Source: Thermoplasmata archaeon (GTDB lineage Archaea > Thermoplasmatota > Thermoplasmata > Lutacidiplasmatales > UBA184). From it: a stretch of 40,102 nt of DNA. The first letter of the stretch is position 1. Every line of letters begins with the position of its first letter. The position numbers and the translations under genes were made by a program. The stretch covers positions 1 to 40,102 of the forward strand of contig JAKAYL010000004.1 of assembly GCA_021809545.1 (NCBI GenBank), given 5' to 3'. Shown piece by piece: positions 1-40,102 of this stretch. The notes beneath the pieces were generated by a model. It searched no databases and was not told where the DNA came from. It saw nothing but the letters and a program-made list of their open reading frames with translations.

Positions 1-26
1 CCTTCTACAGCATCAACTACGCATAG
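1..26 (+). CDS. C-terminal end of an unidentified protein (partial)
   Basis: The first 23 bases read in frame as FYSINYA followed by TAG at 24-26, and a strong terminator follows 17 bases later. This fits the last codons of a plus-strand gene whose body lies outside the window. Seven residues are too few to name a family. Confidence 0.35.
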
Positions 27-43
27 AGGGACCGACGAAACCA

Positions 44-90
44 GGGGGCGGAGGAATTCCTCCGCCCCCACAACTCTTTTCTTTTTTTTG
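44..90 (+). terminator. Hairpin plus T-rich tract terminator
   Basis: Bases 44-56 and 57-69 form a perfect 13-bp inverted repeat centred on GAATTC. A T-rich tract follows at 75-89, with eight consecutive T at 82-89. Archaeal RNA polymerase terminates at T-tracts and the hairpin reinforces this. It ends the plus-strand gene whose stop is at 24-26. The stretch from 91 to 244 shows no gene I can recognise. Confidence 0.8.
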
Positions 91-244
91 GTAAGGTTCT
101 TACGGGAATTGGTCACCGTCTTTGGATAGGTGCCAATGCTGTGGGATACTCCCTATACCGGTTCGAAGAAGCTTCCTGGGGGAGCGGTCTAGAACTAACT
201 TAGGGGAGTACCTACCACGTTCGGTAAAAGGATAGAGGCGAGGG

Positions 245-278
245 CCCACCCCGGCCCACATAGGTGGGCTCGGGTGGG
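245..278 (-). terminator. Hairpin after csl4, possible terminator
   Basis: Bases 245-259 pair with 264-278, a 15-bp stem with two mismatches around a 4-nt loop. It sits 19 bases beyond the stop codon of csl4 on the minus strand. No strong T-tract follows on that strand, so it could be an mRNA 3' stabilising structure rather than a terminator. Confidence 0.4.
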
Positions 279-297
279 TGGTGGGAGGATCTTCCGT

Positions 298-894
298 TCA
301 GGTCGCTGAGGAGGTAGCGGTCCCCAAGATGTGGGTCACTTTACCGTATTCGGAAGACACCAGGCGGTCTTCTCTGCGGCCGCATCGGGTGCAAACAAGT
401 TTGTTCTCCGACAGATGGGCAAGAGGGGCGTGGCATTCCTGGCAGCGAGCGGAAACGACCCCGAGGTCGTGACCCACGGTGGTGAGCTTGACGGCAGGGT
501 ATCCCGAGAGGATCTTTGCCTTGATCATGTCTCCCACGGCAAACTCCTTCTCCAAGCGGTCCACGAAGGAGTCTTTCGCCTTGGAGATGTGGACGGTGCC
601 GTCCGGGTAGCCTGGGACAACCCTGCCGTTGACGGCAGAGCAAAGCACGGTGGTCACGAGCAGCATGGGCTTGATCTCCTCTACCCGTGCATAGACAACG
701 TCCCCTTCTGAGACGTGGGGGATCTCGTGGATCGCCTTCACCGATACGGTCTTGCTCTCGGATTCGACCTGGGGGTACCCCATGACGGAGGCGTAGATGG
801 CGCCCTTGTACTCGTACGTTCCGCGACCCGGCGCGAGCTCTTCGGCCGTCCCGAGGGGTTCCCCGGGTAGCACTAGTCCCTTGGTTTCCTTCAT
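298..894 (-). CDS. csl4: Exosome complex RNA-binding protein Csl4
   Basis: This is the Csl4 cap subunit of the archaeal RNA exosome, which binds RNA over the Rrp41/Rrp42 ring and helps recruit substrates and the DnaG-type cofactor. The roughly 198-residue protein has the family layout: an N-terminal domain opening with VLPGEPLGTAEEL, a central S1 RNA-binding domain and a C-terminal zinc ribbon with cysteines in CQECHAPL and CTRCG. I chose ATG at 894 because it forms an ATGA overlap with the stop of the upstream methylase and has AGGAAG about ten bases before it. A GTG at 918 would add eight residues that do not resemble the family. It is the last gene of the minus-strand cluster. Pairing with an RNA methylase fits an RNA-metabolism operon. 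Confidence 0.93.
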   Translation of the reverse strand: MKETKGLVLPGEPLGTAEELAPGRGTYEYKGAIYASVMGYPQVESESKTVSVKAIHEIPHVSEGDVVYARVEEIKPMLLVTTVLCSAVNGRVVPGYPDGTVHISKAKDSFVDRLEKEFAVGDMIKAKILSGYPAVKLTTVGHDLGVVSARCQECHAPLAHLSENKLVCTRCGRREDRLVSSEYGKVTHILGTATSSAT

Positions 895-1523
895 TGCTTT
901 ATCTTCCTGAGAATCCACCGGTCAACAATCACCTTCCCTCGTCGTTGCGTATGGTGCGCAAAGACGGCAGGGAAAGGCCACTCTAACCTCACGTGTTCCT
1001 CGACTTTCAGATGGTGGGAGACAACGAGTTTCGCTATAAACTTTTGTGCCGCAGGGCCGGCAAAAAGGTAGAGGGCCCCTCCGGGAACCACGACCTCCGC
1101 CCCCGCTTCCAGAAAGGGAATCACTGCACCGTGTTTCTGGACTCCGAAGGGGGGGTTCATGAGCACTGTATCGGCCTCTGGGAGCGGGCTCTCTCCGACC
1201 CGGCCCTCGGACCAAGTGACGACGACTCCGGATCTCCGGGCATTCTCCCGAGCGATCTCTAGCACGGAGGCGTCGGTGTCGATCCCAGTGACCATTGAAG
1301 CCCCCAGCAGCGCAGCACCGATGGCAAGGATCCCGGGACCACAGCCGAGATCCAGGACCCGCTGACCGAAGAGATCACCCCTAAGGTGGGCTTCCCAGAG
1401 AAGCTTGCTCGCCTCTTCCGGCGCGGTCGGGACCTGTTCGAGGGCGGGACGGTTCGTGGCGAAAGTTTGGAGCTTTGACAGGGCAAGCGTGAGACTGGAG
1501 ACTCTCCACTGTTGGCGGGTCAT
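891..1523 (-). CDS. METTL5-like RNA N6-adenine methyltransferase
   Basis: A 210-residue Rossmann-fold methylase of the COG2263/METTL5 group. The SAM-binding motif VLDLGCGPGILAIGA lies near residue 56, and the catalytic NPPFG motif of N6-adenine methylases follows in VLMNPPFGVQKHG. The N-terminal stretch ending in LEQVPTAPEEASKLLWEA matches the family, whose human member methylates a single adenosine of 18S rRNA. A small-subunit rRNA target is therefore inferred. The only usable in-frame start upstream of the conserved region is ATG at 1523. Its A is also the discriminator base of the upstream tRNA-Leu, and no Shine-Dalgarno precedes it. The stop overlaps the csl4 start as ATGA. Confidence 0.9.
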   Translation of the reverse strand: MTRQQWRVSSLTLALSKLQTFATNRPALEQVPTAPEEASKLLWEAHLRGDLFGQRVLDLGCGPGILAIGAALLGASMVTGIDTDASVLEIARENARRSGVVVTWSEGRVGESPLPEADTVLMNPPFGVQKHGAVIPFLEAGAEVVVPGGALYLFAGPAAQKFIAKLVVSHHLKVEEHVRLEWPFPAVFAHHTQRRGKVIVDRWILRKIKQ

Positions 1524-1637
1524 GCGGGGAGTCGGATTTGAACCGACGAACGCCTTACGCGACGGGATCGCTTCGTTGGAGGACTCTGTCTTCCCACTCT
1601 TAAGTCCCGCGCCGTTTCCTGGCTTGGCTATCCCCGC
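1523..1637 (-). tRNA. tRNA-Leu (UAA anticodon), intron-containing
   Basis: The minus strand folds as a type II tRNA. The acceptor GCGGGGA (1637-1631) pairs with TCCCCGC (1530-1524), and the discriminator is A at 1523. The D arm is GCC/GGC around a loop containing AAGCCAGG. The anticodon stem CGGGA/TCCCG flanks loop CTTAAGA, giving anticodon TAA. A 15-nt variable arm and T arm GTCGG-TTCAAAT-CCGAC complete the fold. Thirty extra bases interrupt the anticodon loop after position 37. CCA is not encoded. The variable arm and discriminator A73 are typical of archaeal tRNA-Leu. It lies 11 bases after the PRC-barrel stop with no TATA box of its own, so it is probably cotranscribed. Confidence 0.95.
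1569..1598 (-). other. tRNA-Leu intron at position 37/38
   Basis: Thirty bases separate anticodon-loop base G37 from A38, the canonical archaeal intron site cut by the tRNA splicing endonuclease. Removing them restores a seven-base loop and a five-pair anticodon stem. The exact ends are inferred by placing the three-base bulge CGA next to the 3' stem. The central helix of the bulge-helix-bulge would have three good pairs (CTT with AAG) and one A-G mismatch, so it is a relaxed motif. Confidence 0.75.
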
Positions 1638-1648
1638 TCCAGATGAGC

Positions 1649-1963
1649 TTACCTCCGGGACGGAGGAGCGGCAGGGGCCGCTGCGGGGGGTGCAGCCCTA
1701 GGGGGAGGCGGGGGAGACCGCTTCATGGAGACTCTCTTGGGGAAGTACTTCAGGAGGACGATGTCGTTCACGGCGGAAACCCACCGGAAGGGCACATTGA
1801 CACTGGCCGAGTCCTCGACCAGGAGCTGGTTGCTCTCGGCGACGAAGATCCCGTCCACCTTGGCGTTTTCAATGTCCACTACAACATTGGATACGTCCCC
1901 GAGGAGCCGGGCATCGTTTGTGTAGACCTGCCTTCCTATGATCTCCGTCAGTTCGACGAGCAT
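1649..1963 (-). CDS. PRC-barrel domain protein with Pro/Ala-rich tail
   Basis: A 104-residue protein. Residues 1 to about 78 form a PRC-barrel, the small beta-barrel found in RimM and photosynthetic reaction-centre subunit H. Recognisable parts are LTEIIGRQVYTNDARLLG, VVVDIENAKVDGIFV and the closing VPFRWVSAVNDIVLL. Archaeal stand-alone PRC-barrel proteins are common but their role is uncertain; RNA processing and cell division have both been proposed. The last ~25 residues are almost only Pro, Ala, Ser and Arg, a flexible basic tail. The start is ATG at 1963, 27 bases after the ligase stop. Its stop is only 11 bases from the mature 5' end of tRNA-Leu. Confidence 0.85.
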   Translation of the reverse strand: MLVELTEIIGRQVYTNDARLLGDVSNVVVDIENAKVDGIFVAESNQLLVEDSASVNVPFRWVSAVNDIVLLKYFPKRVSMKRSPPPPPRAAPPAAAPAAPPSRR

Positions 1964-1990
1964 ATGGGGCCCGGAAGACGCGCTAGCTGT

Positions 1991-3772
1991 TTAAGGTTTT
2001 GGGGGTTCCTCGACGTGCCGTACCTGGCTCGTGTACATACGCACCGCCTCCCCGACGGTCGTCGCCTCCTCCGCCCCCTTGTCGTCACGCAGCCTCCCAG
2101 TGAACCGGGGGAACCGGAGGGCGAGGCCGTACCCTTCCCGGATGAGCCCGGTGGCGGCGGTGTGAACGGGGGAGAGGGAGAGCTCCGCTCCCCGGAGTTC
2201 CAGCACGATCTCAGGGTCCACCCAGACGTCGGGGGCAAATCCCGATTCCACGCTGGGAGGTCTGGCCGTCAGCGCCGCGTTGGTGAGCCGCTGGGTGAGG
2301 GACGCCAGCGTCTCTTCATCGAATCCCGTCCCGACCTTGCACAAGGTGGAGAAGCACTCCCGGTCGGGATCGTAAAGGGCCATCAGGAAGGCCCCGTACC
2401 ATTGCGCACGCTTCCCTCTCCCCCGGTAGGCGCCGACAATCACGGCGTCGATCGTATCGGAGAGCTCCTGGGTGTACTCGCGCTTGTACTTGATCCAGAG
2501 GAAGCCTCGTCCGCCGGCTTTGTACCGGGAATCCGGAGCAAGGGACTTGGCCACTACCCCTTCGCATCCGTCGGTGAGGGCCTTCTGGAAGAATCTCTCA
2601 GCCTCCGGGAGCTCCGAGACGATCTCCCGGGTAGCGAAGTCGACAGCGCTGCTCGTGCGAGTGAGCTTCTCAAGCCGTTCCCTGCGTTCGGGGTACGGCT
2701 TCGGGAGAAGAGACTCGGTTCCCTCGAGAAGAAGATCGAAGAGGAAGACCTCCACGGGGATCTCCGTCGCGATCCGCTCAAGGTCGTACTTTCGGCCCCT
2801 CCGTCGAGAGATCTCTTGGAAGGGGCGAAGCTCTCCCGTTTCCGGATCCACGGGGACGCACTCCCCTTCCACGATGACCGGAAGGGTTCGGAAGGCTCCC
2901 TTGAGGGCAGCGACCACATCCGGGAACTGCGAGCTCAGGTCTTCGAGGCGCCGGGAGAAGATCTTGACGTTCCCGTCCCGGTCAACATGGACCTGCACTC
3001 GGAGCCCGTCATACTTGTATTCGAGGGCCATCTTGCCCCCCATCCGGTCGAGGACCTCCTGCAGGCTCCGTTCCCGTTCCGCCAACATGGGTCGGACAGG
3101 TTTCCCGAGTGCGACCGTGACCGCTTCAAGTCCCTTGAGCCCTCCTTCCCGGAGGAGCGTTCCTATCTCGCCCAGGTCGGGATCCATGTTGAAGGCGTTC
3201 TCGATGGTCCCGCGGGCCAGCTTGAAGTCCCCCTCACCGTAGATCTCCGCAAGAGCATCGAGAAGTGTCATCTCCTTGACCCCGAGGCGCAACTTTCCCA
3301 GCAGGAACCGCACCAGGTGCTTTGCCTCCACCGGGGAGGTTCGGGTGAGGAGGATGGCGATGGCTCCCGTCTTGCCTTCCTGGGAACCTTCTCCCGTGGT
3401 AGAGCCGATCTTCCGTAGCGTGTCGTAGGTCTCTGAAAGCTCGAGCGGGCGACCCTCCTCCAGGACCTGTCTGCCGGAGAGCACCTTGAAGGCGCTCTCT
3501 CCCATGTCCCCGGTGGCACGGACCTCCTCCTTGAGACGGCCTTCGTCCATGTGTGCGGCCGTGGCGAGCGCCTTCAGAACGAGGGCGTCCCCCACTCCCA
3601 GTTCCACTCCCTCGTACTCCGGGCGTAGCTGACCCTGGAGCATGTAGAGGGCCGGGGGTATGTCCTCCGGGTCAAGCTTCCGGAGGAACTCCGAGAGAAA
3701 GGAGCGAATCTCCAACCGCTTGGTCACTTGGGAAATGCGCTCGCAGGCTTCCGCGAACTCCCGGTACTTCAT
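1991..3772 (-). CDS. lig: ATP-dependent DNA ligase
   Basis: Replicative archaeal DNA ligase that seals nicks using ATP, 593 residues, within the usual 550-610 range. The order is an N-terminal DNA-binding domain (1 to ~215), an adenylation domain and a C-terminal OB fold. Motif I is EYKYDGLR with the adenylated lysine near residue 253. It is followed by SRRLEDLSSQFPD (Ia), IVEGECV (III), VFLFDLL (IIIa), EGVVAKS (IV) and LWIKYKREY (V). All catalytic residues look intact. The start is ATG at 3772, which overlaps the stop of the upstream rpe gene as ATGA. The two are translationally coupled although they belong to different pathways. Confidence 0.96.
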   Translation of the reverse strand: MKYREFAEACERISQVTKRLEIRSFLSEFLRKLDPEDIPPALYMLQGQLRPEYEGVELGVGDALVLKALATAAHMDEGRLKEEVRATGDMGESAFKVLSGRQVLEEGRPLELSETYDTLRKIGSTTGEGSQEGKTGAIAILLTRTSPVEAKHLVRFLLGKLRLGVKEMTLLDALAEIYGEGDFKLARGTIENAFNMDPDLGEIGTLLREGGLKGLEAVTVALGKPVRPMLAERERSLQEVLDRMGGKMALEYKYDGLRVQVHVDRDGNVKIFSRRLEDLSSQFPDVVAALKGAFRTLPVIVEGECVPVDPETGELRPFQEISRRRGRKYDLERIATEIPVEVFLFDLLLEGTESLLPKPYPERRERLEKLTRTSSAVDFATREIVSELPEAERFFQKALTDGCEGVVAKSLAPDSRYKAGGRGFLWIKYKREYTQELSDTIDAVIVGAYRGRGKRAQWYGAFLMALYDPDRECFSTLCKVGTGFDEETLASLTQRLTNAALTARPPSVESGFAPDVWVDPEIVLELRGAELSLSPVHTAATGLIREGYGLALRFPRFTGRLRDDKGAEEATTVGEAVRMYTSQVRHVEEPPKP

Positions 3773-4455
3773 CGTTGTGCGAGATCGATGACCCTACGTA
3801 GGTCCTGGAGGTTCTGCTGGGGGGTGCGGCCGTTCCCATAGACGGAGTTGCCACAGACGAAGAAGCTCGCCCCCGCCTCAGCGGCGACCTTGGCGGTCTC
3901 GAGCGTGATGCCTCCATCGATCGAGAGGGTCACCTCTCCTCCGGCGGCATCGATCAGGTGCCGGGCTTCCCGGATCTTCTCCGTAGTGGCAGGAAGGTAC
4001 GTCTGGCCGGAGAACCCGGGATACACACCCATCACGATGAGTTCGTCGATGAGGGGCAGCAGGTCCTTGACTTGCGAAAGGGGGGTGTCCGGAGAGACCG
4101 CAAGACCCGGCTTCGCTCCGAGCCTCCGAACCTCCGCGGTCAGTTTCCGTGGATCTCCCGAACTCTCGAAATGCATCGCCAGGGTGTTCCCCCCCGCCTT
4201 GGCAAAAGCCTCGAGGTAGCGCCCGGGGTCGGAGACCATCATGTGGATATCGAGAGGCAACTGGGTTCTTCGTCGGACGGCCTTCACAAGTGCCGGCCCG
4301 AACGAGATGTTCGGGACGAAGTGTCCATCCATCACGTCGAGATGAAAGGCGTCGGCACCTCCCTCCTCGGCCAACCGGATGTCCTCCGCAAGATCCGCGA
4401 AATCCGCGCTCAGCAGCGAAGGGGCGAGCGTCAACGTGCGGTGGGCTGTCTCCAT
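3769..4455 (-). CDS. rpe: Ribulose-phosphate 3-epimerase
   Basis: A 228-residue TIM barrel that interconverts ribulose 5-phosphate and xylulose 5-phosphate. Conserved metal and catalytic segments are present: APSLLSADF, FHLDVMDGHFVPNISFGP, LDIHMMV, and SIDGGI with the second catalytic aspartate. The phosphate-side loop reads VYPGFSGQ rather than the usual VNPGFGGQ, a small departure. The start is ATG at 4455, preceded by AGGAGTG at a good distance. It is the first gene of the minus-strand cluster and overlaps the ligase start. It probably supplies the non-oxidative pentose phosphate route, which is patchy in archaea. Confidence 0.93.
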   Translation of the reverse strand: METAHRTLTLAPSLLSADFADLAEDIRLAEEGGADAFHLDVMDGHFVPNISFGPALVKAVRRRTQLPLDIHMMVSDPGRYLEAFAKAGGNTLAMHFESSGDPRKLTAEVRRLGAKPGLAVSPDTPLSQVKDLLPLIDELIVMGVYPGFSGQTYLPATTEKIREARHLIDAAGGEVTLSIDGGITLETAKVAAEAGASFFVCGNSVYGNGRTPQQNLQDLRRVIDLAQR

Positions 4456-4521
4456 CGTTCACTCCTAGGGGAGACTCCTCTTAAGGCTCACGGAGCCGCA
4501 GTGTTCCTGCGCCCTGGCAAC

Positions 4522-4530
4522 CTCTATAAG
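4522..4530 (+). promoter_or_regulatory. TATA box for pyrH
   Basis: CTCTATAAG lies in the otherwise GC-rich rpe-pyrH divergent region. An archaeal TATA box here predicts a start about 25 bases downstream near 4553, giving a ~75-nt leader before the pyrH ATG. Confidence 0.5.
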
Positions 4531-4629
4531 CAGGGGGAGAGTCGGCCCCGACGGGTTAGGTCACATGCCAGGAAACCAGAGCTTTCCACGGGCCGAGGTT
4601 CACGTTTCGTCCGAAGGCCCCGGGTGGGC

Positions 4630-5703
4630 ATGAAGCTCATCGTATCCCTGGGGGGCTCCGTCATGGGGTCGGATCCGACCCCCCAGAGGTTCTGGGATCT
4701 GCGAACTGCGTTGGAGACGCTGCGAGAGCGCGGCGACGAGGTGCACGTGGTCGTGGGCGGAGGCCCTCTCAAAGAAAAGTTCGTGCAGCTTTCGCGAGCC
4801 TGCGGCCTCAACGACTATGTGGGGGATGTACTGGGGATCCAACTCACCCGGCTGTATGCACGGCTCATCGCCTCTGTCCTTGGAGATGCCGCCTGCCAAG
4901 ATGTTCCCGAGAGCGTGGAGGAGGCGGTGCAAGCCCGCAGCACCGGCAAGATCGTTGTGATGGGCGGGACCGAGGCAGGCCATTCGACTACGGCGGTGGC
5001 CGCACTGTTCGCCGAGGCGATCGGCGCCGAGCTCCTGCTCAAGCTGACCGACGTGGATGGGATCTACTCGAGCAATCCGAAGACCCACCAGGGGGCCGTC
5101 CGCTTCGAGGAGCTCACCTACGATGAGGTCACTCGGATCCTGGGCACTCCCGAGTTCGCCGCCGGCACGTACGACGTGCTGGACGCGGTGGCCCTGGGGG
5201 TCCTCCAGCGCTCTTCGGTCGACACCGTCTATTTCGATGGCTCCTCCTCTTTGCTCAACATCCTCAAGGCACGTTCGCTCGAGATCGGAACCTACCTCAC
5301 CTCCCGCCGTAAGCGGGAGAAGGTCGGGGAAGGGCTTACCGCCCTCCTCAAGCCGTTGGGCTTGGCGCTTTCCGCCGAGAAGCTCGCGTACCCTCCCTCC
5401 CCCTCGGGCTCTCACTTGCTCTTCCTGGGGCACGGTCTCCGTCTCAGTGTCTCCTTCCGCGCCTCGCACACAGCCCCCCCCACGTTCTTGGACGAGTCGG
5501 CGGCCTTCCGGACGTCCGCCTCGGCAGAGTTGGGAGTGGTCCTTGCCGACGTCTTCTCCCCCGCGGCGCTTTCCCACGCAAAGAAATCCGGGATCCGCCC
5601 CTTCACTTTCGAACGACTGGAGGGGTTGGTGGCGAAGGCCCACCAAAGGACGTCCCCGATCGATGCCCAGTCCCTTCGTCAGCTTCTGGGGAAATCTCCC
5701 TGA
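4630..5703 (+). CDS. pyrH: UMP kinase with a C-terminal extension
   Basis: The first ~230 of 357 residues are an archaeal UMP kinase (amino-acid kinase fold), which phosphorylates UMP to UDP. Diagnostic stretches are MKLIVSLGGSVMG, VVVGGGP, VVMGGTEAGHSTTAVAAL and LLLKLTDVDGIYSSNP. The family usually ends near residue 230. Here ~125 further residues follow, including LGVVLADVFSPAALSHAKKSGIR, with no domain I can name; it faintly resembles restriction-endonuclease-like folds but shows no catalytic residues. The start is ATG at 4630, where family similarity begins, with GGTG just upstream. The last 101 bases overlap the 3' end of the convergent VirB4-like gene. Confidence 0.92.
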   Translation: MKLIVSLGGSVMGSDPTPQRFWDLRTALETLRERGDEVHVVVGGGPLKEKFVQLSRACGLNDYVGDVLGIQLTRLYARLIASVLGDAACQDVPESVEEAVQARSTGKIVVMGGTEAGHSTTAVAALFAEAIGAELLLKLTDVDGIYSSNPKTHQGAVRFEELTYDEVTRILGTPEFAAGTYDVLDAVALGVLQRSSVDTVYFDGSSSLLNILKARSLEIGTYLTSRRKREKVGEGLTALLKPLGLALSAEKLAYPPSPSGSHLLFLGHGLRLSVSFRASHTAPPTFLDESAAFRTSASAELGVVLADVFSPAALSHAKKSGIRPFTFERLEGLVAKAHQRTSPIDAQSLRQLLGKSP

Positions 5704-7408
5704 ATTCCGGCTCCCATTCTCGGGTGGCCCCTCCGGAGTGACGAGTGCGCATTTCCCTCCGGAAAGCCTCGGTGAGAACGCGGTGCTCCTCGTCCGTGCT
5801 GACCAGGGCCACGGGAAAGTGGAGCCCCCCAGTACGGAAGAGGCCCTCGGAGTACCCCGCCGTTCCCGGAAGGGTGGTCTCCTTGAGCCACTCCACCTCG
5901 CCGGGGGTCAGGCCCAGGAGTGGGGCCACCGGTGCTCCTCCGTCCTTCAGCCGGAGCAGAAGGACACTGTCTAGGTTGAGCAGGATGGACCGGCTCTGTT
6001 CGGTCCCGAGGAAGTCCTCGGGGTTCTGGCTGATGAGTTCGAGCCCTCCACCAAAGTGCCGGACGTGGCGCACCATGTGGTCGAGGAAGCCGGCCACTCC
6101 GGGGGTCTTTGCCAGGTAGTGGGCCTCGTCGATCACGAGCAGTTTCGGACCAGGCCGGTGCCGGATCTCCCCATAGACGTAGTCTAGGATGAGCGCCAGA
6201 TAGAACGGCATCTCGGATGGAGCGAGGCCCGAAAGGTCGAAACCCATCATCCTTCCAGAGAGATTGAGCTCGGTGGGATGATTCAGATGGCGAAGGGAGC
6301 CGGTCAAAACAGGCTTCAGAAGGAGGAGGAGTCGCGGGGGTGCCCGCTCATCCTCTTCGAGAGCAGCGTAGAGATCCGAGAGGAGGGGGGGATCTTTCGA
6401 AGGACGGCCAGCATAGAGAGAGGAGAGGGTGGAGTCGATCACGGCCAGTTCCTCGTCGGTGATCGAGGGGAAGAGCGCCCGGAAGAGCGCGAGCACGGTC
6501 AGGGTCTTGGCCCGGAGGTCCCCTCCGGTGGTCTCGGGATCCAGGGGGTTGATGGTGACCTCCTCGGTCCCTGCCCGATATGTCTCCCCTCCCAGGGCCC
6601 GCACGATGTTGACGAGCCCTCCCAGCGGGTCGAGCACGAAGAGGCTGAGCGAGGGGTTCCGGTACCGCAGCCGCATCCAGCCGATCGCCGAGGCGTAGGT
6701 CTTTCCGCTGCCGGTCTCACCAAAGATCGCGGACGAATGGCTCTGGTGCGAGAATCTCTGCCAGAAGAGAGGGGTTCCCTGGGAGGCATGGAGGCCGAGC
6801 AGGACCCCGTCTCGCTCCTCCAGCCGATCCTCCCAGAGGGGGAGGAGAGCCGCCACTCCCTGATCGGTGAGGGGATGGGCGAGCGACGGCGGGAAGGGAC
6901 TCTCCGGGGTCAGGGTTGAGAGCAGGGGGCCCACCCTGTACTTCGTGGAGTGAAAGCGAAATCCTTGCCAAGTGAGGTCGTCCCGAAGCGCAAGGACACG
7001 CTCCATGAGGTTCCTGCGGCTTTTCCCGCTCACGACGAACCCGAGGAGCCCCTCCCACAGCCGGGTCGTGCGGGAGATCAACTCCCGTTCAAGGTCGGCG
7101 ATCGCTTCGGATTCCTGCTTCAGCAGTAGGATCCGCGGGTCTCCTTCCGCGCGGACCGAGGCCAGCTCGACCTCCACGTGGGCACGCTCTGTGCGCACGG
7201 CGGCCATCGCATGGGCCGTGGAGAGCCCCCGCAGCCGGAAGACGGTGACAACGGGAAGATCCGTTCTTCCGATGGGGGAGAGGGCGGGGACCGGGACCTC
7301 TCTCGGAAATCGCTGTACGAGAAGAGGGGTCCGGAACGTTCCTCCGCTCGAGTACTCCTGCGCACTCTCCCTCCCCTCCCCCTGGGAGCCCGGTACCCTT
7401 CCTGACAT
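5603..7408 (-). CDS. VirB4/CedB-like conjugation-type ATPase
   Basis: A 601-residue motor ATPase of the VirB4/TrbE/CedB group, which energises DNA or pilin movement at the membrane. Walker A GETGSGKT is at about 230-237, Walker B LLVIDEAHYL at ~423-432 and a sensor-like LISQNPEDFLG follows. The stretch before Walker A (LTPESPFPPSLAHPLT, then DGVLLGLHASQGTPLFW) matches the VirB4 linker. The usual N-terminal domain is short, and its missing part appears to lie in the gene at 7822-8514. I chose ATG at 7408, preceded by GAGGGG; a GTG at 7420 abuts the upstream stop. It ends the T4SS-like operon and overlaps pyrH by 101 bp. HerA is a less likely alternative because of the VirB4 linker and context. 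Confidence 0.85.
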   Translation of the reverse strand: MSGRVPGSQGEGRESAQEYSSGGTFRTPLLVQRFPREVPVPALSPIGRTDLPVVTVFRLRGLSTAHAMAAVRTERAHVEVELASVRAEGDPRILLLKQESEAIADLERELISRTTRLWEGLLGFVVSGKSRRNLMERVLALRDDLTWQGFRFHSTKYRVGPLLSTLTPESPFPPSLAHPLTDQGVAALLPLWEDRLEERDGVLLGLHASQGTPLFWQRFSHQSHSSAIFGETGSGKTYASAIGWMRLRYRNPSLSLFVLDPLGGLVNIVRALGGETYRAGTEEVTINPLDPETTGGDLRAKTLTVLALFRALFPSITDEELAVIDSTLSSLYAGRPSKDPPLLSDLYAALEEDERAPPRLLLLLKPVLTGSLRHLNHPTELNLSGRMMGFDLSGLAPSEMPFYLALILDYVYGEIRHRPGPKLLVIDEAHYLAKTPGVAGFLDHMVRHVRHFGGGLELISQNPEDFLGTEQSRSILLNLDSVLLLRLKDGGAPVAPLLGLTPGEVEWLKETTLPGTAGYSEGLFRTGGLHFPVALVSTDEEHRVLTEAFRREMRTRHSGGATREWEPEFREISPEADEGTGHRSGTSFGGPSPPTPPVVRK

Positions 7409-7420
7409 CGGCCCCCTCAC

Positions 7421-7825
7421 TTATCCTGCCCTCAGATTCCAGAACGAGGGCCACCCTGGGGATTCTTCCCGCCGCAGCAAGAGCCATGGGATTCCCGTGG
7501 ATACGACCGCGAGGAGTAGGTCGCGCAACCCTCGTTCCATCGGAAGCAAAAGGAAGAGAGACATTCCTCCCCCGGCTGCAAGGATTTCCGGGAGCATGCG
7601 CAGCGGGGTTCGGAGTCGGAACGTGGGCTGGCGAGACCCCGCCATCACGGCCCAAGACCCGAGGACCATGAGGGGAACATCCACGGGAAACGCACCCGCC
7701 CAACTGATGCAACCGGAGAGAACGGTGAATCCCACGAAGTACGGCTCGACAACGCTCAGCGGGACAGAGGGAAACGCCCGGGCCGGTGTGGGTCTGACTT
7801 TCTGCTTCGTCTCCCGCATGGTCAT
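7421..7825 (-). CDS. Small polytopic membrane protein of the T4SS-like operon (VirB3-like position)
   Basis: A 134-residue protein with about four hydrophobic segments: SVVEPYFVGFTVLSGCISWA, VPLMVLGSWAVMAG, ILAAGGGMSLFLLLP and DLLLAVVSTGIPWLLL. It begins with a short basic, cytoplasmic-looking N-terminus. I do not recognise the family by sequence. Its size, membrane topology and position directly before the VirB4-like gene are what one expects of VirB3/TrbD-type partners. It starts at ATG 7825 as an ATGA overlap with the upstream gene; a second ATG two codons later is possible. Its stop is 12 bases before the ATPase start, so the two are cotranslated. Confidence 0.7.
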   Translation of the reverse strand: MTMRETKQKVRPTPARAFPSVPLSVVEPYFVGFTVLSGCISWAGAFPVDVPLMVLGSWAVMAGSRQPTFRLRTPLRMLPEILAAGGGMSLFLLLPMERGLRDLLLAVVSTGIPWLLLRREESPGWPSFWNLRAG

Positions 7826-8514
7826 GAGGTGGGGAGGAGGGGGAAGAGGTTCCTGGCCACGCCCCGCAGCGCGGATCCCTTGAGCGGGGTCCACCCCTCG
7901 GCCCGGAGGGCTTCGGACGCTGAGAATCTTTCCCCGGCAGAGGTAGGAAGCGCGAGCACGAGCCGGGCCTGGAAGCGCCACAGCGCGCTCCGCTCCAGGA
8001 GTTCGAGATACTGATGGAATGCTCTCGTTTCGACTCCGCGTCCCTCCGGGACGAACGCCGCCGTGCTGCACGGCTCTGGGCATCGGGCAAAGATGAGTTC
8101 CGAAACGTTGGTCGAGGCAAGGATCTTCACCAGCCGCAGGGAACGCGCCTGGAGCTCTTCGGGGGACTGTCCGGCGATGGGAAGGGGTTCACGTGAGTAG
8201 AAGACCCAATGCCGCCCCCAGGGATCCCTCCAACCGTTCGTCCCCAGGGAACCTTTCTGCGGAGGCACCGTCCGTCCAGAGCCCAGGTACGCCACGCGCC
8301 GGATGAGGTGGGCAAGGAGGGTCTCCTCCTCTCGCTTGAAGAGGGTGAGAACGAGCCCGCACAGAACGATGGGAAGTCCCCAGGGCAGGCCGAGCACCAT
8401 GGCCACGAGTGCCCCCGACAGCGCAAAGAGGACGAAGCGCAGGAAGTCCCTCGGATCCTCGAAGGGACCGATGGACATCCTTCTCCCGAAGCGCTCGGGT
8501 ATGCTGACCCTCAT
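7822..8514 (-). CDS. PrgI-like membrane protein fused to a VirB4-N-like region
   Basis: A 230-residue protein. Residues 1 to ~65 resemble PrgI-family subunits of Gram-positive and archaeal conjugation systems: a short IPERFGRRMSIGPFEDP lead followed by two closely spaced membrane helices and a charged KREEE segment. Residues ~115-230 are soluble and resemble the extreme N-terminal region of VirB4/TrbE ATPases, with LVKILASTNVSELIFARCPE and YLELLERSALWRFQARLVLA. The downstream ATPase lacks much of that region, so this may be a split VirB4. It starts at ATG 8514 and ends at 7822, both ATGA overlaps with neighbours. The fold assignments are by eye only. Confidence 0.65.
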   Translation of the reverse strand: MRVSIPERFGRRMSIGPFEDPRDFLRFVLFALSGALVAMVLGLPWGLPIVLCGLVLTLFKREEETLLAHLIRRVAYLGSGRTVPPQKGSLGTNGWRDPWGRHWVFYSREPLPIAGQSPEELQARSLRLVKILASTNVSELIFARCPEPCSTAAFVPEGRGVETRAFHQYLELLERSALWRFQARLVLALPTSAGERFSASEALRAEGWTPLKGSALRGVARNLFPLLPTS

Positions 8515-9680
8515 TGCGCACCGATCTGGTGGCTACGCGGGAGCGGGGCTGGAGGCCTCGATCGTCCCTTCTTCGGCTCCGTCGTCCTCGCCATCATCTG
8601 CTTTGCGAAGCGTCCCATCCCGTATCCGACTCCCCACATGATCCCGGCCGCCGTGCCGGCAGGTCCGCCCACGGCCCCCGCAGTGGCTCCGCTCCCCGCG
8701 AAGGAACTCCCTGCCGCCTTTCCCCCGGCCGAAGCGCCTCCCGACACGGCCCCTTTGCCGCTCGAGAAACCCTGCCCCCCCGCCCGAAGGCTGGTCCCGG
8801 CCGCTCTTCCGGCCTTGTCGTAGCCGTTGGCGACACCCCCCGTCGTTATGCTACCGGTGTGGGGGAAGCCGGCGCTGCTCAGGTTGCCTCCTGCCTGAGA
8901 GAGCAGGAGCGGCATTCCGGCCGCGGCGGCAAAGAGACCGATGACGAGCAACACACTGCCCGAGCCTACCGCCAGCGCCAAAGGGATGACCACCAGCGTG
9001 GGTAGGAACGTCATCTCCGCGAAGAGCCACCAAGCTCGCTTCGCCAATCCTGCGAGGGGTGGGATGGGCCAGAGCAAGGTCACTGCAGGTAGGAGCACCA
9101 GCAGAACGGCGAGGAGTGCGTCCCGGAACGCTAGGAGGAAGGCAAGCGTCAGTACCAGGGATAGGAGGACCATGGAGGCAATGAACGCGATCATCCCGTT
9201 GTCCCAGGCGAAGTTGAGTCCTCCCATGGGAACGATGTTCGCATAGGTCTGCCATGCCCCCCCACCGTACGAGTAGATGGGCAGGTAGACCGTGGCGGCG
9301 ACCTCCCAGAGCATCCACGTGAGGGGGAGGACGGCATTCGAGAGCAGGACCCCGATCACCAGTCGGGGGGCAAGGTTCGTCCAAGAGTAGGCCTTCTCCG
9401 GGAGCGTGGCTCGGAGGAGGTAGAGGAGACCCACGGTGATGATCACGAGGATGGCCACGGGATCCACGATGTTCACGAGGACGAACTCGCTCATCTCAGC
9501 CCCCCGGTAGAAGAGGCTCCCGGTGTCCGCGTGGAGGAGGTAGGGGGCGTAGGCGGACGATGGCGCCATCTCCGGCACGAAGAGCGTTTCGTAGGCGGGG
9601 CCAATCACGACGTTCACGGCCTCGGTGAGCACCGAGAAGATCGCGAACAGCACCGCCTGGACGACGGAGTTCCAGTCCAT
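8511..9680 (-). CDS. VirB6/TrbL/CedA-like polytopic membrane protein
   Basis: A 389-residue protein with about seven membrane helices in residues 1 to ~285, then a Gly/Ala/Ser-rich low-complexity tail ending in a basic proline-rich stretch. A long extracytoplasmic loop lies between helices 1 and 2. Polytopic proteins with glycine-rich tails next to VirB4 are typical of VirB6/TrbL in bacteria and CedA in Crenarchaeota, which form the inner-membrane channel. I picked ATG at 9680 because the protein begins with a membrane helix there and lies 8 bases after the pilin-like stop. The longer open frame upstream is only antisense/overlap coding. Its stop overlaps the next start as ATGA. Confidence 0.75.
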   Translation of the reverse strand: MDWNSVVQAVLFAIFSVLTEAVNVVIGPAYETLFVPEMAPSSAYAPYLLHADTGSLFYRGAEMSEFVLVNIVDPVAILVIITVGLLYLLRATLPEKAYSWTNLAPRLVIGVLLSNAVLPLTWMLWEVAATVYLPIYSYGGGAWQTYANIVPMGGLNFAWDNGMIAFIASMVLLSLVLTLAFLLAFRDALLAVLLVLLPAVTLLWPIPPLAGLAKRAWWLFAEMTFLPTLVVIPLALAVGSGSVLLVIGLFAAAAGMPLLLSQAGGNLSSAGFPHTGSITTGGVANGYDKAGRAAGTSLRAGGQGFSSGKGAVSGGASAGGKAAGSSFAGSGATAGAVGGPAGTAAGIMWGVGYGMGRFAKQMMARTTEPKKGRSRPPAPLPRSHQIGAQ

Positions 9681-9688
9681 GGCCTGTC

Positions 9689-10066
9689 TCACGTGCCGGT
9701 GAGGACCCAATGGGCCAGCCCCCAGGCGAGTCCGCTCACCGCGGCCAGCAGGATGAACGTCCCGAGCAGAGCATCTCGGGCCCGGTCCTTCGCGGTGATC
9801 TTCTTGGTCGGGTCGGTGCTGAACCAAGATAGGGCTACGCGGACCCAGGCCAGTGTGACCACCGCCCCCGCCGCCAGCCCTGCAAGAAGGACCAGTCGGT
9901 CCAGGGACATGGTCAGATTGCCCGTCACGTTCGTCCCCGCGGTTCCGGTCGCGTTGCCGCTCTGGGCCGATCTCTCGTGCGCAGGGAATGCCTGGGCGTG
10001 CCCTGGGCCGGAGAGGCCGACAAGAAGCAGAACGAGCGCGAAGCCGATCCACCCGGTGGGTTTCAT
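9689..10066 (-). CDS. Pilin-like small membrane protein (VirB2/TrbC/CedA1-like)
   Basis: A 125-residue protein with a signal peptide (MKPTGWIGFALVLLLVGLSG, likely cut after AQA near residue 24), a short Asn/Thr/Gly-rich stretch with possible N-glycosylation sites, a helix LVLLAGLAAGAVVTLAWVRV, a basic loop DPTKKITAKDRARDA, and a second helix LLGTFILLAAVSGLAWGLA. A signal peptide, two hydrophobic helices and a positively charged loop are the hallmark of VirB2/TrbC pilins and of CedA1/TedC. Sequence identity cannot be judged here. The start is ATG at 10066, four bases inside the 3' end of the giant gene (ATGA), behind a near-perfect AGGAGGTG. That fits a subunit made in excess. Confidence 0.72.
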   Translation of the reverse strand: MKPTGWIGFALVLLLVGLSGPGHAQAFPAHERSAQSGNATGTAGTNVTGNLTMSLDRLVLLAGLAAGAVVTLAWVRVALSWFSTDPTKKITAKDRARDALLGTFILLAAVSGLAWGLAHWVLTGT

Positions 10067-13000
10067 GGGGACACCTCCTGGGCGGGTTGGGTCAGCTTCC
10101 ACCGCTCGACCCCTTCCTCATCGGTGAAGCGTTCCGCCTTGCCATTCTTTTCGAGGGACGATAGGCCCTCTTCGACCGCGCTCTGGGAGATCTTCTCTTC
10201 CCCGGCCATCTCGATGAGGGAGGCCCGGTCCTCTCCGGGCCACTTGCTCAGGAGCCGAACCAGCGAATCGTCGGCTTTCGCGGCGGGACGTTCCTCTTCC
10301 CCGGACTTCTTTCCCCGGCGGCGCAGGAAGAGGAACGTGCCGAGCAGGGCAACGAAGATCGCGATCCCGGCGGCCGCAGGGAGGAGTCCACCGGCGGGGT
10401 CGGATTCTCCCTGTCCTATCGTGAGGACGGTCTCCGCTCCCCCGGGTCCCTGCAGCAGGACGGAGGTCGCACTTCCAGCGCCCGGCAGCACGAAGAGGGC
10501 GTAGCCGTTCGTTGCGTTCACCGCTACCGGGTTCTCTCCAGGCACCGTGGCGTTGATGCTGACGTTGGAGAGCGGGTTACCGTATTCATCGGTCACAGAC
10601 ACGTTGAGATAGAGGTTCGACCGGACCGAGTCGAAGGAGAGCACCCGGAGCACCACGTGGGAGCTGTCCGCCCACCAGTGGATGACGAGGTTGGGGACCG
10701 GACCGAGCGGCGAGAGCACCGCATACTGTTCCGTTCCCGAACGGTTGTCGGTGAACACGTACCGGGCGACTCCCTGCTCGAAATACGCCATGAGCGTCTT
10801 TCCCCCGCTCATGGGTGACAACTGGAGGGAGCCGTTGAAGGAGGTGTTCGCGTTGCCGAAGGCGTCGACCGCCGCAAAGGTGACCGTGAGGTTATGACCC
10901 GCCACACCGACGGGGGCCGTCGGGACCTGGGCGAGGCGTTGGGCATCTCCGGGGAAGACCCTGACGACCACGGGCACTGTCAGGTTCTGGAGCACAGGGC
11001 CCTCGACCGCGGAGAGGAGGGTGGACACATGGTCGACCATGGTCCCGGAGGCATTGTTCTCAAAGATTGCCGAGTTTGCCTGCGCGGAACTGATCCCGGG
11101 GCCCCACCAGGTAGTGAGAACCTGGGTGCCCGCACAGTCGCCCGGGGGATCTTGGAGAGTCAGTTGCAGAGGGACCCCGGCGGTCGTGGCAAGCCCCGCA
11201 GAACCCAGTTGGGGCGCCTCTAGGGGCGAGCACACGTTGAGATCGAGATTTGCTTGCGCACTGCCACCGATGTCATCGGTCGCCCGTACGGTGATCTGGT
11301 AGGTCCCTGGGACCGTGAAGAGGGGCTCCGAATCCCACTCCGTGCCGGAGGGCCAGGAAGTGAGATTGGCATAGGGCACACCGTCAATGGTCATCGATAG
11401 GGAAAGGGTGGAGTCCCCACCCTGCGTGCCTACCTGTAGGTGCGGGGCAAAGGGGGCAATCCCCACCGTGGTCGAACTGTTCACTTCCACGGACAACGTG
11501 TCGTTCCACGCGGTGATGTTGTCGCTGAGGGAAACCCTGCCCCCTGCTCCGTCCACCGTGGCAACGCTCAGATGGAATGTCCCGGAGCGAGCGAAGGTGA
11601 TGTTCGCTTCGTCTCCGTTCCAACTACCTAGCCCCGGGATCGACCATGTGGTGGTGACGAGACCGGCACCTCCCTCGGTGGCGATGGCGAAGCGAAGGGT
11701 GCTTCCAACGGCGACCTCACTGGGGGACGAGGTGAACGTGGCCGTGAGAGGCGCTTCAACCGTCACGTTGACCCCGGCCATCGCCACGGCCCCGTCAGAG
11801 TCGGCTGCCCAGACGACCACGGGGTACGTCCCTGGGGTTGCGAAGTCCACAACCGTCCCGTTGAGGTCTCCTCCTCCGGCCGTCTCCGTGGAGATCTGGA
11901 GGTGTCCGCTTCCCCCCGAGAAGAGGCAAGGGATTGCCAAGGGGATCCCCGCATCGGCCAGCACCGTGACCCCGGGGATGGACACTTGGAGCGGAGAAGC
12001 GATGCCGACGGAGAGGGCGGCGGAAGTGCTCACTCCCAGCGCATCGGTCACGGTGACCGAGACGTAGAGTTCCCCCGCTGACGAAGGTAGGACGGCGAGG
12101 GTGCTTAGGTTGCCTCCAGTGGCGGTGCCCGCAGGAAGGGTGTAGGAGAAGCTGTAGGGTCCCACCCCTCCGGTTATCGCGGAGCGGAGAAGGAGCGGGA
12201 CTCCGACCTCCCCTCGAGCCTCGGCCGCGCTTAGGTTCAGACTGAGAGCCGGCCACACTGCGAACGTGAAGGTCACGCAGGTTCGGATCCCTGCAGCATC
12301 GGTGACGTTCACGGATCCGTTGAGGATCCCTGCCGCTGCTGGGGTTACCGAAAGGTTGAACAGGTCCACCCCCTGGGCGCGGACCGCTCCCACGGTCCAG
12401 TCCAATTCCAGAGGACCGGTCCCGCCGTAGGAGGCTTCGCTCAGGACGGTTGGGACGCCGGACTCGAGTGCCTTCGAGGTGGCAGTGACGCCCCGCGAGG
12501 AGAGGGGGGAAGATACCTGCACCTGCAAAGAAGACTGGACCACAACTCCCGCCCCGTCCGTGTCGGTGACGCTCAGGGTGTAGGTTCCGGCAGCTGAGAA
12601 TTCATGGAGGACGGAGGTGCCCCCAGTCCCCGACCCATCCCCGAAGGCCCAGGTCACAGTGGAGGGGAACGAACCCCCGATCTGGACCGCCCTTGCCTGA
12701 AATGCCTGGCCCACGTCCACTCTCGTCTGGTTCGCCACCAGGCTCAGCAGGGGGGAGGCGGCCACCGAGAGGTTGAGCACCGGGCTCGACGCGGAGACGC
12801 CGAGGGCATCGGTCACGGTGAGCGTAGCGCGGAACAGCCCGGTCTGGGAGTACGTGTGGGATGGGTCTGCCTCCAAGCTTCCGGTGCCGTCCCCGAAGTT
12901 CCACGCGAAACTGTACGGCGGAGTACCAAACTCCACTTCGCTTCCGAAGGCCACGCTGTGGCCCTGGTCCGCGAACGGCGAGGGTAGCAGCGCGAGCACC

Positions 13001-15342
13001 TGCGGGTCCGCAACTACTGTCACGGCCACCGCCGGCGCTTCGACCGAGTTTCCCGCCGCATCCCGTACGCTGGCATTGACTAGGTACGTTCCGGGGCGAG
13101 CGTAGGTGTGCAGCGCTGTGGGGCCGTGCGAACTGTTGCCGTCCCCGAAGTGGAGGGTCTCGTTGAAGGGGCCGGTTCCGCTCACGACAACGATCGAGAA
13201 CGTGTCGTAGACCCCGACCTCCGTCTTGAGGGAGGTGACCTGCACGGAGGCCGCGGGGTCCGGTGCGACGGTGACCGGCGAGGCAGAGGTGGTCTCCACC
13301 CCTGTCGAGTCCGCGACTTCCAGCGATACGTCGAACGTCCCAGCCCTAGGGAAGAACAGCGTCGAGTTGGACGACCGAAGGAAGGGACCGATCAAGACCG
13401 GAGTTCCCTGTTCCTGGGAGATCTCTGCGGTGTACGGTGGCCAGCCACCCGACACATTCACGAAGACGGGGAGAGATTGCCCGGCATCCACGTACGCCCG
13501 GTCCCAAGACAGTGAGGCCGTCAATGCCGGGGCGATCCTAACGGTAGACAATACCGAGATCGAGTGTCCCTCCTGATCCGTTACCGAGAGCGTGTAGGTC
13601 ACGTTGCCGGGAACCGTCGGTTGCAGGTCAAGTCCCTGCCAGCCCGGACCGTTGAGTAGCCCGGACTGAGCTTCTCCGTCGGTACCGGTGAGTGTGAACG
13701 AGTACGGTGGCGTACCCCCTAGGATCTCGATCTGGGCTGGGAGAAGCTCTCCGATTTGACCGTGGGGAACTGTGATGAGCAGGTGCGCCAGGAGGGGCCC
13801 GACACCGGAGATAGGAGTGATGGCAGTTGAGACCCCACCGCTCGCATCCTTGACGATGAGCTCCACCGAGACCGGGCCGGTGGCGGGGAGGACCCCGCTC
13901 CAGTCGACGATTCCCGGAGCTCCCAGGGTGCCCTGCAGAGGTGCCAACGAGGTCACGCTCCCCGCAAAGGCATAGGTGTAGGAGTAGGGTGCAGTCCCCC
14001 CGTTCACCGTCCCGTAGACTTCGAAGGCGACTCCCACGGTCGGCGTGGCAGGGTCTACGGTGAGAGAGACCTTGGGTGGAGCGACGACGGCTCCCACCGT
14101 TTCGGTGATGTGAGTAGACGCACCGGTCGAATCCGACAGGGTCGCGGACAGCACGACCGTCCCGGTTTGCTGGAAGGAGTAGGGGATGGGCAACGACCCA
14201 GAGTCGCTCACCATGGTCTGGAACGACGCCTCCTCGGCAACATCCGTCCAAGAAAGGGTGTAGGGCCCGATCCCGCCGGAGATGGACGCCACTATGGGTA
14301 GCGGAGTCCCTAGGTCCGCCGTGGGCAGGCTCGAATAGAGGCTGAGCGACGGGCTGGGGGCGATGTCGATCGTGGCCGTGTTGGCCGAGGTCGTATCCCC
14401 CAATGCGTCGGTCACGCTGACCGATACGCCCAGTGAACCGGCCGTCTCCGGGACGAAGCTCCACTGGCCGGATCCGGTCGAACCTCCCCCCTCGGAGTTA
14501 CTCCATTGGAATGTATACGGGGGCTCCCCTCCTGCCACTGTAGCGGAGACCGAGAGGGAGTGGCCGACGTCGGAGCCCCCTGGGGCCTGGATCGCGACCG
14601 CGAGGGAGGTGGTGACGACCAAGGTGCTTTCCGAGGATTCCGTCACGGACCGTCCGCTCTGATCTGTCACCGTGACGGAGGGCGTGTAGGTTCCGGTCGA
14701 GTAGACGTGTTGGATCGTCGCCGTTCCCAGCGCGGCCAAGTTCGAGGAGACCACGATCCCGTCTCCGCAGTCGTAGGAGAGTTGGAACGGAGGTTCGCCT
14801 CCCTGGACTTGGATGCTCAGCGTGATCTGCGACCCCGGCGAGGCCGGGTTGGGAGTCGTGAAAAGGGGTCCGGTTTGGAGCGTGGGGATGATTTGGATCG
14901 CGTCCGTGGCTGAGCCGGAAACGGGAAAGTTTCCGAGGCCGGTGTCCAAGGCCTGCACTGTCAGTTGGAGAGTGACCGTCTCCTGGCTCGTGGTAGGGGA
15001 GGCGGTGAACACAACCACCCTCCCCTGGCTCTGGAGGGTGCCTGCATCGGACGAGGAAAGGCTCCAGGAGTAGGAAGTTCCTGAGAGAAAGAGATTCGCA
15101 GGCGAGATTCCCGCTGTGAACGTCTCACTCCCCCCCGAGTACACGAGGGCCTGTGCGGGCGAGATATAGACGTTCAAGCTGGCATCGGAGGGGTTGACAT
15201 CCCCGGAGTGGACGACCTGGGTGGTCTGGGTCTCGCCGGTGTGGGGTGGGAGGGAAGCCGACACGACCCAGGGCACGGTAGTGGCCGAGGCCAGGGCCAG
15301 CAGCGCGATCATCACGGCGAGCACGAAATCTCTTGCGTTCAT
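10063..15342 (-). CDS. Giant multi-PKD surface protein with cytoplasmic winged-helix domain
   Basis: About 1759 residues. An N-terminal signal peptide (ARDFVLAVMIALLALASA) precedes roughly 14-15 PKD/Ig-like repeats with the recurring pattern GG-x-PPY-x-W/F and GDG turns (for example FGTPPYSFAWNFGDGTG). An invasin-like region follows near the end (VPTAPVGVAGHNLTVTFAAVDAFG). A single helix (LLPAAAGIAIFVALLGTFLF, about 1653-1673) leads to RRRGKK and a ~85-residue cytoplasmic domain. That domain (SLIEMAGEEKISQSAVEEGL, then SSLEKNGKAERF and RWKL) looks like a winged helix-turn-helix. I chose ATG at 15342, preceded by AAGGTG; a GTG at 15351 is possible. It heads the T4SS-like operon and overlaps the pilin-like gene. 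It could be an adhesin, a receptor, or a membrane-bound transcription regulator. Confidence 0.88.
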   Translation of the reverse strand: MNARDFVLAVMIALLALASATTVPWVVSASLPPHTGETQTTQVVHSGDVNPSDASLNVYISPAQALVYSGGSETFTAGISPANLFLSGTSYSWSLSSSDAGTLQSQGRVVVFTASPTTSQETVTLQLTVQALDTGLGNFPVSGSATDAIQIIPTLQTGPLFTTPNPASPGSQITLSIQVQGGEPPFQLSYDCGDGIVVSSNLAALGTATIQHVYSTGTYTPSVTVTDQSGRSVTESSESTLVVTTSLAVAIQAPGGSDVGHSLSVSATVAGGEPPYTFQWSNSEGGGSTGSGQWSFVPETAGSLGVSVSVTDALGDTTSANTATIDIAPSPSLSLYSSLPTADLGTPLPIVASISGGIGPYTLSWTDVAEEASFQTMVSDSGSLPIPYSFQQTGTVVLSATLSDSTGASTHITETVGAVVAPPKVSLTVDPATPTVGVAFEVYGTVNGGTAPYSYTYAFAGSVTSLAPLQGTLGAPGIVDWSGVLPATGPVSVELIVKDASGGVSTAITPISGVGPLLAHLLITVPHGQIGELLPAQIEILGGTPPYSFTLTGTDGEAQSGLLNGPGWQGLDLQPTVPGNVTYTLSVTDQEGHSISVLSTVRIAPALTASLSWDRAYVDAGQSLPVFVNVSGGWPPYTAEISQEQGTPVLIGPFLRSSNSTLFFPRAGTFDVSLEVADSTGVETTSASPVTVAPDPAASVQVTSLKTEVGVYDTFSIVVVSGTGPFNETLHFGDGNSSHGPTALHTYARPGTYLVNASVRDAAGNSVEAPAVAVTVVADPQVLALLPSPFADQGHSVAFGSEVEFGTPPYSFAWNFGDGTGSLEADPSHTYSQTGLFRATLTVTDALGVSASSPVLNLSVAASPLLSLVANQTRVDVGQAFQARAVQIGGSFPSTVTWAFGDGSGTGGTSVLHEFSAAGTYTLSVTDTDGAGVVVQSSLQVQVSSPLSSRGVTATSKALESGVPTVLSEASYGGTGPLELDWTVGAVRAQGVDLFNLSVTPAAAGILNGSVNVTDAAGIRTCVTFTFAVWPALSLNLSAAEARGEVGVPLLLRSAITGGVGPYSFSYTLPAGTATGGNLSTLAVLPSSAGELYVSVTVTDALGVSTSAALSVGIASPLQVSIPGVTVLADAGIPLAIPCLFSGGSGHLQISTETAGGGDLNGTVVDFATPGTYPVVVWAADSDGAVAMAGVNVTVEAPLTATFTSSPSEVAVGSTLRFAIATEGGAGLVTTTWSIPGLGSWNGDEANITFARSGTFHLSVATVDGAGGRVSLSDNITAWNDTLSVEVNSSTTVGIAPFAPHLQVGTQGGDSTLSLSMTIDGVPYANLTSWPSGTEWDSEPLFTVPGTYQITVRATDDIGGSAQANLDLNVCSPLEAPQLGSAGLATTAGVPLQLTLQDPPGDCAGTQVLTTWWGPGISSAQANSAIFENNASGTMVDHVSTLLSAVEGPVLQNLTVPVVVRVFPGDAQRLAQVPTAPVGVAGHNLTVTFAAVDAFGNANTSFNGSLQLSPMSGGKTLMAYFEQGVARYVFTDNRSGTEQYAVLSPLGPVPNLVIHWWADSSHVVLRVLSFDSVRSNLYLNVSVTDEYGNPLSNVSINATVPGENPVAVNATNGYALFVLPGAGSATSVLLQGPGGAETVLTIGQGESDPAGGLLPAAAGIAIFVALLGTFLFLRRRGKKSGEEERPAAKADDSLVRLLSKWPGEDRASLIEMAGEEKISQSAVEEGLSSLEKNGKAERFTDEEGVERWKLTQPAQEVSP
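10072..10079 (-). promoter_or_regulatory. Strong Shine-Dalgarno of the pilin-like gene
   Basis: The minus strand reads AGGAGGTG five bases before the ATG at 10066. It is the best ribosome-binding site seen in this operon, where most junctions rely on ATGA coupling. It lies inside the last codons of the giant PKD gene. Confidence 0.8.
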
Positions 15343-15376
15343 CTTGGTCACCTTGGGGCTGAGCAGTTACTGTTCT

Positions 15377-15394
15377 ATATGAGGATTCTCATAT
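15377..15394. promoter_or_regulatory. Palindrome in the divergent promoter of the T4SS-like operon and trpS
   Basis: ATATGAG (15377-15383) and CTCATAT (15388-15394) form a perfect 7-bp inverted repeat with loop GATT. It is the only AT-rich patch in the 110-bp gap and contains TATA-like cores on both strands: CTATATGAG on plus, and CATATAGAA and AAATATGAG on minus. Predicted starts lie roughly 25 bases away on each side, so a protein bound here could control both transcripts. Operator function is inferred. Confidence 0.55.
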
Positions 15395-15452
15395 TTCAGA
15401 GTAGGGGGCGGTGGGCGTAACTCTTTTTCCCGACCCGGCGTGTCGGGGAAGT

Positions 15453-16592
15453 ATGCCGCAAGAGGGCGAGTCGTTCAAGGTGACCCCGTGGAAGGTCGAG
15501 GGCAAGGTCGATTACGACCGGCTCATCGAGATCTTCGGGACGTCCCGCATCGATGACCCGCTCCGGGAACGCCTTCGCAAGGTGCTCGGCAACGACCTGC
15601 ACCCGCTGCTCAGCCGGGGGATCTACTACTCCCACCGCGACCTGCCCTGGATCCTCGATCAGTACGAGAAGGGGAACCCGTTCTTCCTGTACACGGGACG
15701 GGGACCCTCGGGGGACGTTCATCTGAGCCATCTCATCCCCTTTGAGTTCTGCGCCTACCTGCAGAGGAAGCTGGATGTCGATCTCTGGATCCAGATCACG
15801 GACGATGAGAAGTTCCTGTTCAAGCGGGACCTTTCCCTGGAGGACGCGACCAAGCTCGGGATGGAGAACCTGCTTGACCTGCTCGCCCCTGGCTTCGACC
15901 CCCGCCGTGTGCACATCCTGTTTGACACGGTCTCCATCCGCACCCTCTATCCCTTGGCACTTGAGGTGGCCCGACGTGTGACGTATTCGACCGCACGGGC
16001 AGTCTTCGGGTTCTCAGCGGAGAACAACATCGGCAGTATCTTCTACACGGCCCTGCAGTCCGTGCCGGCCTTCCTGCCTTCCCGAAAGGAGGGACGTGCG
16101 GTCCCCTGCCTTATTCCCTGTGGCATAGACCAAGACCCCCACTTCCGGATCACCCGGGACGTTGCCGAACCCCTGGGCTTTCCCAAACCGGCCCTTGTGC
16201 ACAACTTGCTCGTCCCGAGCCTGCTCGGGAATGGGAAGATGAGCTCCTCCTCGGATGCCACGGAGGGGGCCATCTACCTCAAAGACTCTCCTGAGGATGT
16301 CCAGCGCAAGATCTCCCATGGCTTCACTGGGGGAAGGGCAACGGTGGAGGAGCAACGGCGGCTCGGAGCAACCCCTGAGGTCTGTTCTGTCTGGGCGCTC
16401 TGGAGATCCCGCTTCGCGGAGAAGGAATCCGAGTTTGCCGAAATCACCCAGGATTGCCGGAGCGGCGCATTGATGTGCGGTGAGTGCAAAGCGCGTCTTA
16501 TCCCCCGTGTGCAGAAGTTCCTGGAGGAGCATCAGACGCGCCGGGAAGGTGTGAGGGCATGGGTCTCCCAGACGATCGTGGACGCTCACTGA
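15453..16592 (+). CDS. trpS: Tryptophanyl-tRNA synthetase
   Basis: A 379-residue class I synthetase of the archaeal/eukaryal TrpRS type that charges tRNA-Trp. The N-terminal FKVTPWKVEGKVDYDRLIEI and FLYTGRGPSGDVHLSHLIPF carry the HIGH-equivalent motif (HLSH, ~90-93). GNGKMSSSSDATEGAIYL carries the KMSKS equivalent, and EVCSVWALWRSRF belongs to the C-terminal domain. Length is normal for archaeal TrpRS. The start is ATG at 15453 with GGGGAAG just before. An upstream in-frame ATG at 15411 would add a non-family sequence. The 3' end overlaps the next small gene by 34 bases. Confidence 0.95.
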   Translation: MPQEGESFKVTPWKVEGKVDYDRLIEIFGTSRIDDPLRERLRKVLGNDLHPLLSRGIYYSHRDLPWILDQYEKGNPFFLYTGRGPSGDVHLSHLIPFEFCAYLQRKLDVDLWIQITDDEKFLFKRDLSLEDATKLGMENLLDLLAPGFDPRRVHILFDTVSIRTLYPLALEVARRVTYSTARAVFGFSAENNIGSIFYTALQSVPAFLPSRKEGRAVPCLIPCGIDQDPHFRITRDVAEPLGFPKPALVHNLLVPSLLGNGKMSSSSDATEGAIYLKDSPEDVQRKISHGFTGGRATVEEQRRLGATPEVCSVWALWRSRFAEKESEFAEITQDCRSGALMCGECKARLIPRVQKFLEEHQTRREGVRAWVSQTIVDAH

Positions 16593-16825
16593 GCCTGGAG
16601 GGCGGCTCGCCCCTGTGGAAGGGGTCGACGCTCCTGATCGGGCTCCTGATCCTCGCCTTGCCCATCCTTGCGGTCTACGAGGCGCTCCAGGGTTCGGATT
16701 CTCTGTCGAACCTGCTCGCAGCTCTCCTAGTCGGTTGTATGGGCGTCTTTGTCGCGATCCAACTTGCCCACCGCCCGTCCCAGCAGGTCCCTGGGCCGGC
16801 GGCTTCGAGCGGGCCCCCCCGGTAG
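16559..16825 (+). CDS. Small two-helix membrane protein
   Basis: An 88-residue protein with two hydrophobic helices, TLLIGLLILALPILAVYEAL and LLAALLVGCMGVFVAIQLA, and a Pro/Gly/Ser-rich tail. I do not recognise the family. The proposed start, ATG at 16559, has AAGGTGAG a few bases upstream and lies inside the trpS 3' end in another frame, so it would be translated from the trpS message. It ends 9 bases before the stop of the convergent surface-protein gene. Function is unknown. Confidence 0.6.
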   Translation: MGLPDDRGRSLSLEGGSPLWKGSTLLIGLLILALPILAVYEALQGSDSLSNLLAALLVGCMGVFVAIQLAHRPSQQVPGPAASSGPPR

Positions 16826-16834
16826 GAACGCCCC

Positions 16835-19699
16835 CTACTGTGAGGGAGGAGGCATCTGCTCGGCGCCAGGAGGATAGGCGCCTCCCCATTCCTGGGGTGG
16901 GCCCTGCGCTCCTCCCCAGGCCTGGGGTGGCGGGTTGCCCTGAGGAGCGGTGGGTGGGGCCTCACCGGCCGATGGGCCCCGTCCCTTGCGTTTCCGCCCG
17001 ACGAGGAAGCCCACGGCGGCCGCGGCAACGATTCCCACAATGAGAGCCACGATGAACAGGCTCAGGGGGATGCCGTTTCCCGAGCCCGTCGACGAGGTCG
17101 AGGGGGCGCGTTGGAAGACGGCGGTCTCGTTGACTGGACCGTTCAGGGTCACGGTGGCGTTCGCCAGCGTCCCGGAGTAGCTTCCCACCCCGGTACCGTT
17201 CCACTTGGAGAACACATACCCTGAGGCTCCGTAGGCATGGAGCGTGAGGGCCGTCCCGGCCAGGTACCATCCCGCGGTGGGGGCAACCGTGCCCGCCGCC
17301 GCGGGTTGGATGACTACCGACAAGGAGTACTGTTCCTTGAAGGGGAAGAGGAGCGAGGCGGCCTTGCCGCTGACCCCCAGGGTGCCTGCGGTGAGGGCGT
17401 TGGAGAACCGGACCCCCGAAGCGCTTCCATTGACCACTCCCGGGACGGCGTAGGCGTAGCTCCCGTTCGGCCGCTGGAACACGACCGACGAGTTGGTGGT
17501 GGTCACGGTGTGCCCGTCAAAGGTGACCTGCCAGGAGGTGCCCGCCGGGAGTCCGGATTCCGACAACGTGACCGAGTACTGAGGCAGTGCCCCGAAGTAG
17601 GCCTTTTCCGTGATAGGGTTGGCCACGGTCAGGTGGATGGTCGAGTTGGTGCCGGTGTAGTTACCGGTGCCAGAGCCCTGCCAGAGCAGGAACTGGTATC
17701 CCGCGGAGGGCAAAGCGACGATTTGGGTGTGGTTGCCCGTATCCAGCCACCCTGAGGAGGGTTGGACCGAACCCGCTGCAGAGGAGGGCCAAACCGCGGT
17801 CGTGATGTAGTCCTGCTGGGTGAAGTGCACCGAGAAGTGGGTCGCCTTGCCCGCAACCGAAAGCGTACCGGTCGTCACATTTGCCAGGTACCGGACGCCC
17901 GGTGCGACAGAGATCTCTCCCGTGATGCTGAGTGCATACGTTCCGTTGGGAACGTTGAAGTTGATCCAGGGGGTAGAGGCGGCGTTCCCGAGGCCGTTCA
18001 GCGAAGCGGTCCAGCTGATGTTGGAGGCGAGACCGGTCTCGGTGATGTTCACCGGGTAAAGGGATGCTGGGAACGAGGCCTTGGCGACGTACGTCGCATA
18101 GTAGTCCGTGGCATTGTTGGGACCGATGTACTCTCCCTCCATCCAGAGCGAGTTCCAGTTGGACGGGTCCGCAGAGATCTCGAAGTAGTCGCCCCACCGG
18201 TTGAATCCGACCAGGCTGGGATCCAGATACCCGACACCGGCCGCGACCGTGGTGGGTGCCTGGAGCGTCAGGGCGGTGTGGTTGGCGTTGGCACTTTGGA
18301 TCTGGGCCGCCGAGGCAGCTACCATCATGAGCCCGGGGAAGGTCGTGTTGCTGGAGTTCGTGTAATCCATCACAAGGTCCCCCATGTAGTCCATGCCGAC
18401 GGATCCGTAGTCGTCCATCGAGGCAGCTCCCTCGTTGTAGTCGATCTGCTGGAGGATCGCAGGGGTGGTCCCCGAAACGTTCAGCTCAAAGAGTCGGATA
18501 CAGGCATTCGTCACGGCCCCTACGAGGCACCCCTCGTTGGCAGTGGCCCAGATGTAGCCATTGTGCCAGACGGCCGACAGGATACGGCCATCGTCGAGGT
18601 CCAGGCAGGCCCCGGTTCCGTCGTAGGCGCACCAGGAGTTAGGGGCGGGGGCCTCGGGCTTGATCGTGAGGTTGAAATCCTGGGTGGTGACCGCTCCCGG
18701 CGGCGATCCGGTCATTTGGAGGACGTTGAGGAACGTTTGGGAGGTCACACCGTAGTTAGCGCCGAAGTTGTCGCTGACAAAATAGGAGGTGCCCAGTTGC
18801 CCCACGGGTCTCACAGGGTGGAGAGAACCGAAGAGCACGTTGGGTCCCCAGGTGAACTCTTGGGCGGGCGAGAGTGTGCCCGAGGTCACGGCCGTCAGGT
18901 TCGCGACCCACACCATGGCACCGTAGAGGGCGCCGGAAACAGAGTCGAAGATGTTCGCGGAGACCAGGAGGTTGTCGCTCGTGACCGAGATGAAGGGCTG
19001 GTCCGTAAGGTTCGTCGGGGAGGAACTGAAGTTGTACTGGTACCAGCCCCCGAGGAAGTTCGAGGTCTTCGAGACGTTGACCACCACTTCGCCGGCATAG
19101 GTGGCTCCGTTGATGTTGATGCCGGAGGCGAACCAGCGCCCGGAGTTGGCATCGAAGATGATGTACGGGTCCGAGAAGAAGTTAGCGGACGGGATACCGA
19201 AGAACTTGGCCATTGACTCGTTGGCGACGGGGGTCCCTGCGGTATTCCAGACCGTCAGGGCGGAGTTGACCATCTCGACGACCTGCCCGCTCCCCTCGGC
19301 GACGGCCCCGTCCGGGGGAACGCATCCGCAACTGTTGTTGCTGAAGCTGATGCCGGGCCACTTGGTGGCGATGTAGCCCGTGCTGGCCGAAGGCAAGGCT
19401 GGGGTCGCGGAAGCCGGAGGGAGCGCTAGAGCCGTGGAATGCGATACGGCCGGAGGAGCGCCCTTCAGGATCTCGCGGACGGAAGGTGAGAGTCCCTGCC
19501 AGTGGTGGGAGACGGTGCCCACTTCAGCGAGGGGGGATCTGCTGGCTCCGAGGGGAGAGCTTTCCGCACCGGTGAGCTTGGGGACCATGGTCCCCGAACC
19601 TGCCCCGGACGAACTGAGCATCAGCGGCAAGGGAGTCGTGAGCAACAAGAGCACGATCGTCGCCTGGGCAGCAGCCAAGTATCCTACTCTATTCTTCAT
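16835..19699 (-). CDS. Surface protein with propeller-like domain, C-terminal repeats and membrane anchor
   Basis: A 954-residue protein. It has a signal peptide (residues 1-30), a Ser/Ala-rich stretch, and a large domain (about 115-560) opening with NNSCGCVPPDGAVAEGSG and resembling exported beta-propeller-type proteins. Then come SGLPAGTSW-type repeats (near YSVTLSESGLPAGTSWQVTF) and two InlB-B-like repeats (GSVQPSSGWLDTGNHTQIVA and GTVAPTAGWYLAGTALTLHA, each closing with a W-x-GTG motif). The anchor is FIVALIVGIVAAAAVGFLVG, followed by basic residues and a cytoplasmic Pro/Gly/Trp/Gln-rich tail. Many N-x-S/T sites suggest glycosylation. The start is ATG at 19699; AT-rich elements lie at 19713-19738. 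The ligand is unknown. Confidence 0.85.
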   Translation of the reverse strand: MKNRVGYLAAAQATIVLLLLTTPLPLMLSSSGAGSGTMVPKLTGAESSPLGASRSPLAEVGTVSHHWQGLSPSVREILKGAPPAVSHSTALALPPASATPALPSASTGYIATKWPGISFSNNSCGCVPPDGAVAEGSGQVVEMVNSALTVWNTAGTPVANESMAKFFGIPSANFFSDPYIIFDANSGRWFASGININGATYAGEVVVNVSKTSNFLGGWYQYNFSSSPTNLTDQPFISVTSDNLLVSANIFDSVSGALYGAMVWVANLTAVTSGTLSPAQEFTWGPNVLFGSLHPVRPVGQLGTSYFVSDNFGANYGVTSQTFLNVLQMTGSPPGAVTTQDFNLTIKPEAPAPNSWCAYDGTGACLDLDDGRILSAVWHNGYIWATANEGCLVGAVTNACIRLFELNVSGTTPAILQQIDYNEGAASMDDYGSVGMDYMGDLVMDYTNSSNTTFPGLMMVAASAAQIQSANANHTALTLQAPTTVAAGVGYLDPSLVGFNRWGDYFEISADPSNWNSLWMEGEYIGPNNATDYYATYVAKASFPASLYPVNITETGLASNISWTASLNGLGNAASTPWINFNVPNGTYALSITGEISVAPGVRYLANVTTGTLSVAGKATHFSVHFTQQDYITTAVWPSSAAGSVQPSSGWLDTGNHTQIVALPSAGYQFLLWQGSGTGNYTGTNSTIHLTVANPITEKAYFGALPQYSVTLSESGLPAGTSWQVTFDGHTVTTTNSSVVFQRPNGSYAYAVPGVVNGSASGVRFSNALTAGTLGVSGKAASLLFPFKEQYSLSVVIQPAAAGTVAPTAGWYLAGTALTLHAYGASGYVFSKWNGTGVGSYSGTLANATVTLNGPVNETAVFQRAPSTSSTGSGNGIPLSLFIVALIVGIVAAAAVGFLVGRKRKGRGPSAGEAPPTAPQGNPPPQAWGGAQGPPQEWGGAYPPGAEQMPPPSQ

Positions 19700-19794
19700 G
19701 GGAAAAATCGGTGATATATTCTTTGGCAGCCTATTAACCGTTTCCCTGGGAGGATGTTCGCCATTCGGGCGATTGCATACTGAGTTTCCGTGTT

Positions 19795-20688
19795 CTACGC
19801 GACCAGGTTCGCTCCCCTCGCTCCTACCTTGAGCCGGTAGACCAGGAAACCCATCCGCTCCAGTTGGGCCTCGGTCTCCGGGTCCACCATGGGGGCGAAG
19901 ATAGTGTTGCCGAGCATCGCTTGGGAGGCAAGGAATCCCCGGGCGGAACAGAACTGGAGCGCCTCCCGGATTCGGGGTTCCCCCAAGCCGAGTTCCATCG
20001 CAAATGACTGAGACACTTCGAGGAGGTGATCCAGTTCAAGGGGAGGCGGGGGAAGGGACTCCATCAGTCCTTCCCCGATCTTCCGCACTTTTGCAAGAAA
20101 CTTCGGGTCCGAGAGGAGGGGGGGTGACTCCATCGCCTTTCCGAGGACCCCCAGTGTGATGGGCACAGCGCAGGGAGTGCGTTCCACCACGCCGTGGGGG
20201 GGGAGGCCAGGGGACCTCCGCACTTCGATCCCATCTCCCAGGATCGCAGGTATCCCCCCGAGCCCTCCGTGTCCCTCGATCTCCGCAAGATGGGCCTGGG
20301 CTATCGCGGAGGTTTCAGGCAAGCCCAGGACGCGTGCCGCGGCCATCGTGGCGGCCAGGGTCCCCGCTGCGCTCATGCCGAGTCCACGGGAAATGGGGAG
20401 GTCGTGGACAATTTCCACTTCCAGCCCTCCAGCCCCGGGAACCTCTTGGAGGAGTGCCGACAGTGCCCGCTCCGTGATCGTGAGGGCGTGCGCTCCGGCC
20501 GGGGAGCGAAGTTTCAAACCGTCCGCCCCGCTCGTTCGGCGGGCCGTGGCAAGCACCCCCCGGTCGAGCACGAGGCCCGCCCCCCGGGACCCCCACGTCA
20601 GCTTCTCTTTTCCAAGCGTCTCAGGGACAAAGAGGCCGGTCACGTGCCCCGGGGCGAACGCGCGAGCCACCGTAGGAGAGTTCCCCAT
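19795..20688 (-). CDS. pok: Pantoate kinase (GHMP family)
   Basis: A 297-residue GHMP-superfamily kinase matching archaeal pantoate kinase (COG1829), which phosphorylates pantoate on the archaeal route to coenzyme A. The N-terminal ARAFAPGHVTGLFVP, the glycine-rich ATP loop LPISRGLGMSAAGTLA (~97-112) and the loop HGGLGGIPAILGDGIEVR are diagnostic. Its usual partner, phosphopantothenate synthetase, is not in the window. The start is ATG at 20688, about 20 bases from a TATATAA box, so the mRNA is probably leaderless. It is divergent from pan. Confidence 0.87.
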   Translation of the reverse strand: MGNSPTVARAFAPGHVTGLFVPETLGKEKLTWGSRGAGLVLDRGVLATARRTSGADGLKLRSPAGAHALTITERALSALLQEVPGAGGLEVEIVHDLPISRGLGMSAAGTLAATMAAARVLGLPETSAIAQAHLAEIEGHGGLGGIPAILGDGIEVRRSPGLPPHGVVERTPCAVPITLGVLGKAMESPPLLSDPKFLAKVRKIGEGLMESLPPPPLELDHLLEVSQSFAMELGLGEPRIREALQFCSARGFLASQAMLGNTIFAPMVDPETEAQLERMGFLVYRLKVGARGANLVA

Positions 20689-20706
20689 CGTAGTCTCTTA
20701 CTGCCC

Positions 20707-20713
20707 TTATATA
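20707..20713. promoter_or_regulatory. Divergent TATA element between pantoate kinase and pan
   Basis: TTATATA sits 18 bases upstream of the pantoate kinase ATG on the minus strand (read as TATATAA), which predicts a leaderless transcript. The same near-symmetrical element, or CTTATCTTA at 20724-20732, may serve pan on the plus strand. The whole divergent gap is 60 bases. Confidence 0.6.
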
Positions 20714-20748
20714 CCGAGGCGTACTTATCTTAGGACAGACTAACGGTC

Positions 20749-21951
20749 ATGACCGACGAAGGAACAACGCCCGGAGACGATGTGTACTCCCGACGCGAGT
20801 TTCTCGAGCTGAGGAATCTGCAGCTCGCAGAAGCCATCAAGCGCGTCGAGAGCGAGCGACAGTACATGGAGAGCGAGATCCTGCGTCTCCAGCGAGAGAA
20901 CAAGCGCGTGAAATCCGAGCTGGAGCGCCTGCGCTATCCTCCCCTCATCGTCGGAACGGTCCGCGATGTCCTGAGCGATGGCCGGGTGGTAGTGAAGAGC
21001 TCCACGGGCCCGGACTTCGTCGTGAACTCGGCGGAGAATGTCGAGACGGGAAAGCTCACCCTCGGTTCCCGGGTTGCGCTGAACAAGCAGACCCTTGCCG
21101 TGATGGGCGTCCTCCCTCCCTCGGTGGATCCCTTGGTCACGGCCAGTGAGATCATCGTCCGTCCCAACGTCACCTACGAAGACGTGGGTGGTCTGGAGGA
21201 GCAGCTGCGGGAGGTTCGGGAGGCGGTCGAGTACCCGCTCCTGCGCGGCGAGCTCTACCGGAAGGTCGGGGTCGTCCCCCCGAAGGGAGTGCTCCTCATC
21301 GGCCCTCCCGGCACTGGGAAGACCCTGGTGGCGAAGGCGGTGGCGCACCACACCAACGCGACCTTCATCCGACTCGTCGGCAGCGAGCTCGTGCAGAAGT
21401 ACATTGGAGAGGGAGCCCGCCTGGTCCGGGAACTCTTCGAGATGGCAAAGGAGAAGGCCCCCAGCATCATCTTCATCGACGAGGTCGATGCCATCGGCGC
21501 CAAGCGCCTCGACGTGGCGACCAGCGGGGACCGCGAGGTCCAGCGGACGCTGATGCAGCTCCTGGCCGAGATGGATGGCTTCGAGCCTCCCACGAACGTC
21601 AAGATCATCGCCGCCACCAACCGTCCCGACATCCTGGACGAAGCCCTGCTCCGGCCCGGCCGGTTCGACCGGATCGTCGAGGTTCCTGTGCCCGCGTATC
21701 CGGCCCGCGTCGACATCCTGAAGATCCACCTCCGGCCCATGAACCTCAAGGGCGAGGTCGACATGGAAGTCATCGCCCAGCGCGCCGAGGGCGCGACCGG
21801 CGCGGACATCAAGTCGATCTGCACCGAGGCGGGCATGAACGCCATACGGGAAGAGCGCGATTTCGTCACCCAGGCCGACTTCGAGCGAGCCGTCGAGAAG
21901 GTCATGGGGGACGAGGACGTCAAGCGAGAAGCCGTGGGAATGTTCGCTTAG
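20749..21951 (+). CDS. pan: Proteasome-activating nucleotidase (PAN)
   Basis: A 400-residue hexameric AAA+ ATPase that unfolds proteins into the archaeal 20S proteasome. It has an N-terminal coiled coil (~16-62), an OB domain (~65-115) and an AAA domain with Walker A GPPGTGKT, pore loop KYIGEG, Walker [12 protein letters not shown], sensor AATNRPD and arginine fingers RPGRFDR. The C-terminus ends MFA, where the docking HbYX motif normally has tyrosine; phenylalanine makes it HbFX-like. ATG at 20749 is the natural start and the mRNA is probably near leaderless. It is followed by an 8-bp hairpin and then by the convergent SRP RNA gene. Confidence 0.97.
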
Positions 21952-21980
21952 GCGAGCGTCTCCGTCGACTTCGTCCCGGT

Positions 21981-22002
21981 CCTCCCCCGAACCTGGGGGA
22001 GG
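21981..22002 (+). terminator. Hairpin after pan
   Basis: CCTCCCCC (21981-21988) pairs with GGGGGAGG (21995-22002) around a 6-nt loop, 29 bases after the pan stop. There is no T-tract. It lies between convergent transcripts, pan on plus and SRP RNA on minus, and may act on both. Bases 22009-22034 hold a second, weaker hairpin (CCCTTC with GAAGGG). Confidence 0.4.
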
Positions 22003-22037
22003 CAGAACCCTTCCCGTCCTCCGAAGGGAGGGCAGGG

Positions 22038-22352
22038 TACCAGGCCGTCCGGGTGGACGCACCGCAGTGGAGGTTGTGTTCCAGCCAGCATTCTCGATCC
22101 CGGTTTTCCTTCAGCGCCGGTATGTCACGGTAGGGCTGCTCCCGTCAGGACCTCGCCTGGTTCCCGCAATGGATAACCGCTAGGGTTTCCCTCCGGAAAC
22201 CCGTCACGGTGCAGCCGGCCCGAAGGGTCGGGATTGTCACCGAATTTTCTGACTGGCAACCTTCATCGCGTTACGCCGCCCCGGACTCTCGCCCCCACTG
22301 AAGACGATTTTGGTGTATAAGGGGACGCCTAACCCCCCGGCCAAGCCTGGCG
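22038..22352 (-). ncRNA. Archaeal signal recognition particle 7S RNA
   Basis: The 435-nt gap between pan and the next gene holds SRP RNA on the minus strand. Its helix 3/4 module (GGCCGGGGGGTTAGGCGTCC, 22342-22323) matches the archaeal 5' domain. The SRP54-binding helix 8 is clear: CCAGGCGAGGTCCTGACGGG followed by AGCAGCC (about 22160-22133), with the conserved loop and asymmetric bulge. The ends pair as helix 1, CCAGGC (22350-22345) with GCCTGG (22045-22040). The resulting ~315 nt is the normal archaeal size. The 5' end fits the TATA box at 22373-22380. Exact ends are uncertain by several bases. Confidence 0.92.
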
Positions 22353-22372
22353 AAAATTCGAACTCTCCGTGC

Positions 22373-22380
22373 GTATATAA
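22373..22380 (-). promoter_or_regulatory. TATA box of SRP RNA
   Basis: The minus strand reads TTATATAC about 25 bases before the inferred 5' end of the SRP RNA. It begins only six bases after the stop codon of the upstream coding gene, so the RNA has its own promoter. Confidence 0.75.
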
Positions 22381-22386
22381 GCGCTC

Positions 22387-23649
22387 TCAGCGGATATGTG
22401 TGAGCGAGAAGGAACCCAAGTTGAACTGAGTACGTGAGAAGGAGTAGCTGATCCAGGAACGAGAGCGGACCTCGTCCACGATCCCTTTCACGGAGAGGAA
22501 TGTCTTGGTCCCCTCGGTCTTGAACAGGATGGCTCCTTCCATCATATTCTCCAGCAGTTCGATCTCTCCGGGCTGGGCCGTGCCGGCCTCCACCACGTAG
22601 TAGGCGATGGCCCGCTCCTTGAGGCGCATCCCCGTGAAGGGGAGCAGGAACCTCAGGATCGCCTGGGAGTCCATGGAGGCGGTCAGCGTGCTGACCGATT
22701 GGAAGACGAGGTGGTAGTACGGCGCCCGCTTAAGGTGCACGGACGCGAGGTCCCGGACCACTATGCCGAGCTTCTCGAGGGCTTCGGTCTCCGTGACGGA
22801 GATGTGGACCACGTTCTCTTCCAGCTCGGCGCGGCCGATCCGGGTCGAGTAGAGGTCCACGTAGCTCACGAGCCCCTGGGCCTCGAACTCGGGGTACTCG
22901 GGCAGGATCGCGATCATCGACTCCCGCAAAGTGCTCCGGTCCCGGTCGGTCAAGACCCAGATGGCGGGGATCGAGCGGCGGAGGCCCGCCGCCACAAGGA
23001 AACGGGCAAGGACGTCGTTCCCCATGTGGCGGGACCCGTTCAACAGGATGTTGCATCCGAGCGGGAGCCCCCCTTGCAGCAGATCGTCCAATCGGGGAAC
23101 CCCCGTGGAATCCCGCCCGGTCTCCACCCCGGCGGGCTTGGTCGGCAGGAGAGCGCCCCCTTCGATGGAATCGTTGGAGAGGTCTCCCTCAGATCCGCGG
23201 GGTCCCGAGAGCTTTGAGGGTCCGGGAGCGGCTGGGGAGGGGGTCGCCACCGCCAGCTTTGCGATCTGCTCGTTCATCTTCTGGAGCTTCTCCAGGATGG
23301 CGACATCTTTGGTCTCGGCCCGGAAGTTCTCCATCCGCTCCAACTCGGCCCTCAGGTGCTCCTCCCGCTCCTGGAGGGAGCGTTCGAGCCGGAGTATCCG
23401 TTCCTCCCTCCGTACGAGTTCCCCCCAGCGGTAGTTCGCTGTGTTCTTCGGCGGAACCCTCTCCCCCGGGGGGGGCAAGGTAGCCAACGCTTCTTCCAGT
23501 TGCTCGGCCAGCTTCTGGCGAGCCTTCATGTCCCCGAGGATGCTCGAGATCGCCTGGTCGGAATATGTCCACTTCTCTCCCGGTGGGGGAGTTTGGGCCT
23601 TGGAGATTCGCAGTCGCTTGAGCTGCTTGCGGATACTGTCCTTCCTCAC
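22387..23649 (-). CDS. RecA/KaiC-fold protein with coiled coil, degenerate P-loop
   Basis: A 420-residue protein: a basic N-terminus, a coiled coil (about 65-135, rich in REERILRLERSLQEREEHLR), a linker, then a 239-residue RecA/KaiC-like domain. The P-loop position reads NGSRHMGND, so the Walker A lysine is Asn. The Walker B position reads LVFQSVS with Gln where Asp is expected. It probably does not hydrolyse ATP. It is the paralogue of the gene just upstream, with a domain of identical length and the same GSFSL-x-HIR ending. I prefer GTG at 23649, eight bases after that gene's stop. ATG at 23694 would give an N-terminus that is only the neighbour's coding sequence in another frame. Confidence 0.75.
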   Translation of the reverse strand: MRKDSIRKQLKRLRISKAQTPPPGEKWTYSDQAISSILGDMKARQKLAEQLEEALATLPPPGERVPPKNTANYRWGELVRREERILRLERSLQEREEHLRAELERMENFRAETKDVAILEKLQKMNEQIAKLAVATPSPAAPGPSKLSGPRGSEGDLSNDSIEGGALLPTKPAGVETGRDSTGVPRLDDLLQGGLPLGCNILLNGSRHMGNDVLARFLVAAGLRRSIPAIWVLTDRDRSTLRESMIAILPEYPEFEAQGLVSYVDLYSTRIGRAELEENVVHISVTETEALEKLGIVVRDLASVHLKRAPYYHLVFQSVSTLTASMDSQAILRFLLPFTGMRLKERAIAYYVVEAGTAQPGEIELLENMMEGAILFKTEGTKTFLSVKGIVDEVRSRSWISYSFSRTQFNLGSFSLTHIR

Positions 23650-23656
23650 GAGCGGC

Positions 23657-25792
23657 CTACCGAATATGGTCGAGGGAGAACGATCCCATCTCAAACGTCG
23701 TCTTCGAAAAGGTATAGCTGATCCACGCCCGGGATTGCACGGAGTCCAGAATCCCTTTCACGGAGAGGAAGGTCTTCATCTGCTCCACCTTGAGCTCGAT
23801 CGAGCCGTCCATGAGGTGACCGAGGAAGTCGATATCGCCCTCCTCGTGCATTCCCGTCTCGACGAGGAAGTAGCTCACCGCCTTCTCCCTCCGGCGCTTG
23901 CCCGCGTAGGGTTGCAGGAAACGCATCATCGCCGGGATCTCAAGCTGCGCCGTGGCCGTGCTGATCGTCTGGAAGATCAGGCGGTAGTATTTGGACTTCT
24001 CGAGGAACTTCTGGGCTTGTGTCTCGGTGGCCTGGGAAAGCTTCTCCAAGGCTCCCGGCTCGGTGATCGAGATGAGGGTCACGTACTCGTCCGAAGTGGT
24101 GATCCCCAGGTTCATCGAGTAAAGATCGATGTACCGCACGAGGCCCCGCCGTTCGTACTCGAGGTACGTGGGGAGGATGGCGGTCATCCCCGCCCGGATC
24201 GTCTCCGGGTCGGTGTCGGTCAGGACCCAAAGGGCCGGGACCATGCGACGGAGTCCCTCGGCCACCAGGTACATGGCCAGCACTTCCTTTCCTGTGTGCT
24301 TGGAGCCGTTGATGAGCACGTTGCAACCGATCGGAAGCCCCCCGATGAGGAGATCGTCCAGTCGCCGCACACCGGTCTTCGCCCGCTCGGCCTTGGTCTC
24401 CCGGGCGAAGTCCGTCTCCTGTTTCTCGACCTCGAGGTCGACGACCTGCCGCTCCTTGCCTTGGAGTTCCTCGAGACGTTGAAGGAGGTAGTTCTCCTTC
24501 GCCTTGATATCGCTCTCCTTTCGCGAGATCTCGGATTCGAGGTCCTCGATCTTCCGGAGCTTCTCTAGGGTCTGGGGGTCCTGGGTGGCCTTTCGGTCCG
24601 CCTCGAGCTTCCGCATCTGGAGCTTCAGTTGCTCGTCCTTGATCCGAAGGTCCTGTTCCCATTTGGAAATCTCCTGCTCCCGGAGTTGGAGCGGGTTCTT
24701 CAGTTTCTCCGCCTCGTTGAGCTTGAGCCGCAGCTCCTCATCCTTGGCCTGGAGCTCCTGCTCCTTCAATGAGAGGATCTTCTCGCGCGCCCGGACGCCT
24801 TCCATCATGGTGGCGATCGAGCTCGGGACGGGTTTGCCTTTACCCTCTTTGGACCGGTCCCCGCCGGTCGCAGGGCCTCCCCGGGTCTTGAGGTCCTCGA
24901 GCTGGTCCCGGAGGGAGGCGATCTCCGCCTCCTTGGCAGCAACCGCTTCTTCCCTGAGCCGGATCTCCTTGGTCCGGACGAACTTGATCTGGGCGACCGC
25001 CCCCTTCCGCACCTGCATCAGCGTGTCGGCCATGTGTGCGAGGTTTTCCTTCAGGGTGCGGAGATCTGCGGCGTAGCGCTCGCCAACCTTTTCCAAACTC
25101 TCGATGTCCGCGGCTCCGTCCTTGGTGCGGAGGACCTCGGTCACCGTCTTCAACCAGGTCGCAAATTCCTCATCCTTCGCACCGATCGGTGAGAGTTCCG
25201 GTGCGGGCAGGGCCGCGCCAGGGGTTGTTGGGGATGCCTCGGAGGAGGGTTGAGTTTGAGGTGCGGCAGAGGGTTCCACGGTCCCTCCCTCCTTTGGGGG
25301 AGCAGGGGCCGCATCGGGACCCTTGGGGGCTTCGGCAGGGACTGCGGGCTCGGGGGGTGCGTCCTTCGGCTGGGGCTTGAGCCAAGAGGCAAAAGCACTG
25401 TCATCGCCGGCGACCCAACGTCGGAAACTGTCATCGTTACCGGCCGCTTCTTGGGCCGCGGCCGTCGCCGCCCCTCGGGACGACCGGCTGCGGCGGCTCG
25501 TCCGCGCCCGGTTCTCAAGCCATTTCTCCAGCAGGTCATCGCTGACGCCGCCCGCCATCGGAGTCCCGCCCCGGATGTTGCCGATGTCCTCCTCGGAAAG
25601 TCCGGCCGCCTTGAGCCGGTCGTCGGGAGCCGCGCGCACATCTTCGGGGGTGACAAGCCCGGCGTCGAAGAGCCGTTCTCCCTGGTGAGGGGAGAGTCCC
25701 AACTTCTGAACCAGGCGAGAAATGGCTACCTCCCGTGAATACCCCGAGGACACCGTGGGGACTGTGTTACCGTGGGAAGAGGCGTCGGCCAT
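23657..25792 (-). CDS. RecA/KaiC-fold protein with long coiled coil and N-terminal HhH-like domain
   Basis: A 711-residue protein. Residues ~18-70 look like a helix-hairpin-helix-type domain (LVQKLGLSPHQGERLFDAGL, then LKAAGLSEEDIGNI). Next come a Pro/Ala-rich disordered stretch (~130-220) and a long charged coiled coil (~240-465), then a C-terminal RecA/KaiC-like domain (473-711). The P-loop is NGSKHTGKE, lysine kept but the Ser/Thr replaced by Glu. The Walker B strand reads LIFQTIS with Gln for Asp. It could be a structural or chromosome/membrane-organising ATPase relative of the RAD55/GvpD group; the role is unknown. The start is ATG at 25792, just after the predicted transcription start from a TATA box. 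Confidence 0.8.
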   Translation of the reverse strand: MADASSHGNTVPTVSSGYSREVAISRLVQKLGLSPHQGERLFDAGLVTPEDVRAAPDDRLKAAGLSEEDIGNIRGGTPMAGGVSDDLLEKWLENRARTSRRSRSSRGAATAAAQEAAGNDDSFRRWVAGDDSAFASWLKPQPKDAPPEPAVPAEAPKGPDAAPAPPKEGGTVEPSAAPQTQPSSEASPTTPGAALPAPELSPIGAKDEEFATWLKTVTEVLRTKDGAADIESLEKVGERYAADLRTLKENLAHMADTLMQVRKGAVAQIKFVRTKEIRLREEAVAAKEAEIASLRDQLEDLKTRGGPATGGDRSKEGKGKPVPSSIATMMEGVRAREKILSLKEQELQAKDEELRLKLNEAEKLKNPLQLREQEISKWEQDLRIKDEQLKLQMRKLEADRKATQDPQTLEKLRKIEDLESEISRKESDIKAKENYLLQRLEELQGKERQVVDLEVEKQETDFARETKAERAKTGVRRLDDLLIGGLPIGCNVLINGSKHTGKEVLAMYLVAEGLRRMVPALWVLTDTDPETIRAGMTAILPTYLEYERRGLVRYIDLYSMNLGITTSDEYVTLISITEPGALEKLSQATETQAQKFLEKSKYYRLIFQTISTATAQLEIPAMMRFLQPYAGKRRREKAVSYFLVETGMHEEGDIDFLGHLMDGSIELKVEQMKTFLSVKGILDSVQSRAWISYTFSKTTFEMGSFSLDHIR

Positions 25793-25822
25793 GGTGGGCA
25801 GTAGAGATATATCACAGCGAAA

Positions 25823-25830
25823 GGTATAAA
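25823..25830 (-). promoter_or_regulatory. TATA box of the RecA/KaiC-like gene pair
   Basis: The minus strand reads TTTATACC, preceded by purine-rich GAGGTT. The predicted start about 26 bases downstream is near 25800, leaving a leader of roughly eight bases before the ATG at 25792. Confidence 0.65.
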
Positions 25831-25902
25831 ACCTCACATGCACGGGTGAGGCCGAAAACACCCCCAACCTTACGTACGTTCCCTTTTCCGTACCTTGAAA
25901 CC

Positions 25903-27189
25903 TTAGGTGTTGGGGCCCGGTGTCACGGTTTTCCAGGCGACCGCAATGGTTCCCACATCCGTAAAGCCTCCTCGCATGGAGGAATAGGCCGGAGCGCTCT
26001 CGGCATCCACCATTCCTACGCACATCTCTTTCCCGCTTCCCACCGAACCGGCCGTCTGTAGCAGGGCGATCGTGACATCCCGGCGCCGGAGCTCCCGGCG
26101 GGCGGTCTCGAGGAACTCCCGCAGCGGTTCTTCCCGCACGACTCCCTCGGGAAGCCCCAAGGTGAGCCCAGCGAGGGCCGCGTTTCCTCGGAAACCCTTG
26201 GGGAGGGGTCGTCGGAGAGCGGTCTCGGCCTCCTTCACAAAACGGTGGGCCACCGTCCCGGGTGGGGACGTGTCGTGGACCCAGAGCAATGTCGGGCGGT
26301 GCTTCGCCTGCCCACACGCGGCCCCCGCCGACTCCAGGGCTTCCCGTGGCCCTTCGATGGACACTACGTGGACCCCTCTCGGGGCACGTTCCTGGAGGCG
26401 TTCCCCGCCCTCGATCCGCTCCTTGAGGGGTGAGGGCAATCGCTGCCATGTACCGCTCTCTTCGAGGAAACTCCGGACGTGCCCGCCCGAGCCCGAGGCG
26501 GGACGGGAGGCCGGCCCTCCTCCTATCCAGGCCGCCCCTTCGCCTCGTTCCACGACCAGGGCTTCCACAGTGGCCTGTCCCGCCGCGCCCGCCAGCTTTC
26601 CCCCTTGGGCACGGGAAAGGGCGCCCGCGACCTCGGAGGAAAGAGGGCCCGAAGGGTCGGACGTCAGGGCACGGGAAACCTCCGTACGGAGGACCTCGAG
26701 AGTGACTCCCTCTTCAGGGGTAGCCATCATGCCCAGCGAACCTGGTGACAAGAGCGGGAGGAAGAGGTCGCCCGTCTTCAGCCCGGAGGCCAGTTCGAGG
26801 GCTTCGGTCGCTGCGAGAGAACCCTCCGAACTGGGAAGGGTTGCCTCCGTCACCCGGCGGATCTGGAAAGGAAGGTCCGGTGCTTCCCCTACCGAGGTGA
26901 GCACGAGACCCTGGGTGACCGAGTCCCCGAGAGCCGCGACCAGGGCGCTCGCCATTGGAAGGGCGGCATGCCCCGCGGCGACGAACGCGATCTCCCGGAC
27001 GCGGGAGATGTGCGTGAAGAGGTTTCCCACCCGGAGGTTCTCGCCCTCCCGGTTCACGGCCGACCGCACCGCAGCGTAGGCGTCGGCCCCTGCGATCGCT
27101 TCGGAAAGGGCCGTGAGGAGGGCCTTGCGTGCCTCCGGGTGCTGGCCCGCCTCCACGAGATGCTCGGAGCTTTCGAACAGTGAGTTCAT
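25903..27189 (-). CDS. Glycerate 2-kinase-like (DUF4147) protein, divergent
   Basis: A 428-residue protein that resembles the N-terminal part of glycerate 2-kinases (GckA/MOFRL group). VREIAFVAAGHAALPMASAL matches the 'agKAa-MA' segment, LLSPGSLGMMATPEEGVTLE matches the 'SGGgSall-P-gitL' segment, and SSEVAGALSRAQGGKLAG sits at the 'vRkhLs-iKGG' position. The usual C-terminal GSDG-containing MOFRL signature is not visible. The lysine of the first segment is His and the SGG loop is altered, so kinase activity is doubtful. The start is ATG at 27189, an ATGA overlap with the upstream M16-like gene. It is the last gene of a four-gene coupled operon. Confidence 0.55.
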   Translation of the reverse strand: MNSLFESSEHLVEAGQHPEARKALLTALSEAIAGADAYAAVRSAVNREGENLRVGNLFTHISRVREIAFVAAGHAALPMASALVAALGDSVTQGLVLTSVGEAPDLPFQIRRVTEATLPSSEGSLAATEALELASGLKTGDLFLPLLSPGSLGMMATPEEGVTLEVLRTEVSRALTSDPSGPLSSEVAGALSRAQGGKLAGAAGQATVEALVVERGEGAAWIGGGPASRPASGSGGHVRSFLEESGTWQRLPSPLKERIEGGERLQERAPRGVHVVSIEGPREALESAGAACGQAKHRPTLLWVHDTSPPGTVAHRFVKEAETALRRPLPKGFRGNAALAGLTLGLPEGVVREEPLREFLETARRELRRRDVTIALLQTAGSVGSGKEMCVGMVDAESAPAYSSMRGGFTDVGTIAVAWKTVTPGPNT

Positions 27190-28478
27190 CGGGCCGCGGT
27201 TCCATCGGAATCGCCCTTCGGCCCGGCGTAGACCAGGAGCGGGCTCTTCCATCCCTGCATTTTCTCGGACACAACACGGCGGAGCTCCGTGGCGGTGATC
27301 CCCCGGAGGATCTCAGGCATCCGCAGGAAGTGATCCGTGGGAAGGTCGTAGAGCGCGATCTCCTGCACCAGGGAATGGGCCATGTCCGGCGAGTCGGTCA
27401 GGAGCGGGAAGCTCCCGATGAGACTGTTGCGTATGGCCTCGAGTTCGCTCGATCGGATCTCTTCTTCCGCCAGGCGCCGGATCTCCTTCAGGAGAAGCTC
27501 ACCCACCCTCCGGGAGGTGGCGGTTGCAGTGCCGGCCGAGGCCAGCCAATACCCTCCGTCCCGGAGCATGTGCAAGCTGCTGTCGGCGTAATAGGCAAGC
27601 CCGTTTTGCTCGCGGACCACCTGGAATAACCGGGAAAGGACGGGACGGGAGCCCAAGACCTCGTGGGCGAGCTCCAACGTGGCCCGGGATGGATCGTGAA
27701 TGGCGGGTGCGGTTCCCCCTGCCAGGATGCTCACTTGCTGTGATCCGGGGACTTTTAGATGGAGCACTTCTCCTTTCCTCGAGGGCATCCGAGCAAGGGC
27801 CCTCGGCGGAGGGGGAGTCCCCTCCCGAAGAGGGTGCCTCTCCAAGTTGGCTTCTAGGTCTCGGGCAACCTCCGGGAAGGCGCGAGAGGAGGTCACCACG
27901 ATCTTTGTCCCGCCCTGCACGAAATGCCTGCGGTGGAAGTCCCGAACTTGGGAAGCCGTGATCCGAGAGACCGCGCGGAGGCTCCCCATCGGGCCGTGAT
28001 GGTACGGGTGCCCTTCGGGGTAAAGTGTCTCCATGAAACGCCGCTCCGCCAGGCTCGAGGGTTGCGAGAGTTCTCGCTTCAGCCGCTCGATCATCTGGCT
28101 CCGCCCGCGCTCGAGTTCCAAGGAGGGGAAGGCAGGTTCCGTCACCACCTCGAACAGGATGCCCATCATCCGGTTCTCGACGGAGGTCGGGCCCCGGATC
28201 TCCACCGTGATCCCGTCCGCATCCACTTCGACGGAAAGGATGGCGGCCATCCGGTCCAGGGTCCGTGCCAGTTCCCTCTTCGTAGAGCGACGGGTGCCGG
28301 ACTTCAGAAGCCGTCCGGTGAGGGCGACCAGACCTTCCTTGCCGCGGGGGTCGCTCCCCGAGCCTGAGGGGGAGATCCACGAGATGACCGAGATCTGTGA
28401 GCTGGGAGGTGAGGATTGGAAGTAGAGGGGAATTCCCTTCCGGAGCTCCTCCCTTCGGATATCGAGGAGGCTCGTCAT
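27186..28478 (-). CDS. M16-family peptidase homologue without zinc site
   Basis: A 430-residue M16 (pitrilysin/insulinase) family protein made of two ~210-residue halves. The N-terminal half lacks the HxxEH zinc motif; the corresponding segment reads EGLVALTGRLLKSGT. The C-terminal half keeps the substrate-binding signature FQVVREQNGLAYYADSS. In bacterial and organellar M16B enzymes such a subunit pairs with an HxxEH subunit. The active partner is encoded two genes upstream (29791-31167). The start is ATG at 28478, an ATGA overlap with the phosphatase-like gene. Confidence 0.88.
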   Translation of the reverse strand: MTSLLDIRREELRKGIPLYFQSSPPSSQISVISWISPSGSGSDPRGKEGLVALTGRLLKSGTRRSTKRELARTLDRMAAILSVEVDADGITVEIRGPTSVENRMMGILFEVVTEPAFPSLELERGRSQMIERLKRELSQPSSLAERRFMETLYPEGHPYHHGPMGSLRAVSRITASQVRDFHRRHFVQGGTKIVVTSSRAFPEVARDLEANLERHPLREGTPPPPRALARMPSRKGEVLHLKVPGSQQVSILAGGTAPAIHDPSRATLELAHEVLGSRPVLSRLFQVVREQNGLAYYADSSLHMLRDGGYWLASAGTATATSRRVGELLLKEIRRLAEEEIRSSELEAIRNSLIGSFPLLTDSPDMAHSLVQEIALYDLPTDHFLRMPEILRGITATELRRVVSEKMQGWKSPLLVYAGPKGDSDGTAAR

Positions 28479-29794
28479 GGCAACCACCGTGCCAACCCGT
28501 CGAGCGAAGTCGAGACGAGCGGGACCAACAACTCTTCCTGGGTGAGCCCGCCGTGGTTCCCGTGGAGGAAGTGCTCCTCTCCCCCCCGGGAACCCGGCGG
28601 CCGATAGAAGAGCGTGGCTCCCTCCGGAGGTAGCAGGAGGAAGTCCCCCAATCGGTCCTTGAGTTCCGGGTGGAGAGGCGACGGGCCGAGCACCCCCTTC
28701 TCCAAGATCTCGGATACGGGAAAGCAGCTCCACCCTTCCTTCTCGTAGGCCCGGAGGTAGGCCCTCAGCTCAGGGGCCTTCCCTCGCCCGGCTTCGAGGA
28801 AGGCGGCCCGTTTCTCCCCCGACGGGGGACGATGGAGAAGCGACATGAGCGCAGCATCACCGTGCGCAGAGCGGGCCAAATCGGGGGACAGGTGCATCTG
28901 ACCATGGTCCCCGGTGACAAAGACAGAGATCCCCTCCCGTTCCTGCGGGCTCATCTTGCGAGCCACTGAGACCAGAGAGGCGAACAGGTGGGTGAGCTCG
29001 CTGAGGGCAAGGGCATCGAGGGGGCCGTTGAGGTGGTGGACCGCATCCAGAAGGTCCCAGTAGACCCACAGGAGCCGGGGCCTTCGGGCTGGGGGTTGAG
29101 TGAGGAGCTTCCGGAGATGGAGTTCCAGGTCGGAGAGGGAGAGGTAGCCCTGGAAGGCCGCTCCCTCGTACAGGAGCCGAGTAAAGGCCGTTCCTTCGAA
29201 GTCGAGCTTGGTGAGCGCGGTGGACTCGAGGCCGCGGCGGAAGAGCGTGGGAACGGTCACGAGGTCCGCAGGGCGGAACCCCTTGCCCGCGGCGAGGTCC
29301 CGGGGCCCCCCCCAGGAAGGGGCGATCCGCAGCATGTTGAGAACGGCTCCCCAGGCCGGGAGATATTCGGTGTGCCCGACGATCCCGTGGGTGCCGGGGG
29401 CGGTGCCCGTGGAAAGGGACACGAGGGCGGAGGAAGTCGTGGAGGGGAAGACGGTCGTCATCGGCATCGCACAGGACGCGATGCCCGCCAGGAGCGATCG
29501 CTCGATCGAGCTCTCGGCGTCGCGGACCGCTTGGCGCAACAGGTTCCAGCCGAAGGAGTCGACCAGGAAGACGACCGCGGTCCGCGCGTCCTTGTCTCTG
29601 AGGTACTCCGGGGCCAGTTCTGGGAGGAGCCCCTGCCGGTTCTTCCCCCCGGCCATCGCAAAGGCGGAGACCCCCGCGTTCGGTAGCGAATGGCCGTCGA
29701 AGTGCGGAACGGGGTACGGCCCCAGTCGGGGCTCCGCCAATCGCTCGGCCAATTCCAGCGCCTCGGGTCGGAAGGCGGGCGTTTCGTCGCTCAC
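28475..29794 (-). CDS. Alkaline-phosphatase-superfamily phosphodiesterase/phosphatase
   Basis: A 439-residue member of the type I phosphodiesterase/nucleotide pyrophosphatase branch. Metal and nucleophile segments are clear: VVFLVDSFGWN (metal Asp), TTVFPSTTSSALVSLSTG (nucleophile Thr), GTHGIVGH, LLWVYWDLLDAVHHLNGP and VTGDHGQMHL (metal Asp/His). No signal peptide is seen, so it is probably cytosolic. The start is GTG at 29794, a GTGA overlap with the upstream M16 peptidase stop, preceded by GGAGG. The substrate is unknown. It is sandwiched between the active and inactive M16 subunits. Confidence 0.82.
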   Translation of the reverse strand: MSDETPAFRPEALELAERLAEPRLGPYPVPHFDGHSLPNAGVSAFAMAGGKNRQGLLPELAPEYLRDKDARTAVVFLVDSFGWNLLRQAVRDAESSIERSLLAGIASCAMPMTTVFPSTTSSALVSLSTGTAPGTHGIVGHTEYLPAWGAVLNMLRIAPSWGGPRDLAAGKGFRPADLVTVPTLFRRGLESTALTKLDFEGTAFTRLLYEGAAFQGYLSLSDLELHLRKLLTQPPARRPRLLWVYWDLLDAVHHLNGPLDALALSELTHLFASLVSVARKMSPQEREGISVFVTGDHGQMHLSPDLARSAHGDAALMSLLHRPPSGEKRAAFLEAGRGKAPELRAYLRAYEKEGWSCFPVSEILEKGVLGPSPLHPELKDRLGDFLLLPPEGATLFYRPPGSRGGEEHFLHGNHGGLTQEELLVPLVSTSLDGLARWLP

Positions 29795-31167
29795 TCCGGT
29801 TCCTCCGGCAGATATCGCACGAGGGTGCTTCCCGTGGCCAGCAGCTCCTTCGCAAAGGCATTCACTGTCTCCCTCCGGGCGGAGAGGACCTTCTGGAGGA
29901 GTGCCTGCTCGAGTTCGAGGCTGCCCAGGGAACGGAAATAGCCGAAGCGGAACGCCACCATGGTGGTTCCCGACCAGACGGTCCCGGCGTTCACCAGGAA
30001 CTTCTGTTTGGCCTCTCGAAGGTCCTCCGCGGTGAATCCTCGGGACCGCACCTTCTCGACCACGGAGCGGATCGCCTCCTCCAGTCTCTCCACCGGTTTT
30101 CGAGGGGAGGCCCGGGCATGGATCGAGAAGAGCCCGGGGCAGACCGAGGCTTGCCAGTCGCATCCGGCGCTCACCGCGAGGTTGGTGTCGACCAAGTCCC
30201 GGTAGAGCAGCGAGGAGGGGTGCTCCTTCGAGCGACCCCACGTGTACCCGGGTGTGTAGAGCTGGGCCTCGCCGCCCAAGATCGCCCCGAGGAGCAGGGC
30301 GAGATGGGCCTGATCCGAGCGCACCTCGGGTGCGTGCCAGGCCATCCGCACCATGGCCGAGGATCCCGGACCCACGAGCGTTGAAGTCCGGTCCGCCCGT
30401 TGGGGGGGCTCGGCACCGAGCGGAGGAGGGGTGGCCGCTCGGTTCTCGATGCCACCGAACCGGGCCTCGATCTCGGTGCGTATCTGAACAGGGTCGAAAC
30501 CCCCGGAGAGCACCAGGGTCGCGTTGGCCGGCCCGTAGTGCTCCTGATAGAACTCGACGAGCTTCTCCCGGTCCATCGATTGGATGTCCGCGGCGTACCC
30601 GAGGGTATTCCAGCGATAGGGGTGCACCCGGAAGGCGAGTTCGAAGAGCTCCTCCTCCATCCGGAACTCGGGAGTGTTCTCGTTCATATCCCGCTCCGAG
30701 AGGACCACGTTGCGCTCTTTGTCGAGTTCCTCCGCAGGGAGGGTGGCGCCGGTCATCCGCTCGGATTCGATGGCGAGCGGCAGTAGCGCGCTCTGTCGGG
30801 GGACCACGGTGATGTAGGCGGTGAAATCGAGATCTGTGAAGGCGTTCAGGTTCCCCCCGACCCCGATGATCGCCCGGTCGATCTCTCCGACCCCGTAGCT
30901 CCGGGTCCCCTTGAAGAGCATGTGTTCGAGCCAATGGGCCGCGCCCGTGACCCCGGGGTGCTCGTGGGAAGAGCCGATCCGGTACCAGACCCAGGAGGAG
31001 ACGATCTCTGCGTCCGGCAGGGGGATGAGGATCGTCTCCAAACCGTTCGGAAGAGTGAATCGGACCGTTTGCGGAGGGGAGGGAAGGGGGGACGCTCCTC
31101 CCGGGGTTCGGGACGCGCGGGTCTTGGGAGGTTTTCGGGAGGCCGATGTGGGACCGCTCACAAACAC
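29791..31167 (-). CDS. M16-family zinc metallopeptidase (catalytic)
   Basis: A 458-residue M16B peptidase. The inverted zinc motif HWLEH (in GAAHWLEHMLFKGT, ~78-91) and the downstream glutamate region (ERNVVLSERDMNENTP) are intact. The C-terminal half (GPGSSAMVRMAWHAPEVRSD onward) follows the family. The first ~35 residues are a basic, Pro/Ser-rich extension. No signal peptide or membrane segment is present, so it acts in the cytoplasm. Two GTG starts are possible, 31167 and 31161, both behind GAGGAAGAG; there is no ATG. It opens the coupled operon with the phosphatase, the inactive M16 partner and the glycerate-kinase-like gene. A weak TATA-like GTTATCTAG is at 31191-31199. Confidence 0.9.
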   Translation of the reverse strand: MFVSGPTSASRKPPKTRASRTPGGASPLPSPPQTVRFTLPNGLETILIPLPDAEIVSSWVWYRIGSSHEHPGVTGAAHWLEHMLFKGTRSYGVGEIDRAIIGVGGNLNAFTDLDFTAYITVVPRQSALLPLAIESERMTGATLPAEELDKERNVVLSERDMNENTPEFRMEEELFELAFRVHPYRWNTLGYAADIQSMDREKLVEFYQEHYGPANATLVLSGGFDPVQIRTEIEARFGGIENRAATPPPLGAEPPQRADRTSTLVGPGSSAMVRMAWHAPEVRSDQAHLALLLGAILGGEAQLYTPGYTWGRSKEHPSSLLYRDLVDTNLAVSAGCDWQASVCPGLFSIHARASPRKPVERLEEAIRSVVEKVRSRGFTAEDLREAKQKFLVNAGTVWSGTTMVAFRFGYFRSLGSLELEQALLQKVLSARRETVNAFAKELLATGSTLVRYLPEEPE

Positions 31168-31250
31168 CTCTTCCTCACGTAGCGACCGAGCTAGATAACG
31201 GGTGTGGTGCGGGAGTCGCCGCGGGATGCCATCCCCGAACGGGTTTGCGC

Positions 31251-32795
31251 TCAGTCGGCTTCGGTTCCCTCTTCACAACGGAAGAGCGAGAACCGGTCCA
31301 AGAGATCGAAGGTGGCGATCGCAGCCTCGAGCGCGGGGAATCCTTCGGGAATGCCTCCTCGCTCCGTCACATGGCGGCTGAACTTCTGGAAATTCTCGAA
31401 GAGGCTCTCTCCCTTGGCCACTCGGGAGCGGAGGTCATTGTCCTTGGAGAGCCTGCGTCCCTCGGCGACCACTGCCTCGCCCTCCTTCTGGTTTCCTCCG
31501 AGGGGGCCCCGGAAGAAGTTGCACCAGAAGGACGTGGCGGAGCGCTTCGCGAGGTCTTCCAGATTCTTCGAAACGAAGTCCTCCACTAGGTGACTGTTCT
31601 GGTCGAAGGAATCGCCGCTCCGGGCGCGGATACGTCCCCGCATCCCGTGGAGAAGGCCGGCCTTGAGGTCATCGTAGGTCGGGATCGGGTGACCCCGGAG
31701 CTCGGCATAGGCTTCCGTTCGCGACGCAATGTCGATCATCGTCCGGTTGCTGCCGACCTCGCCCACGTCCGGGTTGTCGTCGGCCATCTTCAGCCGCCAG
31801 AGCTCGATCATGCGCACGCCGGTGTCGAGCAGCGGGACGGGAAGGAAGAAGGCAGGAGCCTTCGCCCGAGCCAGTTCCACGATGCGCCGGTTGCGTCGGT
31901 GGAGCTTGTTGAACTCGACATGGACGCTCGTCAGACGGTCGGAGAGCGGGTCGTTGATGTTGTCCAGGTCCGAAAGGTTCGACGTACACACCGCGATGAA
32001 GCGGGAAGGGAAGCTCTCCCGGGACTTCGCCGGAGTGACCGTCCCCTCCTGAAGTGCCTGGAGCAGAACGTTCTGGGTCCCGAGGGGAAGCTTGCCGATC
32101 TCGTCCACGAGGAGGAAGCCCCGGTTCGCCTGGAGCAGTTTTCCCGGCTCGAGCACGAGTGGGTTCATCGGGTCGCCCAGCTCCTCGAGCTTGACGAGGT
32201 TGATGTTCCCCGTCAGGTGGTCGGGGAAGACCTCCGAGGAACCTTGAAGCCGTGCGAATCCGAAACCCTCCCGCAGGTGGGCCATCTTCACCGGGATCTT
32301 CTCTGGGGCGATGGCCTTGGGATCGAAAGCCTCCGCAGAGCCATCGGGAGAGAAGCGCCGCACGCAGATGGGGCAGGGCGGGTTACTGTCGAAGGTCGCC
32401 TCGTCGAAAAGGCTCGCAGGGTGGTCGAGAAGGGGACAGCCGTCAACGACCCAGTGCTCCTTCGGGAAGAGGTCCCACAGGTCCTTGGCAAGGTTGGTCT
32501 TCCCGCTGCCCGAGGGGCCGAAGAGGATGAGGTGGGATCGGGAAAAGAGGGTGGTAAGCACATCCTCGTACGTCTCTACAGGGAGGATGGTCCCAGGGAA
32601 GAGGGAAGCGATCGCCTCCTCGCGCGAGAGCCCCTTCCCTCGGAGCCCTTCCAGGAGCTGGTTGAGGTGCGTCTGGAACAGGACGCCCGGAGGTACGAAC
32701 TCCCTCGCATCCTTCGGCATCTTGGCCGCGGTGGTCTTGACTTCCGACACGAAGATTCCGTAGGTGGATGGGGAAATAACGGCTTTGCTTGACAA
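31251..32795 (-). CDS. AAA+ ATPase of the PrkA / Mg-chelatase-like type
   Basis: A 514-residue AAA+ protein. Walker A is FGPSGSGKTN (~92-101), Walker B GFLLVDEIGKL, and sensor 1 is in VCTSNLSDLDNINDPLSDR. Between Walker A and B lies an insertion with VDGCPLLDHPASLF and CPICVRRF, much like the GCP...CP-x-C segment of PrkA-type AAA proteins. The following DHLTGNINLVKLEELGDP and LQANRGFLLVDE also fit PrkA and chelatase-I/MoxR proteins. No kinase domain can be shown. The start given is TTG at 32795 (GGTGAG upstream); GTG at 32750 is an alternative. It stands 83 bases upstream of the M16 operon on the same strand, and divergent from the surface-protein pair. Confidence 0.75.
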   Translation of the reverse strand: MSSKAVISPSTYGIFVSEVKTTAAKMPKDAREFVPPGVLFQTHLNQLLEGLRGKGLSREEAIASLFPGTILPVETYEDVLTTLFSRSHLILFGPSGSGKTNLAKDLWDLFPKEHWVVDGCPLLDHPASLFDEATFDSNPPCPICVRRFSPDGSAEAFDPKAIAPEKIPVKMAHLREGFGFARLQGSSEVFPDHLTGNINLVKLEELGDPMNPLVLEPGKLLQANRGFLLVDEIGKLPLGTQNVLLQALQEGTVTPAKSRESFPSRFIAVCTSNLSDLDNINDPLSDRLTSVHVEFNKLHRRNRRIVELARAKAPAFFLPVPLLDTGVRMIELWRLKMADDNPDVGEVGSNRTMIDIASRTEAYAELRGHPIPTYDDLKAGLLHGMRGRIRARSGDSFDQNSHLVEDFVSKNLEDLAKRSATSFWCNFFRGPLGGNQKEGEAVVAEGRRLSKDNDLRSRVAKGESLFENFQKFSRHVTERGGIPEGFPALEAAIATFDLLDRFSLFRCEEGTEAD

Positions 32796-32948
32796 GGAGG
32801 GGTCTCACCGAGTGGGGACTGGGAATCTCCTCGGAGCAGGAGCGAAAGGGGGTTGGCACCCATCTGGGGGGGGTGGCCATAGCTTTATCTGCTGCTTGGT
32901 CGGTGGCGGTTTAATCAACACATGGTCCGCCCCGGGGTGACGCCCACT

Positions 32949-35900
32949 ATGGCCCGTCGCACGGTTTTCATCGCCCTCTTAGCCATTGCCATTCTCTTAT
33001 CCTCCGATCTCATCGCACCGGTGGAGGGGAGCCCCGTCCCCCAGACGAAGAGCCCCGCGGCATCCCATCCCAGTTCCACTGCCCCAGCCCACCTTGCGCG
33101 GAGAGCCGGGTCCTCGTGCCAGGTTCCCTCGAGCTGGATTCCGATGTGCCCGGGCGTGCAAGGGGTGGGTGCTCCCCTCGGAGCTACGGCCCCTCCCTGG
33201 CAGCTCGTGACCAACACTGCGCCGAACGGCCACAGCTACGGGTCCGATCTCCAAGACTCCAACATGGTCTTTGACGCCGCCGACAACTACACGATGATCG
33301 TGACCTGGGACTACGGCAGCCCCCTGAACTCCACGTGGATCCTAAACGGGACCACCTGGGTCAACCTTTCCATCCCCACCCCTTCCCTCTACAACTATTC
33401 CTCGCTGGTGTTCTCTCCGGACCCCACCGCCTGTTTCGTGGGTGTGGGCACAGGATGTGTCGTCCTCTTGGAAGGGAGGCCCAACGCGACCACCGAGTTC
33501 GAATGGCAGTATTACAACAAGGTGTGGACCAATGTGACCCTCAAGACCATGACGGCCCCGGTCAGCGGGCACCCCGCGATGCCCCCGCTCCAGGCCCTTT
33601 CCCTGGTCTTCGATGCCAACGTATCCACCTGCCCCTTCACCAGCAGCGGGAACATGACGGGCTGCCTCCTCGCGGTCGGGGGTATAACAGCCAACTACTC
33701 GTGTGCCAGCCCCTGCGACTCCAGCGGTGTGACCACCTGGGAGTACCTTCCCTACTATGGTTGGGACGATTCGACCCCTTACACGAACAACTACCTTGTC
33801 GGGGAGTCCCCCTACAACCTCTGGTTCCTGAGCCGACCCCAGACGATCTACGATCCTATCCTCCACACGGTCCTTCTGCGGGAATCCGTGGCGTGGTATT
33901 GGGGCGAGGGCTTCATCCCGGGCTCTCACTACATGATCTTGACGACGCAGTATGGCTATCCCATGTGGTACCCCCTCTCTGCGGGGTGTGGAGGGATTCC
34001 CAACTGTGTCGACAATCTGAGCAGCGTCGTCGGAATCGGGATGGCGTTCGATGCGGCGAACGATTTTGTCCTGGGCTTCGGGGGCGATGTGAACAACGCA
34101 GAGACCAATACGACGTATTCCTTCCTGGGGGACACCCTCTCCCCGACCGCGAATGCCTGGATCGATGTCACGGCGCTCGCAGGCCTTAGCACGGGAACGA
34201 AGCCGAGTCCCGGCGCCCGGATCGACCCCCTCGAGGTCTACGACCCGAAGACCTCGGACTGTGGCGGGGGCACCCCGGCGCACGGCTGCATCATTCTCTT
34301 TGGGGGATTCACGATGAAGATCTGTTCGGGCTGTACGTACTCGGACACGTGGAGGTTTTGGCTCCCCGTGACTCCCGAGATCTACTCCGACCCTGACCCG
34401 GTCCGGGAGGGCTCGACGTTGTGGCTCAACGTCACGGTGATCGGAGGATCGGGACACTACACCTATTATAATCGGAGCTGGGAGAATGGGAGCTACCCGA
34501 TAGGGTGCGGAACCCCGACCCCCGGAACCCGGCCGAACCAGGCCTTCTGCGTCCCCGTCCTCTCCGCTACCTGCGCCAGCCCCACAGCGAACCTCTACAA
34601 CATCGATGTCACGGTCACGGATACCTCCGGGGAACAAGGTTCCTCGGGGTGGGCCCCTGTCGAGGTGGATCCCACCCCGTTGGTCGCCCACTTCTACGAT
34701 CAGTACCCCGTGATGTACCAGAACCTGATCGCCCTGGGGCTCTTGGGAAACGGATTCGGACCCAACACCGGGGACAACCTCGGGTTGGTCGTCTGGGCCA
34801 ACGCTTCGAGCTATAGCAGCCCCGGTGCCTGGTTCCCGACGCCGGGCGGGGTGCAAGCGTATCTGACGGCGGAGGGCCAATCCCTTCCCGTCAGTACCGT
34901 CACGGTCGACGGACAGAACGGGTTCGAGGTCCATCTGGACCCGAGCACCATCCAGTACCTGACCCTCACGGACGAGATCGAATTCCAGGTGAGCTTCGCC
35001 TGCGCCACCATCCACACGGTGTTGCAACTCAATGCCACCTACGGGAATCACCAGTTGCCCTATTTCCCCATCGGGAACAAGGGCGAGTTCGGAGTCATCG
35101 AACCGGACGGCCTTCTCACCACGCTTTGGAACACCATTCCTGCCCTGGTAGCCACCGGCAAGGTCACCATAACGACCGCCGGCACCGGAACAGGCCCTTT
35201 CAACGATACTTGGTCGATCACCGCCGCGATCAAGCTCGACTTCAGTTCTGCCCTGGGGGCGATCCTTCCCAAACCCCTGGACGGAGCGGCGAGTCTCATT
35301 CCCCCGGTCACCATCAAACTGACCGCCACCTCTTCCGGCTCGGTCACCATCTCGGGATCGTTCTCCCTCAACAAGATCAAGCTGACCGGGCTTCCCATCT
35401 CCATCACTCCCACGGTGTCCGCGCAAGGGAAGTGGCAGATCATGCAGAGCATGTCCGGTCCCACCGGCGTGGCGGACCTGGTCCTGGTCAACCTCTCGGT
35501 CTCGGTCACCATCACCGCCACGGCGACCTTCAATATCCCGGTCTTCGGGTTTTCGCTCGGGCCCTTAGGCTACGTGGGCATCGCCCTGATCATCACCTTC
35601 ACGCTGGGGGTGGGATTATCCATTTGGTGGAACGAGAATCCCACGGCTCCTCCCTTCTTAGGGGTTCTCCGCGCGGCCGTCGCCAAGGTGGAGGCAATGA
35701 TCTCCCTCGGGGTGAGCGTGGCCGTGGGGCTCAGCATCGGGATCGCCAGCGTGTCCATCGGGGGCTCACTCACGTTCACGATCTATCTCCAGTCCGTAGG
35801 GTCCTTCCTCCGAGGAATGATCTTGAATGCCTCCATTGGAGTTACGATCTCGGCGCTCTTCCTCTCTTGGTCGGATACCTTGTGGTCTGGGACCCTCTTC

Positions 35901-37961
35901 CAAGAGGGTAATCCCACGCCGGGGGCCATCCCCGGACCCCAAAGTGGGTCGGGCAACTACACATTCACCCCGGGGCCGCGGTACTACAATGTCTCCGGCT
36001 ACCAGTCTGTGGCCTGGTCCCCGGGGGCTTGGAATGGCACTCTTCTGAACGATGTTTACCCAGGGGGTACCTACGCCACTGCGGCAGGGCCAAATGGGAC
36101 CTACGTCCTCTATGACTCAGACAACGTCTCTCGTTCCCGTCAGCAGGGCCTGAACTTGGGTCTCCTGAGGATCGACCCCTCGGGCCGCACGGTCAACGTC
36201 TCCGCCCCGCCCTCTACCGCGGGCGAGATCACTTTCTCGCCTCGCCTGGCCTCCCTTCCGGGCGGCTCACTCCTTGCCCTCTGGGGTGCCCTCCCTAACG
36301 CGCAGACCTCCGTCACGTCCCCCTCCGGTTTCGGGCACTTCCTCCTCCAGACCTCCTCCCTGTCAACCTCCGGGCAGTGGACTCCGGTCCGCACGATCTC
36401 CACCTGGGGATACCCCGAGTCCTACGCGGCGAACTCCTGCGGAAGCGATACCCGCGTGGTCTACCTCGACCAACCCACCTTCTTTGGAAGGAATGCGCAG
36501 ATCGTCGAGTATGACCTTGCGGATGGGATCGTCCTCGCGAACGAGAGCGTCCCGGCCGCGGATCGCATCGTCTCGTTCGATTGCTCGAGCGGGCTGGTCG
36601 GTCTTCAGAACTTCGACGGAAGCTACTCGGTCCTGAATCTGGCCCAATCGTCCCCCTGGTCCGTCCCGCTCGTCCCCGGGTACAACCTCACGGGGGTCGC
36701 CTCGGTGCCTGGAACTCCCGGTGTGCTGGCGCTCCTCGAGCGCAATGCCACCCAGTCCCTCGTGCGCATCTACTCCCCGGCCTCCGGGCGATACCTCGGA
36801 AATCTGACCCTCGGGGAGAACGTCTCCGAGATCCAGGTGGCCCCGTCAGGAGGGGATTTCGTGGTGGCCGCCTCCTCCGGGAACGGAGTCGGTGTCTATC
36901 TTACCGGAGACCAGGGGTCCGTCTACCTCGAGTTCCTCCCCTGGGCACATGTGATCCACGCCGGGGTCACCGTCGCCGACGGTCTCGCCACTGTGGTGGG
37001 GGAGACCCAGAGCGGGAACGGGTCGGCCCCCTGGCGCAACCTGACGACGGCCTTCGTCCCCGTGCTGGGGGTCTCCCCCCTTCAGTCCACCCCGAACGGG
37101 ACGGACGCCGGTATCCCTGTGACCTTCCAAGGCTCCGCGCTCTACGCCACCTCGCCGCTCCACTACCAATGGAGCGGGCTTCCCCCGGGATGCGCCTCTC
37201 AGGATTCCCCCACCCTTACATGCGCGCCTACCCAGGCCGGGGTCTACCCCGTACAGTTGACGGTGATCGATGCCCGGGGTCTCAGCGCCTCTAGCCCGGT
37301 CCTCTCGTTCCGGGTGAGCCCGCCGCTCAACCTTACTGCGCTAACCTCTTCCTCCGCTGTGGTCGAGGCCGGGCACGCGGTCTCCGTTTCCTCCAATGTC
37401 ACGGGCGGTTCGGGCGGGGATACCTATACTTGGACGGGTCTCCCTCCGGGCTGCGCGTCCGGGAATGCCCCCCTCCTCAACTGCACCCCCGCAGCCGCCG
37501 GCAACTTCACGGTCGGCCTTACCGTGAACGATTCTAGCGGGGCTTCCGTGAGCGCCCCGGGGATCCCGCTCCAGGTCCTTCCCCCCCTCTCCTTGACCGG
37601 ACTCTCCACACCTTCCCTTACCGTGGTTCCGGGATCCACGGTCCAAGTGGCCGTGGAGGTCTCGGGTGGCCAGGGCGCCTACTCCTATCACTGGGGCATT
37701 GTGGGTGCCTCGTGCCCCAACTCGGGCACCTCGGCTTTCTCCTGCGTTCTTGCTTCCCGCGGATCGTACTTGTTCACCGTGATGGTCTCCGACGCGGCGG
37801 GCTCGGTGGTCGCAGGCTCCCTCCAGATCGAGGTGACCTCTTCCCCCTCTCCCTCCTACCTCTACGCGTACCTCCTCTTCGCTGGTGTCAGCGCCCTCCT
37901 GGTCGCCAACGTCATGGCCTGGTGGTGGCCGCGGCGCGAGGAGCCCAAGAAGGCACCATGA
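32949..37961 (+). CDS. Giant membrane-anchored surface protein with kelch-like and PKD regions
   Basis: About 1670 residues. A signal peptide (MARRTVFIALLAIAILLSSD) is followed by a kelch-like N-terminal part (to ~480) with Cys pairs and phrases such as DSNMVFDAADNYTMIVTWDY and IILFGGF, and a PKD-like domain. The middle carries long hydrophobic beta-rich or membrane-like stretches (~860-980, for example VGIALIITFTLGVGLSIWW). A second propeller-like region comes next, then three PKD repeats with the signature GLPPGCAS...C-P. The final helix YLLFAGVSALLVANVMAWWW is followed by a short basic tail. ATG at 32949 has GGGGTGA upstream; ATG at 32922 is an alternative. Promoter-like CTTTATCTG is at 32883-32891. 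Its stop overlaps the next start as ATGA. Confidence 0.87.
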   Translation: MARRTVFIALLAIAILLSSDLIAPVEGSPVPQTKSPAASHPSSTAPAHLARRAGSSCQVPSSWIPMCPGVQGVGAPLGATAPPWQLVTNTAPNGHSYGSDLQDSNMVFDAADNYTMIVTWDYGSPLNSTWILNGTTWVNLSIPTPSLYNYSSLVFSPDPTACFVGVGTGCVVLLEGRPNATTEFEWQYYNKVWTNVTLKTMTAPVSGHPAMPPLQALSLVFDANVSTCPFTSSGNMTGCLLAVGGITANYSCASPCDSSGVTTWEYLPYYGWDDSTPYTNNYLVGESPYNLWFLSRPQTIYDPILHTVLLRESVAWYWGEGFIPGSHYMILTTQYGYPMWYPLSAGCGGIPNCVDNLSSVVGIGMAFDAANDFVLGFGGDVNNAETNTTYSFLGDTLSPTANAWIDVTALAGLSTGTKPSPGARIDPLEVYDPKTSDCGGGTPAHGCIILFGGFTMKICSGCTYSDTWRFWLPVTPEIYSDPDPVREGSTLWLNVTVIGGSGHYTYYNRSWENGSYPIGCGTPTPGTRPNQAFCVPVLSATCASPTANLYNIDVTVTDTSGEQGSSGWAPVEVDPTPLVAHFYDQYPVMYQNLIALGLLGNGFGPNTGDNLGLVVWANASSYSSPGAWFPTPGGVQAYLTAEGQSLPVSTVTVDGQNGFEVHLDPSTIQYLTLTDEIEFQVSFACATIHTVLQLNATYGNHQLPYFPIGNKGEFGVIEPDGLLTTLWNTIPALVATGKVTITTAGTGTGPFNDTWSITAAIKLDFSSALGAILPKPLDGAASLIPPVTIKLTATSSGSVTISGSFSLNKIKLTGLPISITPTVSAQGKWQIMQSMSGPTGVADLVLVNLSVSVTITATATFNIPVFGFSLGPLGYVGIALIITFTLGVGLSIWWNENPTAPPFLGVLRAAVAKVEAMISLGVSVAVGLSIGIASVSIGGSLTFTIYLQSVGSFLRGMILNASIGVTISALFLSWSDTLWSGTLFQEGNPTPGAIPGPQSGSGNYTFTPGPRYYNVSGYQSVAWSPGAWNGTLLNDVYPGGTYATAAGPNGTYVLYDSDNVSRSRQQGLNLGLLRIDPSGRTVNVSAPPSTAGEITFSPRLASLPGGSLLALWGALPNAQTSVTSPSGFGHFLLQTSSLSTSGQWTPVRTISTWGYPESYAANSCGSDTRVVYLDQPTFFGRNAQIVEYDLADGIVLANESVPAADRIVSFDCSSGLVGLQNFDGSYSVLNLAQSSPWSVPLVPGYNLTGVASVPGTPGVLALLERNATQSLVRIYSPASGRYLGNLTLGENVSEIQVAPSGGDFVVAASSGNGVGVYLTGDQGSVYLEFLPWAHVIHAGVTVADGLATVVGETQSGNGSAPWRNLTTAFVPVLGVSPLQSTPNGTDAGIPVTFQGSALYATSPLHYQWSGLPPGCASQDSPTLTCAPTQAGVYPVQLTVIDARGLSASSPVLSFRVSPPLNLTALTSSSAVVEAGHAVSVSSNVTGGSGGDTYTWTGLPPGCASGNAPLLNCTPAAAGNFTVGLTVNDSSGASVSAPGIPLQVLPPLSLTGLSTPSLTVVPGSTVQVAVEVSGGQGAYSYHWGIVGASCPNSGTSAFSCVLASRGSYLFTVMVSDAAGSVVAGSLQIEVTSSPSPSYLYAYLLFAGVSALLVANVMAWWWPRREEPKKAP

Positions 37962-40102
37962 ATCCCGTACCTTGGACGGCGACTATGGCCCTGCTCCTGC
38001 TCCTCGCCCCTGCATCCCTGGCGGCCCCGGCCTCGACGGCTGTTCCCAACCCGGTCGTCCTCGATATTCACCCTCACCCCGCCATCCCGGCGAGTCCTAG
38101 GGGGTGGGCGAATTTCACAGGAATCACGGGCCCTTCCCCTCGTTCGGGTGCCGGTATGGCCTACGATGCGCGGGACGGATACGTTCTCCTGACGGGAGGC
38201 AGTTCCCAGGTCACCGGATACCTGAACGACACCTGGACGTTCGAAGGGGGAGTATGGACCAACCTTACCCCCCGTCTCTCCCTCTCCCCTGAGCCGAGCG
38301 GCTCCGATACCCTGGCCTATGACGCCTTGGATGGGTACGTAGTGCTCTTCGACGGCTCCGCAGGTACCACGTGGACCTATGCTGACGGGGCCTGGACCTC
38401 GGTCGGCGGCGTGAGCCCCTCTCCGCGCTGGTACGCCTCTTTGGCGTACGACGGCAGCGCGGGTCAGGTGGTGCTCTTCGGCGGTCTCCAGGGATCCTCC
38501 ACCTTGTTGAACGATACGTGGGTGTTTGCTGGGGGTACTTGGCAGAACCTCACGGCCTCTGTGGGGTCGGCCCCGCCCCCGCGGTCCGGTGCCTCCTTGA
38601 CGTACGACCCCGTCCTCCCGGGAGGCGGGGGGCTCGTGCTCTTCGGAGGGTACAACGGGACCTCTCCCATGAACGACACCTGGGCCTTCCAAGGGGGGCA
38701 TTGGAAGCGCCTCGTCACCACCCGCCCCTCACCGAGCCTCGCCTACCCCGACCTCGGCTGGGATAGCGCGGACCAGACGCTCCTCCTCTTTGGAGGTTCG
38801 GATGGAACGGCGGATCGCAACGGGACCTGGCTGTGGAACGGGACCCAGTGGAACTCCACTCCGGTGGGCAGCTCGGCCCCGCCGGCCCGAGAGGGGGCGG
38901 CCATGGCCTACGACCCTTGGAACGGCAGCACGGTCCTCTTCGGGGGAAGCTCGGGAGGGACCGCCCTCGGCGACACCTGGGGGTGGTTCGGCAACGCAAC
39001 CTTCCCCTACCTCTCCGCGGCGGCGAAGCCTACCCCGAGCGTCCTCGATCTGGGGGAGTCCGTCAACCTATCCTCTGCCAACCACGGAGGATTCGGAACT
39101 CGGAACTACACGTGGTCCTCCCTCCCCGCCGGCTGTGCCCCGGTCGATCAACCCGCGTTCAACTGCACTCCGACTTCCCCGGGCACTTCCTTCGTTGCCC
39201 TCCTCGTCAACGCATCGTTCTGGGGGATAACGAACGCAACCCCTGTCCCGGTCCTGGTCAACCCCGCCCTTGCGTTCTCGAGCTTCTCCTTCTCTCCCAC
39301 CCCGGTCTCCGAGGGCTCGTCCGTGTCCGTCCAAGCCTCGGTCTCGGGAGGGACCGCCCCGTATCACTACCGGTATTCCGGACTCCCTGGGGGATGTGCC
39401 TCGGTCGATGCCCCCTCGTGGAGCTGCCGTCCGACCACCGCGGGGAACTTCTCTCCAACGGTGACCGTCACCGATGCCACGGGAGCTTCCGTGGCACACA
39501 CGACCTCCCTCGAGGTCCTCGGCGTTGCAGCACCCTCGGTGGCACTGACCTTCGCTCCCCAGCCCGCCCACATCGGCGTCCTCCTCAACTTGACCGCCAA
39601 CGTTACGGGAGGCTCGGCCCCTCTCTCGTACGCCTGGTCCCTGAACGGGACCTCCGTACCGGGAATTGAGCCGGTGCTCCCGTTCCTCCCTCGCGGATCG
39701 GGATCGTACCGCTTCTCGGTAACCATCACGGACAGCCTCGGCCGGAACGCCTCGGCCAACCTCACACTACGGCCAACTCCGCAGGCAGCCACCCTCACGG
39801 TGTCGTTGTCGGCGTCGTCGAACTCGGTGCCTGTCGGAGGCTCCCTCGTGCTCACCGCCGTTGTGAACGGGGGTCTTTCGCCGTACAGATACCTCTGGCA
39901 GTTGAACGGGACGAACGCCTCGACCAACACCTCGTCATGGTCTCTGCAGATGTCGACCCCCGGCACCTACACCTTCGTAGTGTTCGTGACCGATGCCTCC
40001 GGTGCTCACAACGTGTCTCATCCCTTGTCGGTGACCGTCACAGGCAGCCTCACGTCCGCCCCCTCGAATCTTCCCCTTCCCGCTTCCTGGATCGCCCCCC
40101 TG
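37958..40102 (+). CDS. Kelch and PKD repeat surface protein (3' end outside window)
   Basis: Open for 715 codons to the end of the window. A signal peptide (ATMALLLLLAPASLAAPAST) is followed by about five kelch-type repeats of ~55 residues, with motifs such as GAGMAYDARDGYVLLTGG, LNDTWTFEGGVWTNL, GQVVLFGG and STVLFGG. These should form a beta-propeller. At least four PKD/Ig-like domains follow (YTWSSLPAGCAPVD, YHYRYSGLPGGCASVD, LSYAWSLNG, YRYLWQLNG). N-glycosylation sequons are frequent. ATG at 37958 overlaps the previous gene's TGA, so the two exported proteins are translationally coupled and probably work together at the cell surface. A C-terminal anchor is not seen because the gene is cut. 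Confidence 0.88.
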   Translation, partial: MNPVPWTATMALLLLLAPASLAAPASTAVPNPVVLDIHPHPAIPASPRGWANFTGITGPSPRSGAGMAYDARDGYVLLTGGSSQVTGYLNDTWTFEGGVWTNLTPRLSLSPEPSGSDTLAYDALDGYVVLFDGSAGTTWTYADGAWTSVGGVSPSPRWYASLAYDGSAGQVVLFGGLQGSSTLLNDTWVFAGGTWQNLTASVGSAPPPRSGASLTYDPVLPGGGGLVLFGGYNGTSPMNDTWAFQGGHWKRLVTTRPSPSLAYPDLGWDSADQTLLLFGGSDGTADRNGTWLWNGTQWNSTPVGSSAPPAREGAAMAYDPWNGSTVLFGGSSGGTALGDTWGWFGNATFPYLSAAAKPTPSVLDLGESVNLSSANHGGFGTRNYTWSSLPAGCAPVDQPAFNCTPTSPGTSFVALLVNASFWGITNATPVPVLVNPALAFSSFSFSPTPVSEGSSVSVQASVSGGTAPYHYRYSGLPGGCASVDAPSWSCRPTTAGNFSPTVTVTDATGASVAHTTSLEVLGVAAPSVALTFAPQPAHIGVLLNLTANVTGGSAPLSYAWSLNGTSVPGIEPVLPFLPRGSGSYRFSVTITDSLGRNASANLTLRPTPQAATLTVSLSASSNSVPVGGSLVLTAVVNGGLSPYRYLWQLNGTNASTNTSSWSLQMSTPGTYTFVVFVTDASGAHNVSHPLSVTVTGSLTSAPSNLPLPASWIAPL

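Follow-up and report, generated by a model that had tools for sequence, protein, structure and literature searches.

A tRNA-Leu(UAA) gene shares its discriminator base with the start codon of a METTL5 gene in one clade of Thermoplasmata archaea

The window analyzed here is a 40,102-nt stretch of a Thermoplasmata archaeon (assembly GCA_021809545.1, contig JAKAYL010000004.1). On its minus strand lie, in the order PRC-barrel (CdpB-like)–tRNA-Leu–METTL5–csl4, four genes whose arrangement is found across the family. The PRC-barrel gene (1649..1963, 104 aa; Pfam PRC, PDB 8qzo and 8onw) has a stop codon that ends 11 nt 5′ of the first base of the tRNA. The tRNA-Leu(UAA) gene occupies 1523..1637, with G1 at 1637 and discriminator base A73 at 1523, and contains a 30-nt intron after position 37 (1569..1598, minus strand; ARAGORN i(40,30)). 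ARAGORN calls it with intron detection on and misses it under default settings, while Rfam RF00005 returns the same coordinates at 43.2 bits. Its cloverleaf, long variable arm, UAA anticodon, A73, and intron at 37/38 are kept through the family, and the intron varies in length. When the tRNA and its flanks were folded, the cloverleaf arms appeared, with a stability no higher than that of shuffled sequences. Farther along the window, on the same strand, is an archaeal SRP RNA gene (22038-22352; Rfam RF01857, 142 bits).

By similarity to solved structures, the ORF at 891..1523 (minus strand, 210 aa) is an archaeal METTL5, an rRNA N6-adenosine methyltransferase: phmmer matches include PH1948 (1wy7, 8.7e-25), human METTL5 (9ohl/6h2u, 6e-21), and TA1320 (1ne2), the similarity spans residues 7-201, starting at residue 7, and the NPPF motif is present as MNPPFG. 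An enzyme of this class would be expected to methylate, together with TRMT112, the 16S rRNA adenosine equivalent to human 18S A1832. We predict 16S rRNA m6A methylation for the window protein; Haloferax METTL5 has been reported to make m6A1432 of 16S rRNA (PMC8481954). Directly downstream, the gene for exosome subunit Csl4 (298..894, minus strand; NCBIfam Csl4, 1.7e-47) overlaps the METTL5 stop codon with its own ATG as ATGA (junction AAAGCAATGAAGG), and csl4 adjoins METTL5 in 85/86 family loci. One genus, g7 (G010, G015, G020, each >90% complete), gave no METTL5 match at E ≤ 1e-15 and keeps the PRC–tRNA-Leu linkage.

The original prediction held that A73 of the tRNA is also the first base of the METTL5 start codon, and ARAGORN, Rfam, and a direct reading of the minus strand agree on this to the base. 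The junction reads ...GACTCCCCGC-A-TGACCCGCC (with longer left context, TCCGACTCCCCGC-A-TGACCCGCC), and the METTL5 ATG occupies 1521..1523. That this is the gene's only plausible ATG was also borne out. Upstream of it the METTL5 frame stays open across the entire tRNA up to a TAG near 1700, and a scan from 1523 back to that TAG found no ATG, GTG, or TTG, leaving the ATG at 1523-1521 as the only standard start. Besides tRNA-Leu(UAA), one other tRNA in the window's genome has an ATG at N73: tRNA-Val(GAC) (L199, G000:C36:116910-116982) also ends A73-TG and opens an 82-codon ORF.

Comparison across the family indicates that the exact overlap is real and is a derived trait conserved in one clade of three genera. 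The 3′ end of the tRNA could be read in 79 family loci. Nine of these come from a clade of genera g1-g3 (SH-aLRT 96 in a METTL5 tree from which the N-terminus was left out), and METTL5 proteins of the clade share about 47-59% identity with that of the window. Eight of these nine genomes read CCCCGC|ATG at the tRNA end, with tRNA and METTL5 ORF sharing the base on one strand across species, and the ninth (G004, L005) reads ATCGTG (ATC GTG). Among the 70 other loci, TG follows N73 in two, neither of which serves as the METTL5 start (Fisher p 1.5e-8, relatedness ignored), so the match of A73 to an ATG is no chance event. In those 70 loci METTL5 mostly starts at GTG or ATG, a median of 57 nt 3′ of the tRNA. 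Distances from A73 to the METTL5 core are all multiples of 3 in the clade (33, 33, 51, 33, 63, 117, 120, 78, and 129 nt), whereas elsewhere in the family they fall in all three frames (33, 23, and 14 loci). Conservation of the overlap in relatives, to which the original prediction had looked, therefore holds within the clade, in eight of nine genomes and in the same frame, but does not extend to about 70 relatives in which the genes are adjacent yet separated.

METTL5 codons 6-12 are kept as protein in three species of one genus (G000, G003, G001) with synonymous changes (AGT/TCA for Ser, CTC/TTG for Leu, TGG invariant), and none of the three has an alternative start before these codons. The METTL5 start codon of the sister genera aligns with the Trp codon inside this segment. 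Together, these observations indicate that the clade lost an ancestral start and that the ORF was extended to the ATG at A73, which is probably used. Its use is less certain in G006 and G011 (L008 and L009), which keep an in-frame downstream ATG, preceded by GGGGGAGG or a GGAG stretch, that could be the true start. In-frame GTGs in METTL5 of L025 likewise count against use of the A73 ATG. The first 45 nt after A73 are identical in L008 and L009; we rejected RNA constraint as the reason, since this near-identity extends over most of both genes.

Transcription signals point to a promoter before the PRC gene. The only strong TATA-like element found in the locus is CCTTAAA at 1990..1996 (minus strand), −33..−27 from the PRC ATG. 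Over 73 loci there is an AT-rich box (0.71) at about −42 from the PRC ATG, and the maximum A/T count in an 8-mer before PRC is 6-7 in 71/73. Upstream of tRNA-Leu, AT content at −36..−30 is 0.30, vs. 0.58 for other tRNAs of the window's genome, and no TATA-like element was found before tRNA-Leu or at the right distance before the METTL5 ATG. For METTL5 of the other genera, AT content rises slightly at −30 (0.48, a weak bump), so these genes may once have had a weak promoter of their own. In the overlap clade, −36..−18 from METTL5 is tRNA sequence with 22-39% AT; a METTL5 promoter within the tRNA was rejected, a TATA-like box being absent. With the sole strong TATA-like signal before PRC, tRNA-Leu and METTL5 are likely co-transcribed, which favors the shared precursor that the original prediction presupposed; no TATA-like sign of an internal promoter was found.

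What cleavage would do to such a transcript can be predicted from the known enzymes. The window's genome encodes tRNase Z (342 bits), and two archaeal RNase Z enzymes cut after N73 (100% in one, 70% in the other), act on intron-containing pre-tRNAs, and need a mature 5′ end (PMC7479834). We infer the same cleavage after A73 in this organism. The reading that we prefer is that tRNA-Leu(UAA) sits inside a protein operon transcribed mainly from the promoter before PRC, and that METTL5 of the clade lost an ancestral start 20-70 nt past the tRNA and adopted the ATG formed by A73 and the next two bases. Excision by RNase P and tRNase Z would then release the tRNA together with a METTL5-csl4 RNA that begins at UG and lacks a start codon. 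Synthesis of METTL5, and with it of the coupled Csl4, would depend on transcripts that evade tRNase Z or have not yet been cut by it, and tRNA release and METTL5 translation would be mutually exclusive for each molecule. We give this reading, which builds on the overlap, the reading frame, and the tRNase Z gene as seen in sequence, a rough probability of 0.58. If tRNA and METTL5 share one transcript, the either/or outcome is likely. The proposal that one precursor yields either tRNA or methylase is thus a plausible prediction from overlap, promoter signals, and tRNase Z; any regulatory use is inferred, and a regulated switch, with METTL5 levels set by the choice of tRNase Z, is hypothetical. 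Because a Shine-Dalgarno sequence cannot precede an ATG in the acceptor end of a tRNA, ribosomes may initiate only weakly on uncut RNA.

Other accounts of the overlap do without this exclusivity. METTL5 could be translated from a leaderless transcript beginning at or near A73, making the overlap a harmless capture of a start codon, a matter of compaction with no regulatory meaning. Its confinement to three genera would suit this account, as would the weak bump in the sister genera, since −30 is the distance of a leaderless promoter. In the clade itself, however, the corresponding interval (−36..−18) is tRNA of 22-39% AT with no TATA-like box and is restricted by the tRNA fold, and we consider the account rather unlikely. 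Alternatively, the ATG at A73 may go unused, with METTL5 starting on the tRNase Z product at a nonstandard codon or at an internal start. Better placed internal ATGs do exist in L008 and L009, and the window METTL5 has a GGAGAG-like stretch at codons 6-8. However, five clade loci (L001, L004, L006, L007, L010) have no other standard start between A73 and the core, save a TTG at codon 11 in L004; moreover, codons 6-12 are kept as protein, and in all nine genomes the METTL5 frame is in phase with A73. Nonuse of the ATG therefore appears improbable.

An arrangement like that of mitochondria would require a cut 5′ of A73, leaving a leaderless AUG-mRNA and a tRNA that lacks A73 and is completed without a template. 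We know of no A73-restoring tRNA editing in archaea. Human mt-tRNA-Tyr and other mitochondrial tRNAs do regain A73 in this way, although a review describes such editing as not known in prokaryotes (PMC4284800), and the archaeal RNase Zs characterized so far cut after N73 (PMC7479834). The base itself varies in a manner that might hint at repair: N73 of tRNA-Leu(UAA) is T in 13/79 loci (L016, L021, L023, L027, L130, L138, L143, L147, L149, L152, L156, L163, L170), and A73 is present in the remaining Leu isoacceptors that ARAGORN called in G009 and G063. Yet neither G nor C ever occupies N73 although the genomes are GC-rich; this restriction to A and T points to a templated base under constraint, and we regard repair as highly improbable.

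The operon context and its UUA codon go beyond the original prediction. PRC and tRNA-Leu are linked in all family loci with a readable PRC 3′ flank, with METTL5 next in nearly all, and the gap between PRC stop and tRNA is 1-20 nt in 74/75 loci, mostly 3-8 nt. In G004 (L238/L005) the PRC frame even enters the tRNA by 10 nt and stops at the tRNA's own U8-A9-G10. PRC and tRNA remain together in G028 and G081, in which METTL5 has been relocated. PRC followed by tRNA-Leu(UAA) was not seen in 14 genomes read outside the family. The best PDB matches of the PRC protein, 8qzo (3.3e-13) and 8onw (2.5e-10), are titled just "PRC-barrel domain-containing protein"; we take both to be CdpB entries, and the tRNA-linked gene is thus putatively CdpB. 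CdpB1 and CdpB2 are PRC-barrel proteins that act in division in Haloferax (PMC12186497).

The tRNA-linked PRC gene contains exactly one TTA (UUA) codon in 71/75 loci (family loci L004-L170 and L235-L270), and the decoder of UUA is the tRNA-Leu(UAA) directly 3′ of it. In the same loci TTA occurs in 5/16948 codons of METTL5, 0/10913 of csl4, and 1/11953 of the ligase gene, so that among Leu codons it is ~60-fold enriched in PRC relative to these neighbors. Enrichment does not exceed about 2-fold for any other codon that occurs in PRC; the second rank of TGT merely reflects the absence of Cys from PRC. From a genomic background of 0.95 (G009) and 0.48 (G000) UUA per 1000 codons, taken from crude gene calls over about 400 kb per genome, 0.05-0.1 UUA would be expected per PRC gene. 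A PRC paralogue examined in 20 genomes has no TTA in 1521 codons. The usual position is Leu48, with TTA elsewhere at 9, 29, 39, 47, 70, 71, 96, 101, 102, or 104, and the position has changed at least 11 times on the tree. TTA48 is absent in 13 lineages, nine of which have TTA elsewhere in PRC (p about 5e-7 at 10% background, with lineages grouped by our own judgment). The PRC gene of G028 has two adjacent TTA codons, and PRC genes without any are those of the window's genome, L020, L026, L028, G010, and G015. Around the window tRNA, a count over five genes gave a single TTA, at METTL5 codon 180 (984..986, minus strand). A role of TTA48 as a promoter element was rejected, given that the distance between TTA and tRNA varies between about 26 and 279 nt, as was general AT drift in PRC, given the ≤ about 2-fold enrichment of its other codons and the TTA-free paralogue.

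This retention of UUA is the strongest sign that the operon is regulated through its own tRNA, and it suggests that decoding of UUA in PRC could control release of the decoder. With the PRC stop so near the tRNA, a terminating ribosome should, judging by ribosome size, cover the RNase P site. The operon might then be a self-sensing circuit in which the PRC UUA senses the Leu-tRNA(UAA) of the same transcript and ribosome position gates tRNA maturation, a tentative reading that we think possible but doubtful. Ribosomes finishing PRC would come to rest 3-8 nt short of the tRNA and thereby obstruct RNase P. Under a shortage of the tRNA, ribosomes would stall at UUA, leaving the tRNA free to fold and mature until supply is restored. 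In the overlap clade, tRNA maturation would also end production of METTL5 and Csl4. For sensing, UUA could stand anywhere upstream, which fits its observed wandering.

Another tRNA closely followed by the gene of an RNA-modifying enzyme occurs in the window's genus: in three genomes, tRNA-Gly(CCC) is followed after 11-39 nt by tgtA, which encodes archaeosine transglycosylase (L188, G000:C23:8283-9266; L328; L329). The other genera that were checked do not show this pairing.

Should the overlap work as we infer, each transcript would have to supply either a tRNA or, together, an enzyme that modifies the ribosome and a subunit of the exosome. A nonexhaustive literature search found no description of such a link between tRNA maturation and ribosome biogenesis in archaea. 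The UUA pattern matters more than the overlap, since a nearly purged codon is kept, singly and family-wide, 5′ of its own decoder; if self-sensing is true, a tRNA operon would be reading its own product.

Known systems share parts of this arrangement. In bacterial tRNA-mRNA operons such as thrU-tyrU-glyT-thrT-tufB, tRNAs are co-transcribed with a downstream protein gene, but unlike in tRNA-Leu–METTL5 the start codon is not overlapped. Streptomyces bldA is likewise a tRNA-Leu(UAA) from a GC-rich genome with very few UUA codons, and, with its rare TTA codons sitting in regulatory genes, it is placed to limit particular genes, as tRNA-Leu(UAA) may be here. A bldA-like pattern, with UUA rare genome-wide and present in the candidate gene, fits the family but not the PRC gene of the window's genome. 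Unlike in the bldA system, UUA here lies in the gene directly 5′ of the tRNA, in the same transcription unit, and could sense its own tRNA. In animal mitochondria, too, a single A within one polycistronic RNA is both discriminator and first base of the next gene, as in human tRNA-Tyr/tRNA-Cys, which share A73, but there the downstream RNA keeps the A and the tRNA has to be repaired (PMC4284800). In Alphaproteobacteria, a tRNA-Sec gene is nested in selB, and processing and protein expression have been proposed as alternatives (Mukai 2021, PMC8124441); exclusivity there and in tRNA-Leu/METTL5 is in both cases predicted from sequence. The same study describes a tRNA-Sec whose end falls at −2 relative to the start codon of a selA gene. 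The selB tRNA occupies the 3′ end of its protein gene, unlike the tRNA-Leu of our locus, but as here tRNA and ORF share bases, and the in-frame overlap is conserved within a clade while the two genes are separated in relatives.
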